DNA of 64,000 nt from an uncultured Poribacteria bacterium. Its GTDB lineage: Bacteria > Poribacteria > WGA-4E > WGA-3G. Location: the NCBI GenBank assembly GCA_951828515.1, contig OX639992.1, positions 124,001-188,000 on the forward strand, in the 5' to 3' direction. A model generated the notes under the pieces. It made no database searches and was not told where the DNA came from. It saw only the letters and a list, made by a program, of their open reading frames with translations. Both the position numbers and the translations under genes were made by a program. Shown piece after piece: positions 1 through 64,000 of this stretch (positions within the stretch are counted from its first letter, which is position 1; each line of letters begins with the position of its first letter).

Positions 1-125
1 GTTTCTATGTTGATAGCGTATACGTATTTACAGAAAACTCTCACTGAAACTCCAAGAACTTGAGCAACTTAACGACTGTTTTCCAACTTTCTGGAAATGC
101 TAAAACTTTTTTCAAACTCACGTAT

Positions 126-369
126 TATAGTAAAGTCCACAATTATAGTAGAGCCCGTAATTACTTATACACCCTTAGGAGCAGAGTCGGGAATCGGAGT
201 TCCCTCCTACAGGGTTCATGAAGCAGGACGCGGGTTTTCCAAAATGTAAACTTATTTTCGGATTTTACTATAAGTTTACATTCTCTAATGTGGCGAGGTT
301 AGGAAACCTCGCCAGCGGGGCGGGAGGCTTTAAATCTCCCGTGTTCACATATTTTCGGTTTTTACTATA
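126..369. repeat. Two adjacent MITE-like elements with TATAGTAAA/TTTACTATA termini
   Basis: TATAGTAAA at 126-134 is matched by the inverted TTTACTATA at 264-272. A second unit follows and ends in TTTACTATA at 361-369. The first unit carries a GGGAATCGG...TTCCC palindrome. The second carries the GGCGAGGTT...AACCTCGCC palindrome that recurs at about 5655, 23130, 38985 and 43455. No coding sequence is seen in 1-437. The family name is mine; the inverted termini are directly visible. Confidence 0.7.
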
Positions 370-371
370 AT
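344..371 (+). promoter_or_regulatory. Probable sigma70 promoter of the ABC exporter pair
   Basis: TTCACA (344-349), a 16-nt spacer and TATAAT (366-371) lie about 65 nt upstream of the first ABC gene. The -10 box is formed by the terminal inverted repeat of the adjacent MITE-like element plus one flanking T, so the repeat appears to supply the promoter. Prediction from consensus only. Confidence 0.5.
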
Positions 372-437
372 TTTTAAGTGATTTTTTTCAAAACCTTCGG
401 ATTAAACCCCGTAGGTTATTTTTTTTGGAGAGAAAAA

Positions 438-2279
438 ATGGATAGCAACAACACACATTCCCCCAACACAGCATCAGAACCTCGTCCGTCTGCCGTCCAG
501 ACGTTGCGCCGTTTTTTCTTTGTCGCGTGGCGAGTGAGTCCATTTGGCGCCATCGCACAGTCACTTTTGACACTCTTCCATGGGTTTATCCCGATTGGTA
601 TCCTCTGGGCAAGTCGGGGATTGGTGAACCTCATCACAGCGATTCTTGCGAAGGAAACGGAACCGAGTTTAGAGACCGCAGCACCTTGGGTAATCGCGTT
701 GGTCTCTTTGGCACTTCTTAGAAATATAAGTGGCACTTATGACGGTTACTTGCGATGGAAAATGCAGAACCGTATTAAAGTTTATCAACAACGCGCCTTG
801 ATTGAAGCCGCGACACATATCGACTTCGCTCTCTTCGATCAGCCACAGACGTATGATCTGATACAACGGGCGCGACAGGCTCTTGACCATCGACTCACCA
901 ATTTCCTGCGATTTCTAACGGAGATTGGACAACTCTGCGTAACACTCGTGGGATACGGTGTTCTGCTCTGGATCGCGGACCCGCTGCTCGTGCTTGTGGT
1001 GGTGTTGCCGGCAATCCCTTCCGCTTGGTTCAAAGTTAAGACAGCCGAAAAGCAATACATCTACGATTACCATACAACCCCCGTTCGTCGTATGATGGAT
1101 TACATGCTCGGTCTACTGCTCGGTTCATCCTCTGGGCAGGAAGTTCGACTCTATGGACTCTTTGGTCGCTTTTTTGGACGCTGGCGAACGAATCATCGTC
1201 AATGGCGGAAAGAATCCGTCTCAATGATTTGGGCGGAAATACGGGCTTCTATCGGCACAACTGTCGCCGAAATCGTTGCATACGCGATAGCAATTGGCAT
1301 ACTTGCGGCACGTATTGTAGACGGTGATCTCACGCTTGGAGATTACGTTGTGCTTACCGGGGCAGCGGCGACCTTTCAAGGAAATATGGAGGGATTGCTG
1401 GGAAATATACAAAGCATACTCATAGACCTACCGCTACTTCGGGACCTGCATTCCTTCTTAGCGGGCGCAGAAAAGACCCGCACACAGGCGGGGACAGAGA
1501 CGTTCCCGAAGCCCTTACAACAAGGCGTAGAGGTTCGTAATCTACGCTTCCGTTACCCAGAGGGAACTGATGATGTGCTACAAGACATAAACTTCCACGT
1601 GCGTCCCGGGGAAGTCGTGAGCATTGTGGGTGTCAACGGGGCGGGAAAATCGACACTCATCAAATTGTTGCTCGGTCTCTATAAACCCGATAACGGAACA
1701 ATCCGCTATGATGGCGTAGATGCGGCATCAATTGCCCCGGAACAGATAGCCCTTAACTGTGCCGCCGTTTTCCAAGATTTTACGCGGTTCCGTAGACCCG
1801 TGAGGGAAGAACTCGTGCCGGGACCGCCAGGTCTCCAGATTGACGATGATACCCTCTGGCAGGTTATTAATGCCGTTGGCATCGAGGATCGTTTTCAAAC
1901 TCTTCCACACGGTTTAGATACATATCTGGACCCTTCACTTGGCGAAGATGGCGAAGGTGCTGAGTTATCTGGCGGCGAATGGCAAAAAGTCGCGCTTGCG
2001 CGGGCTTTGGCACGCAATCCGCAAGTCCTCGTCCTTGATGAACCGACCGCTGCCCTGGACCCGCAAGCCGAAGTCGAACTCTACCAACGTTTTGTCGAAC
2101 TCGCAGCCGGACGGATGACGTTCCTGATTTCACACCGTATCGGATCCGCCCGTCTCGCAGATCGTATTTTGGTACTGGATGCGGGTCGTATTGTTGAAGA
2201 CGGCACGCATGAGACATTACTTGCCAGAGATGGTCTCTATGCCCAATTCTTTAGAGCACAGGCACACTGGTATCAGTAG
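438..2279 (+). CDS. ABC exporter half-transporter (TMD-NBD), first of a pair
   Basis: A fused ABC half-transporter of 613 aa. An N-terminal type I exporter membrane domain (hydrophobic segments around residues 27-70, 90, 160-200 and 275-305) is followed by a nucleotide-binding domain from about residue 365. Visible NBD motifs are Walker A GVNGAGKST (~397), Q-loop VFQDF, signature LSGGEWQ (~509), Walker B LVLDEPTAALDP (~530) and H-loop LISHR (~563). The frame is open 20 codons further upstream, but the ATG at 438 has a GGAGAG ribosome site at the right distance. The next gene encodes a similar protein, so a heterodimeric inner-membrane exporter is likely. The substrate cannot be inferred. Confidence 0.93.
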   Translation: MDSNNTHSPNTASEPRPSAVQTLRRFFFVAWRVSPFGAIAQSLLTLFHGFIPIGILWASRGLVNLITAILAKETEPSLETAAPWVIALVSLALLRNISGTYDGYLRWKMQNRIKVYQQRALIEAATHIDFALFDQPQTYDLIQRARQALDHRLTNFLRFLTEIGQLCVTLVGYGVLLWIADPLLVLVVVLPAIPSAWFKVKTAEKQYIYDYHTTPVRRMMDYMLGLLLGSSSGQEVRLYGLFGRFFGRWRTNHRQWRKESVSMIWAEIRASIGTTVAEIVAYAIAIGILAARIVDGDLTLGDYVVLTGAAATFQGNMEGLLGNIQSILIDLPLLRDLHSFLAGAEKTRTQAGTETFPKPLQQGVEVRNLRFRYPEGTDDVLQDINFHVRPGEVVSIVGVNGAGKSTLIKLLLGLYKPDNGTIRYDGVDAASIAPEQIALNCAAVFQDFTRFRRPVREELVPGPPGLQIDDDTLWQVINAVGIEDRFQTLPHGLDTYLDPSLGEDGEGAELSGGEWQKVALARALARNPQVLVLDEPTAALDPQAEVELYQRFVELAAGRMTFLISHRIGSARLADRILVLDAGRIVEDGTHETLLARDGLYAQFFRAQAHWYQ

Positions 2280-2310
2280 AAACTGCTCACAAGAATCGAA
2301 ACTGTCTGTC

Positions 2311-2444
2311 TTGACCGAACCGCAAGGAACAATTAATCAGGATAATTCCAAAGACCGAGTTCGGAATGAAATGGAGAACGGCTCTACGGAAGTGGATGGC
2401 AAATGCCAATCCGACTTGATCGAACCGCAAGGAATAATTAAAAA
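2311..2444 (+). repeat. Two copies of the CCGCAAGGA leader repeat between the ABC genes
   Basis: The string GACCGAACCGCAAGGAACAA occurs at 2314-2333 and nearly again at 2418-2437. The second copy puts AAGGA (2429-2433) 11 nt before the ATG at 2445 and serves as its ribosome site. The first copy has no start codon after it. The repeat recurs upstream of genes starting at 20549, 21653, 22919 and 48025 and, more degenerate, at 10464. Confidence 0.75.
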
Positions 2445-4292
2445 ATGGGAAATGTAAAAGAAACATTGAAGACATGGGGATCCGTAGTCAAAGACAGCAT
2501 TGTCGCCTACATCCGAACTTTTGCGATCACTTGGCAGAACGGTTCATTGGCACTTTTGGGTGTCCTACTTCTCACACTGTTGCTCGGTGTTGTGCCTGCC
2601 GGTCAGTTTTTTGTGACAGAACGCTTAATCAATGCAATCACCGCCGCGATAGGAGATGCGAACTGGTGGCAACAGGTCGTTCCGTGGTTGATAGGTTTGA
2701 TCGGTTTACAAATTATTAACATCTTCGTCGATCTGTTGCGGGAACCGCTGCGCCTTCACGTCGGAGCAAACATTGAGACATGGATAAATGAAAATATTGT
2801 TCGGAAATCCAATACAATAGAGCTGACTGAATTCCAGACACCAGAATTTCAAAACGCGCTGGCGCGAGCACGTGCAATGTCGGGTATAGAACTTGATGAG
2901 ATTGTTTGGTGGATCTTCGACAGCCTCCAACAATTAATTAGTGCCGTTGCGCTCGGTATCGTGCTCTGGCGTTATCATCCGTTGCTGGCGTTGCTCCCTA
3001 TGGTCACAGGTTTAGCGTCTTGGTGGAGTGGCTCACGTTTTGCTGCCAGTGTTTACAATCTTGATGTAGAACAGACACCACAACGGCGAGAACGAGATGC
3101 CTTAGAAGGGATTCTGACGGATCGTGGGGCAGGCAAGGAAGTTCGGTTATATCAAGCGCAGGATTTATGGATAACACGTTGGCAAACGTTATGGGAAGCG
3201 TTAATACAGGAGCAACACGTAATCGAACGGCGTAAATTCTTTGCACACCTTGCGCTCGATATCGCACGCGGTTTGTTATACGCTTGCTCGCTCATTCTCT
3301 TATTGTTGGAAATCTTTCGTGGTGGATTGACTGTAGGGACCTATATTGCAGCTGCCGCCGCTCTCGTTCAATTGGATGGTATCTGGAACGAAGTCGTTAG
3401 TCATTTTCAGTGGATAGGAAACGAGATGCGCCGTTTGTCAGGAGACTTGTATCCATTTTTAGACCGCGGTTCAGACACAATCCAGGAAAAGACAGCGGAC
3501 GAATACTCCGCAGCATCTCACAGTCCCTCATTCCAGACTCCTGAAGTACCTCGATATCTTCAGATAGAAAATGTATCATTCCGCTATCCAAATACGGAGG
3601 TACCCGTGTTAAATCATATAAACGTGACTTTGAAAAAAGGGGAAAGCGTCGCACTGGTAGGACCCAACGGGGCGGGAAAAACGACACTGGCACGCGTATT
3701 GTTGGGACTCTACCGCCCGCAGACAGGCACAATTCATGTAGAAAATGTCCCATTAAATGAGGAAAACCGTCAAGAGTGGTTGACGCATTGCAGTGCAGTT
3801 TTTCAGGATTTCACCAGTTACCACCTCACTGCACGCGAAAACATTATCTTTGGGGATTTAGAACATCCCGAACGTATGGAAGCGTCGTCAATTGCTGGTG
3901 GTGCGGCTTCGGTTGTTGACGGACTCACCGCAGGTTATGAGACGATATTGGGTCCCACCTTTGGCGGACGTGACCTATCCGGTGGGGAATGGCAGCGTCT
4001 CGCAACGGCACGGAGTTTTATGCGGGAAACCCCATGGTTGGTTGTCCTCGATGAACCGACCGCGGCATTGGACCCGTTGGCTGAACAGGCGGTCTATGAA
4101 CGATTCATTGAACGGAGCAAAGGACGGACATCGGTGTTAATTTCACACCGTCTCTCCTCTGTCCGCACGTGTGAGCGGATTCTCGTCATCGATAACGGAA
4201 CGATCGTTGAGGATGGGGACCATGAGACGCTACTGGCAAACGATGGACTTTATGCCCGGTTTTTCAGAGCACAAGCACAGTGGTACGTTTGA
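2445..4292 (+). CDS. ABC exporter half-transporter, second of a pair
   Basis: A second TMD-NBD half-transporter of 615 aa, same length class as its neighbour and starting 165 nt downstream. Membrane segments lie in residues 20-60, 75-95, 165-200 and 270-300. The NBD holds Walker A GPNGAGKTT (~406), Q-loop VFQDF, signature LSGGEWQ (~511), Walker B VVLDEPTAALDP and LISHR. Both NBDs keep the catalytic glutamate, so neither looks like a degenerate site of an asymmetric exporter. The ATG at 2445 is fixed by AAGGA 11 nt upstream. A homologous partner of the upstream gene, probably assembled with it in the inner membrane. Substrate unknown. Confidence 0.93.
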   Translation: MGNVKETLKTWGSVVKDSIVAYIRTFAITWQNGSLALLGVLLLTLLLGVVPAGQFFVTERLINAITAAIGDANWWQQVVPWLIGLIGLQIINIFVDLLREPLRLHVGANIETWINENIVRKSNTIELTEFQTPEFQNALARARAMSGIELDEIVWWIFDSLQQLISAVALGIVLWRYHPLLALLPMVTGLASWWSGSRFAASVYNLDVEQTPQRRERDALEGILTDRGAGKEVRLYQAQDLWITRWQTLWEALIQEQHVIERRKFFAHLALDIARGLLYACSLILLLLEIFRGGLTVGTYIAAAAALVQLDGIWNEVVSHFQWIGNEMRRLSGDLYPFLDRGSDTIQEKTADEYSAASHSPSFQTPEVPRYLQIENVSFRYPNTEVPVLNHINVTLKKGESVALVGPNGAGKTTLARVLLGLYRPQTGTIHVENVPLNEENRQEWLTHCSAVFQDFTSYHLTARENIIFGDLEHPERMEASSIAGGAASVVDGLTAGYETILGPTFGGRDLSGGEWQRLATARSFMRETPWLVVLDEPTAALDPLAEQAVYERFIERSKGRTSVLISHRLSSVRTCERILVIDNGTIVEDGDHETLLANDGLYARFFRAQAQWYV

Positions 4293-4412
4293 AAGCAGCA
4301 TTCAGTTGTCAGCAGTCAGCGGTCAGCAAAGAACGTCTTACATTTGAAAGTATTAGGCTTGCGATAACCCAAGTTGCGATTCACATGAGTTCGGATAAGG
4401 GATCGGTTTCTT

Positions 4413-4643
4413 GTAGGTTGGGTAGAACGGAAATCCTGAAAAGTAGATGTTGATGAGCCGTGATCTCCTACTTTGGCAGGGGACGGGTGTCAGAAATATG
4501 CCCAGTGAACCCAAGGGATTTTCGCACCTATAGTTTGGGGTGTTGGGTTTCGCTATGTCTATCTCTACGAACCGGTTCGCGAAACTTGGAACCCTCTGCA
4601 TTCCTAAAGGTTCTCGGTGTTTTACCGCTCTACCCAACCTACG
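4413..4643. repeat. GTAGGTTGGGT inverted-repeat element
   Basis: GTAGGTTGGGTAGAACGG at 4413-4430 is inverted as CCGCTCTACCCAACCTAC at 4625-4642. The ~230-bp element resembles the widespread GTAGGTTGGGTT/AACCCAACCTAC bacterial repeats and recurs at 9758-9989, 19378-19622 and 28271-28515. The surrounding gap 4293-4689 also holds TCAGCAGTCAGCGG-type motifs near 4310 and 4660 and an inverted AACCCAAGTTGC motif near 4367. I see no gene in this gap. Confidence 0.65.
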
Positions 4644-4689
4644 GCTAATTTTTTCCCTGCTGACCGCTGATTGCTAACATAGCGATTGG

Positions 4690-5571
4690 TTACTCCGATT
4701 TAAGGTTCTTCGCTAAGATTTCAATCAACTCTGCCAAGGTTGGAAATTCGTCGCGTGCCTCTGGAGGGAGGTCCGCGAGAGGCGTGTCGCCAACAAATCG
4801 ATACATGTCCGCCGCGCCCGTCAAGATGTTCGGTGTCAACCCGACCTGCGCGAAAGTTGCCGAAATCTCTTCCATCTCTCCGATCCAGCGTCTCGCTTTC
4901 GGTGGCATGCTCGGCAGTCCTCTCTCCATCCGCTCAAAGAGTGCCGATTGACTCAACTGAAACTCCGCAGTGAGTGCGTCTGAAACCCCTAAAACGGATG
5001 CCGCGGTGAGCAATTCGGTGCAGAGGGCGGTCAACCCTTTTGTTAGGGAGGCGTAACACATCTTAATTGCCGAGGCGAGTCCTATCTCCTCGCCGAGAGC
5101 CCGCACATCTAATCCATAATTGTTGAGTTCTGAAAATAGGTTAAGGTCGGGTCCCGATGCGTAGAACCGCGTTGCTCCTGGGGTCCGAGGGGGTGGTCCG
5201 ATGATGGACGCATCGACGAATGTTCCACCTGCTGCGGTAATGATGTCTCCCAATTTACGAACCGTCTGTGGTGCGATGGCGTTGCAGTCGGCATAAGTTA
5301 ACGTCGTGTCTACCTGCTGCAGTGTTTCTGCGACTATAGATGCAGCGGACATCGCCTGTGCAGGCACCATGATTGAGAGGATCAGATCGGCTTCAGTGAC
5401 GAATTGCGGATATGTCGACACGTCCTCAATTCCTGCTTTCTCAGCAAGCTCCCGGGTGCGTTGACTCCTTCCCTCCAGACAGGTGATGACGCGCAAACCG
5501 TTCTGACGAAGCACACCCCCGACAGTGTGTCCCATATCACCGGGACTTAAAATTCCAACTGTACTGAGCAT
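4690..5571 (-). CDS. NAD(P)-binding 6-phosphogluconate dehydrogenase-like oxidoreductase (DUF1932 type)
   Basis: A 293-aa cytoplasmic oxidoreductase related to 3-hydroxyisobutyrate/6-phosphogluconate dehydrogenases. The N-terminus (TVGILSPGDMGHTVGGVL) is the Rossmann dinucleotide-binding loop. The C-terminal half (around IKMCYASLTKGLTAL) resembles the DUF1932 helical domain, which often acts on small hydroxyacids. The frame extends 13 codons upstream, but the ATG at 5571 has GAGGAG 9 nt upstream and leads straight into the Rossmann strand, so I start there. A lone minus-strand gene between two repeat-filled gaps. The substrate is not evident. Confidence 0.85.
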   Translation of the reverse strand: MLSTVGILSPGDMGHTVGGVLRQNGLRVITCLEGRSQRTRELAEKAGIEDVSTYPQFVTEADLILSIMVPAQAMSAASIVAETLQQVDTTLTYADCNAIAPQTVRKLGDIITAAGGTFVDASIIGPPPRTPGATRFYASGPDLNLFSELNNYGLDVRALGEEIGLASAIKMCYASLTKGLTALCTELLTAASVLGVSDALTAEFQLSQSALFERMERGLPSMPPKARRWIGEMEEISATFAQVGLTPNILTGAADMYRFVGDTPLADLPPEARDEFPTLAELIEILAKNLKSE

Positions 5572-5620
5572 AGATTGTATCTCCTCTCTTTTTCGACATA
5601 ACTTACGCAAAATTCATCTT

Positions 5621-5746
5621 ATGGTAAAGTTTAGAATTAATTAGACACTCTAAAGAGGCGAGGTTAGAAACCTCGCCAGCGGGGGTGGAGGTTTTCGCTT
5701 CTATTGAGATTGCCTCGCAGTGAGAGTTATTTGTAGGTTTTACCAT
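5621..5746. repeat. MITE-like element with ATGGTAAA/TTTACCAT termini
   Basis: ATGGTAAA (5621-5628) and TTTACCAT (5739-5746) form terminal inverted repeats around the GGCGAGGTT...AACCTCGCC palindrome. Relative to the TATAGTAAA family both ends carry the same substitution, so pairing is preserved. The right end abuts the stop codon of the NicO-type gene. Confidence 0.7.
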
Positions 5747-6747
5747 TAAATCTGAATACCGACAGTGTTAAGTGCCTTGAATACTAATACTGCACCCAGC
5801 AGGATGACGACGGCAGCACTCATAATCGGCAGGCGTTGGAGCCAGATACCTTCGCCTGTGAAGCGTTCAAACAATGGTTTCGCCATCACCATCAGAATAC
5901 CGATGGCGACCAGAACAGCGGCAAGCCCCAATGAGAAGGCACATAGAATAATCAGACCCCACACAAGTTTGTTAAGACTAATCGCGAACAGAAGTCCAAT
6001 GAGGGCATCAACACAAGGGACGATGCCACCAGAGATACCGAGCGATAACAACCCCCAAAAACCGGTCCGTTCCGGCGGAGCATGACTATGCACCTGTCCG
6101 CCATGACTGTGTGTCAACCCATGGTCATGGTCGTGATCGTGGTCATGGTCGTGATCGTGGTCATGATCGTGATCGTGGTCATGGTCGTGATCGTGGTCAT
6201 GGTCGTGGTCGTGTGAATGATCATGGTCATGTGAATGGTCATGGTCGTGATCGTGGCTGTGTGCATCCCCGCTATAATACTGTTTCATATTTTTCGTAAA
6301 CAGCCACGCACCAATACCCACAATCAAGATACCAGAAAACAGACTCAACCATGGAACAACATCATCCGGGGCAAAACTCCCCGCTACGAGCATGATAACT
6401 CCGAGTGCTATGACGCTGAAGGTGTGTGTAAAGGTAACGACAAGCCCAAGGAAAACAGCGTCAATTACTCTGCCTTTAGAACCGACGAGGTAAGCAGCGA
6501 CTACGGCTTTTCCGTGTCCGGGCGTCAAGGCGTGCAAACCACCAAGCACGAATGAGATAACGAGCGCAGCAATTATAAATCGGAGGGTCAGCGGTTGGGT
6601 CATAAACTCTTTTATCCGGTCGCCTGAATGTTCATGCCCTTCGTCAGCAAAAGCCGACGCACACACCATAACACCGATAACAATGATACTGATCTGCAAT
6701 ACACGCTTACAAGCTGCGCCATTAAAATAGAAATAAAGTTTCTTCAA
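5746..6747 (-). CDS. NicO/RcnA-like nickel-cobalt exporter with a long His-Asp tract
   Basis: A 333-aa inner-membrane protein. After a hydrophobic signal-like N-terminus (residues 15-34, ending ASAFADEGHEHS) comes the family motif GGLHALTPGHGKA (about residues 69-81), then further transmembrane segments. A cytoplasmic-type loop at about 162-225 is a near-perfect (His-Asp)n run with Ser-His interruptions, far longer than usual, probably binding divalent metal. Family members export Ni2+/Co2+. The start is TTG at 6747, 6 nt after the stop of the NHL gene, and AAGGG 11 nt upstream overlaps that gene's end, so the two are cotranscribed and probably coupled. Confidence 0.85.
   Translation of the reverse strand: MKKLYFYFNGAACKRVLQISIIVIGVMVCASAFADEGHEHSGDRIKEFMTQPLTLRFIIAALVISFVLGGLHALTPGHGKAVVAAYLVGSKGRVIDAVFLGLVVTFTHTFSVIALGVIMLVAGSFAPDDVVPWLSLFSGILIVGIGAWLFTKNMKQYYSGDAHSHDHDHDHSHDHDHSHDHDHDHDHDHDHDHDHDHDHDHDHDHDHDHGLTHSHGGQVHSHAPPERTGFWGLLSLGISGGIVPCVDALIGLLFAISLNKLVWGLIILCAFSLGLAAVLVAIGILMVMAKPLFERFTGEGIWLQRLPIMSAAVVILLGAVLVFKALNTVGIQI
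6117..6258. repeat. Tandem hexanucleotide tract encoding poly(His-Asp)
   Basis: A near-continuous run of six-base units of the form GTGATC/GTGGTC/ATGGTC on the plus strand, encoding alternating His and Asp on the minus strand. It lies in frame inside the exporter gene. Such tracts vary in length by slippage, and the changing third-codon bases show the copies are not all recent. Confidence 0.85.
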
Positions 6748-6753
6748 AACTAA

Positions 6754-7602
6754 CTACACCCTTGCGAATTTTTGGAAACGCCTATCAGCGATGACTTCAC
6801 TAACATAGATGTTCCCGTTTGAATCGATCCAGATGCCGTGTGGAGAATCACTGAACTGTCCGGGAGCGTCTCCCTTCTCGCCCCACCGTCCGATGATGTC
6901 TCCCTCAAGCGTCATGATGCTGATACGCTGCCCACCTTCAGCAATGTGAATGATGTTATCACTATCAATGAAAAGATCGTTCGGGGAGCGGAGATCCGTC
7001 CACTCAGTCAAGTATTCGCCGTTGTTGTTAAAAATCTGACAGCGCAGGTTCCCACGATCAAGAATATAGACGCGGTCATTATGATCGACAGTAACATCGT
7101 GGGGGAGGTTAAATTCTCCAGGTCCCGTGCCGGGTGCTCCCCATGAAACGATAACCTCGCCATCGGCAGTCATTCGGTGCACTCGCGACTGTCCATAGCC
7201 ATCAGAAACGTACATCTCCCCAGACGCTGAGAGAACAGCACGCGTCGGTTCATTAAAAGGTCCACCGGGGGCACCGGGTTGGTTGACAGTGCCGAAGGTT
7301 TCTAACAATTCTCCATCAAGTGAAAATTTCCGTACGGTGTGATCTACGGTGTCTGTAGTATAGATTTCATCGTCGGGACTTATCCAGATACCGTGCGGTT
7401 TCTGAAAGATGTCCTTGCCCCATTCAGTTACGAATGTGCCATCAGCCTCGAAAACGAGCATAGCAGGTTGCGGACTACGATTATAGACATAGACTCTGTC
7501 ATTTGAGTCGCATGCTACGCCGGAAACGAGTCCGAGCTGCGGAATCATGCCCCAACCTTCGACGACTTCATACTGATAATCACCTGTCCCAAAAGATGCC
7601 AT
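6754..7602 (-). CDS. NHL-repeat six-bladed beta-propeller protein
   Basis: A 282-aa protein made almost wholly of NHL-type repeats. Blades show patterns such as PHGIWISPDDEIYTTD, PHDVTVDHNDRVYILD and PHGIWIDSNGNIYVSE at regular spacing of about 45-50 residues. The fold matches the beta-propeller of peptidyl-alpha-hydroxyglycine amidating lyase and many environmental NHL proteins. No signal peptide is visible, so it may be cytoplasmic. The ATG at 7602 has a near-ideal AGGAGGT ribosome site. First gene of a two-gene unit with the metal exporter. The ligand or reaction cannot be told from sequence. Confidence 0.85.
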   Translation of the reverse strand: MASFGTGDYQYEVVEGWGMIPQLGLVSGVACDSNDRVYVYNRSPQPAMLVFEADGTFVTEWGKDIFQKPHGIWISPDDEIYTTDTVDHTVRKFSLDGELLETFGTVNQPGAPGGPFNEPTRAVLSASGEMYVSDGYGQSRVHRMTADGEVIVSWGAPGTGPGEFNLPHDVTVDHNDRVYILDRGNLRCQIFNNNGEYLTEWTDLRSPNDLFIDSDNIIHIAEGGQRISIMTLEGDIIGRWGEKGDAPGQFSDSPHGIWIDSNGNIYVSEVIADRRFQKFARV

Positions 7603-7754
7603 AACGCTACCTCCTGTAGGGTGCTAATGTTAGGTATTTAGAAATGATAGACTTCAGACTTTGGACGACGCATCCCGTTTCCCAAAGAATCCTGAATCCG
7701 ATAATATCCGATTTTCGGGGATATTGCAAGTTTTTTCAACCAGATTTTATATTC

Positions 7755-7842
7755 TATAGACATAGCACCCCTACGGGGTGAGGAAAACGCCCGAAATCTT
7801 TGTTAAAACGTTCAAAATTTGTTAGTAGCAACTTGGGTTATA
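7755..7842. repeat. Short dispersed motifs between the two NHL genes
   Basis: CTATAGACATAGCACCCC...GGGGTG (7755-7780) is a small palindromic repeat that also occurs twice at 27959-28040. TTAGTAGCAACTTGGGTTAT (7821-7840) recurs at about 13497 and 19818 and, inverted, near 4367. The rest of 7603-7892 has no gene I can support. Confidence 0.55.
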
Positions 7843-7892
7843 AATTACATTATCCAGTTAATTACACGATGTTCATTAACGCGATACCAACA

Positions 7893-9707
7893 TCAGAAGA
7901 TTCCATTTATAAACAAAACGGCTCGTGTCAGGTCCCCTTCCTGAAAACCAGTCGCGTAGAGAACACCTGTTTCATCAATATAGGTATACCGATTCTCGCC
8001 GAAGAAGTGTGTAATCTCAAAATTCAAGCGGAAGGTTCGACTTAAGTCGTAATGTATCCCGGCACCCCAGTCGGAAAGATTGGCATTGAAATCGAAAAAC
8101 CGGAAATTAAAACTGTCAAGGGCATCGTTGACGAAATCGACGCGGATGACGCTAAAGTAGGCAAAAGCGCGCGCTTCCCGATAATTGTAGAGGCTGTGAT
8201 CGCGAATCCATGTAAAATCAAGCTGGATGCGATCGTCCCAAGAGTTTTCAGTCGCCCGGTCATCTTGATTGAACCGTCCGCGGAAGTCCTCAAAATCCCT
8301 TGCCCGGTAATAACTCGTATCTGTCATTCGCACGTAAGTGAGTCGATTCGATACCGCGATACGGTATGCCTCACTAAGATCGTAAGAGAAGATCAAATTT
8401 GCGTGCGCGGTATCTTGAATAATCTGTTCATCAAAATCGGATTTGGTATAAAGATCTGCGTCCAAATCATCTTGATTGTCGATTTCAACGTCGTGTAGGT
8501 CGCGTGTATAACGGAGTTTGAGTTCCGTCTGGAACAGTGAAGAGATCAATGACGTGGTCGGTGCGTATTTCCTAAATCGCAATGCTGCTGCGTCAAGATA
8601 GTAAAGGTTCCCATGTTTGTCAATTCCCTTGAGTTGGAGGGTACCATCGGTCTCAACTTCTCGTTGAAAGGGGATCAGCAACTTCTGTGCATAAGCACCA
8701 TCGGTGGTAAATCGTTGGATACGCCGCAGTCGATAGCGAAAGCGTCTTGTATCACCGTCGTAGCGTCGCGTCGGATCGTCGAGCCGTTTCGGGAGCGTGG
8801 AGGCGAAGTCTTTTAAGTATTTCGCTGTATCGGCGATAAGAAGCGTGCCGTCTGCCAATACGGCTATCCGAGAGGGTGCGATAAATTCGCCAGCGGCATC
8901 GCCATACTTGCCAAAGGCGCGCTCGAATTTTCCATGGGCATCATATTTTAGGACCCGATGCCCCTTTTCATCAACGACATAGAGGTTTCCAACTCCATCC
9001 ACCGCCATATCCGCGGGATGTGCGATGTATCCGGTGCCGGGTTGGTCAAGGAAATAGCGGGCAACCGTTTTGCCGTTCGCATCAAGTTTGACGATAAGCC
9101 TATTCGGCACATCGCTGTCGCAAACATAGAGATTATTGTGAATGTCAATCGCTAATAAAAATTCTCGTTTCGTGTCGCCTTGTGGGAGAATCAGGGCATA
9201 ATTACCATCTGCATCCAAGCCGGGAGCGGCGGATTCGAGACGCTTTATCCGTTGGCTCAAATCTTGGATCGGGTAACTTTCGACAAATACACCACTCGCA
9301 TCGAATTTGTGGATACACGGACCGTAGTTGAAGATCTTGGGACCCTGCGCTTCTTGTAGGTCTGTGTCTGAGATCTCCACGAACATCCAGTCCATTACAT
9401 AGATACTACTATCCGTGCCGATAGCGATAGCTGTAGGGTTAATGAACCGGAACTCGCTCTCTGCTTCCATCTGGATGTCGAATACAAAAACTCCCATTTC
9501 ATTGAATTTCTGGATCCGGAAGTTATCTGTATCCGCTACATAAATGGCACTGTCAGGACCGAACGCCACGAACACGGTTTTTGCGAATTGTGCTTCACCT
9601 GCCCCTTTCTCACCGAAGGTATTCACAAGTTTGAATTCCTGCGCGGCGTTTACGTGTATTGGAAGCAAGAATAGCAGACAAAGCGTTAAGTTTTTTAATT
9701 TAAACAT
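7893..9707 (-). CDS. Secreted NHL propeller fused to a probable outer-membrane beta-barrel
   Basis: A 604-aa protein with a signal peptide (residues 1-22, LCLLFLLPIHVNA then AQEF). Residues ~28-330 are NHL repeats (AIYVADTDNFRIQKF, NLYVVDEKGHRVLKYD, TLLIADTAKYLKDF). Residues ~385-604 change character to alternating polar/hydrophobic strands rich in Tyr, Phe, Arg and Asp, and the protein ends in GIF, with the terminal Phe typical of BAM-inserted outer-membrane barrels. A periplasmic or surface propeller anchored by a barrel is the simplest reading. The propeller is clear; the barrel is inferred from strand pattern and terminus. Minus strand, its own transcription unit. Confidence 0.8.
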   Translation of the reverse strand: MFKLKNLTLCLLFLLPIHVNAAQEFKLVNTFGEKGAGEAQFAKTVFVAFGPDSAIYVADTDNFRIQKFNEMGVFVFDIQMEAESEFRFINPTAIAIGTDSSIYVMDWMFVEISDTDLQEAQGPKIFNYGPCIHKFDASGVFVESYPIQDLSQRIKRLESAAPGLDADGNYALILPQGDTKREFLLAIDIHNNLYVCDSDVPNRLIVKLDANGKTVARYFLDQPGTGYIAHPADMAVDGVGNLYVVDEKGHRVLKYDAHGKFERAFGKYGDAAGEFIAPSRIAVLADGTLLIADTAKYLKDFASTLPKRLDDPTRRYDGDTRRFRYRLRRIQRFTTDGAYAQKLLIPFQREVETDGTLQLKGIDKHGNLYYLDAAALRFRKYAPTTSLISSLFQTELKLRYTRDLHDVEIDNQDDLDADLYTKSDFDEQIIQDTAHANLIFSYDLSEAYRIAVSNRLTYVRMTDTSYYRARDFEDFRGRFNQDDRATENSWDDRIQLDFTWIRDHSLYNYREARAFAYFSVIRVDFVNDALDSFNFRFFDFNANLSDWGAGIHYDLSRTFRLNFEITHFFGENRYTYIDETGVLYATGFQEGDLTRAVLFINGIF

Positions 9708-9757
9708 GTGCTATTTTAAGAGAAGTTATATCCTGTTTTTTTTTGCGCTTTATAGAT

Positions 9758-9989
9758 GTAGGTTGGGTTGAGGGGTAAATTATCAAAAGGCCTCTTCATT
9801 CTCCAGAAAATGTGTTTTTGAATCCCTAATTCCCGTAAGTAATGTAGCGAAACCCAACAAATCAAACGCTGTCGGTGGAATAAGACGTTGGGTTTCACTC
9901 GTTTTTTGGTGTCTATAGATTTCTCAATGAACCCGAAAGTCATTGGCTTCGGACGGTTTTATAGTAAGTTCTGGTTCAACCCAACCTAC
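9758..9989. repeat. GTAGGTTGGGT inverted-repeat element
   Basis: GTAGGTTGGGTTGAGG at 9758 is mirrored by GTTCAACCCAACCTAC at 9974-9989, with an internal GTTGGGTTTCACTCG core shared with the copies near 19500 and 28400. It fills most of the gap between nusB and the NHL-barrel gene. Confidence 0.65.
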
Positions 9990-10044
9990 AAGAACTTATG
10001 TTTTGAATCTCGGCAATTTATCATAAATTGCGCAGTCGGGGACG

Positions 10045-10464
10045 CTAAGATTCAGGAACATGCGGATGTTTTTTTCGGATATTGTCCAAGATACCATTGA
10101 TAAATTTAGGGGAGTCCGGCGTACTATAGGATTTAGCAATCTCAATAGCCTCGTTGATCGAGGTCGCTGGATCGATATCGTCGATATAGAGAATTTCGTA
10201 AGTTGCGCATCGCAGAATAGAGAGATCGACGACAGGCATCCGGTGGAGTTTCCAATTCATGGATGTGTCTTGAAGGAGTGTATCAATCACTTCGAGATGT
10301 GCAGTCGTGCCTTCAACGAGTTCCAAAGCGAAGGGTCGGAGTTCTGCCGATGTGTCTTGACTTTGCCAAAACCGTTCCAGAACGATTGGTGCTGGCGCGG
10401 GGGCAAGTTGAATCTGATATAGTATTTGCATCGCAACGATGCGAGATCGTCTACGGAGAGACAT
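10045..10464 (-). CDS. nusB: Transcription antitermination factor NusB
   Basis: A 139-aa all-helical RNA-binding protein that acts with NusE (S10) in rRNA antitermination. The N-terminus (SLRRRSRIVAMQILYQIQLAP) is the NusB arginine-rich start followed by the ALQxLYQ-like helix. The C-terminal half (YEILYIDDIDPATSINEAIEIAKSY and KFINGILDNI) matches the diagnostic NusB consensus for INEAVELAKxY and FVNGVLD. Length is normal. The ATG at 10464 is fixed by AAGGT 11 nt upstream, inside a leader repeat. No ribosomal or riboflavin genes flank it here, so it stands alone. Confidence 0.93.
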   Translation of the reverse strand: MSLRRRSRIVAMQILYQIQLAPAPAPIVLERFWQSQDTSAELRPFALELVEGTTAHLEVIDTLLQDTSMNWKLHRMPVVDLSILRCATYEILYIDDIDPATSINEAIEIAKSYSTPDSPKFINGILDNIRKKHPHVPES

Positions 10465-10484
10465 ATTTTTAATTTACCTTGTGG
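10465..10484 (-). promoter_or_regulatory. Leader repeat supplying the nusB ribosome site
   Basis: Read on the minus strand this is CCACAAGGT, then 11 A/T-rich bases, then the nusB ATG. It is a variant of the CCGCAAGG(A/T) leader found before several other genes in the window. Beyond it, 10485-10735 has a 'CATTACGGGCTACGGTTT' motif also seen near 23070 and inverted at 23910, but no gene. Confidence 0.65.
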
Positions 10485-10735
10485 AGGAAGAATATAACTT
10501 TAGATTTTAACCCGATTTTCTTAAGTCCGTCCTCCATTTCATTACGGGCTACGGTTTCGTTAAACCTGCAGAATCTAACTCAGAATGCTAACGTGTGCAG
10601 ACTTTTTGCGCATACGCTACTTTAGTATTATACCCAGTTACAAACAGCAAGTCAAATAAAACTCCAGAGGCATTCAGTTCTTTCGCTGGTGCAATCTCCG
10701 AATCCGTAATTTTAGAGATTCTCGGCTATCAGAAC

Positions 10736-13267
10736 CTAACCCAGGAGCGTATTAAAAAACAGCTTAAACGTCCCACGGGTTTGTGCCCGGAACTGCGGTC
10801 GGAATCCGAAAAGGATGACACGTCCCGCACCATATTGTGCCGAGACCATAGCCGCCTGTTCCGCGAGTTGGTCTTCGCCGATAAGCCAACCGCTTTGTAA
10901 GATAGCCTTTTCTGGATATTGAACAACAAGCTCGTATCTTTCGCTGAAGCGTGAGTGTTGAATCTCGAATGCAGGACTATCCCAGAACAGTACAAGAGTT
11001 TCATCAGGCATGCCGTACCCGAGCGGGTGATTTGTGTCAACAGACGCTTTCAATGTCGAGCCGGGGCAAAAGAACGACTTCGACGACTTCCCTTTAAGGG
11101 TATTGCTGACCTGCAAATCCAATTTCTCAATCGCAAACTCACACGCCTCGTTCAGGGCAAGTAGCGTTCCTCCTTCTTCGACGAACTGCTTAATTGCTTT
11201 GACCCCTTCCTCACCGATGCCGCTCCGGTACGCAGGTGGAACGTCAAACTCCTTCGATGCATCTTCATCCGCTTTGCCAACGATCCTGTTGGTTGCGTCG
11301 CTGGGGAGTATGAAAACGTCAAGTTTCTGGTTCAGATCGCCACTCGTGATGTCGTCGTCTTTCCACGTCTGATAGGGGAATCCGAACTGCTCAAGGACCA
11401 ATCGCGTCCAACCTTCATCCATATTGCCGCCATGGTATCGCTGGTACATACCGATGCGCAATTGTTGGACATCATGCCGGGGGACCGAGAGTTCGTGTTC
11501 TAAGGCATAGAACGTGACCCCGGAATCGAGTGTAAATCCGTCAAGTGTCTCTTTCGACTCAGCGGGGACTCCAAACGCCCCCGGTGGAAATTGCGTATCT
11601 CCAACTTCGATGGCTTCATCAACCCGTATGACTTGGATATTCCGCGCCAGCAACTGGTTGACGAGCCTGAAACTTTCGTTGAGTCGTCCATCGAAGATAT
11701 AGCCAAATTCTGATTCTCCAACCAACCGCCCTGTGGGCTGCTCGGGTGCTGTGAGTGGAGCGAAAATAGCATTATCACATACCAAAGTATTGACAGGTTC
11801 GACATTCACGCCCATAAACTCCGCTATTGTGTCTGTCGCGGTATCATACGGTCGATTTGGCACACCGTCCGGCGTGCGTGTCCAAGCGTCATCAGGGAAA
11901 AAGGTCTGTCCGAGCAGGGTTTTGATAATCGCCATTTTCGGCTGATTGAGGAAAATGGCGTATGTACCCGCCGGATAGGTTACATCATTGGCGGTGAAGA
12001 CTTGCGTTGCTTTCTGGATGTCAATCCCTTGGGCGAGCAGTTTATTGATCAGATCCACGACGGTTAACGTATCATGCTGTATCGGGCGGATGAGATATGC
12101 GTTTGGCGTCCCCGTAGCACCACGCGCTGTCTGACGTTTCGCTTTCAGATATGCGTTCGAGAGAATGGTATCCTTGTGCCGAGCGGCTAAATCGAGTAAG
12201 CCCCACGCGGCGATCTTCTGTTGCTCGACGATGTCGCGTAATCGCCACCACCCGCCGAGCCATGGATGCGGAAAATTGGTCTGCGGTTTATAATGCGGAA
12301 ACGCTCTGAGTCGTCCGCCTTGGGATTTTAATTGTCCCTTGTGGATATACAAGGGTGTCGCCAACTTGGCATGCGCAGATTCGGTCAAGATGCTGGCGAT
12401 GTTGTGATAATTCCCAATCCAGTGGAATCCGAGGTGACTCCACGCTGGAAATTGTGCCGCATTCAGGACACCTGTCTTACCTGCTTCCTCGAGTCTGTAT
12501 GCCATGTGCGCCCCGTACCAACTCATTTCCCGCCAAACGAGCGGGTCGGCGTGCGGATGAATCGGTTCACAATAAGGTGCAATGTACAGGCGTGCCCCGT
12601 AACTCCCCATCTCGTGGTGGTCTTGGAACACTTGTGGGTGCCACTCCTGAAACAGAATCCGTGCGACGTATTGCGATTCCACGAGATTCAACATAAAGGC
12701 ATCACGATTGTTGTCGTGCCCGGCATACTTATGATAAAGCCACGGAAGATCACAGCCCTCGTATTCGGTATCGAGATATTTGTTGTACCACTCTGTTGTC
12801 ATAATCAACCCGTCTGGGTTCAGGCAGGGAAACATCAGGAAAATCACGTTATCGAGAATGCGTTGGGTTTCCGCATCCGTTCTGGTTATCAAATTGTAGG
12901 TGAGTTCCGATGCCATCTGCGTGCTCCCGATCTCCGTGGCGTGAATGCCCATTGACTGACAGATCACTACCTTTCCCTCGCTGATCAAGGACTTCACGGT
13001 ATCCTCCGAGAGTCCCCGGGCATCACTTATTTGGGCGTTGACTGCTTGCAGACGCGCTAAATTCGCCAGATTTTGCGGCGATGAGATGACGGCTAACAGA
13101 AACGGGTTCCCCTCTGTGGAAGGCCCCATATCAATGACTCGCAGGCAGTCGCTCTCCTGCTCTAACAGCTGCAAGTACGCAACGATCTTGTCCCAAGGGG
13201 CGATCTTACGGTCAGAACCGAGTTGGAATCCAAAGAATGCTTCGGGGGCAGTCACTTGATTGTTCAT
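10736..13267 (-). CDS. M14-type zinc carboxypeptidase-like protein, two-domain
   Basis: An 843-aa protein. Residues ~30-400 look like an M14 metallopeptidase domain: a GIHATEIGS segment (His and Glu at about 107 and 110) provides the HxxE zinc ligands, followed by FLMFPCLNPDGL and DHHEMGSYGARLYIAP with a candidate third His near 214. The second half (from ~500) has Rossmann-like segments (GIGEEGVKAIKQFVEEGGTL) resembling glutamine-amidotransferase/ThuA-like domains seen on similar large M14 proteins. No signal peptide is evident. The frame is open upstream, but the ATG at 13267 has AAAAGGAG at good spacing. Peptide substrate unknown. Confidence 0.82.
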   Translation of the reverse strand: MNNQVTAPEAFFGFQLGSDRKIAPWDKIVAYLQLLEQESDCLRVIDMGPSTEGNPFLLAVISSPQNLANLARLQAVNAQISDARGLSEDTVKSLISEGKVVICQSMGIHATEIGSTQMASELTYNLITRTDAETQRILDNVIFLMFPCLNPDGLIMTTEWYNKYLDTEYEGCDLPWLYHKYAGHDNNRDAFMLNLVESQYVARILFQEWHPQVFQDHHEMGSYGARLYIAPYCEPIHPHADPLVWREMSWYGAHMAYRLEEAGKTGVLNAAQFPAWSHLGFHWIGNYHNIASILTESAHAKLATPLYIHKGQLKSQGGRLRAFPHYKPQTNFPHPWLGGWWRLRDIVEQQKIAAWGLLDLAARHKDTILSNAYLKAKRQTARGATGTPNAYLIRPIQHDTLTVVDLINKLLAQGIDIQKATQVFTANDVTYPAGTYAIFLNQPKMAIIKTLLGQTFFPDDAWTRTPDGVPNRPYDTATDTIAEFMGVNVEPVNTLVCDNAIFAPLTAPEQPTGRLVGESEFGYIFDGRLNESFRLVNQLLARNIQVIRVDEAIEVGDTQFPPGAFGVPAESKETLDGFTLDSGVTFYALEHELSVPRHDVQQLRIGMYQRYHGGNMDEGWTRLVLEQFGFPYQTWKDDDITSGDLNQKLDVFILPSDATNRIVGKADEDASKEFDVPPAYRSGIGEEGVKAIKQFVEEGGTLLALNEACEFAIEKLDLQVSNTLKGKSSKSFFCPGSTLKASVDTNHPLGYGMPDETLVLFWDSPAFEIQHSRFSERYELVVQYPEKAILQSGWLIGEDQLAEQAAMVSAQYGAGRVILFGFRPQFRAQTRGTFKLFFNTLLG

Positions 13268-13550
13268 CAGGTCTCCTTTTTCGATGATTGGTGCTTGAGA
13301 ATGCCGGCATCCAGATTGTATCACGATTCCTTGAAAAATTGAACAGATATTCTGAATAGGGCTTACGCCGTTCAGTCTCTACAAATGCCGCCCCGATGGG
13401 GCTTTCACACATCATAGATCGGGGTTAAACGGTTCAGCTTCGACAATTTATGAAAAATGCATCTAAAAACGCAACGAAGATAGTTTCCTTTATTTTAGTA
13501 ACAACTTGGGTTATAATATATCAAATAGGCATCTACAATGCTTGAAACAC
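13268..13550. other. Divergent intergenic region with short repeats
   Basis: The gap separates the M14 gene from the oppositely transcribed operon. It holds a GCCGCCCCGATGGGGCTT palindrome (~13387) and a TTTAGTAACAACTTGGGTTA motif (~13494-13513) that recurs elsewhere in the window. No gene is seen. Confidence 0.5.
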
Positions 13551-13579
13551 TTGACAATTCTGTAAAAAACTTTTAGAAT
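13551..13579 (+). promoter_or_regulatory. Sigma70-type promoter of the 13.6-17.4 kb operon
   Basis: TTGACA (13551-13556), a 17-nt spacer and TAGAAT (13574-13579) lie 34 nt before the GTG start at 13614. Spacing is ideal and the -35 is perfect. Confidence 0.65.
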
Positions 13580-13613
13580 TTCGCGTATTAGCCTTCAGCG
13601 AAAGGAAAAACTT

Positions 13614-15215
13614 GTGAATTTACACAAAAGGGACTATGGGACGGTCGCCGGACCACATCCCCGCACTGCCCAAGCGGGGTTTGAAATGCTCCTTGCGGGT
13701 GGAAACGCCGTTGATGCGGCTGTTGCCGCTGCCTTTGCGGAAGGGGTTGTGGAACCCTCTCATAATGGTATCGCGGGGTACGGTGGCTGCGTTCTTATCT
13801 ATCGCAAGCAAATGGAAGACGTTATCGCGATAGACTATAATACTGCGGCACCGGCGGCTGTCTCCGAAAACATGTTTACGATTGAAGAGGCTCCTGACGC
13901 AGTCGCCGGCTACCGAGTGCCGGGACGCGTAAACGTCCACGGACCGTTATCTATTGGGGTACCGGGGGTCGTCGCTGGCTTGTGTCTGGCTTTAGAGGAG
14001 TACGGAAGCTTACCACTCGCGGAAGTTCTCCGACCCGCCATCAATTCTGCGCGTTACGGCTATGCTCCGAACAGTGCAAACCGCGGTGGGATCGCAGGAA
14101 ATGCGGAGCGATGGAAACAGGACTTCCCCGAAACGGCACGTGTCTTCCTCAAAAACGGTAGACCCCCGACAAAAGGGGAAACCCTCACGAATCCCGAACT
14201 CGCCCGAACTTTGGAGGCAGTCGCTGAAGGCGGACATGCCGCCTTCTATGAAGGTGCAATCGCCAAAACAATTGCAAACCACATTCAGGAATTAGGCGGA
14301 TGCCTCACCGCGGACGATCTCAAAAACTACCGACCCTTCATCACACAACCTTACGAAATTCAGTATCGAGGCTGCTCGGTCTATACCGCGCCGCTCGGAG
14401 CAGGTGGACTCACCACTTTACAGATGCTCCGGTTGGCGGAGGAATTTGATGTAGCAGCGATGTCCGTCTCTGAAAGGTTTCATCTATTCGCTGAAGCCAT
14501 GAAAATCTGCTGGTCCGAAAGACTCCGTCGATTCGGTGACCCAAATTTCGTTGATATAGATATCGAAACGGAACTCTCCGATAGTTTCACGGCTACACTC
14601 AGCGAAAAACTGAAGGCGGGGCTTAAATCGCCGCAACCGGGAGAGGTTGTCTATCATGAACCGATGAACTGTACGAGTCACATCTCGACTGCGGATGCAC
14701 ACGGGAATATGGTATCCCTCACGCAAACACACGGCGGTGGCTTCGGTTCAATGGTGACAGTGCCGGGAACAGGGCTCCTCTTCGGACACGGTGTCGGACG
14801 TTTCGATCCGCGACCGGGGATTGCGAATTCAGCGGGACCGGGTAAACGTCCACTTCACAATATGGCTCCGTGTCTCGCCACGCGGGACGGCAAACCTTTC
14901 GCCACTTACGGTATCCCCGGCGGCAGAACTATCCCGAACAACCAACTTAACATCAGCGTCGGTCTTATAGACTTAGAAGTCTCAATGCAGCAGGCACTGG
15001 ATGCGCCACGATTCCATTCCGATGGTGCCGAACCGATCCAAGTTGAATCTCGCGCCGGTGAAGATGTGCTGACAGCGTTACGAGACCTCGGACACGAAGT
15101 TACCGCAAGTGCTGGCATCGGCGGTCCAGGACACGGTGTTCGCGTCTCGGACGATGGAACACACCACGACGGTGGCACGGACCCGCGCGGTGAAGGCAAA
15201 GTAAAGGCGAAATAA
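13614..15215 (+). CDS. Gamma-glutamyltransferase family protein
   Basis: A 533-aa Ntn-hydrolase of the gamma-glutamyltranspeptidase family, which cleaves or transfers gamma-glutamyl groups and self-processes at a Thr. The large-subunit start is typical (GGNAVDAAVAAAFAEGVVEP). The processing site is NCTSHIS near residue 354, with Thr as probable nucleophile followed by SH where most GGTs have TH. Downstream GPGKRPLHNMAP and YGIPGGRTIPNNQLN match the family. No signal peptide is seen, unlike periplasmic Ggt. The GTG at 13614 has AAAGGAAA upstream. First gene of an operon with oxidoreductases, so a role in degrading a gamma-glutamyl- or amide-linked compound is possible. Confidence 0.88.
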   Translation: MNLHKRDYGTVAGPHPRTAQAGFEMLLAGGNAVDAAVAAAFAEGVVEPSHNGIAGYGGCVLIYRKQMEDVIAIDYNTAAPAAVSENMFTIEEAPDAVAGYRVPGRVNVHGPLSIGVPGVVAGLCLALEEYGSLPLAEVLRPAINSARYGYAPNSANRGGIAGNAERWKQDFPETARVFLKNGRPPTKGETLTNPELARTLEAVAEGGHAAFYEGAIAKTIANHIQELGGCLTADDLKNYRPFITQPYEIQYRGCSVYTAPLGAGGLTTLQMLRLAEEFDVAAMSVSERFHLFAEAMKICWSERLRRFGDPNFVDIDIETELSDSFTATLSEKLKAGLKSPQPGEVVYHEPMNCTSHISTADAHGNMVSLTQTHGGGFGSMVTVPGTGLLFGHGVGRFDPRPGIANSAGPGKRPLHNMAPCLATRDGKPFATYGIPGGRTIPNNQLNISVGLIDLEVSMQQALDAPRFHSDGAEPIQVESRAGEDVLTALRDLGHEVTASAGIGGPGHGVRVSDDGTHHDGGTDPRGEGKVKAK

Positions 15216-15230
15216 TAGGAGAATCTGGCA

Positions 15231-16019
15231 ATGGCTTTCCGCAACGATGCACTCGCTGGACGACATATCGTTATTTCCGGCGGGTGCGGAGCGATCGGAC
15301 TCGGAATCGTCAAAAAACTAATGGCGCATGGTGCAAACGTAACGGTGAACGACCTCCTGTCGGATCAACAGGCAGAGGACAGACTCAGTCAGAACGGCAT
15401 TGACCTATCGAAAATGAACTATGTTAAGGCAGACCTGACGGATACCGATGAAACCGATATGCTGGTAGATACTGCTCGTGAACGGTTCGGACCTATCGAC
15501 GTCGCGCTCTGTCATATCGGTATGGTGATTCCGAAACCGTTGTTAGAATACAATGCAGAAGAGTGGGATGAGACCATGGCGGTCAATGTGCGGACAGCGT
15601 TCTTGTTGGGCAGTGCTGCATCCCGTTCAATGCTTGAAGATAACATTAAAGGACAACTCATTTTCACGACATCTTGGGTCGCTGATGTGCCGTGGCCCGA
15701 GATTGGACCGTATAACGCGAGCAAGGCTGCAATGAAGCAACTCATGCGTTCCTTTGCCCGGGAACTCGCCGACAAAGGGATTCGCGCCAACGCAGTCGCC
15801 CCCGGAATCGTCAGTGTTGGGCTTGCGAAACAACAGTGGGATACGGATCCAACCTATCGTGCTCGGGCACAGAAAGCAATTCCGCTTGGCGTTATGCAAC
15901 CGCTCGGTTCGGTGGCAGACGCCTTTCTGTTTTTGTGCAGCACCGCTGCAGATTATATGACTGGAACAGTGCTACTCGTAGACGGTGGATGTAGTCTGTA
16001 TCCAATGGATGATGCTTAA
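15231..16019 (+). CDS. Short-chain dehydrogenase/reductase
   Basis: A 262-aa classical SDR. The cofactor loop is GGCGAIGLGIVKKL near residue 20, the NAG region is replaced by CHIG, and the catalytic YNASK is at about 160, followed by IRANAVAPGIV and a C-terminal GTVLLVDGG. Length fits the tetrameric classical class. TAGGAG lies 11 nt before the ATG and the gene starts 15 nt after the GGT gene, so they are cotranscribed. Substrate unknown. The adjacent Rieske protein and epimerase suggest a shared catabolic route. Confidence 0.92.
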   Translation: MAFRNDALAGRHIVISGGCGAIGLGIVKKLMAHGANVTVNDLLSDQQAEDRLSQNGIDLSKMNYVKADLTDTDETDMLVDTARERFGPIDVALCHIGMVIPKPLLEYNAEEWDETMAVNVRTAFLLGSAASRSMLEDNIKGQLIFTTSWVADVPWPEIGPYNASKAAMKQLMRSFARELADKGIRANAVAPGIVSVGLAKQQWDTDPTYRARAQKAIPLGVMQPLGSVADAFLFLCSTAADYMTGTVLLVDGGCSLYPMDDA

Positions 16020-16028
16020 GGAGAAATT

Positions 16029-16355
16029 ATGTCAGAATTTGTAAAAGCCGCGACAACCGACCAGATTCAGCCCGGTAAATGTATTGGTGTGAAAGTTGAA
16101 GGTGTTTTCATCGGTATCTACAACGTGAAAGGCGAGTATTACGCCATGAACAACATCTGCCCACACCTCGGTGGCGTTTTGAGTTACGGCTTTTTAGACA
16201 ACAACTGTGTTACGTGTCCACTCCACATGTGGGAATTCGATGTGACGACAGGTGAGTGTGTGTGGCCCGGTGAGGAGAAACTCCCCACCTATCCTGTCAA
16301 AGTGGAGGGTGAAGATATCCTTGTGAATGTGGACACCCCCCTCCAAGCGAGTTAG
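16029..16355 (+). CDS. Rieske-type [2Fe-2S] ferredoxin
   Basis: A 108-aa soluble electron carrier. The two cluster motifs are intact: C44-P-H46 (CPHLGG) and C63-P-L-H66 (CPLHMW). The size and the NirD/BphA3-like context (NICPHLGG ... CPLHMWEFDVTTG) indicate a small ferredoxin or nitrite-reductase-type small subunit rather than an oxygenase. It begins 9 nt after the SDR stop with AAGGAG, so it is part of the operon. No oxygenase partner is visible in the window, so its electron acceptor is unknown. Confidence 0.92.
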   Translation: MSEFVKAATTDQIQPGKCIGVKVEGVFIGIYNVKGEYYAMNNICPHLGGVLSYGFLDNNCVTCPLHMWEFDVTTGECVWPGEEKLPTYPVKVEGEDILVNVDTPLQAS

Positions 16356-16420
16356 TACCTGTTTCTGTAGAACGGCGCGGTTTCCCGACCGCGCCCGTTG
16401 AAATGAAGGAGAAAAAGATT

Positions 16421-17368
16421 ATGGCATATCTGCTCACCGGTGGCTTGGGGTGCATCGGTACTTACGTCATCCGCGACCTATTGACCGCCGGTGAAAAGGT
16501 AGTCGTTTACGATTTTGCTTACGACCTGACGATCCCCAAAATGGTCCTCACGGATGAACACCTTGAAGGGTTCACCTTCGTGCAGGGCGACATCACCGAC
16601 CTACCACATATCCTACGCACTATCCAAGAACATGAGATTGACCGGATCATCCATCTCGCCTCGTGGCAGGTGCCGGCGTGCAATGCGAATCCACCAGAGG
16701 CACTAAAGGTGGTTTGCGAAGGCACGATCAACATATTAGAAGCGGCGCGTATTTTCAACCTCAAACGCGTTGTGTGGGCAAGTAGTGTTGCGGTCTTCGG
16801 TGCACCAGAGGATTACAACCACGAACAGATTCTCAACGATGCGCCGCACTATCCGAAGTTCATCTATGGGGCATGCAAATCCCTCAATGAAAGATACGCG
16901 ATGCACTACTTCGATGCCTACGGTGTGGATTCGATCGGACTTCGGTTTACTGCAGTCTATGGGGTCGGTAGGACACGCGGCATGAGTTCATTCACAACGC
17001 AAATGATTGAAGCGGTGGCGTTAGGTAAACCGCACGTCTGTCCGTTTGGTGATGATGCAGTGGATTGGCAGTATGTAGAAGATGTTTCTCGTTCGATTGT
17101 TGTTTCTTGCACCTGCCCACCAACGCAGACACGCGTTTTCAATGTGAAGGGTGGTATCCGACCGGTCAAAGACGGTGTTGCATACCTGAAGACCTTAGTG
17201 CCAGATGCCCAGATTACATTGGAGCCAGGGGTATTTGGAATCTCGTGGGACTACGACGCAACGCCTATCGCTGAGGAGATGGGATTTACGCCTGACTACC
17301 CGATGGAGCAAGGGATTCTGAAAACGTTCAATCGCTTTCGGGAACGTGCGGGGTTGACGCAGCTATAG
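16421..17368 (+). CDS. NAD-dependent epimerase/dehydratase
   Basis: A 315-aa extended SDR. The N-terminal GGLGCIGTYVIRDL is the glycine-rich NAD(P) loop and YGACKSLNE holds the catalytic YxxxK. HLASWQVPACNANP and the substrate-side region resemble nucleotide-sugar epimerases and related lactone/keto-reductases. The ATG at 16421 is chosen over the one at 16403 because AAGGAG lies just upstream and the protein then starts directly with the first strand. Last gene of the operon. The next gene is convergent. Confidence 0.88.
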   Translation: MAYLLTGGLGCIGTYVIRDLLTAGEKVVVYDFAYDLTIPKMVLTDEHLEGFTFVQGDITDLPHILRTIQEHEIDRIIHLASWQVPACNANPPEALKVVCEGTINILEAARIFNLKRVVWASSVAVFGAPEDYNHEQILNDAPHYPKFIYGACKSLNERYAMHYFDAYGVDSIGLRFTAVYGVGRTRGMSSFTTQMIEAVALGKPHVCPFGDDAVDWQYVEDVSRSIVVSCTCPPTQTRVFNVKGGIRPVKDGVAYLKTLVPDAQITLEPGVFGISWDYDATPIAEEMGFTPDYPMEQGILKTFNRFRERAGLTQL

Positions 17369-17565
17369 TTGATAGGGGGCAGAGCGCACTCCGTCTATTA
17401 GAAACAGGACTTACGCAATTTTGAGTATCAACCGTGTCCTGAAAGAGAGAGCGTCTAAAAAACGCAGACGGTTTCTTGACACAACCTAACAGGTTATGCT
17501 ACAAAAGAGCAACATGCGTAAGTTCTAAGAGAATGAAAGAAGGATGATGTTGTCCAACCTTCAAC

Positions 17566-18255
17566 CTAATAGTACTTCTTCATCTGTGCCCACGTAACAG
17601 CTAACTTCCCGCGGGCATCAACAGACAGGACCTGCTCCCACGGGATATTTTTTCCTCTGGAATCGGCTTGATGTATATCATCAAAGTTCGGATGTCCCCA
17701 CCCACCGCTATTGTTATCAACAACAACGATTTGGGCGGTCTTGCCTTTGAATTCGGCAACATCCCACTCTGCTCGCGCCATCGTTTCGGTAGCCTTCCCT
17801 GTTGCTGTGAGCACGACTTTTCCCTTAATCTCAAGGTTAACACTACACGGCGCGGGGTCATCCTTCCACGGGTGATTGCCACCACCGATGAGGAAATTCA
17901 TCGTTTTTCCGATAATCGTGAATTCGATCGAGGTGAGGGTGCCTTGAGGTCCGTCGCCTTGCGTTGCGCCTGGATTCTGTCCGAGTTTTTTCCCTTTATC
18001 TGGACCTTGGTACTTTTCGTATAACCCTAACCACCAATCCCCTTGATGTTCGGAGGGCTGACCGCGGTTTCGCGCTGTCGGGTTATCTCCCCAAGTTGGT
18101 TGGAAATCGAATGCCTCTCCGTCTGTCTCCCAATCCGTGAGGTCGCCTGTCTCGAAATCGTTGTTAAACGCTCGCGCTGAGGCGATGTTAACGGGCAGAA
18201 CCAAGAGTATCAGGAGGACAGAGGGAATCATAGGCGAGAAATACATTTTTTTCAT
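17566..18255 (-). CDS. Secreted protein with GH32-associated-like beta module and GKLAxTWA tail
   Basis: A 229-aa protein with a signal peptide (residues 1-29, VLLILLVLPVNIASARA). The mature part, starting FNNDFETGDLTDWETDG and containing NFLIGGGNHPW, TATGKATETM and GGWGHPNFDDI, resembles the beta-sandwich module found beside GH32-type domains and in many environmental secreted proteins. It ends VDARGKLAVTWAQMKKYY, a tail shared with the LamG-like protein at 54463-55245. ATG 18255 has AAGGAG upstream and is preferred over the upstream start, which would mask the signal peptide. A ligand-binding or lectin-like role is possible. Confidence 0.75.
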   Translation of the reverse strand: MKKMYFSPMIPSVLLILLVLPVNIASARAFNNDFETGDLTDWETDGEAFDFQPTWGDNPTARNRGQPSEHQGDWWLGLYEKYQGPDKGKKLGQNPGATQGDGPQGTLTSIEFTIIGKTMNFLIGGGNHPWKDDPAPCSVNLEIKGKVVLTATGKATETMARAEWDVAEFKGKTAQIVVVDNNSGGWGHPNFDDIHQADSRGKNIPWEQVLSVDARGKLAVTWAQMKKYY

Positions 18256-18355
18256 GAGATGCGTCTCCTTCTGCTTGTGAAAAGTTGTGTGCCTGAGCAT
18301 TCAGGCAGCAATTTGTAAACACATGTCTGAAAGTCGAACAACATCATCGCTTTTC

Positions 18356-18384
18356 ATAATACGCTATTGCGAAAATAATGTCAA
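18356..18384 (-). promoter_or_regulatory. Sigma70-type promoter for the secreted protein gene
   Basis: On the minus strand TTGACA (18384-18379), 17 nt, then TATTAT (18361-18356), about 100 nt upstream of the ATG at 18255. Confidence 0.6.
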
Positions 18385-18438
18385 GGAAAATTGTGAATTT
18401 CGGTACGGAGAGATATTACCGCTTCATCGGTTTCAGTA

Positions 18439-19116
18439 TCACGAAAAGATGTCCCATAGAATCCGAAAAATTCCTTCTAAAATCGAAATACCCCCAACAA
18501 ATAGGGTACACCTACCCGTGAACCTTTCAATTGACGTGGAAGCAAACTCGCTGATGACAAGATGTGCCCAAGCGACTAACGCGCAACCGCTCAAAAGAAC
18601 TTCCGCGCCCTGTTCCCAGCCTGTGGTTTCTCGAATTACATCAAAAACAAGTACCTCTCTTATCGCGAGGACATCAGAAGTAAGTGTGTGCCCAGCTGCG
18701 GCAGCCACGAAAACTGCACCAATAAACAAGGCGCGGGTTACAGGAGATATATTCAGAACAACGTAAATCCATACTAAAATTGCCAGACTCTCAAAAGCTG
18801 AAGGCAACGACTGTTCCCACTCCCACTGGATCACGACTGGGAAATTGGGAAACTGACGCTCTAATATTTTAACCAACCCCAAGCTGCCCACGCTACACCC
18901 CAAGACAAATATAATACCACAAGAAATAAATACGGAAACAGGTATGCGCGGAATACCGAATGGCATCAGGCCTGATCCAGCTAATACAACAGCAGTAGCA
19001 AGCAACAAGAATGCGCTATTGCCATCCGATGGAAGCACCATAGACCCTAAAATTAACGGATTCACCAATATTGTCTTCCACGTTACTTTGGATACCTTTG
19101 AAGTCCTGTCAAACAT
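18439..19116 (-). CDS. Unrecognised multi-pass membrane protein
   Basis: A 225-aa protein with about five to six hydrophobic segments (residues ~15-30, 36-52, 60-85, 112-145, 175-190, 200-220), so probably in the inner membrane. I do not recognise the family. A purine-rich GAGAGGG sits very close to the ATG, so the start is uncertain. It is flanked by a repeat element upstream and the promoter of the secreted protein gene downstream. Codon use and length make a real gene likely, but there is no functional clue. Confidence 0.55.
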   Translation of the reverse strand: MFDRTSKVSKVTWKTILVNPLILGSMVLPSDGNSAFLLLATAVVLAGSGLMPFGIPRIPVSVFISCGIIFVLGCSVGSLGLVKILERQFPNFPVVIQWEWEQSLPSAFESLAILVWIYVVLNISPVTRALFIGAVFVAAAAGHTLTSDVLAIREVLVFDVIRETTGWEQGAEVLLSGCALVAWAHLVISEFASTSIERFTGRCTLFVGGISILEGIFRILWDIFS

Positions 19117-19182
19117 TGCCCTCTCTTACCGATTTGATTATGCCTGCGTCCCCTATCCAGTAGAATTAACAAGCAAATGTAG

Positions 19183-19690
19183 TTATACCAATTCTGATTG
19201 ATGATTCCTCTTAAAAGGTCCTACTGTTTTTGGTTATGCCCGGTGCGGTTAGGAAACCGCACCATAGGTGTCAATTTAGCGGTCCCCAGGCCCGGTAGGT
19301 TCGGTTTTGCGGCGTACTCGCCCAAATGCGATCTGCATTCCTAACCGAACCGGGCTTAGCCCAAGGACAGTGCGCCCGTAGGTTGGGTTGAACGGTCTTG
19401 AGAAGGCGAACATCGGTGTGCCAAACACACCTGAAATCTGATAGACGCTGATATACTCTCAAGACCATAGGGAAATCCAACTTTATAGCGTTAGAATCCC
19501 GGGAACTTCACAACAAATGCGTTGGGTTTCACTCGGTATCTGCTGGATATAGCGTGTCTGGCGAGACTTCATTTTTTTATGACTTTTTCGGGATTTGATG
19601 GAATCCGTTCTACCCAACCTACGCTGCCACGGACATATTTTTCTTAAATTGACACCTATGGTGCGGTTAGGAAACCGCACCTACCGGGCC
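19183..19690. repeat. Composite ~500-bp repeat element, copy 1
   Basis: 36-bp inverted arms at 19242-19277 and 19646-19681 (core GGTGCGGTTAGGAAACCGC) enclose a GTAGGTTGGGT inverted-repeat element (19378-19622). The start TTATACCAATTCTGATTGA is shared with the copy at 28108. The two copies are nearly identical over ~480 bp; copy 1 carries about 30 extra bases near 19315-19345. Apparent ORFs inside both copies are byproducts of the repeats. Confidence 0.85.
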
Positions 19691-19732
19691 TGTGAAAAAT
19701 AAATATTACCGAATTAAATACTGAAACTTCAT

Positions 19733-19934
19733 CAAACCTCGCCAGCGGTGAGTAGGGTCAGTGCCTTCTGAGATGTCTATACATTTTCGGGCTTTACTAT
19801 AAACCCCAAAACCTATTAGGTAGCAACTTGGGTTATTATAGTATCCAATTCTGTCAATGTCAAATAGGAATAGCGATCTGAAGGTAGCTCCTATAGGGGT
19901 GGTCGGAAATCGGAGTTTCCTCCTACAGAAGAAC
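19733..19934. repeat. Cluster of fragmentary dispersed repeats
   Basis: Contains a half copy of the AACCTCGCCAGCG element ending in TTTACTATA (19793-19801), a GTAGCAACTTGGGTTAT motif and a GGAAATCGGAGTTTCC palindrome. Non-coding. Confidence 0.5.
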
Positions 19935-19982
19935 CGAATGCCTCTAACTCTGGTAGGACTGCTTAGCTTCAAAACTGAACCC

Positions 19983-20549
19983 TTATAGCATGCCTACCAT
20001 CTGTCTTGCGAAAATCAATCCGATGACGCAGATAATTGCTGTCAACGTCCGCTTTTCGCTTTTGATGGCGCGCGTCCAGGAAAAATCGTGGGGAGATGGT
20101 TCGGGATAGGGACAGAATCGCGGAATAAAGCGGGGCACCCGGTCTCGGTATGCCTGATAGACGGGACCGCAGGATTCGATCAGATACGACTCTTCTACGG
20201 CAATAATCGGTAGGTATTGGAAGAAATAACCGATAACAAGTACGGCTATAAGCCAATAAACATTTGCGACAAGGCAAACACCAAGGCTGAGTAGGAAATT
20301 ACCGAGATATAGGGGGTTACGGACGTACCCATAGGGACCTGTTGTGACGAGATCTCGCGCTGCACCGAGCGTTCTCGCACGCGTGGATGCCCCTGCATAT
20401 CCGACCGCCCATATTCTGAGAAATTCGCCTGTAACAATAAGCAACACACCAATGACTACGGTGTACCACAGGGGTTCAGCAAAATAGAGGAGAGCGAAGA
20501 TAAAAGGGATAGGTGTAAAACTTCGGATTTTGAAGAAGAAGTTGCCAAT
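19983..20549 (-). CDS. Isoprenylcysteine carboxyl methyltransferase-like membrane protein, probable ATT start
   Basis: A small integral-membrane methyltransferase of about 188 aa. Hydrophobic segments lie in the first 60 residues and again at ~95-130. Family signatures are visible: TTGPYGYVRNPLYLGNFLLSLG and the C-terminal ESYLIESCGPVYQAYRDRVPRF (SAM-binding E-x-x-L...Y..Y..V). Starting at the TTG at 20447 would remove the first membrane helix. The homologous N-terminus IGNFFFKIRSF begins at an ATT codon (20549-20547) placed 11 nt after AAGGA, the same geometry used by the neighbouring genes. No in-frame ATG/GTG/TTG exists there. The gene follows the LptG-like gene on the same strand. Confidence 0.75.
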   Translation of the reverse strand: MGNFFFKIRSFTPIPFIFALLYFAEPLWYTVVIGVLLIVTGEFLRIWAVGYAGASTRARTLGAARDLVTTGPYGYVRNPLYLGNFLLSLGVCLVANVYWLIAVLVIGYFFQYLPIIAVEESYLIESCGPVYQAYRDRVPRFIPRFCPYPEPSPHDFSWTRAIKSEKRTLTAIICVIGLIFARQMVGML

Positions 20550-20575
20550 TTTTCTAATTTTCCTTGCGGTTCGGT
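20550..20575 (-). promoter_or_regulatory. Leader repeat with AAGGA 11 nt before an ATT codon
   Basis: Minus strand ACCGAACCGCAAGGA followed by 11 A/T/G-rich bases and then ATT at 20549. The copy matches those at 2421-2444 and 22920-22946, which precede ATG starts. Confidence 0.6.
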
Positions 20576-20591
20576 GAAGTCGGTTGAACTT

Positions 20592-21653
20592 TTATTTCGG
20601 TGTACGCCAGATCATGATACCCCCAACAGCAGCGTACAGGATGTTCGCTCCCCAACACGCGAGAAATGGGTGAAGTTTGCCACTTTCACTCAATCCCTCA
20701 AGTGTTGCGAAGGAGAGTGCCCAATAGAGAAAAGAGAGGAAGAAGGCAATCACCAACCCGGCAAAGAACCCTGCCCTACCAAAACGGATAGCGATAGGTG
20801 CGCCAAGCATAACAACAACGACAGCCGCGAAGGGATACGCTGTCTTGTGATACAACTTTACCCGTTCTTTGCGCGAAATCTGTCCTGCTTCCTGTTTATA
20901 GGCGATCTGTTGGCGGAGTTCTTCGATCGTCATCGCCCTAGGATCCTTTTCACTCCCTATAAAACGGGCAGGATCTTCGTTCCGCTCAATCGTGTGTGTA
21001 TCGAAAGCTTCATAGCCAACCTCCAGTCCACCTTGAAAGTGGCGAATATATCCATCAGTTAAATGCCACTCGGTAGGTGTCCACTCTGCTGACTTCGCGA
21101 ACGTCACCTGTGCGAGTTTCCCGTTTGTATCATATTCATAGATGGTGAGTTGTTGGATTTTGCGGGCATCCAAAGCGATCCGCTGTGAGTAAAAGATACG
21201 GTCGCCTTTGCCTCTGAAGACGACGTTTCTGCCGCGACGGGGTCTCACCTTATTTTGTAAGAGATGTGCTTCATGAAATGCAGGTGCTGCGACCCGGTTA
21301 TAAAAAAGCGCGAAGAGTCCACAAATAACAAGCGTTACAATTAGAACAGGAACGAGGAGCCGGTAGACACTTAGCCCTCCCGCCTTCATAGCAGTGAACT
21401 CGTTGCTTTGCACCATCCGACCGAGCACAAAAAAGATAGCCACAAATGCGGCAACGGGTACTACCTCCATGATTCGACGTGGTGCTTGGAAGAGAACAAT
21501 TTTAACAGCGGTTATATAAGCGACATCATCATCGAATTTTTTAATGTCCTTATCCAGCAAACGCACGATAATAATCAGGGCGATAAAGAACAAAAGCCCG
21601 ACAAAAAAGGCTTTGAGGTATTCACGTAGCAGGTATCGATCTAAGATATTCAA
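20592..21653 (-). CDS. LptF/LptG-type (YjgP/YjgQ) lipopolysaccharide export permease
   Basis: A 353-aa inner-membrane permease. The start NILDRYLLREYLKAFFVGLL is the typical LptG/F amphipathic N-terminus plus TM1. Further helices at about 55-75 and 95-120 are followed by a large soluble beta-jellyroll domain (125-270), then three C-terminal helices (AAVVVVMLGAPIAIRFGRAG, FAGLVIAFFLSFLYWAL). Such proteins pull LPS from the inner membrane with LptB2. The start is TTG at 21653 with AAGGT 11 nt upstream. Its pair with the next upstream gene suggests the two form the LptF-LptG heterodimer. No lptB or lptC is in the window. Confidence 0.9.
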   Translation of the reverse strand: MNILDRYLLREYLKAFFVGLLFFIALIIIVRLLDKDIKKFDDDVAYITAVKIVLFQAPRRIMEVVPVAAFVAIFFVLGRMVQSNEFTAMKAGGLSVYRLLVPVLIVTLVICGLFALFYNRVAAPAFHEAHLLQNKVRPRRGRNVVFRGKGDRIFYSQRIALDARKIQQLTIYEYDTNGKLAQVTFAKSAEWTPTEWHLTDGYIRHFQGGLEVGYEAFDTHTIERNEDPARFIGSEKDPRAMTIEELRQQIAYKQEAGQISRKERVKLYHKTAYPFAAVVVVMLGAPIAIRFGRAGFFAGLVIAFFLSFLYWALSFATLEGLSESGKLHPFLACWGANILYAAVGGIMIWRTPK

Positions 21654-21673
21654 TTTTTAATTATACCTTGCGG
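21654..21673 (-). promoter_or_regulatory. Leader repeat before the LptG-like gene
   Basis: Minus strand CCGCAAGGT, 11 A/T-rich bases, then TTG at 21653. Same geometry as the other copies of this leader. Confidence 0.6.
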
Positions 21674-21719
21674 ATGAGCCATGGCATCTGTAAATTTAGC
21701 GGTTTTTGTGTTCGATGGG

Positions 21720-22919
21720 TTACGATTCGACTTTCCTGTTGACGACAACCGGCAACTTGTCGCGGGCGCGCCAAGTTCGCAGCGTTCCTTCACCTATCAT
21801 GCGAATACTAAGAAAAACGCCGAAAACGCCAACAGCAATATTGGGAAGCCACATGGCAAGGGCAGGAGATAACATGCCGTTCAAACCTGCGCTTTGACCG
21901 ATTTGAAGCAGTAAGTAGTAAACCAAAATCACAGCTAAGCCGACCCCAAACCCAATCATCCTACCGCTCTGTTTCACCATCAACCCAAGCGGCACGCCCA
22001 TTAACCCGAATGCCAAACACGCGAAAGGGATAGAGAACTTTTTGTGATACTCAACCTCTGCGAAACGGAGTCTACGAAGGGTATAATCAGGGTTTTTGCT
22101 GGTTTGTACGGTGGCAGCCAAACTATTGATGAACGTTTTGAGTTGGGCAATACTCATTGAGCGTGGTGTCTGGTTTTGAAACTCGCCGCGCTCCAGATCC
22201 TCAGTCAACTGTAGTGCGAGTTGTTGCTGCTGGAACTTTGTTACACGATATGCCTCTGAATCATCGGCTGTTGGTTCGTAAGTAAGTCCATCGTAAAGCG
22301 TGAGCACGGCTCTACCGCCTTCAAAACCGAGGGTGCCTTCTCGCGCGTGACTGAATCGAGGACGCCCATTCCAGATACCGTCCCAGATTTTGACATCCTG
22401 CATGCGCCCACTTTCGGTATCCGTAGATTCGTACATCCATAATTTACCTTCTCTCTCCAACTCTTTCATGACAGTAGCTTCTTCCAAAACGAAAGTCGGA
22501 TTGTGTCTTTGAATGTCGCGTTTGAGCGTCGCGTAAGCAAGATTCGCCTTTGGGAGTGCGTAGTCCATCAATCCGAGATCAACAAGGCTCAGCACCACTG
22601 CCATGCCTAAAAGGGGTAGCATAAGATGATGGAAAGCGACACCGTGCGCTTTCATCGCGATAATCTCATTGTCTGTAGAGAGTCTTCCGAGAGAAAGTAA
22701 AATTGCGACCAAAGCCGCCATTGGAAGGGATAACACAACCGTTGCAGGCATCACATAGATGAGCAATTCGACAAGGTAAACCGGACTTACCCCTTTCTGC
22801 ACAAAAAGCTTCGTTAACCGAAAAAGGTCATCGAAGATGAGGATAAAGGTAAAACAGACAAGTGCTATGATGAAAGGTGGCAAAAATTCTTTAAGTATAT
22901 ACCGCGCTAATATTCTCAT
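21720..22919 (-). CDS. LptF/LptG-type (YjgP/YjgQ) lipopolysaccharide export permease
   Basis: A 399-aa homologue of the following gene. MRILARYILKEFLPPFIIAL gives the LptF-type N-terminus, LLIYVMPATVVLSLPMAALVAILLSLG is TM2, the region ~115-290 is the periplasmic jellyroll, and the C-terminus has three helices (FACLAFGLMGVPLGLMVKQSG onward). It is upstream in the operon, 66 nt before the second permease, with the methyltransferase third. ATG 22919 has AAGGT 11 nt upstream inside a leader repeat. Role: outer-membrane LPS transport. Confidence 0.9.
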   Translation of the reverse strand: MRILARYILKEFLPPFIIALVCFTFILIFDDLFRLTKLFVQKGVSPVYLVELLIYVMPATVVLSLPMAALVAILLSLGRLSTDNEIIAMKAHGVAFHHLMLPLLGMAVVLSLVDLGLMDYALPKANLAYATLKRDIQRHNPTFVLEEATVMKELEREGKLWMYESTDTESGRMQDVKIWDGIWNGRPRFSHAREGTLGFEGGRAVLTLYDGLTYEPTADDSEAYRVTKFQQQQLALQLTEDLERGEFQNQTPRSMSIAQLKTFINSLAATVQTSKNPDYTLRRLRFAEVEYHKKFSIPFACLAFGLMGVPLGLMVKQSGRMIGFGVGLAVILVYYLLLQIGQSAGLNGMLSPALAMWLPNIAVGVFGVFLSIRMIGEGTLRTWRARDKLPVVVNRKVES

Positions 22920-22946
22920 TTTTTTAACTTACCTTGCGGTTCGGTC
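22920..22946 (-). promoter_or_regulatory. Leader repeat before the LptF-like gene
   Basis: Minus strand GACCGAACCGCAAGGT plus 11 bases then ATG. The first 15 bases equal those at 2314-2328. A GAAATACGCAAGCAAAAA motif follows at ~22989; related motifs occur near 28071 and 63551 and inside the GT39 gene. Confidence 0.65.
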
Positions 22947-23095
22947 AGCTGGATTTGAAACCTGACATCCTTCCACGTAGAATTAGGGGAAATACGCAAG
23001 CAAAAACCCCTCCAAATGTAAAGCATTCTCGCTGCGAAGCAAAATTATGCCGTTTGAGGAACCTAATTTCATTACGGGCTACATCTTCTTTCTGA

Positions 23096-23231
23096 TATAG
23101 TAAAACCCATAATTAAGTTTACACTCTGTAATGCGGCGAGGTTAGGGGGAAACGCCCTATCAAAAACACCTCGCCAGCAATGTGGGTTTTGTGTTTTCAA
23201 GAGCGTGCAAGTATTTTCGGGCTTTACTATA
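23096..23231. repeat. Complete MITE-like element, TATAGTAAA/TTTACTATA termini
   Basis: TATAGTAAA at 23096-23104 and TTTACTATA at 23223-23231 bound 136 bp. Inside, AAGTTTACACTCTGTAATG leads to a GGCGAGGTT...ACCTCGCC palindrome whose loop carries extra GGGGAAACGCCC bases. The remaining gap 22947-23357 holds no gene. Confidence 0.75.
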
Positions 23232-23321
23232 AATCCAAAATCTTTCTTCTTAATGAGTTGATTTGTGTCAGAAAAACCTTCATAATTTACTACATTAGTA
23301 GCAGCGTGCCCTATTTTTAAT

Positions 23322-23351
23322 TTGAAATTTTGCTATGAGTGATGGTATCAT
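23322..23351 (+). promoter_or_regulatory. Possible promoter giving a leaderless transcript
   Basis: TTGAAA (23322-23327), 18 nt, TATCAT (23346-23351). The ATG of the next gene begins only 6 nt downstream, at the expected transcription start. No Shine-Dalgarno sequence is present. Confidence 0.4.
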
Positions 23352-23357
23352 ACCAGC

Positions 23358-23837
23358 ATGGAACTCACGTTTGAATCCATTCAACTTACACCTGATGACT
23401 TGGCAGACGTAGCAGCACGTCATACTTCTGCCCAAGAAATCTACTCTCCAACAGCCCCAAAACGACCGACTGCCCAATTCGGTTGGCGCGATAGATGGTG
23501 GTTAAACCACACAGCAGCCCAGCAAGTTGTCATCAATTATTGGTTTTTCGAGTCACACGATGAAGCACGTACAGCCGCCGATGAAGGTAGATTCCGGCTC
23601 TCAGCGCAGACCGTGCCGAAATTAGGAGGACGTGATTCTATCTATCAACCTCCATCAAATAACAAACATGGACTGGGTGATGTGGTGTGGCAGGCTGGAG
23701 CGAATTTTTTGTTCGTCCAAGAGACAATCGTCGTGCTGGTCGCTGAAATAGGAGGGCAGGTTTCCGAGGAAACAACACTCCATATCGCCAAAAAGATTTC
23801 CAAGAAAATTAAGAGCGCGCTGCCGCCGAAACGGTAA
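23358..23837 (+). CDS. Unrecognised small protein
   Basis: A 159-aa protein with no signal peptide. I do not recognise its family. The middle (WWLNHTAAQQVVINYWFFES then DEARTAADEGRFRL) suggests an alpha/beta fold, and the C-terminus is a Lys-rich helix (HIAKKISKKIKSALPPKR). The region DVVWQAGANFLFVQETIVVLVAE reads like a beta-hairpin core used by uptake- or binding-type domains, but this is weak. It lies alone on the plus strand between a MITE-like element and an oppositely oriented gene, with no ribosome site and a promoter that would start at or near the ATG. Confidence 0.6.
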   Translation: MELTFESIQLTPDDLADVAARHTSAQEIYSPTAPKRPTAQFGWRDRWWLNHTAAQQVVINYWFFESHDEARTAADEGRFRLSAQTVPKLGGRDSIYQPPSNNKHGLGDVVWQAGANFLFVQETIVVLVAEIGGQVSEETTLHIAKKISKKIKSALPPKR

Positions 23838-23996
23838 CCAGTCAAAGGCGCGTCACGTCCAAAACACCAATTTTTAATTTATTGCATCATACGAACTGCA
23901 TCTTCAACCGTAGCCCGTAATGTAGTGGACAGCGGGTTTAAGAAACGCAATCAATAGTCTTAACCCACGTCGTTCGTCCCCAGATACAATTAAGAA

Positions 23997-25061
23997 CTAA
24001 TAATCTTGATACCACGTTGCGGATTGCTTGGCAATATGAACGTTTTCTGCGCCACCAAACTGGCGATGCCCAAACCACGGTAATGCGTTCTCCGCTGCGG
24101 CGTTTGCGTTCTTGAAGTTCGTTGTCGCCTCATTTTCCAAGAACTGCTTAACTGCCGGAGTGTCAGGATAATATTGGACGGCATCTTTCCAGATGGCTCT
24201 TCCACAGAGAAACCCACTTGCGCCGGCACTGGTTGCAAGGTCAACGTTCTCGATGAATTCCTCAATATCTACACCGGCACTTAAAATTACCCACGGCAGT
24301 GTCGAGGTTTCGTCTAATTTCTGGCAGATTTCCTTCACTTCAGCGAGTTCATACGCCGAATCCCCCGCGTAAAAACTGGCATTTTGATAATCCGCAGTGT
24401 ATTTCAGATCGGCAGGAAATTCTAACTTCAGAATGTCAACTTTGTAGCTTGGATCTATGAACTCCTCGACACTCCGAATCACAAGGTCGGGTTTCTGTTT
24501 GGCGAAGGCGACGCTCTTCGTCGTGCCTTCAAGCGCGTAGCTCACTAATTCCAACAAAAACGGCAAATCCTGCTTTTCGCATTCGTCGCCGACATGACGC
24601 ACAAAGGCTTGCTGATGTTCAAGTGTTTTTGCGGATGCATCAGGGTGGTAATAAGCGAGGAGTTTAATAGCATCTGCCCCGGCGCGCTGTGCCTTGGCGA
24701 TGCTCCAGTTTTGGATCGGATTGGAGAGACGTTCGTTCTCACCAACTCCTTCGCTGACATAGCCCGATTCTTCATAGGCTAAGAGCAACGCGACATCCCG
24801 TGGAATATCGGCAATAGAGTAGGGATGCCCGTAAATTGGGTCGGTCAGAACCGCTGTTGCATTTGGGGAAAGGATTCGAGTAATCAAAGTTTTCAGTGCT
24901 GCGACATCTTCGTACTGGACATCAGCGTTGTCCTTGTCGAGTGCATCTGCGAGTGCTTGTACCATGGAGCCTCGCTGGTCAATCGCCATCATTTTAAAGC
25001 GACCATTCGCATCAGCGAGTTTCATGATACCTCGCAATTTACCAGAGGAAATATCGTTCAT
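23997..25061 (-). CDS. Tagatose 1,6-bisphosphate aldolase-like (LacD type)
   Basis: A 354-aa class I aldolase. The N-terminus SSGKLRGIMKLADANGRFKMMAIDQRGSM is the LacD signature, and VDILKLEFPADLK contains the probable Schiff-base lysine. PWVILSAGVDIEEFIENVDLATSAGASGFLCGRAIWKDAV is the phosphate-binding end of the TIM barrel. LacD-type enzymes cleave tagatose or fructose 1,6-bisphosphate, or a sulfo-sugar phosphate in SqvD/YihT relatives. AAAAGGAGAG precedes the ATG at 25061. No lac or sulfoquinovose genes are adjacent, so the substrate stays open. Confidence 0.85.
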   Translation of the reverse strand: MNDISSGKLRGIMKLADANGRFKMMAIDQRGSMVQALADALDKDNADVQYEDVAALKTLITRILSPNATAVLTDPIYGHPYSIADIPRDVALLLAYEESGYVSEGVGENERLSNPIQNWSIAKAQRAGADAIKLLAYYHPDASAKTLEHQQAFVRHVGDECEKQDLPFLLELVSYALEGTTKSVAFAKQKPDLVIRSVEEFIDPSYKVDILKLEFPADLKYTADYQNASFYAGDSAYELAEVKEICQKLDETSTLPWVILSAGVDIEEFIENVDLATSAGASGFLCGRAIWKDAVQYYPDTPAVKQFLENEATTNFKNANAAAENALPWFGHRQFGGAENVHIAKQSATWYQDY

Positions 25062-25079
25062 TTAGCTCTCCTTTTCAGT

Positions 25080-25176
25080 AGCTGTCGGCTATCAGCCTTC
25101 AGCGGTCAGTTCTAAGAGGTTTTCGTTTAACACAGGTTTCCTCCTGTTACCGACTGCTGATTGCTGACTGCTGAAG
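25080..25176. repeat. TCAGCAGTCAGC-type repeat cluster
   Basis: Alternating short units such as GCTATCAGCCTTCAGCGG and GACTGCTGATTGCTGACTGC. The same motif type occurs near 4310, 4660, 40605, 52487 and 54150. Confidence 0.55.
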
Positions 25177-25181
25177 ACTAT

Positions 25182-26246
25182 TTAGTATTCACGTTCAACG
25201 AAAAAGCGGATTAAAGAGAAAAACAACTGTTTTGCCTGTCCATCAGGGAGATGCTCAAAATTATTTTTAAACCGTCCAGCGGCTTCCTGTAAGAGTGCCT
25301 GAGACCGTTGTTGGGCATAGGTAATCGATTTATATTTTTGCATTAAGCGGAGTACGCTCTCGACCTCTGCCTCGGTTTTCTCATTCCGGGGACGCGCCAT
25401 GATGTCAATGACATTCTGGGCTTCAGCCGAGCTGCAAGCATTGATAAGATGAATAAGAACGAGGGTCCGTTTACCTTCACTAATGTCTCCCGCAATCTCT
25501 TTTCCGTACCGACCGACATCACCGATCAGGTTAAGGACATCGTCCTGAATTTGAAAGGCGACACCGAGTTCTTTACCGAGTTCTACGAGTCCATCTATTT
25601 CTGTTTCACTCGCGCCACCGATGATTGCTCCAACCCGACACGGTGTGATACAGGTATACCATGCGGTTTTCTGTATGCACATCGTTAAGTAGTCATCTTC
25701 ATCAAGATTCCAGCGGTTATCGTTCACCCAACTCAATTCAATGTGCTGTCCTTCAACGACTTGGTTGCTGAGTTGTATGAATTCAGATAAAATACGGAAG
25801 GCGAGTTGATGTCCGAGAATCTCAGTGTTTCGGTGAAGCATCTCCCACATTTTGCAGTGGAGGGCATCCCCAACGTTGATAGCCATCGGGATCCCGTGCT
25901 TTTGATGGAGACAGGGTTCGCCTCTGCGGAGTTCGGAACCATCTTCAATATCGTCGTGAATCAGGAGCCAATTCTGGAGGAGTTCAAGTGAGGCAGCAGT
26001 GTTAACGGCACGCTGTGTGTCTCCACCGAACGCCTCGCACATGAGCATGCAGAGCGCGGGACGTAAGCCCTTTGCGGCGCGGCGTGGGTAGTCTAACATC
26101 ATCTGGTACAACTGATGGACATCCGGGTGCTTGTGGGTAGTCGGGAGAAAATCAAAAATACAGGCATCAACCTTACTTTTGACATCGCTGAGGTATGTTG
26201 CGACAAGATGCTTTGTTGGTGAGGGTTCTTGTGCAGTTTTCTGCAT
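25182..26246 (-). CDS. Polyprenyl diphosphate synthase
   Basis: A 354-aa trans-prenyltransferase that condenses isopentenyl diphosphate into a longer prenyl chain. The first Asp-rich motif is DDIED (LLIHDDIEDGSELRRG, ~97-101) and the second is QIQDDVLN (~238). GKRTLVLIHLIN is the helix after the KGK-type segment. HQKHGIPMAINVGDAL is conserved. The frame opens 16 codons earlier with TTG, but AAGGA lies 5 nt before the ATG at 26246, so I start there. The gene begins 32 nt from the end of the mini-IS605-like element, so its native promoter is displaced; a candidate promoter lies at 26801-26829. Confidence 0.9.
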   Translation of the reverse strand: MQKTAQEPSPTKHLVATYLSDVKSKVDACIFDFLPTTHKHPDVHQLYQMMLDYPRRAAKGLRPALCMLMCEAFGGDTQRAVNTAASLELLQNWLLIHDDIEDGSELRRGEPCLHQKHGIPMAINVGDALHCKMWEMLHRNTEILGHQLAFRILSEFIQLSNQVVEGQHIELSWVNDNRWNLDEDDYLTMCIQKTAWYTCITPCRVGAIIGGASETEIDGLVELGKELGVAFQIQDDVLNLIGDVGRYGKEIAGDISEGKRTLVLIHLINACSSAEAQNVIDIMARPRNEKTEAEVESVLRLMQKYKSITYAQQRSQALLQEAAGRFKNNFEHLPDGQAKQLFFSLIRFFVEREY

Positions 26247-26278
26247 TAGTTTCCTTATACTTTGCGCTGTCTTTTTAT

Positions 26279-26713
26279 CAAACTTCGGTGTCAAAACCCC
26301 CTTGCTTTAGCTGGGGGATATAGACACCGCCCTCTTGGAAAGGACCAAAACGTTCATTTTTTTCTTGGCGTTTCGTCCGAAATTATGGTATAATACTCTT
26401 AGAGTGTAAGGTTGCTATAGAGGGTTGTTACGCACCTCTAAGGTTAGATTCCTATAGTGTAAAGCTCTAATGTCTAAGATCCTAAAAGTCGTAGCTTACA
26501 GTCGTTAGTAGGGAAAGACGGGTCATGCTGAATCCCTTTTGAAATATACGACTCAAAACTTTTCGTAAGGACCCTTCGGTGTCGCAGTCAGGATAGTGTC
26601 TGTTGCAGGAGGCTACAGAAGTCTTGCATATTGTAAGCAGTGGTCGTTGATCGCACAAAACTTCTGAGGACTTTCTTCAGAAGCACCCATGCTTTAGCAG
26701 GGTGTTCTATCAC
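26279..26713 (+). mobile_element. TnpB-less mini-element with IS200/IS605-type hairpin ends
   Basis: About 435 bp, non-coding. Left end: TTAT (26275-26278), 7 nt, then a two-part stem. The outer stem is CGGTGTC (26286-26292) with GACACCG (26323-26329), and the inner stem is CCCCC/GGGGG around GC-TTTA-GC. Right end: AGAAG, then CACCC-AT-GC-TTTA-GC-A-GGGTG (26684-26704), then 9 nt ending TATCAC (26713). The full TnpB element at 32011-33500 has the same layout, loops and spacings with different stem bases. Between the ends are a sigma70-like promoter and ~290 nt without a convincing gene. Orientation is plus by comparison. Confidence 0.7.
26365..26394 (+). promoter_or_regulatory. Promoter inside the mini-IS605-like element
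   Basis: TTGGCG (26365-26370), 18 nt, TATAAT (26389-26394). The tnpB promoter at 32107 also has an 18-nt spacer. Transcription would run through ~290 non-coding nt to the right-end hairpin. Confidence 0.5.
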
Positions 26714-26800
26714 TTTACTCAGTCCTCCCATGATTTTATCGGGTCCCTGAGTACGAACATCAAGCTTTATTGAGCGTTGGTTCGCGAGTTTTGCTTTAAA

Positions 26801-26829
26801 ATTATAACACATTGAGGGGTGAAAATCAA
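26801..26829 (-). promoter_or_regulatory. Candidate minus-strand promoter reading towards the polyprenyl synthase
   Basis: Minus strand TTGATT (26829-26824), 17 nt, TATAAT (26806-26801). The transcript would cross the mini-element antisense before reaching the ATG at 26246. Confidence 0.45.
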
Positions 26830-26882
26830 ATTTTTGTTGGGCAAGATTCACCCTCCTAAAGCCCTCGCACGCGCGCGAGTTT

Positions 26883-27119
26883 CTACAATTCATCCAAATC
26901 GAGAGCGATGAATCGGTACCCAAAGGGTTTTATTCGATCGACTAAAGTTTCTCGCAATTGGAGGGCACGCGTAAATTGTGCTTCCGAGACCTGTATCCGC
27001 AAAACTGGCGCGTGATCAAAAAGCGAAACGCCTTCAAGTTGGAATTCGTGCAGGATACGTTGGACTTCCGCGAATGCTTCGGGACCTTCAACTTGTCCCG
27101 TGTTCGGATCTTTTTCCAT
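26883..27119 (-). CDS. 78-aa protein resembling the C-terminal piece of LarE/PP-loop enzymes
   Basis: A small acidic protein. Its second half (VLRIQVSEAQFTRAL...RIKPFGYRFIALDLDEL) resembles the short alpha/beta C-terminal segment of LarE/TIGR00268 ATP-dependent sulfurtransferases, which ends in a GFRYVALDLEG-like strand. The PP-loop ATPase domain is absent, so this is either a free-standing version or a remnant. The ATG at 27119 follows the SDR stop with one base between (TAA-T-ATG), giving translational coupling; an upstream GGAGG lies within the SDR end. Function unknown, family call tentative. Confidence 0.6.
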   Translation of the reverse strand: MEKDPNTGQVEGPEAFAEVQRILHEFQLEGVSLFDHAPVLRIQVSEAQFTRALQLRETLVDRIKPFGYRFIALDLDEL

Positions 27120-27120
27120 A

Positions 27121-27927
27121 TTAGGACTGTCGCCTCCAGTCACTACCCGCCATGAATCCACCATCGACGAAGACCATTTGTCCTGTAACAAAGTCAGAGG
27201 CATTAGATGCAAAGAAAATTGTCAAACCCGCCAAGTCTTCAGGCTCGCCCCATCTGTCTGCCGGGGTGCGATTGAGAATCCATCGGTTTCGATTATCCTC
27301 TCGTGCCGGGGCAGTCATCTCGGTTCGGATGAAACCGGGTGCGATGCCGTTGACCTGAATGTTGTGTTCCGCCCATTCTACGGCGAGAAGTTTTGTCAAT
27401 TGGAGGAGTCCACCTTTCGCCGCTGTATAGGCGACACTGGTCGGCAACCCAATCGCTGAAGTGAGCGACAACGTGTTGATGACCTTCCCCGATTTTTGTC
27501 GCTGCATGACGTTGCCACAGGCTTTTGCGAGAAAAAACGCACCCTTTAGATTAACATCCGTAACGAAGTCCCAATCCGCCTCGGTAAATTCCAAGGCAGG
27601 GTTCCGTATATTGACCCCTGCGTTGTTGACAAGGACATCGAGTCGCCCCAAAGTTTCCACGGTCTGTGCGACGAGCGTGTCAATTTCTGCCAGATTGCTG
27701 ACATCCGCCTGAATAGGGAGGACATTTCTACCGGTTTCACCGGCGATGCGTTCAGCGACGGGGGTTAACGTCTCTATCTCTCTCCCCACAACGACGAGAT
27801 CTGAACCTGCGCCTGCAAGTCCTTCCGCCATTGCGAGTCCAATGCCGCGACTCGCCCCAGTGACGAGACTTACTTTACCCTCCAACCGAAATTGTTCAAC
27901 GATCCCGGTAGCAGATTTCTGATTCAT
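27121..27927 (-). CDS. Short-chain dehydrogenase (gluconate/3-oxoacyl reductase type)
   Basis: A 268-aa classical SDR. VTGASRGIGLAMAEGLAGAG is the Rossmann loop, VNNAGVNIRNP the NNAG motif, and YTAAKGGLLQLTKLLA carries the catalytic Tyr and Lys. The end FVTGQMVFVDGGFMAGS is typical of 2-deoxy-gluconate 3-dehydrogenase-like and FabG-like members. It is followed on the same strand by the coupled 78-aa gene. Upstream is a repeat-rich gap. The exact substrate cannot be told. Confidence 0.92.
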   Translation of the reverse strand: MNQKSATGIVEQFRLEGKVSLVTGASRGIGLAMAEGLAGAGSDLVVVGREIETLTPVAERIAGETGRNVLPIQADVSNLAEIDTLVAQTVETLGRLDVLVNNAGVNIRNPALEFTEADWDFVTDVNLKGAFFLAKACGNVMQRQKSGKVINTLSLTSAIGLPTSVAYTAAKGGLLQLTKLLAVEWAEHNIQVNGIAPGFIRTEMTAPAREDNRNRWILNRTPADRWGEPEDLAGLTIFFASNASDFVTGQMVFVDGGFMAGSDWRRQS

Positions 27928-27957
27928 ATTTTACTCCAATTCGTGTTATACCAAATA

Positions 27958-28040
27958 ACTTATAGACATAGCACCCCTACGGGGTGCACTTGCCTGAATA
28001 CGCCGGTTTCTATAGACATAGCATCCCTACGGGATGGGGA
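27958..28040. repeat. Two copies of the TATAGACATAGCA palindromic repeat
   Basis: TATAGACATAGCACCCC...GGGGTG and TATAGACATAGCATCCC...GGGATG lie 54 bp apart. The second differs from the first by paired changes in the palindrome arms (CACCCC/GGGGTG against CATCCC/GGGATG), so the stem is preserved. Also at 7755. Confidence 0.6.
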
Positions 28041-28107
28041 AAGTACTCGCAAATCTTGTTGAAATCCGCTGAAATACCCAAGCAAAATACCAAAAGTTGT
28101 TAGCAAC

Positions 28108-28634
28108 TTATACCAATTCTGATTGATGATTCTTCTTAAAAGGTCCTACTGTTTTTGGTTATGCCCGGTGCGGTTAGGAAACCGCACCATAGGTGTCAAT
28201 TTAGCGGTCCCCAGGCCCGGTAGGTTCGGTTTCCTAACCGAACCGGGCTTAACCCAAGGACAGTGCGCCCGTAGGTTGGGTTGAACGGTCTTGAGAAGGC
28301 GAACATCGGTGTTCCAAACACACCTGAAATCTGATAGACGCTGATATACTCTCAAGACCATAGTGAAACCCAACTTTATAGCGTTAGAATCCCGCGAACT
28401 TCACAACAAATGCGTTGGGTTTCACTCGGTATCTGATGGATATAGCGTGTCTGGCGAGACTTCATTTTTTTATGACTTTTTCGGGATTTGATGGAATCCG
28501 TTCTACCCAACCTACGCTGCCACGGACATATTTTTCTTAAATTGACACCTATGGTGCGGTTAGGAAACCGCACCTACCGGGGTCCGGATGAACGTCGCGG
28601 TTAATGCAATATAAACTTTTAGAAATGGTATTAG
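28108..28634. repeat. Composite ~520-bp repeat element, copy 2
   Basis: Near-identical to 19183-19690. The 36-bp inverted arms are at 28167-28202 and 28539-28574, with a GTAGGTTGGGT element (28271-28515) inside. The start ATACCAATTCT (28110) is inverted at the end as AGAAATGGTAT (~28622-28632), so this copy seems to keep both outer termini, as expected of a transposable unit without its own transposase. Confidence 0.8.
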
Positions 28635-28639
28635 GTTAA

Positions 28640-29848
28640 TTAATCGGTCAGTCCATCCTGTTCTGCGAATTCAAACAGTTCTCCGCCGTCAATAGCCTTT
28701 ATTTTTCCACCATATTCCTCAGCAAGGGAGATAAGCAGTTCTGCACCACGTGAACGTTTCAAATCAATCTCAAGTGCTACTACATAGATAACGGCATTGT
28801 TCCGGTTATGTTCACGCACAACATCAAGAATCTTCTGTGTGTTTGTTTCAATATATACACCAGACCCCTCATCTACCTGCGGTAAACCGTCCGTTATCAA
28901 AACAACAACAGTGGGTTCAAAGGTTAAGGCGGCTTTAATGGCGGAGAGAATGTTAGTGTCCACATTGCCCTGTATACTTCTCGGTGTGAACCTGTCAAGA
29001 TACTTCAAGGTGCGTTTTATGTTTGCGGGGTTCGCCGGTAGCATTTTCTCGCTCATAGGTTTCGCTGTATTGGAAAATGCTACAATGTTCAGCTTGTCAT
29101 TGTTCCCTAACATCATCACGGAATCTTTGAGAGCGTCTATTGCCAGTGGCAATTTTTTCATTCCTGCAGCCTGCATACTTGCGGTTATATCAAGACAGTA
29201 GACGACGTCTTTGGGTCCCCCGAATTCATCAAGGAAATCGATAATGCCGAGCCTGTCCGCGGCGCCATCCTTTCCGCCGCCACCGAGGAGACCGCCGTCG
29301 GAGCCAGCTTGTCCACCCCCACGGAATCTACCCATACCGTCGCCGCGTGCTCGGACCCTACCGGTAACAATACCGCGCCCATCCGTCTGTCCGGGTTGTG
29401 AGATAAGTCTGCTGAGATTTGACGCCTCTGCATCCCGGAGTTGTGCGTCCGTCATAACATCGGGAATAATCTCACTCACAGGTGCCTTGTTGATCTCTAC
29501 ATCTTCGAGAACAACGCGTGGACTGAGTTTCATGACCTCATCTATCTCATTCCGAGCGGCTTCAATCTTTTTCTCCATCGCGTCTCTGGCGAGTTTCTCA
29601 TTCGGATTAAACATCTTTTTGGTCAGCGGTGGTTTCGGTTTCGGTTTCCGTTTTCTGGGGGCATCCGCATCGTTAATCAAGTCAACAGCGAGGGCATCCG
29701 CCTGTTCCTGGGTGAGTTGATTCATTGGCAGAAACAGGTAGGTAATCGCGAAAATCATGTGTAGAATAAGCGATAATAAGATGACTGAGCGCGTTCGGTT
29801 TTTACGTCGTCGTGCATCAATGCCCCAGTTCAGCAGATGATTTAACAT
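28640..29848 (-). CDS. Membrane-anchored von Willebrand factor A domain protein
   Basis: A 402-aa protein. One N-terminal transmembrane helix (residues ~22-42, SVILLSLILHMIFAITYLFL) after an Arg-rich cytoplasmic start is followed by a Pro/Lys-rich linker (KRKPKPKPP), a Gly-rich stretch (~170-200), and a vWA domain (~215-395). The metal-site motif is DITASM (DxTxS in place of DxSxS), with ITDG as the later acidic motif. The N-terminal layout resembles TonB-like proteins. The vWA domain probably mediates protein interaction in the periplasm. A separate unit, between a repeat and the ZFD-wHTH gene. Confidence 0.85.
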   Translation of the reverse strand: MLNHLLNWGIDARRRKNRTRSVILLSLILHMIFAITYLFLPMNQLTQEQADALAVDLINDADAPRKRKPKPKPPLTKKMFNPNEKLARDAMEKKIEAARNEIDEVMKLSPRVVLEDVEINKAPVSEIIPDVMTDAQLRDAEASNLSRLISQPGQTDGRGIVTGRVRARGDGMGRFRGGGQAGSDGGLLGGGGKDGAADRLGIIDFLDEFGGPKDVVYCLDITASMQAAGMKKLPLAIDALKDSVMMLGNNDKLNIVAFSNTAKPMSEKMLPANPANIKRTLKYLDRFTPRSIQGNVDTNILSAIKAALTFEPTVVVLITDGLPQVDEGSGVYIETNTQKILDVVREHNRNNAVIYVVALEIDLKRSRGAELLISLAEEYGGKIKAIDGGELFEFAEQDGLTD

Positions 29849-29904
29849 GATGAAGTCCTCAGCGTTTCGTTTCTCATTATATTGGTTTTGGGATTTCTGT
29901 ATGT

Positions 29905-30423
29905 CTACGTTCCTGATGCAGTTTGCTGATTTTCAAAAGATTGGATCCACGTTTTACCTTCAGGTGTCAGTTCATAATAGGTGTGATTTCGGTGTTTGAT
30001 CCATTTCCCCTTGACGATATTCTTTCGATAGTGGATGATACGTCCTTCAACCCGTTTCAAGCCACCGAGATTTCTCAATTTACGATGTCGCTGGTGCATC
30101 TCCTCAAGCGGAATTCTCAGGGTTTCAGCGACAACAATGGAGTAGTCCATCCCCAATTCTTGGTGGTGTTTCAGTATAAAGTAATCGGTCTCATCAAGTT
30201 CAGCAAACTCAGGTGGAAGGGACACTGAATCCATCGGAACCTCGGTTGCCCGTATCTCATCCCATGTTATTGCCAATAGCCGCTCCGGTCGAAAACTTCG
30301 TAGTGCTTTACATTCAGCGTGATGGACAGTTATTGTGCTGTCTTCCTTGAAATAGCCGTTAATTGCGTTACCCTCTTGTGGCGTGCAACACTTGGCGATT
30401 TTATATGTTAATTCAGTTCCCAT
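29905..30423 (-). CDS. RelA/SpoT zinc-finger (RIS) domain fused to a DUF2250-like winged helix
   Basis: A 172-aa protein with two unexpected parts. Residues ~1-55 match the zinc/RIS region of long RelA/SpoT proteins: KIAKCCTPQEGNAINGY, then ITVHHAECKAL and ERLLAITWDE, with the Cys-Cys...His...Cys ligand set intact. Residues ~70-160 (DETDYFILKHHQELGMDYSIVVAETLRIP...LRNLGGLKRVEG...HTYYELTPEGK) read as a winged helix like DUF2250. No hydrolase, synthetase, TGS or ACT domain is present. Possibly a regulator using a ribosome-associated zinc fold, or a DNA-binding protein. The start at 30423 has only a weak AGAAAG. Family assignment is from motif recall. Confidence 0.78.
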   Translation of the reverse strand: MGTELTYKIAKCCTPQEGNAINGYFKEDSTITVHHAECKALRSFRPERLLAITWDEIRATEVPMDSVSLPPEFAELDETDYFILKHHQELGMDYSIVVAETLRIPLEEMHQRHRKLRNLGGLKRVEGRIIHYRKNIVKGKWIKHRNHTYYELTPEGKTWIQSFENQQTASGT

Positions 30424-30484
30424 CTTTCTGCACCATTACAACGTCATATATTCATATAAGTTGACATCTTTTTATGGATATAGC

Positions 30485-30585
30485 GGGGTAGTACAAGACC
30501 TACCCCTACAAGATATAGGGTGCGGGGTAGGCACAAGACCTACCCCTACAAGATATAGGCACAAGACCTACCCCTACAAGTGTCC
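30485..30585. repeat. Tandem GTAGGCACAAGACCTACCCCTAC repeats
   Basis: Three close units of the form GGGGTAGxxACAAGACCTACC, each with a CCTACCCC partner, separated by TACAAGATATAGG. Related GGGCAGGCACAAGACCTGCC units lie at 37132-37262. Unequal spacing and internal palindromes distinguish them from CRISPR. Confidence 0.65.
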
Positions 30586-30605
30586 TTTAGGGTTATATGC
30601 ATGCC

Positions 30606-31880
30606 TCATTTCCGTCCCAATGCCCGATGTCCGATGTCATTCCGGGCGTGTGCATTATCAAAATGAATAGCGGAAACGCCCTTATATGCGAGTTGAATCG
30701 CGTCGTGCAACTTGCCAGTCACAGCAGTGACACCTAACACTCTGCCGCCATCCGTGACGACGGTTTCACCATCCTGCTTTGTGCCTGCATGGAAGACAGT
30801 AACGCCTTCAATCGCATCGGCATCTTCAAGCCCTGTGATAACTATCCCTGTCTGGTAGGGGTCTGGATACCCACCGGACGCCATAACGACACACGCGGCT
30901 GCCTCGTCATGCCATTGTACATCAGCGTGCTGTTCAAGTGTTCCATCAATACATGCGATTAGCAACGGGACTAAATCACTTTTGAGGCGAGGAAAAAGAA
31001 CTTGTGCTTCGGGGTCTCCAAAACGACAGTTGAATTCTATCACTTTCGGACCGTCATCCGTAATCATCAATCCGACGTATAGCACACCTTTAAAGGGTCT
31101 TCCGATATCTGCCATGCCGTTGACGGTAGGGTAGACAATGCGTTGCATTACATCGTCGTGCAATTCTGGTGTAATTACTGGGGCGGGAGAGTATGCCCCC
31201 ATGCCGCCAGTATTCTTGCCAGTATCACCATCTTGGGACATCTTGTGGTCCTGGGAACTGACGAAAGGGAGACAGTAAGTGCCGTCGGTAAGCACGGTAA
31301 AGGAGGCTTCCTCACCGATGAGTTCCTCTTCAATCACGACGCTATCACCAGCGTCGCCAAATGCCTTGTCTATTAAAATAGTTGTGACGGCTTGCACCGC
31401 CTCTTTGAAGGTGCGTCCGGGGATAACGCCTTTGCCTGCCGCGAGTCCGTTTGCCTTAACGAAAACGGGTGCATTTTGATCTTCGACATACGCCATGGCT
31501 TCCTCGGCATCCGTAAACGTCTGGTGTTCCGCTGTCGGTATATCGTTTTCAAGCATCAGTCGTTTAGCGAAATCTTTACTTGCTTCCAAGCGTGCTGCGC
31601 GTTTATCGGGTCCAAATGCCTTCAGACCGCGTTCACTGAACACATCAACAATTCCTTCAGCCAAAGGCACTTCGGGTCCGACAACAGTTAAGCCAATGTC
31701 TTGGGCTGCTGCCCAATCCGCCAAGTCGGTAAACCGATCTGGCATCGGCATAGATTCTGCGAGTTGCGAGATACCGGGATTACCGGGTGTGCAATAGATT
31801 TTTTCGACGAGTGGGCTCTGTGCGAGTTTCCAGACGAGTGCGTGTTCGCGCCCGCCTTGCCCCACAACCAGAATTTTCAT
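30606..31880 (-). CDS. purD: Phosphoribosylamine--glycine ligase (GAR synthetase)
   Basis: A 424-aa ATP-grasp enzyme for step two of purine synthesis (PRA + glycine + ATP to GAR). The N-terminal VVGQGGREHALVWKL, GLTVVGPEVPLAEGIVD, KANGLAAGKGVI, and FNCRFGDPEAQVLFPRL are all diagnostic PurD blocks. The length is normal. The frame runs 17 codons further, but AAGGA 8 nt upstream supports the ATG at 31880. No other purine gene is beside it. Its 5' side faces a divergent promoter at 31964. Confidence 0.96.
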   Translation of the reverse strand: MKILVVGQGGREHALVWKLAQSPLVEKIYCTPGNPGISQLAESMPMPDRFTDLADWAAAQDIGLTVVGPEVPLAEGIVDVFSERGLKAFGPDKRAARLEASKDFAKRLMLENDIPTAEHQTFTDAEEAMAYVEDQNAPVFVKANGLAAGKGVIPGRTFKEAVQAVTTILIDKAFGDAGDSVVIEEELIGEEASFTVLTDGTYCLPFVSSQDHKMSQDGDTGKNTGGMGAYSPAPVITPELHDDVMQRIVYPTVNGMADIGRPFKGVLYVGLMITDDGPKVIEFNCRFGDPEAQVLFPRLKSDLVPLLIACIDGTLEQHADVQWHDEAAACVVMASGGYPDPYQTGIVITGLEDADAIEGVTVFHAGTKQDGETVVTDGGRVLGVTAVTGKLHDAIQLAYKGVSAIHFDNAHARNDIGHRALGRK

Positions 31881-31963
31881 GTTATGTATCCTTTTTGATT
31901 GTATTGTACCAGAATGTGTTCGGAAAATCAAGACATTTTAGTCTGAAAGCCAATGGTTCTAAT

Positions 31964-31992
31964 TTGACAAGGGATGTCAAATCTGCTATAGT
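31964..31992 (+). promoter_or_regulatory. Promoter with overlapping inverted repeat, likely original higBA promoter/operator
   Basis: TTGACA (31964-31969), 17 nt, TATAGT (31987-31992). The -35 overlaps a perfect palindrome TTGACA-AGGGA-TGTCAA (31964-31980), a plausible repressor site. The IS element begins ~18 nt after the -10, so the promoter now points into the IS left end rather than at the toxin gene. Confidence 0.5.
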
Positions 31993-32106
31993 AACCTCGG
32001 TGTATCTTACCGAAAACCGGGCAGAAAGCCTAATCCTTTAGGTTTAGGATGAATGCCCGCCCTTGTGAATTAGGCTAAACTGTTGTTTTAAAAAAGCATT
32101 TTTTCC

Positions 32107-32204
32107 TTGACAAAAACACATAAAAAATGCTATAATGATAATATCACGTTGGCAGACATTCACAGCGTCACCGCTTGGTGGCGTGTCTGCCTACCCACTG
32201 TGAA
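32107..32204 (+). promoter_or_regulatory. tnpB promoter and structured 5' leader
   Basis: TTGACA (32107-32112), 18 nt, TATAAT (32131-32136) is a strong sigma70 site. In the leader, GGCAGACA (32151-32158) can pair with TGTCTGCC (32184-32191), while TTCACAG (32159-32165) can pair with CTGTGAA (32198-32204). The two stems interlock (pseudoknot or alternatives), which could control tnpB expression. Confidence 0.6.
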
Positions 32205-32233
32205 GGGGTTAAAGGCGTGATACGTGAAAGTCC

Positions 32234-33343
32234 ATGAAAACAGAAAAATACGAGTTCTACCATCAATCTAACTTGATACAGATCGGCAATTTGATTGACG
32301 ATCTGCATGGTGTGCATGTTCACCTTTTGATGTTGCAGAGACGCTATTATCGTATCTATGGTAAATATGCGTCCTTTGCCCGCATCTGCAATCATATCAC
32401 GAAGTTGAAACAGCGGACGAAACCGCATTGGAATCAACTGCCGAGTCAGGTCATCCAACAAGTCGCAAAGCGTATTCACTTGGGATACGAAAAGTTCTTT
32501 GACAACATTAGAGACCGAAAAGCAGGTAAAACGAAACGTAAAGTGGGTAGACCGAAAATCAAGCCAAATCATAAATATAACTCACTGACGTTCACACAAG
32601 CAGGTTTCAAATTAGAAGGCAATCGGTTGACAATTAACTGTATTAAAAAGTCGTTCACGTTTTGGGAGCACCGAGACTGGACAGGCACGATAAAGACGAT
32701 AACAATCAAACGTGATAATGTAGGTGACTACTATCTATACCTGAGTTGTGAGGATTACGAACCTTCCGAGGAACTCCCTTTGACCGGTAATGTGGCAGGG
32801 GCGGACTTCGGAATGAAAACATTTCTCACACTTTCAGACGGGACGAAAATAGATTCGCCAGAATTCTATAAACAAGGTCTCAACGCAATCCGTTCAGCAA
32901 ACAAGGCACTCTCCCGCAAGCAAAAGGGTTCAAATGCATGGTATCGTGCAAAGTGGCATCTCGCCTGTGTTCATAAGCAAATCACCCATAGGAGACGCGA
33001 TTGGTTCTTCAAATTGGCACTTCGGCTTGTACGTAAATATGATACACTTGCGATAGAGACCTTGAACCTTGAAGGGATGAAACGCCTCTGGGGACGCAAA
33101 ATCTCTGATATTGCCTTCGGTGAGTTTGCTTTGATCCTCCAATGGACTTTTTCGAAACATGGTAAAACACTCTTGAAAGCGGGACGTTGGGCAGCGACGA
33201 CAAAACCGTGTTCGGCTTGTGGACATCCCAATGAAAATCTAACACTCCAAGATAGGCAGTGGATATGCCCTGACTGTGGTTCACACCACGATAGGGACCT
33301 CAACGCTGCTATCAACATTTTGCAGGCTGGGGTACCCGCGTAA
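32234..33343 (+). CDS. tnpB: TnpB RNA-guided nuclease
   Basis: A 369-aa IS605-type TnpB, the transposon-encoded ancestor of Cas12, which cuts DNA at a TAM guided by a right-end RNA. All catalytic features look intact: RuvC-I Asp in GADFGMKTFL (~193), Glu in AIETLNLEGM (~274), a zinc ribbon with two CxxC pairs (PCSACG ~325 and CPDCG ~345) and the final Asp in DRDLNAA (~354). The N-terminus is the helical wedge region. No IS200 TnpA is nearby. Base composition and the own promoter fit a recently active element. Confidence 0.95.
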   Translation: MKTEKYEFYHQSNLIQIGNLIDDLHGVHVHLLMLQRRYYRIYGKYASFARICNHITKLKQRTKPHWNQLPSQVIQQVAKRIHLGYEKFFDNIRDRKAGKTKRKVGRPKIKPNHKYNSLTFTQAGFKLEGNRLTINCIKKSFTFWEHRDWTGTIKTITIKRDNVGDYYLYLSCEDYEPSEELPLTGNVAGADFGMKTFLTLSDGTKIDSPEFYKQGLNAIRSANKALSRKQKGSNAWYRAKWHLACVHKQITHRRRDWFFKLALRLVRKYDTLAIETLNLEGMKRLWGRKISDIAFGEFALILQWTFSKHGKTLLKAGRWAATTKPCSACGHPNENLTLQDRQWICPDCGSHHDRDLNAAINILQAGVPA

Positions 33344-33500
33344 CAATGCGCGATAAAGCCGTTGGATCACAACTTCGTGAGTGTGGCGGAGACGGAATAA
33401 TAGCCTGCGGGTGGAGCGACAGTCAGACGGTGGATTCTCTGAGAAAACCGCAGTTGCTACGAAACCGAAGCCCACGCCTTTAGGCGTTGGGTAGTATCAC
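33344..33500 (+). ncRNA. Putative omega-RNA (reRNA) scaffold of the TnpB element
   Basis: Between the tnpB stop and the right end, GC-rich sequence with several pairing segments ends in the CCCACGCC-TTTA-GGCGTTGGG hairpin. In this family the TnpB guide RNA comes from the tnpB 3' end through the right end, with the guide taken from flanking DNA just beyond (here from ~33501, the toxin leader). The 5' border is unknown. Confidence 0.55.
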
Positions 33501-33540
33501 AGTTCAAGTATAACATCTACGGACAGACAAGCAATCAATA

Positions 33541-33879
33541 CTGCGCAATACACAACCTCGAGACATAGAAGTTTACGAGACCTTAAATGGTCAAGTACCG
33601 TTCACTGAATGGTTTGCATCCATTCAAGATATAAAAACACAAACCAGAATTCGAGGACGACTTGACCGACTGGAAACAGGGAACTTTAGCGATTGCGAAT
33701 CTGTTGGTAGCGGTGTCTTTGAGCTGCGTCTCCATTTTGGGCCAGGCTATCGTATTTACTTTGGTGAGGTGGGTAGAACAATCGTCCTTTTGCTCTGTGG
33801 CGGGGATAAGTCAACGCAGGCACGGGACATCCAACGCGCAAAAACCTATTGGTTAGAACATAAGGAGAAACAGCGATGA
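33541..33879 (+). CDS. HigB/RelE-like addiction-module toxin (TIGR02683 type), CTG or lost start
   Basis: The reading frame is open from 33514 to TGA at 33877-33879. It encodes RDIEVYETLNGQVPFTEWF, IRGRLDRLETGNFSDCESVG, GVFELRLHFGPGYRIYFG and VLLLCGGDKSTQARDIQRAK, the clear TIGR02683/Gp49-like toxin pattern (ribosome-dependent mRNA interferase class by family). Homologues begin a few residues before RDIEVYE, where this frame has only CTG at 33541 and no ATG, GTG or TTG. The start codon may be CTG or may have been lost. The TGA overlaps the antitoxin ATG (ATGA). The IS right end lies 41 bp upstream. Confidence 0.8.
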   Translation: MRNTQPRDIEVYETLNGQVPFTEWFASIQDIKTQTRIRGRLDRLETGNFSDCESVGSGVFELRLHFGPGYRIYFGEVGRTIVLLLCGGDKSTQARDIQRAKTYWLEHKEKQR

Positions 33880-34280
33880 GAAAATACCGAAAATGGCGAG
33901 AGATCGTAATAGAGCAACTTGCAGCCGACTGGGATGCGGCATTTGACTATATTCAATTCGCAATGGAAGAATACCAAGTTGATGGGGATACTGCAGTGTT
34001 TCTGATCGCCCTCCGAACGTTTGTGGAATCTCAAGGGGGTATTACTGAGCTTAGCAAAAAAACCGGCGTGAATAGGGAAGTTTTCTCGAAAGTGCTTTCA
34101 TCTGTGGACCCTCCGCGACTTGACATGTTCGTAACTATTCTGTCTGCCCTTGGGGGCAAACTTTCAATTAAACCGCTGGGATCCGAGGGTTTTCGTAGAG
34201 AAAAGGAAGATGTGGATGCTGTGTTAGCAACGTCAGAGAGCATAAAACCCGATATGGTATTCGATAGAGATAACAAATAA
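33876..34280 (+). CDS. HigA-like antitoxin with HTH domain (TIGR02684 type)
   Basis: A 134-aa protein. It has a helical N-terminus and then an Xre-type helix-turn-helix: FLIALRTFVESQGGITELSKKTGVNREVFSKVLSS, followed by PRLDMFVTILSALGGKLSIKP, matching the TIGR02684 antidote family except for a ~35-residue acidic C-terminal extension. It overlaps the toxin gene by 4 nt, the toxin-first order typical of higBA. AAGGAG precedes the ATG. It probably neutralises the toxin and represses the promoter, whose likely site lies on the far side of the IS insertion. Confidence 0.88.
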   Translation: MRKYRKWREIVIEQLAADWDAAFDYIQFAMEEYQVDGDTAVFLIALRTFVESQGGITELSKKTGVNREVFSKVLSSVDPPRLDMFVTILSALGGKLSIKPLGSEGFRREKEDVDAVLATSESIKPDMVFDRDNK

Positions 34281-34385
34281 GATCAGTTTTAATTCCACAT
34301 AAGGACAGCTCAAATTTTGAGCAAGATCTACGGTGAAATGCTTGCTGCTGCGTGGCTCACTTAGATTGGTAGGAGGAAGCAGTCT

Positions 34386-35057
34386 ATGCGCTACTTGCAA
34401 GGTATTATTACATGGATTGATTCATTGGAATCGGGCAGGCAATTTCGAATCTGGGCTGCGATTCTCGTCAAGATTCTTGGGGTAGTTGTCTCAGTAGGTA
34501 TTAGCGTGTGGAGTATTGTGATCTGTGTTGATACGATAGGTGGGAGCAAAGATTTAGAAATGACTCCATCGATTCTTGCCATCATTGGATCCATCTTGGA
34601 AGTTTGCATCGTCATCCCCCTTGCGACAGTCCTCGCCATGCTGTTTTGGAACAGATCCAACAAAATCAGAACACTGGATAATGACCCAAAGTTCATTTTG
34701 GTATCTATTACAGTTATCATGGTCCAACTGCTTGGTGAATTAAGTTTCCTGGGACTCATCGCGGGCGGCGTTCATACGTTGGTGGCATCAATCTTCGGAT
34801 CGGGAATTCCGAAGTTCTTAGATACTGCCCTACGGAGACGGGAACTCCTGGACACCTTTCCGATCGACTTAAGAGGAAACATCACTTTTATCTCAAGTGT
34901 GATTTTGTCTGTAATCTCTTTTCTCTCTGGGGTAGTATTATTAATTGTTTCCTATTTCATAGCAGAAGAGATCAACGTACTTGCAAATATAGCGGAAAGT
35001 CTGAATAATATAGAGACAAAGTTGCTGGCTGAGGAAGGTACATCAGAAGATTCTTGA
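34386..35057 (+). CDS. Unrecognised four-helix membrane protein with C-terminal coiled segment
   Basis: A 223-aa inner-membrane protein. Strongly hydrophobic segments at about 22-50, 62-85, 103-125 and 175-200 are followed by a charged helix (NVLANIAESLNNIETKLLAEEG) that could form a coiled coil. TAGGAGGAAG gives a strong ribosome site before the ATG. It is not recognisable as a transporter. It lies 105 nt downstream of the TA pair and just upstream of the hydrolase gene on the same strand, with a good ribosome site for each, so they may be cotranscribed. Confidence 0.68.
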   Translation: MRYLQGIITWIDSLESGRQFRIWAAILVKILGVVVSVGISVWSIVICVDTIGGSKDLEMTPSILAIIGSILEVCIVIPLATVLAMLFWNRSNKIRTLDNDPKFILVSITVIMVQLLGELSFLGLIAGGVHTLVASIFGSGIPKFLDTALRRRELLDTFPIDLRGNITFISSVILSVISFLSGVVLLIVSYFIAEEINVLANIAESLNNIETKLLAEEGTSEDS

Positions 35058-35115
35058 CAGACGCCCACAAAAACATGAGCATTGGTAGTAGATTGACAAC
35101 GGAGGAATTGATATA

Positions 35116-37122
35116 ATGGCTGAACAACACCACGAACTCGGGCACGTTTTTACTGAGGCTTCACAGCGTGCTAATGATGCACGCGGCGGTGCGCCACGCA
35201 CGCTCAATACACCCTACACCTTTCCCGGCTATACCAAAGCGGAATGGATTGAAAAAGCGGCAGCATTACGTCAGCAGATTCGCGTTGCGAACGGCTTAGT
35301 TCCGATGCACGAACCGACACCGCTAAACGCCGAGATTTTCGGAAGAATCGAACGTGAAGATTACAGTGTAGAGAAGGTTTATTTTGAACCGTTTCCCGGT
35401 TTCTTCACAACGGGTAATCTGTATCGTCCATTGGGAAGAGCCGGTCCGTTTCCCGGAATTGTGAGTCCACACGGACATTGGAGTCGTGGTAGGCTTGAGA
35501 GTATCGAGCGCGGTTCAATCCCCGGACGCTGTATCAACTTCGCGAAACAGGGTTACGTCATTTTTGCATACGATATGCTCGGTCACAACGACAGCGGCAA
35601 ACAGATAGAACACGGCTATGGCGGTGCGCATGAAGGACTCTGGGGACTCAGCGCGATGGGACTTCAACTCCAGAACAGCATCAGCTCCATCGACTTTTTA
35701 GAGAGCCTACCAGATGTAGACCATGAACGCATTGGGTGTACAGGCGCGTCAGGCGGTGGCACACAGACCTTCATATTGACAGCGGTTGATGAACGTATTA
35801 AGGTCTCAGCACCTGTCAATATGATCTCAGCGACGATGCAAGGCGGATGCATCTGTGAAAACGCTCCGAACCTCCGTTTAGATGTAAGCAATATTGAGAT
35901 CGGTGCGCTGATGGCACCGCGTCCACTGTTACTCGTGTCTGCGACAGGCGATTGGACTGTGAATACACCCACGGTTGAATATCCAGCCATCCGCAGCATC
36001 TATGCACACTTTGATGCAGAAGATAAAGTGCATCAGGTACAAGTAGACGCCGAACACAATTACAACCAAGAAAGTCGCGAGGCGGTGTATGCCTGGTTCG
36101 CAAAATGGTTTTTGGGCGCGGAAGATGCTTCAGCGTTTAAAGAGGTTGCATTTGAAGTTGAGCCAGATGATGCCTTGTTAGCTTTCTCGGAACGCGCGAT
36201 GCCAGCGCATGCTATGAAACAGGACGAGTTTCTACCGACTTGGGTGAACCGTTCTCAGCAAGCGTTTGAAAAAGTGAAGCCAACGCATGAGGCAGAACTC
36301 CAAATATTTCGCGAAGAAATGGGGAGTGGGTTACAACACGCACTCGGGTTACACATCCCGAAAAGCACGGACGTAACGCTTGTTGAACCAGAAGGCGCGT
36401 TTCCAGCAACTTACCATACAGACCTATCGGCGAGACACCTTGTCATTGGTAGAAAGGGTATGGGAGACACTATCCCTGCTCTCCTATTTAGCCCAGAACC
36501 CCAAGTAGGACACGATCCGGTAACGCTCATTGTTCATCCAGAAGGTAAGGAGCAGTTAATCAATTCGGAGACTGGGGAACCGTCTTCGCTCATCACCGAC
36601 TTACTCAGTGCTGACCAGAAGGTTCTTATCATTGATGTCTTTGGTACGGGTGAGCATAGTGATTATGAGAGATCGGAAGATACGAACTACTTCACCACTT
36701 ATAACCGAACAACGGCGGCGTTACGCGTGCAAGATATTGTAACTGCCCTGCACTGTTTTACAAACCGAGGCGATGTTTCAGAGGTGAACCTGATTGGGAT
36801 AGGTGAAGCGGGATTGTGGAGTTTGCTGGCGGCAGGATTTACGGAGGTCAAACACGTTGTTGTGGATGCGGCAGAATACACATCCAACAATGATACCGCT
36901 TTCTTGGAAACCCTACCAATACCGAGCATCCGTCGAGTCGGCGATTTTCGGACAGCCGGAACACTCGCCGCGCCTCGACCTCTGACTATCCACAACACCG
37001 GTGGTGCGTTTGACACGGGATGGATTGCTGAGGTTTACGGAAATATCGGGGCAAGTCAGGATTTAGTTGTCGCGACGCACCAGTTGTCTGATGAAGAGAT
37101 TATCACACAGGTAATTGGATAG
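35116..37122 (+). CDS. Large alpha/beta hydrolase (acetyl-xylan-esterase/dienelactone-hydrolase-like)
   Basis: A 668-aa cytoplasmic protein. Residues ~60-340 form an alpha/beta hydrolase: GIVSPHGHWSRG near the oxyanion hole, the nucleophile elbow GASGGGTQTF (Ser ~210), and AEHNYNQESREAVYAWF with the probable catalytic His. The layout is close to AXE1-like and DLH-like poribacterial or planctomycetal hydrolases. The C-terminal third (from ~440) looks like a second, degenerate alpha/beta domain (LIGIGEAGLWSLLAAG with Glu where the Ser would be). GGAGGAATT precedes the ATG. Substrate unknown; ester or carbohydrate-acyl hydrolysis is likely. Confidence 0.8.
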   Translation: MAEQHHELGHVFTEASQRANDARGGAPRTLNTPYTFPGYTKAEWIEKAAALRQQIRVANGLVPMHEPTPLNAEIFGRIEREDYSVEKVYFEPFPGFFTTGNLYRPLGRAGPFPGIVSPHGHWSRGRLESIERGSIPGRCINFAKQGYVIFAYDMLGHNDSGKQIEHGYGGAHEGLWGLSAMGLQLQNSISSIDFLESLPDVDHERIGCTGASGGGTQTFILTAVDERIKVSAPVNMISATMQGGCICENAPNLRLDVSNIEIGALMAPRPLLLVSATGDWTVNTPTVEYPAIRSIYAHFDAEDKVHQVQVDAEHNYNQESREAVYAWFAKWFLGAEDASAFKEVAFEVEPDDALLAFSERAMPAHAMKQDEFLPTWVNRSQQAFEKVKPTHEAELQIFREEMGSGLQHALGLHIPKSTDVTLVEPEGAFPATYHTDLSARHLVIGRKGMGDTIPALLFSPEPQVGHDPVTLIVHPEGKEQLINSETGEPSSLITDLLSADQKVLIIDVFGTGEHSDYERSEDTNYFTTYNRTTAALRVQDIVTALHCFTNRGDVSEVNLIGIGEAGLWSLLAAGFTEVKHVVVDAAEYTSNNDTAFLETLPIPSIRRVGDFRTAGTLAAPRPLTIHNTGGAFDTGWIAEVYGNIGASQDLVVATHQLSDEEIITQVIG

Positions 37123-37131
37123 ACTTTGCGA

Positions 37132-37262
37132 CATGGGCAGGCACAAGACCTGCCCCTACAAAATTCATTTTTATTTTTAGATACATGGGCAGGCACAAGA
37201 CCTGCCCCTACTTTTACTGATACATGGGCAGGTACAAGACCTGCCCCTACAAAATTCATTTT
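37132..37262. repeat. Three GGGCAGGCACAAGACCTGCCC units
   Basis: Units of GGGCAGG(C/T)ACAAGACCTGCC at about 37135, 37187 and 37227, spaced by ACAAAATTCATTTTTATTTTT. They are followed by a related GGGCGGACACAACGGTCCGCCC palindrome (~37271). Widespread type of short palindromic repeat. Confidence 0.65.
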
Positions 37263-37345
37263 TATTTTTGGTGGGCGGACACAACGGTCCGCCCTTAATT
37301 TGTATGCGCGGTTTGTAACCACGCGACATCACAAAGCAGATGCCT

Positions 37346-38719
37346 CTATGAGAGGTTGTATCCACGTTCGTTGTGTTGCGACAGGTCAAGCCCTTGTCGT
37401 TCCTCATCCTCTTCAACGCGTAAGCCAACCATGGCATCCACAATTTTGAGGATGATAAACGAAAGCACACCACTCCAAACGACCGTAACAATGATGCTGA
37501 GTAGCTGCGCCCAAACCTGCGTTCCTATCGTCATCCCTTCACTTAACCCAACACCACCTAAGCCTTCAGCGACAAAAACGCCAGTCATTAAGGCACCGAC
37601 AATTCCACCGATACCGTGAACGCCAAATGCATCCAGGGAATCGTCATAACCGAGTTGTGACTTCAGGATGGTTGCGCCCCAGAAACAGACGACACCGGAG
37701 ACGATACCAATAGCCAGTGCGCCGATCGGTCCGACAGAGCCTGAAGCAGGGGTAATCGCGACCAATCCTGCGACTGCTCCTGTTACAATACCCAAAGCAC
37801 TCGGTTTGCCGTGTTTCGCCCATTCAACAAACATCCACGCAATAGCGGCGGTAGCAGTTGAGATCTGGGTAACGAGCATTGCCATGCCAGCGGCGCCATC
37901 AGCAGCCACAGCACTACCAGCATTGAAACCGAACCAGCCCACCCAGAGCATTGAAGCCCCAACGACGGTGAGTGTCAAACTGTGTGGCGGCATTGCTGTT
38001 GTTTGATAACCGAGTCGTTTTCCGACTAAGATAGCGGCAACTAATGCAGCGATCCCTGCATTAATATGCACAACGGTTCCACCGGCGAAATCGAGTGCGC
38101 CGATAATATCGCCAAATAACGAACCGTCCCCTGACCATGCCATGTGGCAGAGAGGTGCGTATACGATGATCGACCATAGAACAGAGAAAATCAGCATCGC
38201 CGAGAACTTCATACGCTCCGCGAATGCGCCAGCGATGAGTGCCGGTGTGATAATCGCGAATGTCAACTGGAAGGTAATAAAAACGGTCTCGGGGATAGTT
38301 CCAGAGAGGGTATCTACGCCGATACCACGTAAAAACATGGTCCCAAGTCCACCGACAAACGAGGTGAGTGTGATCTTCCCTGCCTCCATACCGGCGGTGT
38401 TAAAGGCAAGGCTGTAGCCACAGATAACCCACACAATAGTAATCAATCCTGTCAATGCGAAACACTGCATCAGGACAGAGAGCACATTTTGGACGCGGAC
38501 GAGCCCGCCATAGAAGAGCGCAAGCCCGGGGATCGTCATAAAGAGCACAAGTGCAGTTGATGTCAGCATCCAAGCGGTATCGCCTGAATCAGGAGCTGTT
38601 GCCTCTTGTGCGATAGCTAAGCCCGGCAAGCCGCACAGTAATAAAATAACAATTAGCGTTCTAATCCGTGTATAACCAGATCGCTCCTTTGCAGATTGCG
38701 ATGCACATCGTTGTTGCAT
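37346..38719 (-). CDS. amt: Ammonium transporter Amt
   Basis: A 457-aa inner-membrane Amt/Mep/Rh channel with a signal-like N-terminus (residues ~18-38) and 11 expected helices. Twin-His pore residues are seen in TVVHINAGIAAL and AFGVHGIGGIVGAL, and the Phe gate in FQLTFAIITPAL. The C-terminus GLRVEEDEERQGLDLSQHNERGY is the conserved tail used for GlnK/PII control. GGAGG lies 6 nt upstream of ATG 38719. A second amt lies upstream on the same strand. No glnK is in the window. Confidence 0.96.
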   Translation of the reverse strand: MQQRCASQSAKERSGYTRIRTLIVILLLCGLPGLAIAQEATAPDSGDTAWMLTSTALVLFMTIPGLALFYGGLVRVQNVLSVLMQCFALTGLITIVWVICGYSLAFNTAGMEAGKITLTSFVGGLGTMFLRGIGVDTLSGTIPETVFITFQLTFAIITPALIAGAFAERMKFSAMLIFSVLWSIIVYAPLCHMAWSGDGSLFGDIIGALDFAGGTVVHINAGIAALVAAILVGKRLGYQTTAMPPHSLTLTVVGASMLWVGWFGFNAGSAVAADGAAGMAMLVTQISTATAAIAWMFVEWAKHGKPSALGIVTGAVAGLVAITPASGSVGPIGALAIGIVSGVVCFWGATILKSQLGYDDSLDAFGVHGIGGIVGALMTGVFVAEGLGGVGLSEGMTIGTQVWAQLLSIIVTVVWSGVLSFIILKIVDAMVGLRVEEDEERQGLDLSQHNERGYNLS

Positions 38720-38939
38720 CTGTATCCTCCATAATATTCACAAGCAAGAGTCGCTTGTTTTGTTGTTTCTGTAAAGTAGACCCCTTCGTCTACCTTTTCA
38801 ATTTTTGTAAGGACAAGTACTTTTGTCCTACTGACGGTTTCCAGAAAGAGAGAGCCTAATTCCGAGAAGATATTGATTCAGCATTTTAGCAGAATCCCGC
38901 AATAGTATCAAGCCTTAATTTCGAGAGATATTTCAAATC

Positions 38940-39098
38940 ATAGTCAAGCCGACACTTAAGTTTACACTCTCTAATGTGGCGAGGTTAGGGGGAAAATTGA
39001 GGAAACACCCTATCAAAAACCCCTATCAAAAACACCTCGCCAGGGATGTGGGGTTTTGTGTTTTCTAAAGGGTCCACGTATTTCCGAACTTTACTATA
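38940..39098. repeat. MITE-like element, degenerate left end
   Basis: ATAGTCAAGCC on the left and TTTACTATA (39090-39098) on the right flank AAGTTTACACTCTCTAATG and a GGCGAGGTT...ACCTCGCC palindrome. The loop contains 'CCCTATCAAAAAC' twice, a small expansion of the 23096 copy. Confidence 0.65.
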
Positions 39099-39116
39099 AA
39101 AGCAAAGTAAGTTGCA

Positions 39117-39194
39117 AATAGGAAAATGGAACGTCCACCAAACGTGAAGTAAAACTCAGGGATAAAAGTGAAACTTCGTGTGGACGTTCCTATT
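39117..39194. repeat. 78-bp palindrome between the two amt genes
   Basis: AATAGG and GGAACGTCCAC (39117-39138) pair with GTGGACGTTCC and CCTATT (39180-39194). The long stem could act as a terminator/processing hairpin behind the upstream amt, or be a tiny mobile palindrome. There is no U-run directly after it. The rest of 38720-39244 has no gene. Confidence 0.6.
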
Positions 39195-39244
39195 CGGTTT
39201 TCAGTCTCGACCCTGTCTGGATCGAAGACTATATCAAACCATAT

Positions 39245-40582
39245 CTAACGTATTGAGGAAACATTAAAGTCAGGATAAGCATTTGCGCCGTGTTCTCCGT
39301 AGTCAAGTCCTGCCTGCTCTTCGTCTTCACTGACTCTCAAGCCTGTAACAGCCTTAATTCCATGGAAGAGAATAAAGCCAGTAACGAGACACCATACGAG
39401 AACAGCGACGACACCGACGATCTGTGCCCAGAGAAGTGCGAACCCTCCACCGAAGAAAACCCCATTTGAGCTGTCGAAAAATCCGAGTAGAATTGTGCCT
39501 AAGGCCCCACACGTCCCATGGACAGAGATAGCCCCGACGGGGTCATCAATACGAAGCTTCTCAAAAAACAGAACACTCAGAACGACTACAATACCACCGA
39601 GTGCGCCGATGATTGCAGCGGACACTGGACTGACAGATGCGCAGCCCGCGGTGATAGCGACTAAGCCTGCGAGTGCCCCGTTGAGTGACATACCGGCATC
39701 GGGTTTACCAAGAAAAATCCAGGCAGTGATCATAGCAGTGATAGCACCTGCGGCTGCAGCGAGGTTTGTGGTTACCGCTATTTTGGATATATCAAGCGCG
39801 TCCGCACCCATCTGGCTACCGGGGTTAAACCCAAACCAACCGAGCCACAAGATAAAGACCCCGAGTGCGGCGAGCGGCAGATTGTGTCCAGCAATCGGTC
39901 TCGGTTTCCCTTCACCATCATATTTACCAAGGCGGGGACCCAAAACGATAGCACCCGTGAGTGCGAGCCAGCCACCCGTTGAGTGGACCACGGTTGAACC
40001 TGCGAAATCTGACATACCAAAGTCTGATAACCATCCACCGCCCCAAATCCAGTGTCCAACAACGGGGTAGATGATACCGGTAATGAAGACGCTATAAATG
40101 AGATAACTTTTGAATTGTGTGCGTTCTGCCATAGCACCAGAAACGATCGTCGCGGCAGTAGCAGCGAATACCAACTGGAAGAGCCATGCGGCGTGTGTCG
40201 GGACAGAACTCCATTCTAATGACGCGAAAGCTGTGGAATCAGATGGAACGAACCATCCACTCCACCCCATGAAGGCACTCCCGGTTCCAAACATAATGGC
40301 AAAACCGATTGCCCAATAAGCGATCGACCCCATCGAGAAGTCCAGCAGGTTTTTCATCAGAATGTTGACGGCGTTCTTGGCACGTGTGAAGCCAGACTCA
40401 ACCATAGCGAACCCTGCCTGCATAAAGAAAACCAGAAATGCAGCGACAAGCACCCACAATGTGTCAGCCATATACTTTGCCTCAGAAACTTTCTCACCCT
40501 CGATAGATCCATTTAAGGCGAAAACATTCAGGCTCAATAGGCAAGTGAGTGCGCAAACTATTATGATAACCTTACTTTTCAT
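39245..40582 (-). CDS. amt: Ammonium transporter Amt, second paralogue
   Basis: A 445-aa Amt with a cleavable-looking N-terminus (residues 1-22). FFMQAGFAMVESGFTRAKNAVNILMKN is the family start, STVVHSTGGWLAL and AISVHGTCGALGTI hold the twin His residues, and FQLVFAATAATIV the Phe gate. The tail GLRVSEDEEQAGLDYGEHG matches PII-responsive Amts. AAGGAGATAAG precedes ATG 40582. It lies 118 nt downstream of the first outer-membrane protein gene on the same strand, so those two may be co-regulated. Confidence 0.96.
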   Translation of the reverse strand: MKSKVIIIVCALTCLLSLNVFALNGSIEGEKVSEAKYMADTLWVLVAAFLVFFMQAGFAMVESGFTRAKNAVNILMKNLLDFSMGSIAYWAIGFAIMFGTGSAFMGWSGWFVPSDSTAFASLEWSSVPTHAAWLFQLVFAATAATIVSGAMAERTQFKSYLIYSVFITGIIYPVVGHWIWGGGWLSDFGMSDFAGSTVVHSTGGWLALTGAIVLGPRLGKYDGEGKPRPIAGHNLPLAALGVFILWLGWFGFNPGSQMGADALDISKIAVTTNLAAAAGAITAMITAWIFLGKPDAGMSLNGALAGLVAITAGCASVSPVSAAIIGALGGIVVVLSVLFFEKLRIDDPVGAISVHGTCGALGTILLGFFDSSNGVFFGGGFALLWAQIVGVVAVLVWCLVTGFILFHGIKAVTGLRVSEDEEQAGLDYGEHGANAYPDFNVSSIR

Positions 40583-40700
40583 TTGAACTTATCTCCTTGT
40601 AGAGCAGCAGTCAGTTATCAGTTGTCAGTGAAGAGAGGCTGATACATTAAACCCCTCTTGTTTCTAATAACTGATAACTAACAACTGATAGTTTCCATCT

Positions 40701-41420
40701 TTACCACGTACGGACGAAAGTCATTCTACCGGTAATCCCTGTTTCATCATCACCTTTTTGGGTCTCAAATCCGACAAAGACACCGAGCGTGTTATTTTCG
40801 CCATAACCGACATTGGCACGGAGACCCGGTGCTAAACTACTGAGTCCGCCTTCGGTTAAATCAAGCGTTACTTCTACTTGCGGACCAACAGAGAGTGTGT
40901 CATTGAGCGACAGGAGCACAAAATTACGGAGGTAGAACGAATCCCCTGCTTCTTCATCGAACATAGAATTAAAGAACCCCTGTATCCACGATTCAAAATA
41001 GATGGATCCGGCGGTGAGATAGGTAAATAATTGTGGTGCAATCAGAGAAGAGGGCCCGTTGGGAGCCCCGTAGTCAAATCCAATACCTACCATGGGGAGA
41101 AAACTGAGGGACAAGGAATCGCTGTCAATGACCGAAATGCCGAGTCCGACATCCAATTCACCGAATGTATCAACGACGTAAATATCGGTGTCCAGAGAGA
41201 GACCGCCGAGAAAACTTGGGGCATGGCTGGCCCCCACCCAGATCTGTGTTCCTAAACTATCTGTATCGGTACGGAACCATCCAGAAACACTCGATGCCTC
41301 CTCTTCTGCCATCTCTTCACCCGCTTCATGCGCGTCTGCATAGACCATAGGAACACTACTAACTGCGAACATACAAACCACTACTAACAAGCGAACCAAC
41401 CAAAGCATATACGTTTTCAT
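40701..41420 (-). CDS. Outer-membrane beta-barrel protein, paralogue A
   Basis: A 239-aa protein with a signal peptide (residues 1-28, VVVCMFAVSSVPMVYADAHE). An acidic EEMAEEEA linker leads into strand-rich sequence (SGWFRTDTDSLGTQIWVGASH...) with Gly/aromatic alternation, ending TGRMTFVRTW with a terminal aromatic typical of barrels. The frame is open 79 codons upstream, but GAGGT plus the signal peptide fix ATG 41420. It is clearly homologous to the gene at 43561-44316 and is followed by amt, suggesting an outer-membrane partner in ammonium uptake. This role is inferred. Confidence 0.78.
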   Translation of the reverse strand: MKTYMLWLVRLLVVVCMFAVSSVPMVYADAHEAGEEMAEEEASSVSGWFRTDTDSLGTQIWVGASHAPSFLGGLSLDTDIYVVDTFGELDVGLGISVIDSDSLSLSFLPMVGIGFDYGAPNGPSSLIAPQLFTYLTAGSIYFESWIQGFFNSMFDEEAGDSFYLRNFVLLSLNDTLSVGPQVEVTLDLTEGGLSSLAPGLRANVGYGENNTLGVFVGFETQKGDDETGITGRMTFVRTW

Positions 41421-41941
41421 TATTTTACCTCTTGGAGTTTTACTCTGATTTTTTCCGTTTTGATCATCAACTCGTACCTTTACAACTGTGGCAGCCGCGT
41501 TGACGGTCAAAAAATCGGATTTGGGATTATGACCCCTACTGATATGCGCGTCCAAAACACGCCTACATGATTTACTAAATTTGAGCAATGTACACTCACG
41601 GTGCGATAATGCCAGCCTGCGGCTTTCATGGATGAAGAGACCGCTTGACTCCAGCATAAATTTGTGATATAGTGATTCTGCCTGTCTTCTTTGATAAAAG
41701 GGTCAGACTTTCACGATAGGGCGAGGTAACCGCGCCCCTACAGTGCACCTGTTTTCGTTTAAAGCAAAACGCGTGCCAATTAAGGGTGGTCAGTTGTCAG
41801 AGCGTTCGTTTCACTTACTTTCAGTTGCCAGTAATGTAAACATTACAAGCCTTTAACGGATAATGGATAACGGATAACGGACAATTTTTTTACTGATAAC
41901 CGATAACAGATAACTCTCGCGGCGAGACAAACTCTAAAAAA
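41421..41941. other. Repeat-rich divergent gap without a gene
   Basis: Holds the conserved leader above, a GGCGAGGTAACCGCGCCCCTAC palindrome variant (~41720), TCAGTTGTCAG-type units (~41793) and ATAATGGATAACGGATAACGG repeats (~41855-41880). The frame that crosses 41421-41657 on the minus strand has no recognisable protein. Confidence 0.5.
41465..41510 (-). promoter_or_regulatory. Conserved upstream block of OMP paralogue A
   Basis: CATCAACTCGT (41465-41475) followed by a GTTGAC...GTCAA segment (~41499-41509) recurs at nearly the same distance upstream of paralogue B (CATCAACTCGT at 44364-44374 and GTTGACAGTTAA near 44400). Both sit 44-47 nt from the ATG. Conservation between paralogue leaders suggests shared regulation. 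Confidence 0.45.
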
Positions 41942-43435
41942 ATGCTGAAATTTTCAACAAAACATTGCCCAAAAAAGATGCAAACGGTTCTTTTGAGTGT
42001 TGTCCTGCTATTCGGGACAATACTCCGATTTTGGAACTTGGGGCAATGGAGTTTCTGGATCGACGAGGCGTTCACTGTCCGGGATGCCCAAACCCTCTCA
42101 TCCGACAGTTGGCAAGTGATCCCAAACCCGATTCCGTATCTCGCCGTGAAACTATCAATTTTGTTGGCTGGCAGTCGCGAATGGGGGAGTCGATTCATTC
42201 CGTGTATAGTTGGGATCGTCTCAATTCCAGCGGTCTTTGGGTTAGGACGCACCCTCTTCAATTGGCGGATTGGACTCCTCAGTGGTGCATTCGTTGCCTG
42301 CTCAAGTTGGCACCTGTTTTGGGCACAAAATGCGCGTTATCCGGTCTTTACCTTTTTCTTTGGTGTCCTGACGGCGTGGTTTTTCTACACATCCCTTGAA
42401 CGCGATTCGACGCTTTTGATGATAGGCGCGCTCGTTTCCTGTCTCTGTTTAATTCTGTCCCATACCCTCGCCGTTGTGATCGTTCCGGCTTTAGCCGCTT
42501 ATGCTGTGATCTGCCTATTAGAGAAATCTGACAGAAAGCGGTGGTTGAATATACTTATCTTTTTCATCCCGTTCGCGATGCCGGTGCTTGCGCTCGTGCT
42601 GCCACAAGTTCGCGATTATCTCTTCTCCGGGTGGGGACGTAACGTATGGCAGCGAAGTCCACTCTATATCGTGCTAACACTCGTCCAAGGTGTGAGTATT
42701 CCGGTTGCTGGCACTGCCTTTTTCGCTCCTATCGCGACGCGATTCAATAGAGCCACGCTTTTTTTACTCTGTTATGCGGGTATCCCGTTGATTCTTTTTT
42801 TGATCGCATCGCAACTCCAAAACGTCGCAGGGTATTACCTATTTTGGACAACACCCGCCTACTTTATTCTGGCAGGCGTTGCGTGTGAAGGGATTTGTGA
42901 AAAAATACAGGAATCGCGAGCATGCGGAAACACCCAAGCAAAAACACTCGCTCCTACAGGAAGAATTGCGTGTGAAGGGGTCTGGGAAGCAACAGAAACA
43001 AAATCAGGAAACATCCTCGGTATACTTGTGCCGTGTGTGCTACTGGTGACGCTCCTGTCGCAAGATTATCTCTATTTTAAAATTGAGAATGGTGGGAGAC
43101 CGAAATGGCGGGAAGCGTTTGAAGTTGTACAATCAAAGCAAAAACCCACCGACAAAGTAGTACTTTCAGAACCTGAGATGGGTAGGTATTATCTTCCAGA
43201 ATTGACACCAATTTACATCGGGGGACTCTTGGACGACTCAGAAGCGTTTGAAAGAGAGTGGGAAACTTCGGGAAGGGAACGGTTATGGTTTCTTGTGGAT
43301 GTGGCGAGTTTTAATGTCTTTGATGCTAATGCGAAGGTTCGCACATGGATTCGCCAACGGGGCCGTATGATAAAAACTTTGCCTGCCTTTTCACGCGCGA
43401 AAGACAGGACTATTCATGTGTATCTGTTGGAGTAG
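41942..43435 (+). CDS. GT39/ArnT-like membrane glycosyltransferase
   Basis: A 497-aa polytopic membrane glycosyltransferase of the GT-C fold, using polyprenyl-phosphate sugars. FWNLGQWSFWIDEAFTVRDA carries the conserved Asp-Glu catalytic motif in the first periplasmic loop, followed by about ten helices to residue ~380 and a C-terminal soluble domain. Residues ~321-340 between two copies of a (V/I)ACEG segment are an in-frame insertion whose DNA resembles dispersed repeats elsewhere in the window. No clear ribosome site precedes the ATG. It stands alone on the plus strand between the two OMP paralogues. Confidence 0.82.
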   Translation: MLKFSTKHCPKKMQTVLLSVVLLFGTILRFWNLGQWSFWIDEAFTVRDAQTLSSDSWQVIPNPIPYLAVKLSILLAGSREWGSRFIPCIVGIVSIPAVFGLGRTLFNWRIGLLSGAFVACSSWHLFWAQNARYPVFTFFFGVLTAWFFYTSLERDSTLLMIGALVSCLCLILSHTLAVVIVPALAAYAVICLLEKSDRKRWLNILIFFIPFAMPVLALVLPQVRDYLFSGWGRNVWQRSPLYIVLTLVQGVSIPVAGTAFFAPIATRFNRATLFLLCYAGIPLILFLIASQLQNVAGYYLFWTTPAYFILAGVACEGICEKIQESRACGNTQAKTLAPTGRIACEGVWEATETKSGNILGILVPCVLLVTLLSQDYLYFKIENGGRPKWREAFEVVQSKQKPTDKVVLSEPEMGRYYLPELTPIYIGGLLDDSEAFEREWETSGRERLWFLVDVASFNVFDANAKVRTWIRQRGRMIKTLPAFSRAKDRTIHVYLLE

Positions 43436-43452
43436 AAGAAACTAAAAAGGAA

Positions 43453-43490
43453 ATAGGCGAGGTTAGAAACCTCGCCAGCGGCAGTCGAGG
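43453..43490. repeat. Isolated GGCGAGGTT palindrome
   Basis: GGCGAGGTTAGAAACCTCGCC followed by AGCGG, the central part of the MITE-like family without its termini. It lies just after the glycosyltransferase stop and could act as its terminator stem. Confidence 0.55.
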
Positions 43491-43560
43491 AAACTCTATC
43501 TGTTAGAATAAAACGGAATTGGGAGGTTGGCGCGATTTGGGACCACGCACTATTTGTGTC

Positions 43561-44316
43561 CTACCAAGTCCGCGTAAAATTCATTCTACCGGTAAGTCCG
43601 GTTTCACCTTCGTCTTTTTTGGTTTCATAGCCAACGTATATGCCGAGTGTATTATTCTCGCCATAACCGATGTTCAAACGTCCACCAAAATTGAGAGCCC
43701 ACAGTCCGCCACCATCACCGAGACCGAGTACGGATTCAAACTGCGGACCGATAGCGACAGTATCATTAAGAGCGTAGGTAAAATAAGTTCGATTGTAGAG
43801 TTCGTTTAGACTTTCATCATCAAATATGGAAGAAAAGGTGTTGATCGTCCAATGGAAACCGAAGATTTTACCAGCAGGTAGGATCGCAAAAATTTGGGGG
43901 TATAAGGCATAGGGGCCATCTGGGCTGACATAGTTGAACCCGACACCGAGCATCGGCGTTAGCAGCAGTACCATGCTGTCATTCGCAATAACAGGGAACG
44001 TAATCCCCATATCAAACTCGCCCAAATGATCATTAACATAGATATTAGAATCAAATGAAATGCCACCGCTGAGCGGATGGCTCGCCCCAACTAAAAAATA
44101 GGTGCCTAAACTATCAACATCAATCTGGAACCAGCCTGTTATCTTCGGTTTTTCCTCCATTGGCTTTTCTTCTGCTGTTTCACCTTCCATTTCATGAGCA
44201 TCGGCGAAGGCAGTAGAGAAACTAACGGTAGATACCACACAAATCATTACTACGACAATGGCTAACGTAAAGACGTTGTTAAAAATCTGTTCTGGACAGA
44301 TGATACGATCGTTCAT
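43561..44316 (-). CDS. Outer-membrane beta-barrel protein, paralogue B
   Basis: A 251-aa homologue of 40701-41420. It has a signal peptide (LAIVVVMICVVSTVSFSTAFADAHE), an acidic repeat linker (GETAEEKPMEEKPKI), then matching blocks: GWFQIDVDSLGTYFLVGASH, LGEFDMGI, MLGVGFNY, and YGENNTLGIYVGYETKKDEGETGLTGRMNFTRTW. It ends in Trp. AAAAGGAG lies before ATG 44316. The shared upstream block suggests common control with paralogue A. Pore or binding function unknown. Confidence 0.78.
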   Translation of the reverse strand: MNDRIICPEQIFNNVFTLAIVVVMICVVSTVSFSTAFADAHEMEGETAEEKPMEEKPKITGWFQIDVDSLGTYFLVGASHPLSGGISFDSNIYVNDHLGEFDMGITFPVIANDSMVLLLTPMLGVGFNYVSPDGPYALYPQIFAILPAGKIFGFHWTINTFSSIFDDESLNELYNRTYFTYALNDTVAIGPQFESVLGLGDGGGLWALNFGGRLNIGYGENNTLGIYVGYETKKDEGETGLTGRMNFTRTW

Positions 44317-44467
44317 GAAAATCTCCTTTTTCATGGTCATCAGTTATCGGTTATTAGTTTAACCATCAACTCGTGCTTTAACATTTATAACGGAGGCGAG
44401 TTGACAGTTAATGTTAAGAGGTTGGCTTTAAACCAGAGATCGCTTTAACCGACGACTGACCTCTTTA

Positions 44468-45157
44468 TTAATTAGCGTATTTAACCTGTTCCATCAACTG
44501 TTCCAATTTACGCGGATCTTTGATCCCTTTTGATGCTTCAACCCCGGAACACAGATCAATGCCGTGAGGACGGATTGTCTCAATAGCGGCTTTGACGTTC
44601 TCTGGATGTATTCCACCTGCGAAGAAAACCGGCAGCGGACTCTCCTCAATGAGCCCAGCAGCGACATTCCAATCACAGGTTTTCCCCGTGCCGCCGTATC
44701 TCGGTTTCTCAAGACTCACATCAACACTATCAAACAGTAGAAAATCGGCACCTGCATTCCGATAGGCTTGCATCTCTTCCCGAACAGCCGGAATATCCAC
44801 ATTTTTAGGACTTCCCGCTGGCAAATAGACAGACTTCCAGAACTCACATGCGCCTGTGCGCTTGAGTTCCTCAACCTGCTGTGGAGACTCTTGTCCGAGC
44901 AGTTGAACGGCAAATGGCTGAACTTGTGAAACTATTTCTTGGATGTCGGATGTTGAGCGGTTATATAGTAGAATTACGGTAGGCATGGGGCTTTCGCTGG
45001 CAATTTCTGCGGCTTGGGTAGCGGAGCGTGTCCGTTCGGATACGGCAACATCAACCAACACCCCGACGTAATCCGCGCCTGCATCGGCAGCAAGTCGAGC
45101 ATCATGGATAGAGGTGATACCGCAAATTTTAACACTGCAGCAGGATTCTCTGGGCAT
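44468..45157 (-). CDS. trpF: Phosphoribosylanthranilate isomerase
   Basis: A 229-aa TIM-barrel isomerase of tryptophan synthesis (PRA to CdRP). VKICGITSIHDARLAADAGADYVGVL is the TrpF start, FAVQLLGQESPQQVEEL the second block, FFAGGIHPENVKAAIETIRPHGIDLCSGVEASKGIKD the phosphate-binding end. ATG 45157 has AAGGA 11 nt upstream, and that AAGGA overlaps the stop codon of the upstream cupin gene. No other trp gene is present, so the tryptophan genes are scattered in this genome. Confidence 0.95.
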   Translation of the reverse strand: MPRESCCSVKICGITSIHDARLAADAGADYVGVLVDVAVSERTRSATQAAEIASESPMPTVILLYNRSTSDIQEIVSQVQPFAVQLLGQESPQQVEELKRTGACEFWKSVYLPAGSPKNVDIPAVREEMQAYRNAGADFLLFDSVDVSLEKPRYGGTGKTCDWNVAAGLIEESPLPVFFAGGIHPENVKAAIETIRPHGIDLCSGVEASKGIKDPRKLEQLMEQVKYAN

Positions 45158-45171
45158 TTTTTAATTATTCC

Positions 45172-45531
45172 TTAATCTTCAAAGACGGTTTGCCGATCAG
45201 CGTCCGAATAACAGATAATCATCGTTACGGGTTGCCAACCGGTGTTGACAGCGTTGTGTTTGACATTGCGCGGAATACGTAGCATCATCCCCGGTCTGAG
45301 CGGAATCACCTCATCTCCCAATTTGTGATCGCATTCACCTGAAAGCACATAGATAAGTTCCTCACAGTTCGGGTGATAGTGGGTCGGATTGCCTTCACCG
45401 GCGTTAATATAGACAACGCCAAATGTCATCTCAGCTTCTGGGTCAATCTGATCGTTACAGAGCCACTTAATCGCGCCCCACGGAAATTCGAGCGCATCGG
45501 CATCGTTACTGTTGGTTAACGTTATCTCCAT
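45172..45531 (-). CDS. Cupin domain protein
   Basis: A 119-aa single-domain cupin. The metal-ligand motifs are GEGNPTHYHPNCEELIYVLSG (H, H, E) and LRPGMMLRIPRNVKHNAVN (H). Size fits a small dioxygenase- or isomerase-like or sensor cupin. It lies 14 nt upstream of trpF on the same strand, and its TAA is embedded in the trpF ribosome site, so the two are coupled. Why a cupin precedes trpF is unclear. Confidence 0.88.
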   Translation of the reverse strand: MEITLTNSNDADALEFPWGAIKWLCNDQIDPEAEMTFGVVYINAGEGNPTHYHPNCEELIYVLSGECDHKLGDEVIPLRPGMMLRIPRNVKHNAVNTGWQPVTMIICYSDADRQTVFED

Positions 45532-45701
45532 AATAGTATTCCATCCATTTTGAATTTTAAAGTAGGTTTGTAGTAGTACGATTTATCGCACTGCTTCGCA
45601 GTGAGAACAACGGGCAATGAATTGCCCTACTACGAACAAGATTCACCTCAAGTTGTAAAGTAGATAAAGCAGTGGTTTCCTTTCTATCCTCACAAATTCA
45701 A

Positions 45702-46538
45702 TTACACCTCGAAACAAGCCAAACATTGCGCGGCATAAGCCTTCAACGCCATCGTAGGTTTTTCGTGCAGATAACCGACAGGTGCACATATAGCCCGCAC
45801 ACTGTCGATTTGCATATCAAGTGCATGATGCGTATGTCCGAAGAGTGCATGCGTGACAAGAGGCTCCTGTAAGCATTGCGCGCCGAGATGTTCGCTGCCC
45901 ATGAACGCCCGAAAAAAATCCCACGGCAATTCACCACGGTATCGGATACACTCCCGAAACGGAACATGGTGTGTGACCACAACGATCCGTGATACCTCCT
46001 CCCGAATAGAGGCAATCTGCCCCTCAAGCTCTGCTTCAAAACGTCGGGCAATAACCGGATCCGTGTCGCCCCATTTAGCATATCGTTTATCGTTCCAAAC
46101 GGCTCCCATCAATTCCTTATGGGCATATTGCTCCTCGGAAAAATCGTATCCATCCGGGGCAAAACTATAATCGTACCAACCGATAGTCCCACAGAAACCA
46201 ACTTTGCCCGTGATAAAGGGTTCGTCCATCAACGGATGAAATCCACAGGCATGACAAAGTTCCGAAATAATCCCGCATTTTTGTTCGCTTGTAACATTAG
46301 AGGTCTCAATGGCCCAAATGTCGTGGTTACCGGGGACGAATAATTTCTTGCACGTCAGCTCCGCGAGTTGAAAGGCATTCAGCGTTTCAGAAAGCTGAAC
46401 TAAATGTCGTGCGAGATCTCCTGCGAGCACTAAAACATCAAGATTTTCTGCGCTAACGGCATCAATGAGATGTGGGACAAGCGCCTTGTTCCAAGGCGTA
46501 ACGTCCGTATGCAAGTCTGAAATGAGTCCAATTTTCAT
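45702..46538 (-). CDS. Calcineurin-like metallophosphoesterase
   Basis: A 278-aa protein with the full dimetal set: DLH in GLISDLHTDV, GDLA in VLAGDLARHL, GNHD in FVPGNHDIWA, and HH plus GHTHH near the C-terminus (VVTHHVPFRE, ALFGHTHHAL). It is cytoplasmic with no signal peptide. Substrates of such proteins include cyclic nucleotides and phosphodiesters; none can be assigned. The stop lies 170 nt from the cupin gene. Confidence 0.9.
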   Translation of the reverse strand: MKIGLISDLHTDVTPWNKALVPHLIDAVSAENLDVLVLAGDLARHLVQLSETLNAFQLAELTCKKLFVPGNHDIWAIETSNVTSEQKCGIISELCHACGFHPLMDEPFITGKVGFCGTIGWYDYSFAPDGYDFSEEQYAHKELMGAVWNDKRYAKWGDTDPVIARRFEAELEGQIASIREEVSRIVVVTHHVPFRECIRYRGELPWDFFRAFMGSEHLGAQCLQEPLVTHALFGHTHHALDMQIDSVRAICAPVGYLHEKPTMALKAYAAQCLACFEV

Positions 46539-46576
46539 TAGCAGCCCACAACCTGTTGGGCGAGCGTCCCACTGAA

Positions 46577-48025
46577 TTACATTGATTTCTTTTCCAAACT
46601 CCTGAACACCTCGTCGAGAAAGATGCGTACTCCGCTGTCATCATCCTGCTGGTACTGTTGAAGTTGGCGTTCCAATGCCTGGATCGAAGGTGCATCGCCG
46701 ATCTTTGCGATCGCGTCAACGAGTGTGAGTTGAATCGCCGATTCCGTGCTACCTTCCAAGGCATCAATCAACCGATCACGTGCCTTCGCTCCACCGATGC
46801 CGCCGAGGGCAGAAGCAACAATGTCCTTCGTGCTGGTATCCCCCTTTTCAAATGCAACGATGAGCGCATCAACAGCGGGTTCACCAATCTGGCTGAGTGC
46901 TAATCCTGCTTGGAAGCGAATACCGGGGATCTCTGTTGGGTTTTCGAGGACAGTGATGAGTGCATCAATCGCAGAAACGGGTTTGAGAATTCCGAGTATA
47001 GCGAGGCATGGACGTCGAATCTCCTGCTCCGGTTCCACTTCGATCTGGATATACTCTTGCGCAAGTTCAGCGAGTTGTCCTTCGTTAATTTTCTGATAGA
47101 GTGCCTCGGATCTGTGTCTAAATTGCGTTCCGAAGGGTGCTTTAAGCGTAGCGGTATTCTCGATCCTATCCACAGTGAGCAATCCGAGGATTGCAGCGGA
47201 CTCCAACTGCTGTGGCTGAAGGCTATCGGCAGGGAGCTGATTCACATCAGCACTCTGAAACTGCTGGAAGAGATCGTTGAGGACACTCAATTCCACAAGG
47301 CGCTGAAGGCTACTCATTGACTCTTTCCGGAGCGAGAACTCTGAACTATTTTTGAAGAGGTCTACGAGCGGCTCAATTGCCCGGATATCGCCTAAATCGC
47401 CAAGGGCATTCACAGCGGCAATCTTCACACCTATTAATTCAGAGGTTCGGAAGGTAACCTGCTTCTTAGAGAGTTTCCCGAGCGTCTCCTTGTAGTCCCC
47501 GATGCTATAAATTTTGCGTTCATCAACAATTTTCTCAACAATGTCGCCTACCTGAATATCAGCATTTGCAGCGGGGGTCCCTGGCTGAATCTGCTTGACA
47601 CGTACGGAGCCGTTTCCTTCAACGCTTAGGCCCATCTTATCTCCTCGCCTTCGGAGCGCGATACGGAGCGGCGGTTTATCTTTCAAATAGAGAACGAAGT
47701 TATTATCCGCATCCAGCGCCTGTTTCATCGCGCTGTTAAAGTCTCCAGCACTTCGGACAGGATATTCTGCGATGACATAAGAGATAAGCTCGCCGGTCTC
47801 AAGTTGTGCTCTATCTGCGGGTCCGTTCGGTGTGGTATTCAAAACAACGACCCCGCTGGTTGACCAACGGTCCTTCAGATCGCTGTCTAACTGTTGCACC
47901 TGCATCTTCAGGCGTTCATCGTAATACTGGTTATCACATCCGAGTCCGAGTATCATTACAAAAAGGAGTGACACGATAAACGCCGAGCGGTGAGATCTGT
48001 TAAACCATTTGATTTTTCTTTGCAT
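46577..48025 (-). CDS. Lipoprotein with PDZ-like and HEAT-repeat domains
   Basis: A 482-aa predicted lipoprotein: the signal SAFIVSLLFVMILGLGC has the lipobox L-G-L-G-C. Two PDZ-like regions follow (~50-110 GVVVLNTTPNGPADRAQLETGELISYV; ~130-180 VKQIQPGTPAANADIQVGDIVEKIV), and then PBS-lyase-like HEAT repeats (~205-470: AVNALGDLGDIRAIEPLVDLF and similar). Probably a periplasmic scaffold. ATG 48025 has AAGGA 11 nt upstream in a leader repeat. It follows the next HEAT lipoprotein in the same direction with a 48-nt gap, so the two likely form an operon. Confidence 0.85.
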   Translation of the reverse strand: MQRKIKWFNRSHRSAFIVSLLFVMILGLGCDNQYYDERLKMQVQQLDSDLKDRWSTSGVVVLNTTPNGPADRAQLETGELISYVIAEYPVRSAGDFNSAMKQALDADNNFVLYLKDKPPLRIALRRRGDKMGLSVEGNGSVRVKQIQPGTPAANADIQVGDIVEKIVDERKIYSIGDYKETLGKLSKKQVTFRTSELIGVKIAAVNALGDLGDIRAIEPLVDLFKNSSEFSLRKESMSSLQRLVELSVLNDLFQQFQSADVNQLPADSLQPQQLESAAILGLLTVDRIENTATLKAPFGTQFRHRSEALYQKINEGQLAELAQEYIQIEVEPEQEIRRPCLAILGILKPVSAIDALITVLENPTEIPGIRFQAGLALSQIGEPAVDALIVAFEKGDTSTKDIVASALGGIGGAKARDRLIDALEGSTESAIQLTLVDAIAKIGDAPSIQALERQLQQYQQDDDSGVRIFLDEVFRSLEKKSM

Positions 48026-48047
48026 TTTTTAATTATTCCTTGCGGTT
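48026..48047 (-). promoter_or_regulatory. Leader repeat before the PDZ-HEAT gene
   Basis: Minus strand AACCGCAAGGA, 11 A/T-rich bases, ATG at 48025. The 16 bases AAGGAATAATTAAAAA equal those before 2445 and 45157. Confidence 0.65.
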
Positions 48048-48072
48048 AAAGGATACAAGAACGGCTCACAGT

Positions 48073-48957
48073 TCAGTTCACAGGGATAACGACATCCCGA
48101 CTGCTCTGTTCTTTTAAAGCCTCTAAGAGAGGTACTACAACCTTTTCGTCACCGAGTACTGCCAATGCTCGAATTGCATCAACGCGAAGCGATGACCCCT
48201 TATTCTCCACAATTTTAACCAACTCCGGCACAGCGGCACCGCCGATCTTCCCAAGCGACTCTACAGCGAGTTGACGGACCTCAGGTTCCTCCCGATCCCA
48301 CTTCCATTTTGCGGAACCAGATTCAATCAGAGCGGCGAGTGCGGGAATAGCCTGTTCACTGCCCACCACTCCAAGTGCCTTGACTGCATTCAAGCGCGTT
48401 TCCGTTCTTCGATGCTCCAGAAGTTTAACCAAAATAGGGACAATCGTCCCTGGATCCTCTCTACCGAGATGTCCAAGTATCCAATGCGCATTATGTCTAT
48501 CGCGATTGTCACTCGATTTAACTGCCTTTTGGAGTTGGCTGAGGAGCCGCTTCCGGTCGTCTTGCTTATAGACGCGTTTCAGGGCATCAAGTGCGGCATT
48601 TTGGACATCCAAGTCATCATCACGGAGCGTTTCAAAAACGAGTCTTTCGAGGTATTTCCGTTGCTCTGCTTGACAGGCGAGGAACATATGTTTGCCTCGC
48701 TCAGTGATCGATGCTTCCTGCCACTCAGCGGTGTTGGGTTCATAAAATTCCTGCGAGTTGTAAAATCCGAGCAGATAATGTGCTTCAGCACTATCGACTT
48801 GTTGCCCGAGTGCGAGTTTAAATTCTCGGACAGCGCGTTCCTCTTTGCGTCGTTTATCCGATTTAATCAGCTCTTTACCCTTTGCGAGGTTCTCGTTCTG
48901 AGTGCCACACCCGACTATAAAGAGTATAAGTGCCAAGGCAAGCCAGATTTTTTTCAT
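48073..48957 (-). CDS. HEAT-repeat lipoprotein
   Basis: A 294-aa predicted lipoprotein: MKKIWLALALILFIVGCG gives the signal and lipobox. A short helical region (~20-90, TPR-like FKLALGQQVDSAEAHYLLGF) is followed by HEAT repeats (LDALKRVYKQ, VKALGVVGSEQAIPALAALI, ESLGKIGGAAVPELVKI, IRALAVLGDEKVVVPLLEAL). The frame is open 12 codons upstream, but GGAG and the signal fix ATG 48957. First gene of a pair with the PDZ-HEAT lipoprotein. Likely a protein-interaction scaffold. Confidence 0.85.
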   Translation of the reverse strand: MKKIWLALALILFIVGCGTQNENLAKGKELIKSDKRRKEERAVREFKLALGQQVDSAEAHYLLGFYNSQEFYEPNTAEWQEASITERGKHMFLACQAEQRKYLERLVFETLRDDDLDVQNAALDALKRVYKQDDRKRLLSQLQKAVKSSDNRDRHNAHWILGHLGREDPGTIVPILVKLLEHRRTETRLNAVKALGVVGSEQAIPALAALIESGSAKWKWDREEPEVRQLAVESLGKIGGAAVPELVKIVENKGSSLRVDAIRALAVLGDEKVVVPLLEALKEQSSRDVVIPVN

Positions 48958-49111
48958 AGTCCATTCTCCTGCGCCACTATCGGTCAGTGGCACCTTTAAT
49001 TTCAGAGCGATTCAATGGGTCTAGCGGTCTTCTGAATTTCGACCGCGAAAAATTTCACATAATAAGGCGTAGGATGAGGTTATCTCGTCCTACAAAACAG
49101 GATTCACATTA

Positions 49112-49660
49112 TTAGGCGTTAAGAAGTTCTTGCTGTTCACCACCGGCTTCAGTCGCTTCAATCTCATCTCCGTTCGTCTCTTCTTGTTCTTCTACTACTA
49201 CTTCTTGTTCTTCTGCATCAAGTGCTTTCTGTAGGATAACCAGTGGTTTTTCAACGAACCCCCAATCCTTATATCTCTGAATAACATTCGCTTCTGAGGC
49301 GGGAAGTTCAATTTCAAGAGTTTTAGCGCCATCATCTGCAGCAGCCTGCTCAGCGGCTCTTATGAGATGGTCGGCTACCCCTAATTGCCGAAATGGTCCT
49401 GATACAGCGAGATTTGCGACCTGAGCCACTTCAGGATCACCAGCATCCTTACTCACAGTGATTTGCCCGATCGGATACCCACTTGACTCCGCAACGAGTC
49501 GATGGGTCTGCCCCTCCGATTCCAAATCGGCTTGCAATTCCTGTGTAACCTCTGTTTTGGTTTTTTCAGGGAAACAAAATGTGTGTAAATGTGCTGCGTC
49601 GTCTGCTTCAGCTGGGCGTACCTTGAGTGCCCCAGCCAAGTCAAAGTCTTGATTTGCCAT
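49112..49660 (-). CDS. GNAT-family N-acetyltransferase
   Basis: A 182-aa protein. Residues 10-145 carry a GNAT fold: VRPAEADDAAHLHTF, QITVSKDAGDPEVAQVANLAVSGPFRQLGVADHLIRAAEQAA with the Q/RxxGxG/A acetyl-CoA motif as RQLGVA, and YKDWGFVEK at the end. The C-terminal ~40 residues are strongly acidic (Glu-rich) and probably disordered. AAAGGAG precedes the ATG. Substrate unknown. Confidence 0.85.
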   Translation of the reverse strand: MANQDFDLAGALKVRPAEADDAAHLHTFCFPEKTKTEVTQELQADLESEGQTHRLVAESSGYPIGQITVSKDAGDPEVAQVANLAVSGPFRQLGVADHLIRAAEQAAADDGAKTLEIELPASEANVIQRYKDWGFVEKPLVILQKALDAEEQEVVVEEQEETNGDEIEATEAGGEQQELLNA

Positions 49661-49822
49661 GTTATTCTCCTTTAATCTTTATCAAGGTGCTGGCATCTTC
49701 GCGCACTGCGCGGCAGTGCGTTGCGATAGCCAGCATCCATACACATTACGGTAATCATTGTAATACAATCCGTTTTACATTACAATTACTTTCAAAGTCG
49801 TACCGATATGAAAGCGAAAATG

Positions 49823-52291
49823 CTAAGAAGAATCCGATGTTTCACTCTCTGTTTCAGCGTCATCGGTACTTCCAAGCGCGACAGATTGAGGTTGTTCAGA
49901 AACCGCAACGGGATCTTCCTCTGTTGCTCCCTCAAGGTTTTCCTGCCCAATCCGCAATTGTCGTTCCGCGTCGACAACATCTCTGTTAATCTTGCCAATA
50001 CATCGATTGAGTTTCTCAACGAGGGCAGTATGCCCACTCATAGCCCGGCGGATTTGGCGGAGCTGATCGATGACGAGTCGAAAGGCTCTGACGAAGTCCC
50101 CAGCATCTAAACGCGCATATTTCTCAAGCTTGTCAAAATCACAACCTCGACTCCAAGCGAGCATTGCAGTGCAGAGTCGGAGTTCTAACAACGGTGTGAT
50201 TTCAGTTACCTTATGCTTGGCTTCTAAATGCTGTATGAAGGAAATTTCGGAACTGACTGCGTAAAGTTCCTCCAACAAATGTTCGTCTTTGAGGGGCTTA
50301 AAGTATCCATCTTTACGGGGTTCGGTGACAATAGCTACCATGAGACAGTTAATTGCGTCCTCCGAGAGCCTCTCGAAAAACCCGCTAAAGAGGAGTTGGG
50401 TTAATTGCACCTCATATCCGTAAATATGAGCAGCGGTTTTCCCACGCGGTAATAGGGACTGTGCTTCAATGTATCCGAGTTCTTCAAGTACTTTCAGCCG
50501 TGCGGCTATCTGCTGCTGCGGATCGTTCTCAACAGACGTAGTTCTCTTCTTGAGTTTCCGAAGCCGCTCCTCTTCCTTGCGAATGGTCTTATATCTCCCA
50601 GTACACGTGGATAAGTGCTGACAGTCGTCACAAAGACTCTGCTCACGATTGGCTTGAAAACGTTTAATTTCCTTGTGAACGCGCCTCAACCTTTTCGCGC
50701 GTTCCTTTTTCCGCTTTTTCCCTCGCGTCTGCGATTTAATTTGCGATACCTCTACATACAAACGCTGAAGTTTTTTCTCGTGATTTCGCTCTTGGCGATA
50801 ATGCTGTTCAATTTGCACACTCCCATCAATACCATCGTGAATACACTCCGGTTTAGGGAGCGTGTGAAGTTTCTGCGTCTTACCTTCAATCTGCTTATTG
50901 AGTTTAGAGACCCGCACCCGGTTCTGATGGTTACTCAAGCTCATCGTGTAGACATCGTAAATATCTTCGCCATATTTCTGATAAAGGTTGAGAATACTGG
51001 AGTAGGACAGATTAAATTGACTCTCTATCGGTTCGATCTTATCAGAAACAACCCCTCGAATTTCATTTAAATCCGCATAAGCGGGTACAATTTGAGCATA
51101 GACATAACCGATAGTGTCAATACCGCGCCTGCCTGCGCGCCCTGACATCTGATGGTATTCCCGTGCCTTGAGGTATCGGAATCCGAGTCCATCAAATTTT
51201 TCGAGGCTATCAAAAACCACCGAACAGGCTGGCATATTAATACCGACAGCGAACGTTTCGGTCGTAAACAGGAGCTGAATCAACCCGGAGGTAAATAACC
51301 GCTCAACGACCTCTTTAAGCGTTGGTAACATACCGGCGTGATGATAGGCGATACCACAACTGACTAACCTACGGAATTCAGTAATCTTCCTCTCTTCAAC
51401 GATGTCAAATTGGCGGCAGAGTTCATCAAATTGCTTTAAAATTTGTGCCGTCTGTTTTTTATTCAGCAAGTGTAGCTGGGATCCGAACACCAATGAAAAT
51501 GCGTTTTCTTCACAACCCTTACGGCTAAAACAGAAATAGAGACAGGGGAGTTGCTTCTCTCGACGGAGATGCGGAATAAGACGGGTCTCTACAAGATCAG
51601 TGGGAAGTGCTGGCGGCGTTTCATCTTCAAATGGGTCGGATCTTTGTTTACGCGTATCGTGCTGCGCTTTCTTCCGAAGATCGGAGACATGCTTTACAGT
51701 ACCGACCCCGTAATCTTTAAAATAGAGGTGATGCTCCAAAGGCACGGGACGTTTTAATTCTTCGACTATCTCAATATCGATATCCCGCACACTTTGCATC
51801 CATTCTGTGAAGGGATTAATATTCGGGATAGTCGCGCTCAGGCAGATAAATTTAATATGCTGAGGGGCGAAAATGAGGCTTTCTTCCCAGACGGTACCGC
51901 GCTCAATATCGTTAATATAATGGATTTCGTCAAAGATGACGTAAGAGACGTCTTGTAACCGTTCAATATCGTCAAAGATAGTATTCCGAAAAATCTCGGT
52001 CGTCATCAACAGCACTTGCGCGTACGGATTTAGTACCACATCGCCTGTAACAATACCGATTTTTTCCCCATATTCCTCATAAAAGTCCCGATATTTTTGA
52101 TTACTCAGGGCTTTGATCGGTGCGGTGTAGATAACGCGATGGTTCTCCTTGAGACACTTTTCAACGGCGTATTCAGCGATGACCGTTTTACCAGCACCCG
52201 TCGGGGCAGTGACAATCACTGAGGTATCCCGATTAATCGCCGCAATCGCTTCCTCCTGAAACCGATCGAGTTGTAACCCTTTATATAGCAT
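49823..52291 (-). CDS. Ski2/Mtr4-like DEVH-box RNA helicase
   Basis: An 822-aa superfamily 2 helicase. Motif I is APTGAGKTVIAEYA (~31), Ia YTAPIKALSNQKYRDF, II FDEIHY (DEIH), III CLSATIPN, and VI QMSGRAGRRGID (~405). The region ~440-600 is a long charged insert with four cysteines in CDDCQHLSTC and basic KKRKKERAKRLRR, and the C-terminal ~200 residues match the DSHCT-like domain of Ski2-type proteins. Relatives unwind RNA for degradation. The bacterial homologue class is found in actinobacteria, cyanobacteria and several environmental phyla. It starts at ATG 52291. Confidence 0.9.
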   Translation of the reverse strand: MLYKGLQLDRFQEEAIAAINRDTSVIVTAPTGAGKTVIAEYAVEKCLKENHRVIYTAPIKALSNQKYRDFYEEYGEKIGIVTGDVVLNPYAQVLLMTTEIFRNTIFDDIERLQDVSYVIFDEIHYINDIERGTVWEESLIFAPQHIKFICLSATIPNINPFTEWMQSVRDIDIEIVEELKRPVPLEHHLYFKDYGVGTVKHVSDLRKKAQHDTRKQRSDPFEDETPPALPTDLVETRLIPHLRREKQLPCLYFCFSRKGCEENAFSLVFGSQLHLLNKKQTAQILKQFDELCRQFDIVEERKITEFRRLVSCGIAYHHAGMLPTLKEVVERLFTSGLIQLLFTTETFAVGINMPACSVVFDSLEKFDGLGFRYLKAREYHQMSGRAGRRGIDTIGYVYAQIVPAYADLNEIRGVVSDKIEPIESQFNLSYSSILNLYQKYGEDIYDVYTMSLSNHQNRVRVSKLNKQIEGKTQKLHTLPKPECIHDGIDGSVQIEQHYRQERNHEKKLQRLYVEVSQIKSQTRGKKRKKERAKRLRRVHKEIKRFQANREQSLCDDCQHLSTCTGRYKTIRKEEERLRKLKKRTTSVENDPQQQIAARLKVLEELGYIEAQSLLPRGKTAAHIYGYEVQLTQLLFSGFFERLSEDAINCLMVAIVTEPRKDGYFKPLKDEHLLEELYAVSSEISFIQHLEAKHKVTEITPLLELRLCTAMLAWSRGCDFDKLEKYARLDAGDFVRAFRLVIDQLRQIRRAMSGHTALVEKLNRCIGKINRDVVDAERQLRIGQENLEGATEEDPVAVSEQPQSVALGSTDDAETESETSDSS

Positions 52292-52565
52292 TCACCCCTC
52301 CCCTATACTCCAATACCTCCTCTGCGTAATGTACACACAGATTGAGGCACAATCTTAAAACAATTGTAATAGATACGTTATTTTTTGTCAAGCAAAATTT
52401 TCTCAGATTATCTGAATCGCAGGAGGCGCGGAGGACACGGAGAGTGAAGACAGGCGGCAAGGGTCTGAACCGAGACGCATGGATTCTCAGCAGTCAGTAA
52501 AGAGCGGGAATCGGAATTCCCGCCGACAGAAGAACTGAATGACGCGGCACCTATGCCGTTTCTCC

Positions 52566-52594
52566 TTGACATCCTTCACTCTTCGTGTTATTAT
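52566..52594 (+). promoter_or_regulatory. Sigma70-type promoter for the CpxP-like gene
   Basis: TTGACA (52566-52571), 17 nt, TATTAT (52589-52594), about 50 nt before ATG 52647. The rest of 52292-52565 contains a GGGAATCGGAATTCCC palindrome (52503-52518) and a short CAGCAGTCAG unit, with no gene. Confidence 0.65.
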
Positions 52595-52646
52595 GGTATG
52601 AGAGCGTTTATTCGGGGTTCCATATCGAAATTAGAGGTGAAAACTT

Positions 52647-53132
52647 ATGCAAAATGCTAAGCAGATACGAAACGAAGGCTCACACATTCATGGGAAGCAT
52701 ATTTTGGCGATTCTGATGTGTGTCGTGCTTTGCGGTGTCTTCGCATGGGCACAAAAGAGCAGTGAAGAAAATAAGAAAGGCATCACCTTGGTAGATCTCG
52801 GTGTAACAGAGGAACAGAAACTCCAACTCGAAGAATTGTGGGATCTGAAACGTCAAAAGGACATTCAGGCAATCAACGATTTGAAAACCTTAAACCGACT
52901 TGCCAAGGATTCGCTTGTGGAAGCTATAGAGATTCAGAGAACTTTAGATGAATTCCGAGCGAAACGGAAGGAAATGCGGGGCCAGATTGAAGACATCGAG
53001 GAAGCGTTGATTCAGACATTGCCGACGCAAGCACAACTCCATTTAACGCTTATGGGCGTATTGGATAACGGTATCCCACGCAGAACAAAAAAGGCACAAG
53101 CCAACAAAGGCACAGACGAAACGTCTAAATAG
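52647..53132 (+). CDS. Periplasmic Spy/CpxP-like helical protein
   Basis: A 161-aa protein with an N-terminal signal or anchor (residues ~17-36, HILAILMCVVLCGVFAWAQ). The mature part is almost wholly charged helix (DLGVTEEQKLQLEELWDLKRQKDIQAIND ... DEFRAKRKEMRGQIEDIEEALIQTLPTQAQLHL). The VTEEQKxQLxEL pattern and the QAQLHLTL end resemble LTxxQ-type Spy/CpxP/zinc-resistance proteins, which bind unfolded proteins or metal in the periplasm. AGAGGTG precedes the ATG. The family link is moderate. Confidence 0.65.
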   Translation: MQNAKQIRNEGSHIHGKHILAILMCVVLCGVFAWAQKSSEENKKGITLVDLGVTEEQKLQLEELWDLKRQKDIQAINDLKTLNRLAKDSLVEAIEIQRTLDEFRAKRKEMRGQIEDIEEALIQTLPTQAQLHLTLMGVLDNGIPRRTKKAQANKGTDETSK

Positions 53133-53161
53133 CCGAAAAACAGCGGATGCAATAAAAAAGG

Positions 53162-53234
<73 letters not shown>

Positions 53235-53304
53235 ACGTAAAGGTTGTTTTAATTATATCACATCTTCTCAGGGAATGCAAAAAAAATTTACTTTTTGCGG
53301 AAAA

Positions 53305-54141
53305 ATGACCCAAAAATCGCAAACAGACCCATTCTTCTCCTTCGCCAACCTTGATAACAAGGAAACACAACTCGCAACGGGTGCTCTGCTCATTGCGCAA
53401 AGTGAGTACCGCGAACTCAATATTGAGAATTATCTCCATCAACTTGATGAGATGGCGGATGTAGTCCGGGGCCGGATCCAAGGAACGACCTTACCTGAGC
53501 AACACATTGCTGAACTGAACCGCTACCTCTTTGAAGAAAAAGGGTTCACGGGAAATACCGACAACTACTATGCACTGGGCAATAACTTCCTCAACTTTGT
53601 ACTGGATAAAAAGACAGGGATTCCAATTACGTTAGGCGTTGTCTACATTGAAATCGGCAGACGCGCTGGATTGCCGCTCGTCGGCGTAAATTTTCCAGGG
53701 CATTTCCTTGTAAGATACCAACGTGAACATATAGACATCCTGCTTGATGTATTTGAAAACGGATCTTTTATGTGTGAAGATTCACTCCGGGAAAAACTCC
53801 AAGAAACCCATGATGAATCGGTACCGCTGAAATCGAGTATGTTGGCTGAAGCCACAGATAAAGAGATCCTTGCGCGCATTTTGCGGAATCTGATGCGTGC
53901 CTACACGCTCCTTGAAAACTACGACAAGGCACTTATAGCGGCTGAACGCATTACGTGGCTGCTACCGAACGCCGCTGCGGATTATCGCCTACTCGGTTAC
54001 CTACACTACAAAAATCATACGTACAGCGAAGGTATCTCCGCCTTTGAGACATATCTCCGGCTCACAGACACCCCACCCGATGCCACGGCAGTCGAGCGAA
54101 ATATACAACACCTCCAAAAACTACTCTCACGCCTGAATTAA
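53305..54141 (+). CDS. SirB1-family transglutaminase-like/TPR protein
   Basis: A 278-aa protein. Residues ~10-160 match the SirB1 N-terminal domain (transglutaminase-like without known activity): ATGALLIAQSEYRELNIENYLHQLDEMA, LNRYLFEEKGFTGN, LDKKTGIPITLGVVYIEIGRRAGLPLVGVNFPGHFLVRY. The C-terminal third is TPR (LMRAYTLLENYDKALIAAERIT). An alternative ATG lies 10 codons upstream at 53275 but its purines are too close; GCGGA lies better before 53305. It begins 70 nt from the oppositely oriented tRNA. Biological role unclear. Confidence 0.83.
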   Translation: MTQKSQTDPFFSFANLDNKETQLATGALLIAQSEYRELNIENYLHQLDEMADVVRGRIQGTTLPEQHIAELNRYLFEEKGFTGNTDNYYALGNNFLNFVLDKKTGIPITLGVVYIEIGRRAGLPLVGVNFPGHFLVRYQREHIDILLDVFENGSFMCEDSLREKLQETHDESVPLKSSMLAEATDKEILARILRNLMRAYTLLENYDKALIAAERITWLLPNAAADYRLLGYLHYKNHTYSEGISAFETYLRLTDTPPDATAVERNIQHLQKLLSRLN

Positions 54142-54149
54142 GAATAGCC

Positions 54150-54260
54150 GTTAGCGGTCAGCGGTCAGCAGTCAGCAGTCGGCGATCAGAAAGATGGCAA
54201 AGAAGCCGTCAGCAATCGGCAGTCAGCAAGAATTGGGAATCGGAGTTCCCTCCTACGGTT
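54150..54260. repeat. AGCGGTCAGCAGTCAGC cluster plus GGGAATCGG palindrome
   Basis: Overlapping TCAGC/TCGGC units (54150-54225), then GGGAATCGGAGTTCCC with CTCCTACGG. The second motif also occurs at ~190 and 52503 and in variant form at ~19905. Confidence 0.6.
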
Positions 54261-54279
54261 AATTACCAACACAATAAAC

Positions 54280-54308
54280 ATGACATTTTTTCACGGATGT
54301 GATATACT
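54280..54308 (+). promoter_or_regulatory. Candidate promoter of the LamG-like gene
   Basis: ATGACA (54280-54285), 17 nt, TATACT (54303-54308), giving a ~150-nt leader before ATG 54463. Confidence 0.45.
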
Positions 54309-54462
54309 GGTTTAAACGTCCTGTTAGCGGATGCACACGGTAGAGCGGATTTCCGCTTTCAAGTCCGTGATGGTCCGTATATTGTTAATGGCAAACACTA
54401 CATTTGAATTTCAGCGGTTTCTGGAAAAATCTCAGTCCAAATTAACAACGGAGGAGATAATC

Positions 54463-55245
54463 ATGAAGTACCTGGAACGCTATTGCACCTGGGTGTGTGC
54501 TGTCCTGTTTCTGCTCAATTTATCATTGCCAGTGCTCGGACAGAGCGAGAAGGCAGAAACTCTTGTTGGACACTGGACCTTTGAGAAAGGTGTTGAACTC
54601 GAAGATCTTACGGGTAACTTTGCCGACATTCAGCTCATGGGTGCTACAATCGAGGATGGCCAATTGAACGTTGACCTTGGTAAATGGGCAATCGCGAGTG
54701 GATATGATGGACCGGATATCGGAGAAAAGACGTTGGTTTCGTGGGCTATCATGGATAACCTTGATGTCCAGGCAGGCTCAATATTAACCATTGACCGTCT
54801 CTCGGATCCGACATTCGATGCGATCGTCTTTGGTGAACGCCAGCATCATCGCTGGATGGCAGGTAGCGGTTGGTTTCATCGCACCCAAGATCCGAAACCT
54901 GGGTTCGAGGAAAAGAAAACGGGAGAGCTAATTATGATGGCGATCTCGTACACAGATGACGGTGGCACGGCGCGTGTGCAAATATACCGGAACGGAGACC
55001 AAATTGGCGACTATACATTCGGTCAATTCGTGACCTTTGATAACGAGGATGCAGAGGCAATTTGGGGGAAGCGTCACGGCGGTTTAGGTGGAGGTCCCGG
55101 CGATCTTGACGCGCATATCGTGGATTCACGCATCTACGCCTCTGTTCTCGGTGAGGCAGAGATCAAAAAATTGTTGCCAGACTCGCTTGATGTGGAAGCG
55201 CACGGTAAACTCGCGACGACATGGGCACGGTTGAAAACGGAGTAG
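54463..55245 (+). CDS. Secreted LamG/concanavalin-like protein with GKLAxTWA tail
   Basis: A 260-aa protein with a signal peptide (residues ~8-28, VCAVLFLLNLSLPVLGQS). VGHWTFEKGVELEDLTGNF is the typical start of LamG-like concanavalin domains, and VQIYRNGDQIGDY plus IVDSRIYASVLGEAEIKKL complete the sandwich. The C-terminus VEAHGKLATTWARLKTE parallels the tail of the secreted protein at 17566-18255. CGGAGGAG precedes ATG 54463; an upstream-open frame of 44 codons has no support. Likely a surface or periplasmic sugar- or protein-binding module. tsaB follows 13 nt later. Confidence 0.82.
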   Translation: MKYLERYCTWVCAVLFLLNLSLPVLGQSEKAETLVGHWTFEKGVELEDLTGNFADIQLMGATIEDGQLNVDLGKWAIASGYDGPDIGEKTLVSWAIMDNLDVQAGSILTIDRLSDPTFDAIVFGERQHHRWMAGSGWFHRTQDPKPGFEEKKTGELIMMAISYTDDGGTARVQIYRNGDQIGDYTFGQFVTFDNEDAEAIWGKRHGGLGGGPGDLDAHIVDSRIYASVLGEAEIKKLLPDSLDVEAHGKLATTWARLKTE

Positions 55246-55258
55246 ACCTTCGGAAAAA

Positions 55259-55939
55259 ATGAAAATTTTAGGTATTGACACTTCAACTCCTATCGGGAGC
55301 ATCGCCTTAATTGATGGCGATAATTTAGTCGCAGAGCATACGCTCAATATTGTCCAAGCACACTCCTCCAGACTTATGCCTACAATTGATAGCGTTTTGA
55401 AATGGGGTAATATTACAGCAGAGGCACTGGAAGGATGTGCCGTGGGTATCGGACCTGGATCGTTCACCGGTATCCGTATTGGTGTCGCGACGATCAAATC
55501 CCTCTGTTATGCCCTCGAGACACCGATTATTGGTGTCTCGACCTTGGAGGCGATCGCCTATAATCTCCGCTCGACAAACGGGGTCATCTGTCCACTTCTC
55601 GATGCCCGACGGAGTGAAATCTATGGCACCGTGTTCCATGGTGGCACCGAATGGCAGCGTCTTAGCGAAGACCTCTGCTTACCCATCGATGCATTCCTCG
55701 ACCGACTCAATACGGATGTTCCCGCAAACGGCACTCTCAATTTCGTTGGGGATGGACTTCTGACGTACGGAGATACTGTCCGAGAAAGACTCGGTGAGAG
55801 TGCCCACTTCGCTGATCCTATCTTCAACGTTCCACGGGGTGCAACGATTGCACACCTTGGGGCACAACGGCTGCTGCACGGCAATAACGATAGTTACTGG
55901 ACCTTAGTACCGAACTACGTTAGAGTTGGATTATATTAA
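55259..55939 (+). CDS. tsaB: tRNA threonylcarbamoyladenosine biosynthesis protein TsaB
   Basis: A 226-aa ASKHA-fold protein that partners TsaD and TsaE in making t6A at position 37 of ANN-decoding tRNAs. ILGIDTSTPIGSIALIDG, AHSSRLMPTIDSVLKWG, AVGIGPGSFTGIRIGVATIKSLCYAL and CPLLDARRSEIYGTVF are diagnostic. It starts 13 nt after the LamG-like gene, which seems an unrelated neighbour sharing the transcript. Ribosome site weak (GGAAAAA). Confidence 0.95.
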   Translation: MKILGIDTSTPIGSIALIDGDNLVAEHTLNIVQAHSSRLMPTIDSVLKWGNITAEALEGCAVGIGPGSFTGIRIGVATIKSLCYALETPIIGVSTLEAIAYNLRSTNGVICPLLDARRSEIYGTVFHGGTEWQRLSEDLCLPIDAFLDRLNTDVPANGTLNFVGDGLLTYGDTVRERLGESAHFADPIFNVPRGATIAHLGAQRLLHGNNDSYWTLVPNYVRVGLY

Positions 55940-55959
55940 ATTTCTAATTTACCTTGCGG
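55940..55959 (-). repeat. Orphan copy of the CCGCAAGGT leader repeat
   Basis: Minus strand CCGCAAGGTAAATTAGAAAT directly abuts the tsaB stop codon from the other side and precedes no minus-strand gene. It shows that the leader repeat moves or persists independently of start codons. 55960-56072 has no gene. Confidence 0.6.
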
Positions 55960-56072
55960 AGAAACGACGTGCGTTTTACCTATCAAGTCCGTCCCTCAAA
56001 TCCGTCTGCGCCGTTGTTGCAGACTACGGTTTTAGCACTTACGAAAAGTGGAACGGTGAAGCGCAGCATTAG

Positions 56073-57503
56073 ATGAACCGTATCTTTAAAAACACGTCCT
56101 CCCTTTTTAGTGCACATCTTATCGGTCGCCTTGGTTCACTCGTGATAACGATCTGGCTCATGCCACGTTATTTTACCGGGAGTGAACTCGGCGGCTATTT
56201 TGTTGCCATCGCTCTCACGAATCTTATTGCGATTCTCACGGAATTGGGATTACAGAATCCACTGATCCGAGAGATGACGTTGCATCTGGAACAGACCCGC
56301 CACTACCTCGGTAACGCCCTCATCGTTCGCGGCATTCTCTCAATTATTGCTTATGGCATCATGATTATCAGCGGTATATTCCTCTATCCACCGATAATCG
56401 TAAAGATGATAGTTTTCTTAGGGTTGGCAGAGATTGTCAATTCCTTAGCGCAATTGTATCGCTGCGTCTTCCGCGCCCACGAGGAGATGAAATATGAGGC
56501 ATTCACTGTGATAGCCGAACGTGGTGCGTTTCTCATCATCGGCGGTGGCGCGATTCTACGCGGGTACGGACTCGTGCCTGTCTGTCAAGTAATGCTCGCA
56601 GCAAGTTGTATTAATCTGGTTCTGAGTGTTGGACTCACTCGATTCCGCTTCACACAACTCCGTTTCCAACCGAGTCGAGAGATTGTGAACGTGCTGATGC
56701 GGCAGGCACTGCCATTCGCGATCGGGAACCTTTTTAACCTGCTCTATTTTCGCGTTGATGCAATTATGCTGTCAAAATTAAGTGCAGAAGGGGTGGATGC
56801 CAACACATGGTACGGTCTGGCGTATACGATTGTTAACGCTTTCACGATTCTACCGGGTGCGTTCATGATGGGTGCGATGTTCCCTGTCCTCTCCCGTGCC
56901 TGGGAACGAGAAAAAGGGAGATTTCCGGGGGCATACTCGCTCAGTATGCGGTGGATGGTGCTGAGCGGATTTCCTTTGGCGGTTGGACTTTCAATATTAT
57001 CTCCCGAAATTACGGTGGTGTTATTCCCGACCTACACATTGAATGAGGTTGTCAAAATATCAACAGCACTCCAATGGCTCAGTTGGGCAGGCGGACTCAT
57101 TTTCTTGACGACAGCAGTGTTGGCAGTCCTACGGGCGACAGATAAACGCCGCGCTTTCTCAGTCCTCATGGGAGCGACGGCACTCCTGAACATCTGCCTG
57201 AATCTATACTTAATCCCCCGTTTCAGCCACACGGGTGCCGCGATAGCGATGGTTATCAGCGAGGCATTTCTGTTGATTTTCGGGATTGGCTACATCTCAA
57301 GCAACATTATCAAATTCAGGGAAACCCGTCTTGTATTCCGCACGTTTTTGAAAGCCTCTATTCTGTCTGCTCTGATGGGTGTTGGTTTAGTGGTGTTGAA
57401 GGCGTCTTTCTCTATCTGGGTGCTGATTCCGTTGGCGATGCTGTTTTACGGTGGCGGGATGGCGATTCTGGGGGAATTCCGGGAAAGACTTCGGTTTGAT
57501 TAA
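56073..57503 (+). CDS. Wzx-like oligosaccharide flippase (MOP superfamily)
   Basis: A 476-aa membrane protein with about 12-14 helices. MNRIFKNTSSLFSAHLIGRLGSLVITIWLMPRYFTGSELGGYFVAIALTNL is the standard polysaccharide-biosynthesis (Wzx/RfbX) start; the second half has FTILPGAFMMGAMFPVLSRAWERE and a C-terminal LGEFRERL. Such proteins flip lipid-linked glycans across the inner membrane. No ribosome site is obvious (GCAGCATTAG). Overlaps the convergent DUF4926 gene by 4 nt. Confidence 0.88.
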   Translation: MNRIFKNTSSLFSAHLIGRLGSLVITIWLMPRYFTGSELGGYFVAIALTNLIAILTELGLQNPLIREMTLHLEQTRHYLGNALIVRGILSIIAYGIMIISGIFLYPPIIVKMIVFLGLAEIVNSLAQLYRCVFRAHEEMKYEAFTVIAERGAFLIIGGGAILRGYGLVPVCQVMLAASCINLVLSVGLTRFRFTQLRFQPSREIVNVLMRQALPFAIGNLFNLLYFRVDAIMLSKLSAEGVDANTWYGLAYTIVNAFTILPGAFMMGAMFPVLSRAWEREKGRFPGAYSLSMRWMVLSGFPLAVGLSILSPEITVVLFPTYTLNEVVKISTALQWLSWAGGLIFLTTAVLAVLRATDKRRAFSVLMGATALLNICLNLYLIPRFSHTGAAIAMVISEAFLLIFGIGYISSNIIKFRETRLVFRTFLKASILSALMGVGLVVLKASFSIWVLIPLAMLFYGGGMAILGEFRERLRFD

Positions 57504-57715
57504 GCCAACTTTCTTTTGTCAAGGAGTTCATATTGCAGCACCATGAGTTGTGATGCTGGCAACGTCTCCAAAGCATACGTCCGACCTTTGAAATCGCTAA
57601 ACTCGACCTCAAACATATCAGGCTCATATTCCTCGACAATGGTACCAACCTGTCCTCGGCGCAACTTGAGTGCTGGCATGTCCTCCACGAGAGCAACAGT
57701 ATCAAGTAATTTCAT
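57500..57715 (-). CDS. DUF4926 protein
   Basis: A 71-aa protein. MKLLDTVALVEDMPALKLRRGQVGTIVEEY, EVEFSD..GRTYALETLPASQLMVL is the DUF4926 pattern, a small beta-rich SH3-like domain. AAAGGAG precedes the ATG. It lies 15 nt downstream of the DUF6883 gene on the same strand. Pairs of these two small families are common, and a toxin-antitoxin or immunity-like link has been suggested by such neighbourhoods, but no function is established here. Confidence 0.82.
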   Translation of the reverse strand: MKLLDTVALVEDMPALKLRRGQVGTIVEEYEPDMFEVEFSDFKGRTYALETLPASQLMVLQYELLDKRKLA

Positions 57716-57730
57716 CAGATTCTCCTTTAA

Positions 57731-58069
57731 TCAATGCAGAATATAACACGTCACAAATCTCGGAAAATTCTCATTATTCCTTACTATCCAGACAGCTCGG
57801 ATTTCTGCTGTTTGTCCTGAATGATTCATTTCAAAGTCAATAATATACTTTTGTCCATAGGCGTTGCGCTTTGTAGGGACAGCCATCTCCCTATGAATTA
57901 CATCCAACAGTGTAGTTCTCAAAATTTCAGCATCCCCCAGTCCTAAATTTAGCACGGACTTAAACACCCTTGCTTTGTGTTTTCCAGACGGATGTTCGGG
58001 ATTTAGACAATAATCTGCCAATTTCTCAATATGTACGATAGCTCGCTCAGGACGAGGAAGCTTTGGCAT
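57731..58069 (-). CDS. DUF6883-like protein
   Basis: A 112-aa protein. IEKLADYCLNPEHPSGKHKARVFKSVLNLG and a C-terminal YGQKYIIDFEMNHSGQTAEIRAVWIVRN..PRFVTCYI match DUF6883 as I remember it. The first gene of the pair with DUF4926. The GKHKARVF segment and conserved His/Asp suggest a possible nuclease-like or toxin-like fold. This is inference only. 58070-58263 has no gene. Confidence 0.75.
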   Translation of the reverse strand: MPKLPRPERAIVHIEKLADYCLNPEHPSGKHKARVFKSVLNLGLGDAEILRTTLLDVIHREMAVPTKRNAYGQKYIIDFEMNHSGQTAEIRAVWIVRNNENFPRFVTCYILH

Positions 58070-58263
58070 AAGATTTTTTACGCCATCTAGCGTCAGGCGT
58101 AGACAGAACTGTATATTCCATGTTAGTTTCTAAGTATACCCTACTTTAAACCTATCTGCAAATTAAAACTCACCAATCTGAACTATATCAGCAGGTGAAG
58201 GCTTTTGGCCCTCGGTAGTCCTAAATTGTTCACAAAATTCACGCACAGAGTTACGGCATTATC

Positions 58264-58630
58264 CTATTTTACTATTACCACTCGCTGTGTTGCAGTGAAA
58301 TCTCCTGCCGAGAACTGTAAAAAGTAGACGCCACTTGAAACCGATTCGCCTGTCCCGTTCTGTCCATCCCAATAGGCGGCTCGCTCGCGTGTGAGGTAAT
58401 ATCCGACAGGCTTGAACCCAATAGGAATTGTTCGGACTAAACGACCGCCGACATCGTAAATTTCCATACTTACGTCCACTGCGTCTGCCAATTGATACGG
58501 TATCCATGTCTCTGGATTGAAGGGGTTGGGATAGTTCGGGAGGAGTCGCGTCTCTCTGACATCACGATTGGCGTTTGCCAACCAAGCACGTAAAAACTGA
58601 ACGGTCATCTTAACACTATCCGATTTCTCT
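58264..58630. repeat. C-terminal domain duplicated at 63641-64000
   Basis: About 360 nt coding the last ~120 residues (from KSDSVKMTVQFLRAWLA to VVIVK) is repeated at the end of the window with only scattered substitutions, most at synonymous sites. The stop codons differ (TAG here, TGA there). Confidence 0.85.
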
Positions 58631-61600
58631 GGAATAGTTTCCAATTCGCGAAGTGCGCGCCGGACGACAATAACATCTTCAGGCGAGGATGGTGTAGCTT
58701 CAATGACATCCATCTGAGAGGGTGCGGCGGCGACCTTTTCACCGAGCCGTTCGGCAATAAACACGAGATCGAGGATATTCACCTGTCCGTCTTTGTTAGC
58801 ATCAGCTCTCGGATTGGAGGGTGGCTTTTGTCCGAGATTCTGTGCCACAAGAATAACATCAAGGATGTTGACTGTTCCATCTTGATTGACATCGCCACTG
58901 GATTCCACGCCTTTTGCTGTAATAAACAGATCCGCCCAATGTGCCCAGTCGCAACTCACGGTTTCGCCGGAGTCGGTCACCAATTCCAATAACACCGTTT
59001 CGCCTGCATGCTCAGACAGAGGAATACGTCTATCTACCCAACCCGGCTCGTTGAATCCAAGGTGTTCAAATCGGACCTGTCCATTTAGAAGCACTTTAAA
59101 GAACACCCCATCAATACTACAATTTTCATCGGGCAATCCCATCGAAAAAGAGAACGTCACCTCTTGAGCAGTAGGTAGTGCCAATAAGTATTGCAGAACA
59201 GTTTGTCCACGAGGAGGAGGATGCGCCCATAGGGTCTGTTTATGCACGCCAGTGGCAGTTAGTTCTGAGCGTTTTCCAGAATCCCAAACGCTTCCCTCCC
59301 GGAAGATACTATCAAATTGTAACCCCGCAACAAAATGGGCATCTCGAAGATTATCGAGTATCCCTGTCTGCTGAGGCGTGCCGAAAAGAATGAGTACCTG
59401 TGCAGGGAGTTCGGTTTCAAGCCAATACTGTCCGTTTCCACGATCCCCCAATGTATCCGGGAAACTTCTTGTCGGCTCATTCGGTATAAAGAATCCTATC
59501 TCTGCCAGTTGAGCTACCGGCTCATAGGTGATTTCAGGCTCTCCCCACATTGCCCAGTCCCATGCCGGATCGCCAACGGGTCCAGGTGCCGTTGAAAAGC
59601 GGAGTGTTACACGTTGATTCCGATATGGTGTCAAATCAAGCCTTACATGTTCCCATCTCTGGGCGTTGTAAAGTCGACGAAAAATCTCCGTCCTTTGAAT
59701 AGAGACAATAAACGTTACGCCATCAGATTTTTCAGAACCCTCTCGCAACCCAATATCGAAATCAAGATAGAGCGGCGTTGAAGTATCAGGGAGTGAGAGT
59801 GTCCATTCACCAAAAGTAGAACTATTCCGACGGATAAGATCACCGGGGACATGTTGATGAGGCGGGTGTGCATCAATTGCAGGCTTCTGAACACCAGCGA
59901 TAGCGACCTCTGTTTTCTGAAAAGATGCCCCTCTTTGTCGTGGTAATTCCTTACCTTTGTGGACGATGCCCGTCCTTACAAGATGATTCTCTGATAATAA
60001 ATCAATTTCATGAGAGACATCCACCCTTTCGAGTCGAAATAGGGCAGCATTTTCTGTCACACGTGACTCCGTCACAGAAACACCATCTGGCAAAGCGTTG
60101 ATATGCGCTTGAGAGAAATCGCGCGGCGTATCACTCAAAAAATAAGATTTCTCAGGATGCAATCCGAGGAGTGTGGTTTCGTTGTAGGCACGCCAGTGTG
60201 GTATATTCCGCTGGGTCTTCACCTGCGTCACACCCAAAACGCGTTCATACCCCAGACTTTCTTCAGGTAAAACAAGCGTGGCACCGGTTTCTGTTTTTTC
60301 CAGTGCTGCAATCTCGCCGTCTTCTCCAATATATTGAAATAGAGTGTTCGGTGTCCAGTCGGATTCAAAGTCAGATTTCAAACCAAGTTGCTGCCATGTT
60401 CGCGCAATTGCGAGTAACTCTTGGGTCCTCACCCGTTCAGGCCCCAAGTCATCTACTAACGAGAGCCGAAGCGTGGGCAAAACACCCCAAATCTCATACG
60501 CATCGAGATACTCTTGATAAAGTTGTGGACCTCTATCAGGGTTAGGCAATGCCAAATAACCGTAAGGCACTGTATAAGGAGAAAACAGGAATGAACTGAT
60601 AGGATGTGGAGCGCTCCGTCGCGTGGGGTCCCATCGTGGCGGGTTTTTCCAACGTTGTGCGAAACTCTCGCGGAAGAATGTCCCTTCATGAAGGCTCTCA
60701 CCGCCAAAAACAACACCCGGCATCGCCACCACCAATTCCTTGTGTAACAAGACATTCCCTTGTCCCGAGTTTAATCCCTCAATCAAACCATTTGCATCGT
60801 TTTCGACCCGAGCACTAACATCCAAAAAGAATGCATCCACACCGTATTTTTGCCAAACCTCTTTCAGTTGTTGAACATAGTATTTTCTAAATTCGGCACT
60901 CGCGGGATTAATAGCGGCAATGCGATTTCTCGGAATGTCTGTTCGATCCCAAAACCAGCCCATAAGATTCCCAGTCCACGGATTTCGATATTGGAATTTC
61001 TGAAATTCAGCGTAGCGGAGATGATCGGCATTGACACCAATGAGGTTCACATGCGCCATCACCCGAAATCCGTGCTGGTGAGCAGCCTCAACGAAACGAC
61101 CAAACTCAGGTTTTGCTGTATAATCTGGAAAATTAACGTCAAAAGGATCCTTTCGCCACTGATTCAAATACAGCAAGGTTTTTGTGGGATCCACCTGCTC
61201 CGCTAACTTATCTAATATATCAACATCCAAACGAGGATCGATATAGGTAACGACCAGACCGATCTCTCCGACCCATGCTGGCATCTCATCCAACCGCCAA
61301 GGCTTGAACGTCTGTTCCATCCACTCCCGATACTGTCTCGCAGGCACACGCCAATCGCCGCTATATGTATTCAATCTCCACACAACAGATTTCGCGGAGG
61401 TCAGTGCGTCGAAAGGTGCTTGATTTTGCGTTTCAAAACCGAGGGCAAAACTACTATCTATATATCTTTCATAGTGGAGTGCTTTAAACTGAAAGGTTCC
61501 ATCTGCGCCCCGAACGAAAAAACCACCCTGTTCCCCTTGAAGAATCGCGAGTTGGACTTCCCAACTTGGAAAGGGATAATTGAAACTTCTGGAAGTGAAT

Positions 61601-62121
61601 GGAGCCATCGCGTTAATGATTTGTCCACCGTCCGCAGGAAGAATAAGATCCAGATTCCCGGAATTGAGATTTATACATCCCCACTGAATCCCATAAACGC
61701 CTGCCGTGTCGGAAGTTCCTTCTTGTTCAATCAGCAGATCCCCTGACCTCGCGTCAACGCCTACGAACAGACGGAATTCGTTTCGCCCCTGACGAAACAG
61801 GATTTCTGCTTTAAGTGGTGCGATTTTCCTTGCTTCTATTAGCGTCGCTTGGTCGGTCCAGATAGATCTACCGTCTCTTTTTAATAATCCACTGCGCCCA
61901 CGAAAACCTGTAACGCCGCCACCACCGAGAGGGAGGGTATAATTTTCTTCAGTCAGTTTGTTATACAGGTGGGTGATAACGCCATCGGTGAACTGGACTT
62001 GGTAGGTATCGGTTTCGACAAAGACATTATTGTCAACAACCTTCATTTCGGCACATGGTGCCACTTGAGAGTAGCTTAGACAGAATATTCCACTGAAAAC
62101 GATTAGTACTAAAAAACGCAA
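58264..62121 (-). CDS. Large secreted TIM-barrel/dockerin protein with FlgD-like C-terminal tail
   Basis: A 1285-aa exported protein. Signal peptide: residues 1-19 (FLVLIVFSGIFCLSYS). Residues ~250-560 look like a glycosidase-type TIM barrel with DUF6259-like features (MPAWVGEIGLVVTYIDPRLDV, RVMAHVNLIGV, WQKYGVDAFFLDVSA with a probable acid Asp). Two beta-sandwich regions follow, then a dockerin pair (GDVNQDGTVNILDVILVAQ and ADANKDGQVNILDLVFIAE, ~1072-1125) with Asp/Asn calcium loops, and a FlgD-Ig-like tail beginning LPNYPNPFNPETWIPYQL. The start is TTG 62121 after GAGGAG. Carbohydrate degradation at the cell surface is likely. Confidence 0.85.
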   Translation of the reverse strand: MRFLVLIVFSGIFCLSYSQVAPCAEMKVVDNNVFVETDTYQVQFTDGVITHLYNKLTEENYTLPLGGGGVTGFRGRSGLLKRDGRSIWTDQATLIEARKIAPLKAEILFRQGRNEFRLFVGVDARSGDLLIEQEGTSDTAGVYGIQWGCINLNSGNLDLILPADGGQIINAMAPFTSRSFNYPFPSWEVQLAILQGEQGGFFVRGADGTFQFKALHYERYIDSSFALGFETQNQAPFDALTSAKSVVWRLNTYSGDWRVPARQYREWMEQTFKPWRLDEMPAWVGEIGLVVTYIDPRLDVDILDKLAEQVDPTKTLLYLNQWRKDPFDVNFPDYTAKPEFGRFVEAAHQHGFRVMAHVNLIGVNADHLRYAEFQKFQYRNPWTGNLMGWFWDRTDIPRNRIAAINPASAEFRKYYVQQLKEVWQKYGVDAFFLDVSARVENDANGLIEGLNSGQGNVLLHKELVVAMPGVVFGGESLHEGTFFRESFAQRWKNPPRWDPTRRSAPHPISSFLFSPYTVPYGYLALPNPDRGPQLYQEYLDAYEIWGVLPTLRLSLVDDLGPERVRTQELLAIARTWQQLGLKSDFESDWTPNTLFQYIGEDGEIAALEKTETGATLVLPEESLGYERVLGVTQVKTQRNIPHWRAYNETTLLGLHPEKSYFLSDTPRDFSQAHINALPDGVSVTESRVTENAALFRLERVDVSHEIDLLSENHLVRTGIVHKGKELPRQRGASFQKTEVAIAGVQKPAIDAHPPHQHVPGDLIRRNSSTFGEWTLSLPDTSTPLYLDFDIGLREGSEKSDGVTFIVSIQRTEIFRRLYNAQRWEHVRLDLTPYRNQRVTLRFSTAPGPVGDPAWDWAMWGEPEITYEPVAQLAEIGFFIPNEPTRSFPDTLGDRGNGQYWLETELPAQVLILFGTPQQTGILDNLRDAHFVAGLQFDSIFREGSVWDSGKRSELTATGVHKQTLWAHPPPRGQTVLQYLLALPTAQEVTFSFSMGLPDENCSIDGVFFKVLLNGQVRFEHLGFNEPGWVDRRIPLSEHAGETVLLELVTDSGETVSCDWAHWADLFITAKGVESSGDVNQDGTVNILDVILVAQNLGQKPPSNPRADANKDGQVNILDLVFIAERLGEKVAAAPSQMDVIEATPSSPEDVIVVRRALRELETIPEKSDSVKMTVQFLRAWLANANRDVRETRLLPNYPNPFNPETWIPYQLADAVDVSMEIYDVGGRLVRTIPIGFKPVGYYLTRERAAYWDGQNGTGESVSSGVYFLQFSAGDFTATQRVVIVK

Positions 62122-62363
62122 AATGCTTTTCTCCTCTGAAACTCAAACGTATAACGCCTCAAACACTTGAAGGGGACAGTTCTAATCCACGGCGCGTTTT
62201 TGAGTGCTGCTTCGCGAGCCTCGCGTTTGATCGCGAAAAACTCATCTCGAACTTCTTCTGGAATTAATACCTCGGTGTAGAGTTCCCGCAACAATGGGAA
62301 AAGATTGAGTGCCCAAAGACCTACGAGTGGACTCGTATTACTGATGACTGGCTTTTCTGGCAC
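62109..62363 (-). pseudogene. Truncated PIN-domain (DUF3368-like) toxin
   Basis: 84 codons from GTG 62363, with AAAGGA 8 nt upstream. KPVISNTSPLVGLWALNLFPLLRELYTEVLIPEEVRDEF is the N-terminal half of VapC-like DUF3368 toxins, including the first catalytic Asp position replaced by Asn (ISNTS where ISDTS is usual). After ~60 residues homology ends and the frame runs into the start of the 1285-aa gene. Full-length members are ~150 aa with further acidic residues. It overlaps the TPR-UPF0175 gene by 26 nt. Almost certainly inactive. Confidence 0.75.
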
Positions 62364-63360
62364 TCTCAATGTCCTTTCGGAGCTCTTCGGCGGTGAGCCT
62401 AATAGGAGAGAGCCCATATTTACCCATAGCATAGATAAACTCTTCGCGGGACATACCTGCAAATCGAGCAGACAGTCCTGTGCTGAGCTCTTCGTTGTCA
62501 TAAGCCTTCAAGGCTAGCTTCAGTCGTGCTCCCTCCTCAAATTCAGGGAGTTCCGCTTGCGGAGCCAGCATGTCCGCGACATCCGCTGGTATCTGAATCT
62601 GCGTTTTCTGCGCAAAGGCGTGGGTACTCTCATAGAAGTGATGAAACAGTGCGCTGACATCGACACGCAGAATAGTAGCAACAGTGAAATCGGCTTTCGC
62701 CTTTTTCCAGTGTCCGTAATGTAACCAAGCCACACCGCAAGTCCCGTAAGCCACGCCCTCGTCCGGATTTAGTCTGAGTGCCTTCGTACAGTCATAAACC
62801 GCCCGGTGAATATCTAACCTGCTGAGATAGAGACTCCCGCGATTGGCATAGGATTCAGCGAGCTCTGGATTCAAGCCTATTGCTGTGCTATAATCTTGGA
62901 CAGCATAGATGATTTCACCTTTTTTTTGATAAGCGATGCCGCGATTGTTATACGCTTGAGCATAATTACGTTTAAACTGGATTGCCCCACTATAATCAGC
63001 GAGAGCCTTGTCCACCTCGCCTTTTCTCATATAAGCCAGGCCGCGATTGTAATGGGCATCGATATAATCCGGTTGCAGTTCGATCGCTTTATCAAAGATT
63101 GTTGTCGCGCGGTCGTGTTCGTCATTTTCGCTGTAGACGATACCGCGATCGTTGTATATTTCTGCCTCGGTGCGCTGTGGGTGTTCTGATCCTAGCATGC
63201 CTTCAGCATGATGACTATGGGCAAATCCACAGTGAAGATAGGGATCGACGATCTTCCTCTTGATGCCTTGTTTAGACGAAGCAGGTCGCTGATGCGCCTC
63301 AGTCTTTTTTGGTGCGGTATTTGCGTTGTCCAGTCCATTCGCTACATTTAGCGTTTGCAT
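62338..63360 (-). CDS. TPR protein with C-terminal UPF0175 antitoxin-like domain
   Basis: A 340-aa protein. Residues ~60-235 are four to five TPR repeats (YNDRGIVYSENDEHDRATTIFDKAIELQP, AHYNRGLAYMRKGEVDKALADYSGAIQF, AYNNRGIAYQKKGEIIYAVQDYSTAIGLNP and so on). The last ~55 residues (YDNEELSTGLSARFAGMSREEFIYAMGKYGLSPIRLTAEELRKDIESARK) match UPF0175, the antitoxin usually paired with DUF3368 PIN toxins. GGAGG before ATG 63360 sets the start. It overlaps the truncated toxin, keeping the antitoxin-first order. A TPR extension on UPF0175 is unusual. Confidence 0.82.
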   Translation of the reverse strand: MQTLNVANGLDNANTAPKKTEAHQRPASSKQGIKRKIVDPYLHCGFAHSHHAEGMLGSEHPQRTEAEIYNDRGIVYSENDEHDRATTIFDKAIELQPDYIDAHYNRGLAYMRKGEVDKALADYSGAIQFKRNYAQAYNNRGIAYQKKGEIIYAVQDYSTAIGLNPELAESYANRGSLYLSRLDIHRAVYDCTKALRLNPDEGVAYGTCGVAWLHYGHWKKAKADFTVATILRVDVSALFHHFYESTHAFAQKTQIQIPADVADMLAPQAELPEFEEGARLKLALKAYDNEELSTGLSARFAGMSREEFIYAMGKYGLSPIRLTAEELRKDIESARKASHQ

Positions 63361-63640
63361 ACATTTTCCTCCCACCACTCCTGATGAACAAGAACAATTC
63401 TGGCATACTTTACTTTTAAGTATATCACAAACCTTACGAATCGTCAATTTCTTGCGGAAACCAAACAGCTCCATTTACGGTGGATATTAGAATTATAATG
63501 ATACCTAAAGATAATAGGCACGTTTTGAAAGACGGACAAGGAAACCTTAAAGAAACACCCAAGCAAAACCCCTTCGGACGTATTCGACACCAAAAGCCGC
63601 TCTGACCGACAGCTCTCGACTCTTGGAATAATGCCCACCC

Positions 63641-64000
63641 TCATTTTACTATTACCACTCGCTGTGTTGCAGTGAACTCTCCTGCCGAGAACTGTAAAAA
63701 GTAAACGCCACTTGAAACGGGTTCGCCTGTCTCGTTCCGTCCATCCCAATAGGCGGCTCGCTCGCGTGTGAGGTAGTATCCGATAGGCTTGAACCCAATA
63801 GGAATCGTTCGGACTAAACGACCACTGACCTCGTAGATTTCCATGCTCACATCTGCCGAGTCCGCCAATTGATAGGGGATCCATGTCTCTGGATTGAAGG
63901 GATTGGGGTAATTCGGGAGGAGTCGCGTCTCTCTGACATCACGATTGGCGCTTGCCAGCCAAGCACGTAAAAACTGAACGGTCATTTCAACACTCTGCGA
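63641..64000 (-). CDS. C-terminus of a second secreted protein (partial)
   Basis: The 3' end of a gene that continues beyond the window. The visible 119 residues are almost the same as the end of the 1285-aa protein (RDVRETRLLPNYPNPFNPE..., SSGVYFLQFSAGEFTATQRVVIVK), a FlgD-Ig-like/T9SS-like C-terminal domain. The reading frame is open to the window edge. Intervening 63361-63640 has no gene. Confidence 0.8.
   Translation of the reverse strand, partial: SQSVEMTVQFLRAWLASANRDVRETRLLPNYPNPFNPETWIPYQLADSADVSMEIYEVSGRLVRTIPIGFKPIGYYLTRERAAYWDGRNETGEPVSSGVYFLQFSAGEFTATQRVVIVK

Follow-up and report, generated by a model that had tools for sequence, protein, structure and literature searches.

A RIS zinc domain joined to a DUF2250 winged helix: an apparently undescribed two-domain protein family in Poribacteria and a second phylum

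What could the zinc domain of the long RelA/SpoT enzymes do in a protein that has none of the (p)ppGpp enzyme domains? The question is raised by a gene at 29905..30423 of a 64,000-nucleotide stretch of DNA (the window; contig OX639992.1, positions 124,001 to 188,000) from an uncultured Poribacteria bacterium. A preliminary description, made from the sequence alone, had placed a RIS zinc domain fused to a winged helix in this interval, and the interval is right. The gene lies on the minus strand, as do all its parts and both neighbouring genes given below; the plus-strand frame is interrupted by stops. The open reading frame starts with ATG, runs without internal stops in the window and encodes 172 amino acids. 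Pairwise dN/dS against five relatives is 0.09-0.19 (0.01-0.07 for the winged-helix part), which indicates purifying selection and hence a real gene. As had been claimed, the protein is free of ppGpp enzyme domains: a Pfam scan of the 172 residues found no hydrolase, synthetase, TGS, AH or ACT domain, which sets it apart from the long RelA-SpoT homologues. The same genome encodes a separate full-length Rel of 736 amino acids with HD, synthetase, TGS and ACT.

The RIS zinc domain covers residues 4-57 (30253..30414). The NCBIfam model TIGR00691 matches residues 6-57 at model positions 554-606 (E 6.6e-9); the score is far under the whole-protein cut-off, as expected for a match to a single domain. 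RelA chains from ribosome complexes in the PDB match the same part with E 1.2e-5 when a single sequence is used, and with E down to 5.4e-9 with a profile of 21 sequences. The Pfam RIS model PF19296 gave no match to the fusion protein. This model also misses the RIS of the genome's genuine Rel, where its match (residues 475-567) ends before the Cys-Cys motif. Residues 1-62 were modelled alone and template-free (mean pLDDT 85.5). In Foldseek, the best nine matches of this model were all Rel, RelA or SpoT (probability 1.00, TMq 0.67-0.69), and the tenth had a probability of 0.11. With VIA-align 2, the zinc half aligned with SpoT at Z 7.7 (53 residues, 1.8 Angstrom) and with RelA at Z 6.8 (58 residues, 2.8 Angstrom), and the sole row beyond Rel/RelA/SpoT scored Z 2.2. 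The structure prediction of the zinc site proposed in the preliminary description thus finds only Rel, RelA and SpoT among its confident matches.

The zinc ligands are C12 and C13 (30385..30390; C612 and C613 in E. coli RelA), H34 (30322..30324; RelA H634) and C38 (30310..30312; RelA C638). We compared 88 fusions, 56 from the Poribacteria side (window included) and 32 from a second phylum; a sequence cut by a contig end (L102) and two with masked stretches (L201 and L213) were left out of these counts. C12, C13 and H34 are present in 88/88 and C38 in 87/88. The only fusion with C38 replaced, by Arg, lies at 6042-6536 of locus L195, and the remainder of that protein is intact. The CC...H...C ligand set, which had been read correctly from the window, has the same spacing as in the RIS domain (also ZFD or CC domain) of long RelA-SpoT homologues, and the fold and the core residues P15, G23, R48, L49 and W54 are likewise shared with the RIS of RelA, SpoT and Rel.

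A variable linker of residues 58-75 (30199..30252; 3/18 consensus identities between the phyla; pLDDT ~60 at residues 61-70) leads to the DUF2250 winged helix of residues 76-165 (29929..30198). Residues 77-160 match almost the entire Pfam model DUF2250 (PF10007) at E 3.5e-14, scoring 53.1 bits where the cut-off is 24.4. The proposed profile comparison returned both halves, and the objection that no RIS match exists falls away. The full-length protein, modelled without templates from 47 sequences (mean pLDDT 81.7), has a small beta/alpha unit followed by a linker of low confidence and then a winged helix whose long wing is poorly defined; a C-terminal helix is present at residues 154-169. Among the 50 Foldseek matches listed for this model, most are MarR-family regulators together with the DNA-binding AspA of pNOB8. 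The MarR matches reach Z of about 12-13 across 77-87 residues (up to 12.9, with rmsd 2.0 over 77 residues), and AspA reaches Z 11.6 (rmsd 1.6, 79 residues). These proteins share the winged-helix fold with the fusion; they differ from it in sequence (about 10-20% identity), in its long invariant wing and in its N-terminal zinc module. Structural matches of the winged helix also include haloarchaeal RosR and the N-terminal domain of RIO2, a ribosome-biogenesis kinase. As the winged helix has a MarR-type DNA-binding fold, it likely binds nucleic acid, DNA or RNA.

The wing, residues 130-150 (29974..30036), is the part that has changed least. Among the 88 fusions, 23 columns are fully invariant, including C12, C13, H34, R48, L49, W54, H87, D93, Y94, R124, Y132 and K143-Y149. 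The longest invariant run, KHRNHTY, has seven residues and lies in the wing; a run of this length was equalled in 1/20000 column shuffles. Between the consensus sequences of the two phyla, identities number 17/21 in the wing tip and 7/14 in the recognition helix, 22/54 in RIS and 1/13 in the C-terminal helix. The most conserved stretch is thus the wing (KWIKHRNHTYY) and not the recognition helix, which makes the wing, as judged from conservation, the likely surface by which the winged helix touches nucleic acid. In the model, confidence is low at the tip (residues 131-140, pLDDT ~53).

Such a fusion could have arisen by an assembly join, or the resemblance to either domain could be due to chance. 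The survey of relatives speaks against both. The fusion is present in 45/60 relatives at E 1e-36 or better (one of the 45 is cut by a contig end): 35/36 of the same genus, 9/9 of family f4, 0/5 of families f2 and f3 and 1/10 of the rest of the class. Some match is seen in 57/60 relatives, many of them being the RIS of Rel itself, hence the strict threshold. A DUF2250 search of the phylum matched in 65/84 genomes, and both motifs stood in one frame at all 30 loci checked (30/30). A scan of genome contigs with two short peptide patterns, which recovered just one of the many second-phylum members, gave 57 loci, 56 in Poribacteria and one recorded as Ignavibacterium sp. (L101, 46% identity). In the phylum of L101, presumably Zixibacteria (our guess), 75/132 genomes carry the fusion at E 1e-12 or better; searches at class and at phylum level both give 132 genomes. 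DUF2250 matches occur in 75/132 of these genomes, nearly all at fusion sites. With the fusion seen in over 100 genomes from the two phyla, in one frame wherever checked and free of internal stops in the window, and with nothing found in favour of either alternative, we rejected an assembly accident or chance resemblance, the probability of which we regard as negligible.

In a FastTree phylogeny of 82 short RIS sequences (near-identical rows removed), the fusions form a single clade apart from Rel (support 0.81). In the full-length tree, also from FastTree, the Poribacteria clade joins two second-phylum sequences with support 1.0 on a long branch. The fusions are shown to be one common family across the two phyla. 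A phage or plasmid origin was rejected. The scan of viral contigs gave 27 pattern matches and no relative. Of the 39 plasmid matches of the L101 homologue, the 20 listed reach no more than 59% coverage of the query, every annotated one being a RelA/SpoT protein. Six Poribacteria genomes have second, weak DUF2250 matches (22.6-26.4 bits), which were left out of the fusion counts. Three of these loci were fetched (L240-L242); they encode proteins of about 230 amino acids without RIS, which from their sequence we take to be DtxR/MntR-like regulators. No RIS-DUF2250 two-domain family was found described in the literature searched, where DUF2250 itself is named in passing in a plasmid table. The joining of RIS to DUF2250 is a new arrangement of known domains; the family itself is real, has a broad range and is apparently undescribed.

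Is the RIS half likely to hold the ribosome as it does in Rel? In E. coli RelA, the A-site finger is the docking site of the RIS helix (residues 638-647), and the RIS sheet packs against S19 (PMC4974054). Arg629 is 3.5-5 Angstrom away from phosphates of the finger (PMC7058999), and a shortened A-site finger weakens RelA binding and activation (PMC5829649). In B. subtilis, the equivalent substitution R619E is reported to compromise activation by ribosomal complexes (PMC7058999). Window numbering equals E. coli RelA numbering minus 600 exactly at C12, C13, H34 and C38. Since this offset holds at all four ligands, residue 29 (30337..30339) corresponds to Arg629. The window has Ser there, and the position is basic in 2/88 fusions (both Lys, none Arg), whereas 19/20 Rel proteins have a basic residue here (17 Arg, 2 Lys, 1 Gly; 19 of these Rel proteins are from the window's phylum and one is from the second). 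A TRGRG-type loop is found in 20/20 Rel and 0/88 fusions, and the mean net charge of the fusion RIS loop is negative in both phyla. Hence, docking on the ribosome the Rel way is unlikely for the fusion, which keeps the zinc scaffold while the known ribosome-gripping loop is gone; the attached winged helix is a further difference from the RIS of RelA, SpoT and Rel. The preliminary description had suggested that the protein couples ribosome or tRNA state to transcription. The nucleic-acid-binding part of this proposal is likely, given the MarR-type fold; the ribosome part has lost ground, the Arg629 counterpart being absent.

The fusion might nevertheless act in translation: RIS would attach to the ribosome through an altered surface, and rRNA or tRNA would be bound by the invariant wing. 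We consider this main rival possible, though it is not the reading that we prefer. The only confident structural matches of the zinc domain are ribosome-associated enzymes or SpoT relatives, and the CC motif, which is said to dock the RIS helix (PMC7058999), is kept in the fusions. The invariance of the wing across phyla would fit an unchanging RNA target. However, the A-site-finger arginine of Rel has become a non-basic residue in 86/88 fusions, the ACT domain that is the other anchor of RelA is missing, and the gene is absent from 15/60 relatives and 57/132 second-phylum genomes.

DUF2250 proteins of haloarchaeal plasmids bear on the same rival. Four of them (L234 1192-2064, L235 1204-2067, L236 1156-2013 and L237 301-1188) carry tandem HTYY wing motifs that resemble the KHRNHTYY of the fusion: QHHTYY in the first DUF2250 copy in 4/4 and H[RK]KHTYY in the second copy in 3/4. 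Domain scans of two of the proteins found two DUF2250 stretches in each, and in a profile comparison the fusion DUF2250 aligns with the second haloarchaeal copy at 93% probability. At L238 (about 1416-1901), the archaeal DUF2250 gene on a Haloarcula rara plasmid appears frameshifted. PF10007 is described as archaeal, and the fusion matches it over its full length and above the cut-off; it differs from the haloarchaeal proteins in being bacterial and in having one copy, behind RIS. The N-terminal part of 3/4 haloarchaeal proteins weakly matches NFACT_N (best E 1.1e-5, shown scores under the cut-off of 31), NFACT (RqcH/NEMF) being a ribosome quality-control family. The NFACT protein of the genome, compared in a one-sequence search, matched only faintly and locally (best domain E 0.0095). 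The NFACT link of DUF2250 is a hint, and through it a link of DUF2250 to ribosome quality control is possible. The likeness is counted for the rival, with the limit that it comes from four archaeal sequences, whose profile matched no solved structure. In a wider version, which strikes us as unlikely, DUF2250 would be an RNA-binding winged helix tied to translation in both bacteria and archaea; it would recognise conserved rRNA or tRNA through its HTYY wing and would have been joined independently to pieces of ribosome factors, RIS in bacteria and an NFACT-like segment in haloarchaea.

Alternatively, a free RIS module might inhibit the cell's own Rel in trans by hetero-oligomerisation; in favour, a full-length Rel is encoded in the genome. 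C-terminal fragments of E. coli RelA with RIS and ACT are reported to inhibit RelA in trans in a Cys638-dependent manner (PMC7669825; PMC6719525), which lends the idea some support. However, those inhibitory fragments include the ACT domain that the fusion lacks, and the CTD at low expression is reported to have left endogenous RelA unaffected (PMC6719525). A role as natural Rel antagonist would also leave the most conserved part of the protein, the wing, unexplained, and we hold it to be improbable.

In Poribacteria, the gene sits between purD (phosphoribosylamine-glycine ligase; 30606..31931 in the window, Pfam GARS A, N and C, separate from the fusion), which is upstream and on the same strand in most loci, and a gene for a von Willebrand A-domain protein downstream (28640..29848, Pfam VWA_3), the conserved next gene. 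The end of purD is at most 700 bp upstream in 45/57 loci; the gap has a median of 43 bp and is at most 60 bp in 23 of them, and in the window it is 182 bp. Some members of the group could plausibly be transcribed together with purD, which has little bearing on function. The neighbour survey that had been suggested shows purD and the VWA gene to be recurrent in Poribacteria and not among the recurrent neighbours in the second phylum. Hence, no function was inferred from the neighbours, and no functionally telling neighbour common to both phyla was found.

Other elements lie near the gene. GTAGGGGTAGGTCTTGT occurs six times in the window, at 30493-30577 and 37143-37250 (0 expected from shuffles); the three copies upstream of the fusion gene are exact, and the three near 37.2 kb have one mismatch each. 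The sequence appears to be a dispersed intergenic repeat and, by eye, is absent upstream of the fusion gene in most relatives (57 loci and the window). An IS605 OrfB/TnpB-type gene with a Cas12f1-like zinc-binding domain is at 32234-33343, and at 33876-34280 a small protein matches dnstrm_HI1420, a probable addiction-module antidote.

Our preferred reading, at a probability of roughly 0.45, is a winged-helix regulator that depends on zinc and whose RIS module has been repurposed. The zinc-held RIS module would derive from the RIS of the long RelA/SpoT enzymes or share a common ancestor with it, and a short variable linker would fix it to the MarR-type DUF2250 winged helix. The latter would bind nucleic acid, most likely DNA, mainly via its invariant basic wing. 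The zinc module may be a structural, dimerising or sensing unit, responding to zinc or to redox via the Cys-Cys pair, and would not grip the ribosome the Rel way. The DUF2250 and MarR-like matches argue for a regulator, as do zinc ligands kept in 87-88 of the 88 fusions in a RIS without the Rel arginine or TRGRG loop and with negative loop charge, and also the conservation of the wing over the recognition helix (17/21 vs 7/14 identities) with the low dN/dS of the winged helix (0.01-0.07). Several points stand against it. Conservation of the wing beyond the recognition helix is unusual in a sequence-specific DNA binder, the wing tip is modelled at low confidence, and RIO2 is among the structural matches. 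Gaps to purD of at most 60 bp in 23/45 Poribacteria loci leave little space for an operator of its own, and neighbours common to both phyla offer no clue. Our confidence in this reading is low, since the analysis found no target for the protein, nor an operator or a ligand.

The family shows that the RIS module is not confined to (p)ppGpp enzymes: here it makes up half of a widespread two-domain protein. DUF2250, a family of unknown function, is now assigned a fold and a probable contact surface. The fusions also offer a natural experiment on the RIS residues, separating those needed for the zinc fold, where the ligands are kept, from those needed for the ribosome, where the A-site-finger arginine is lost.
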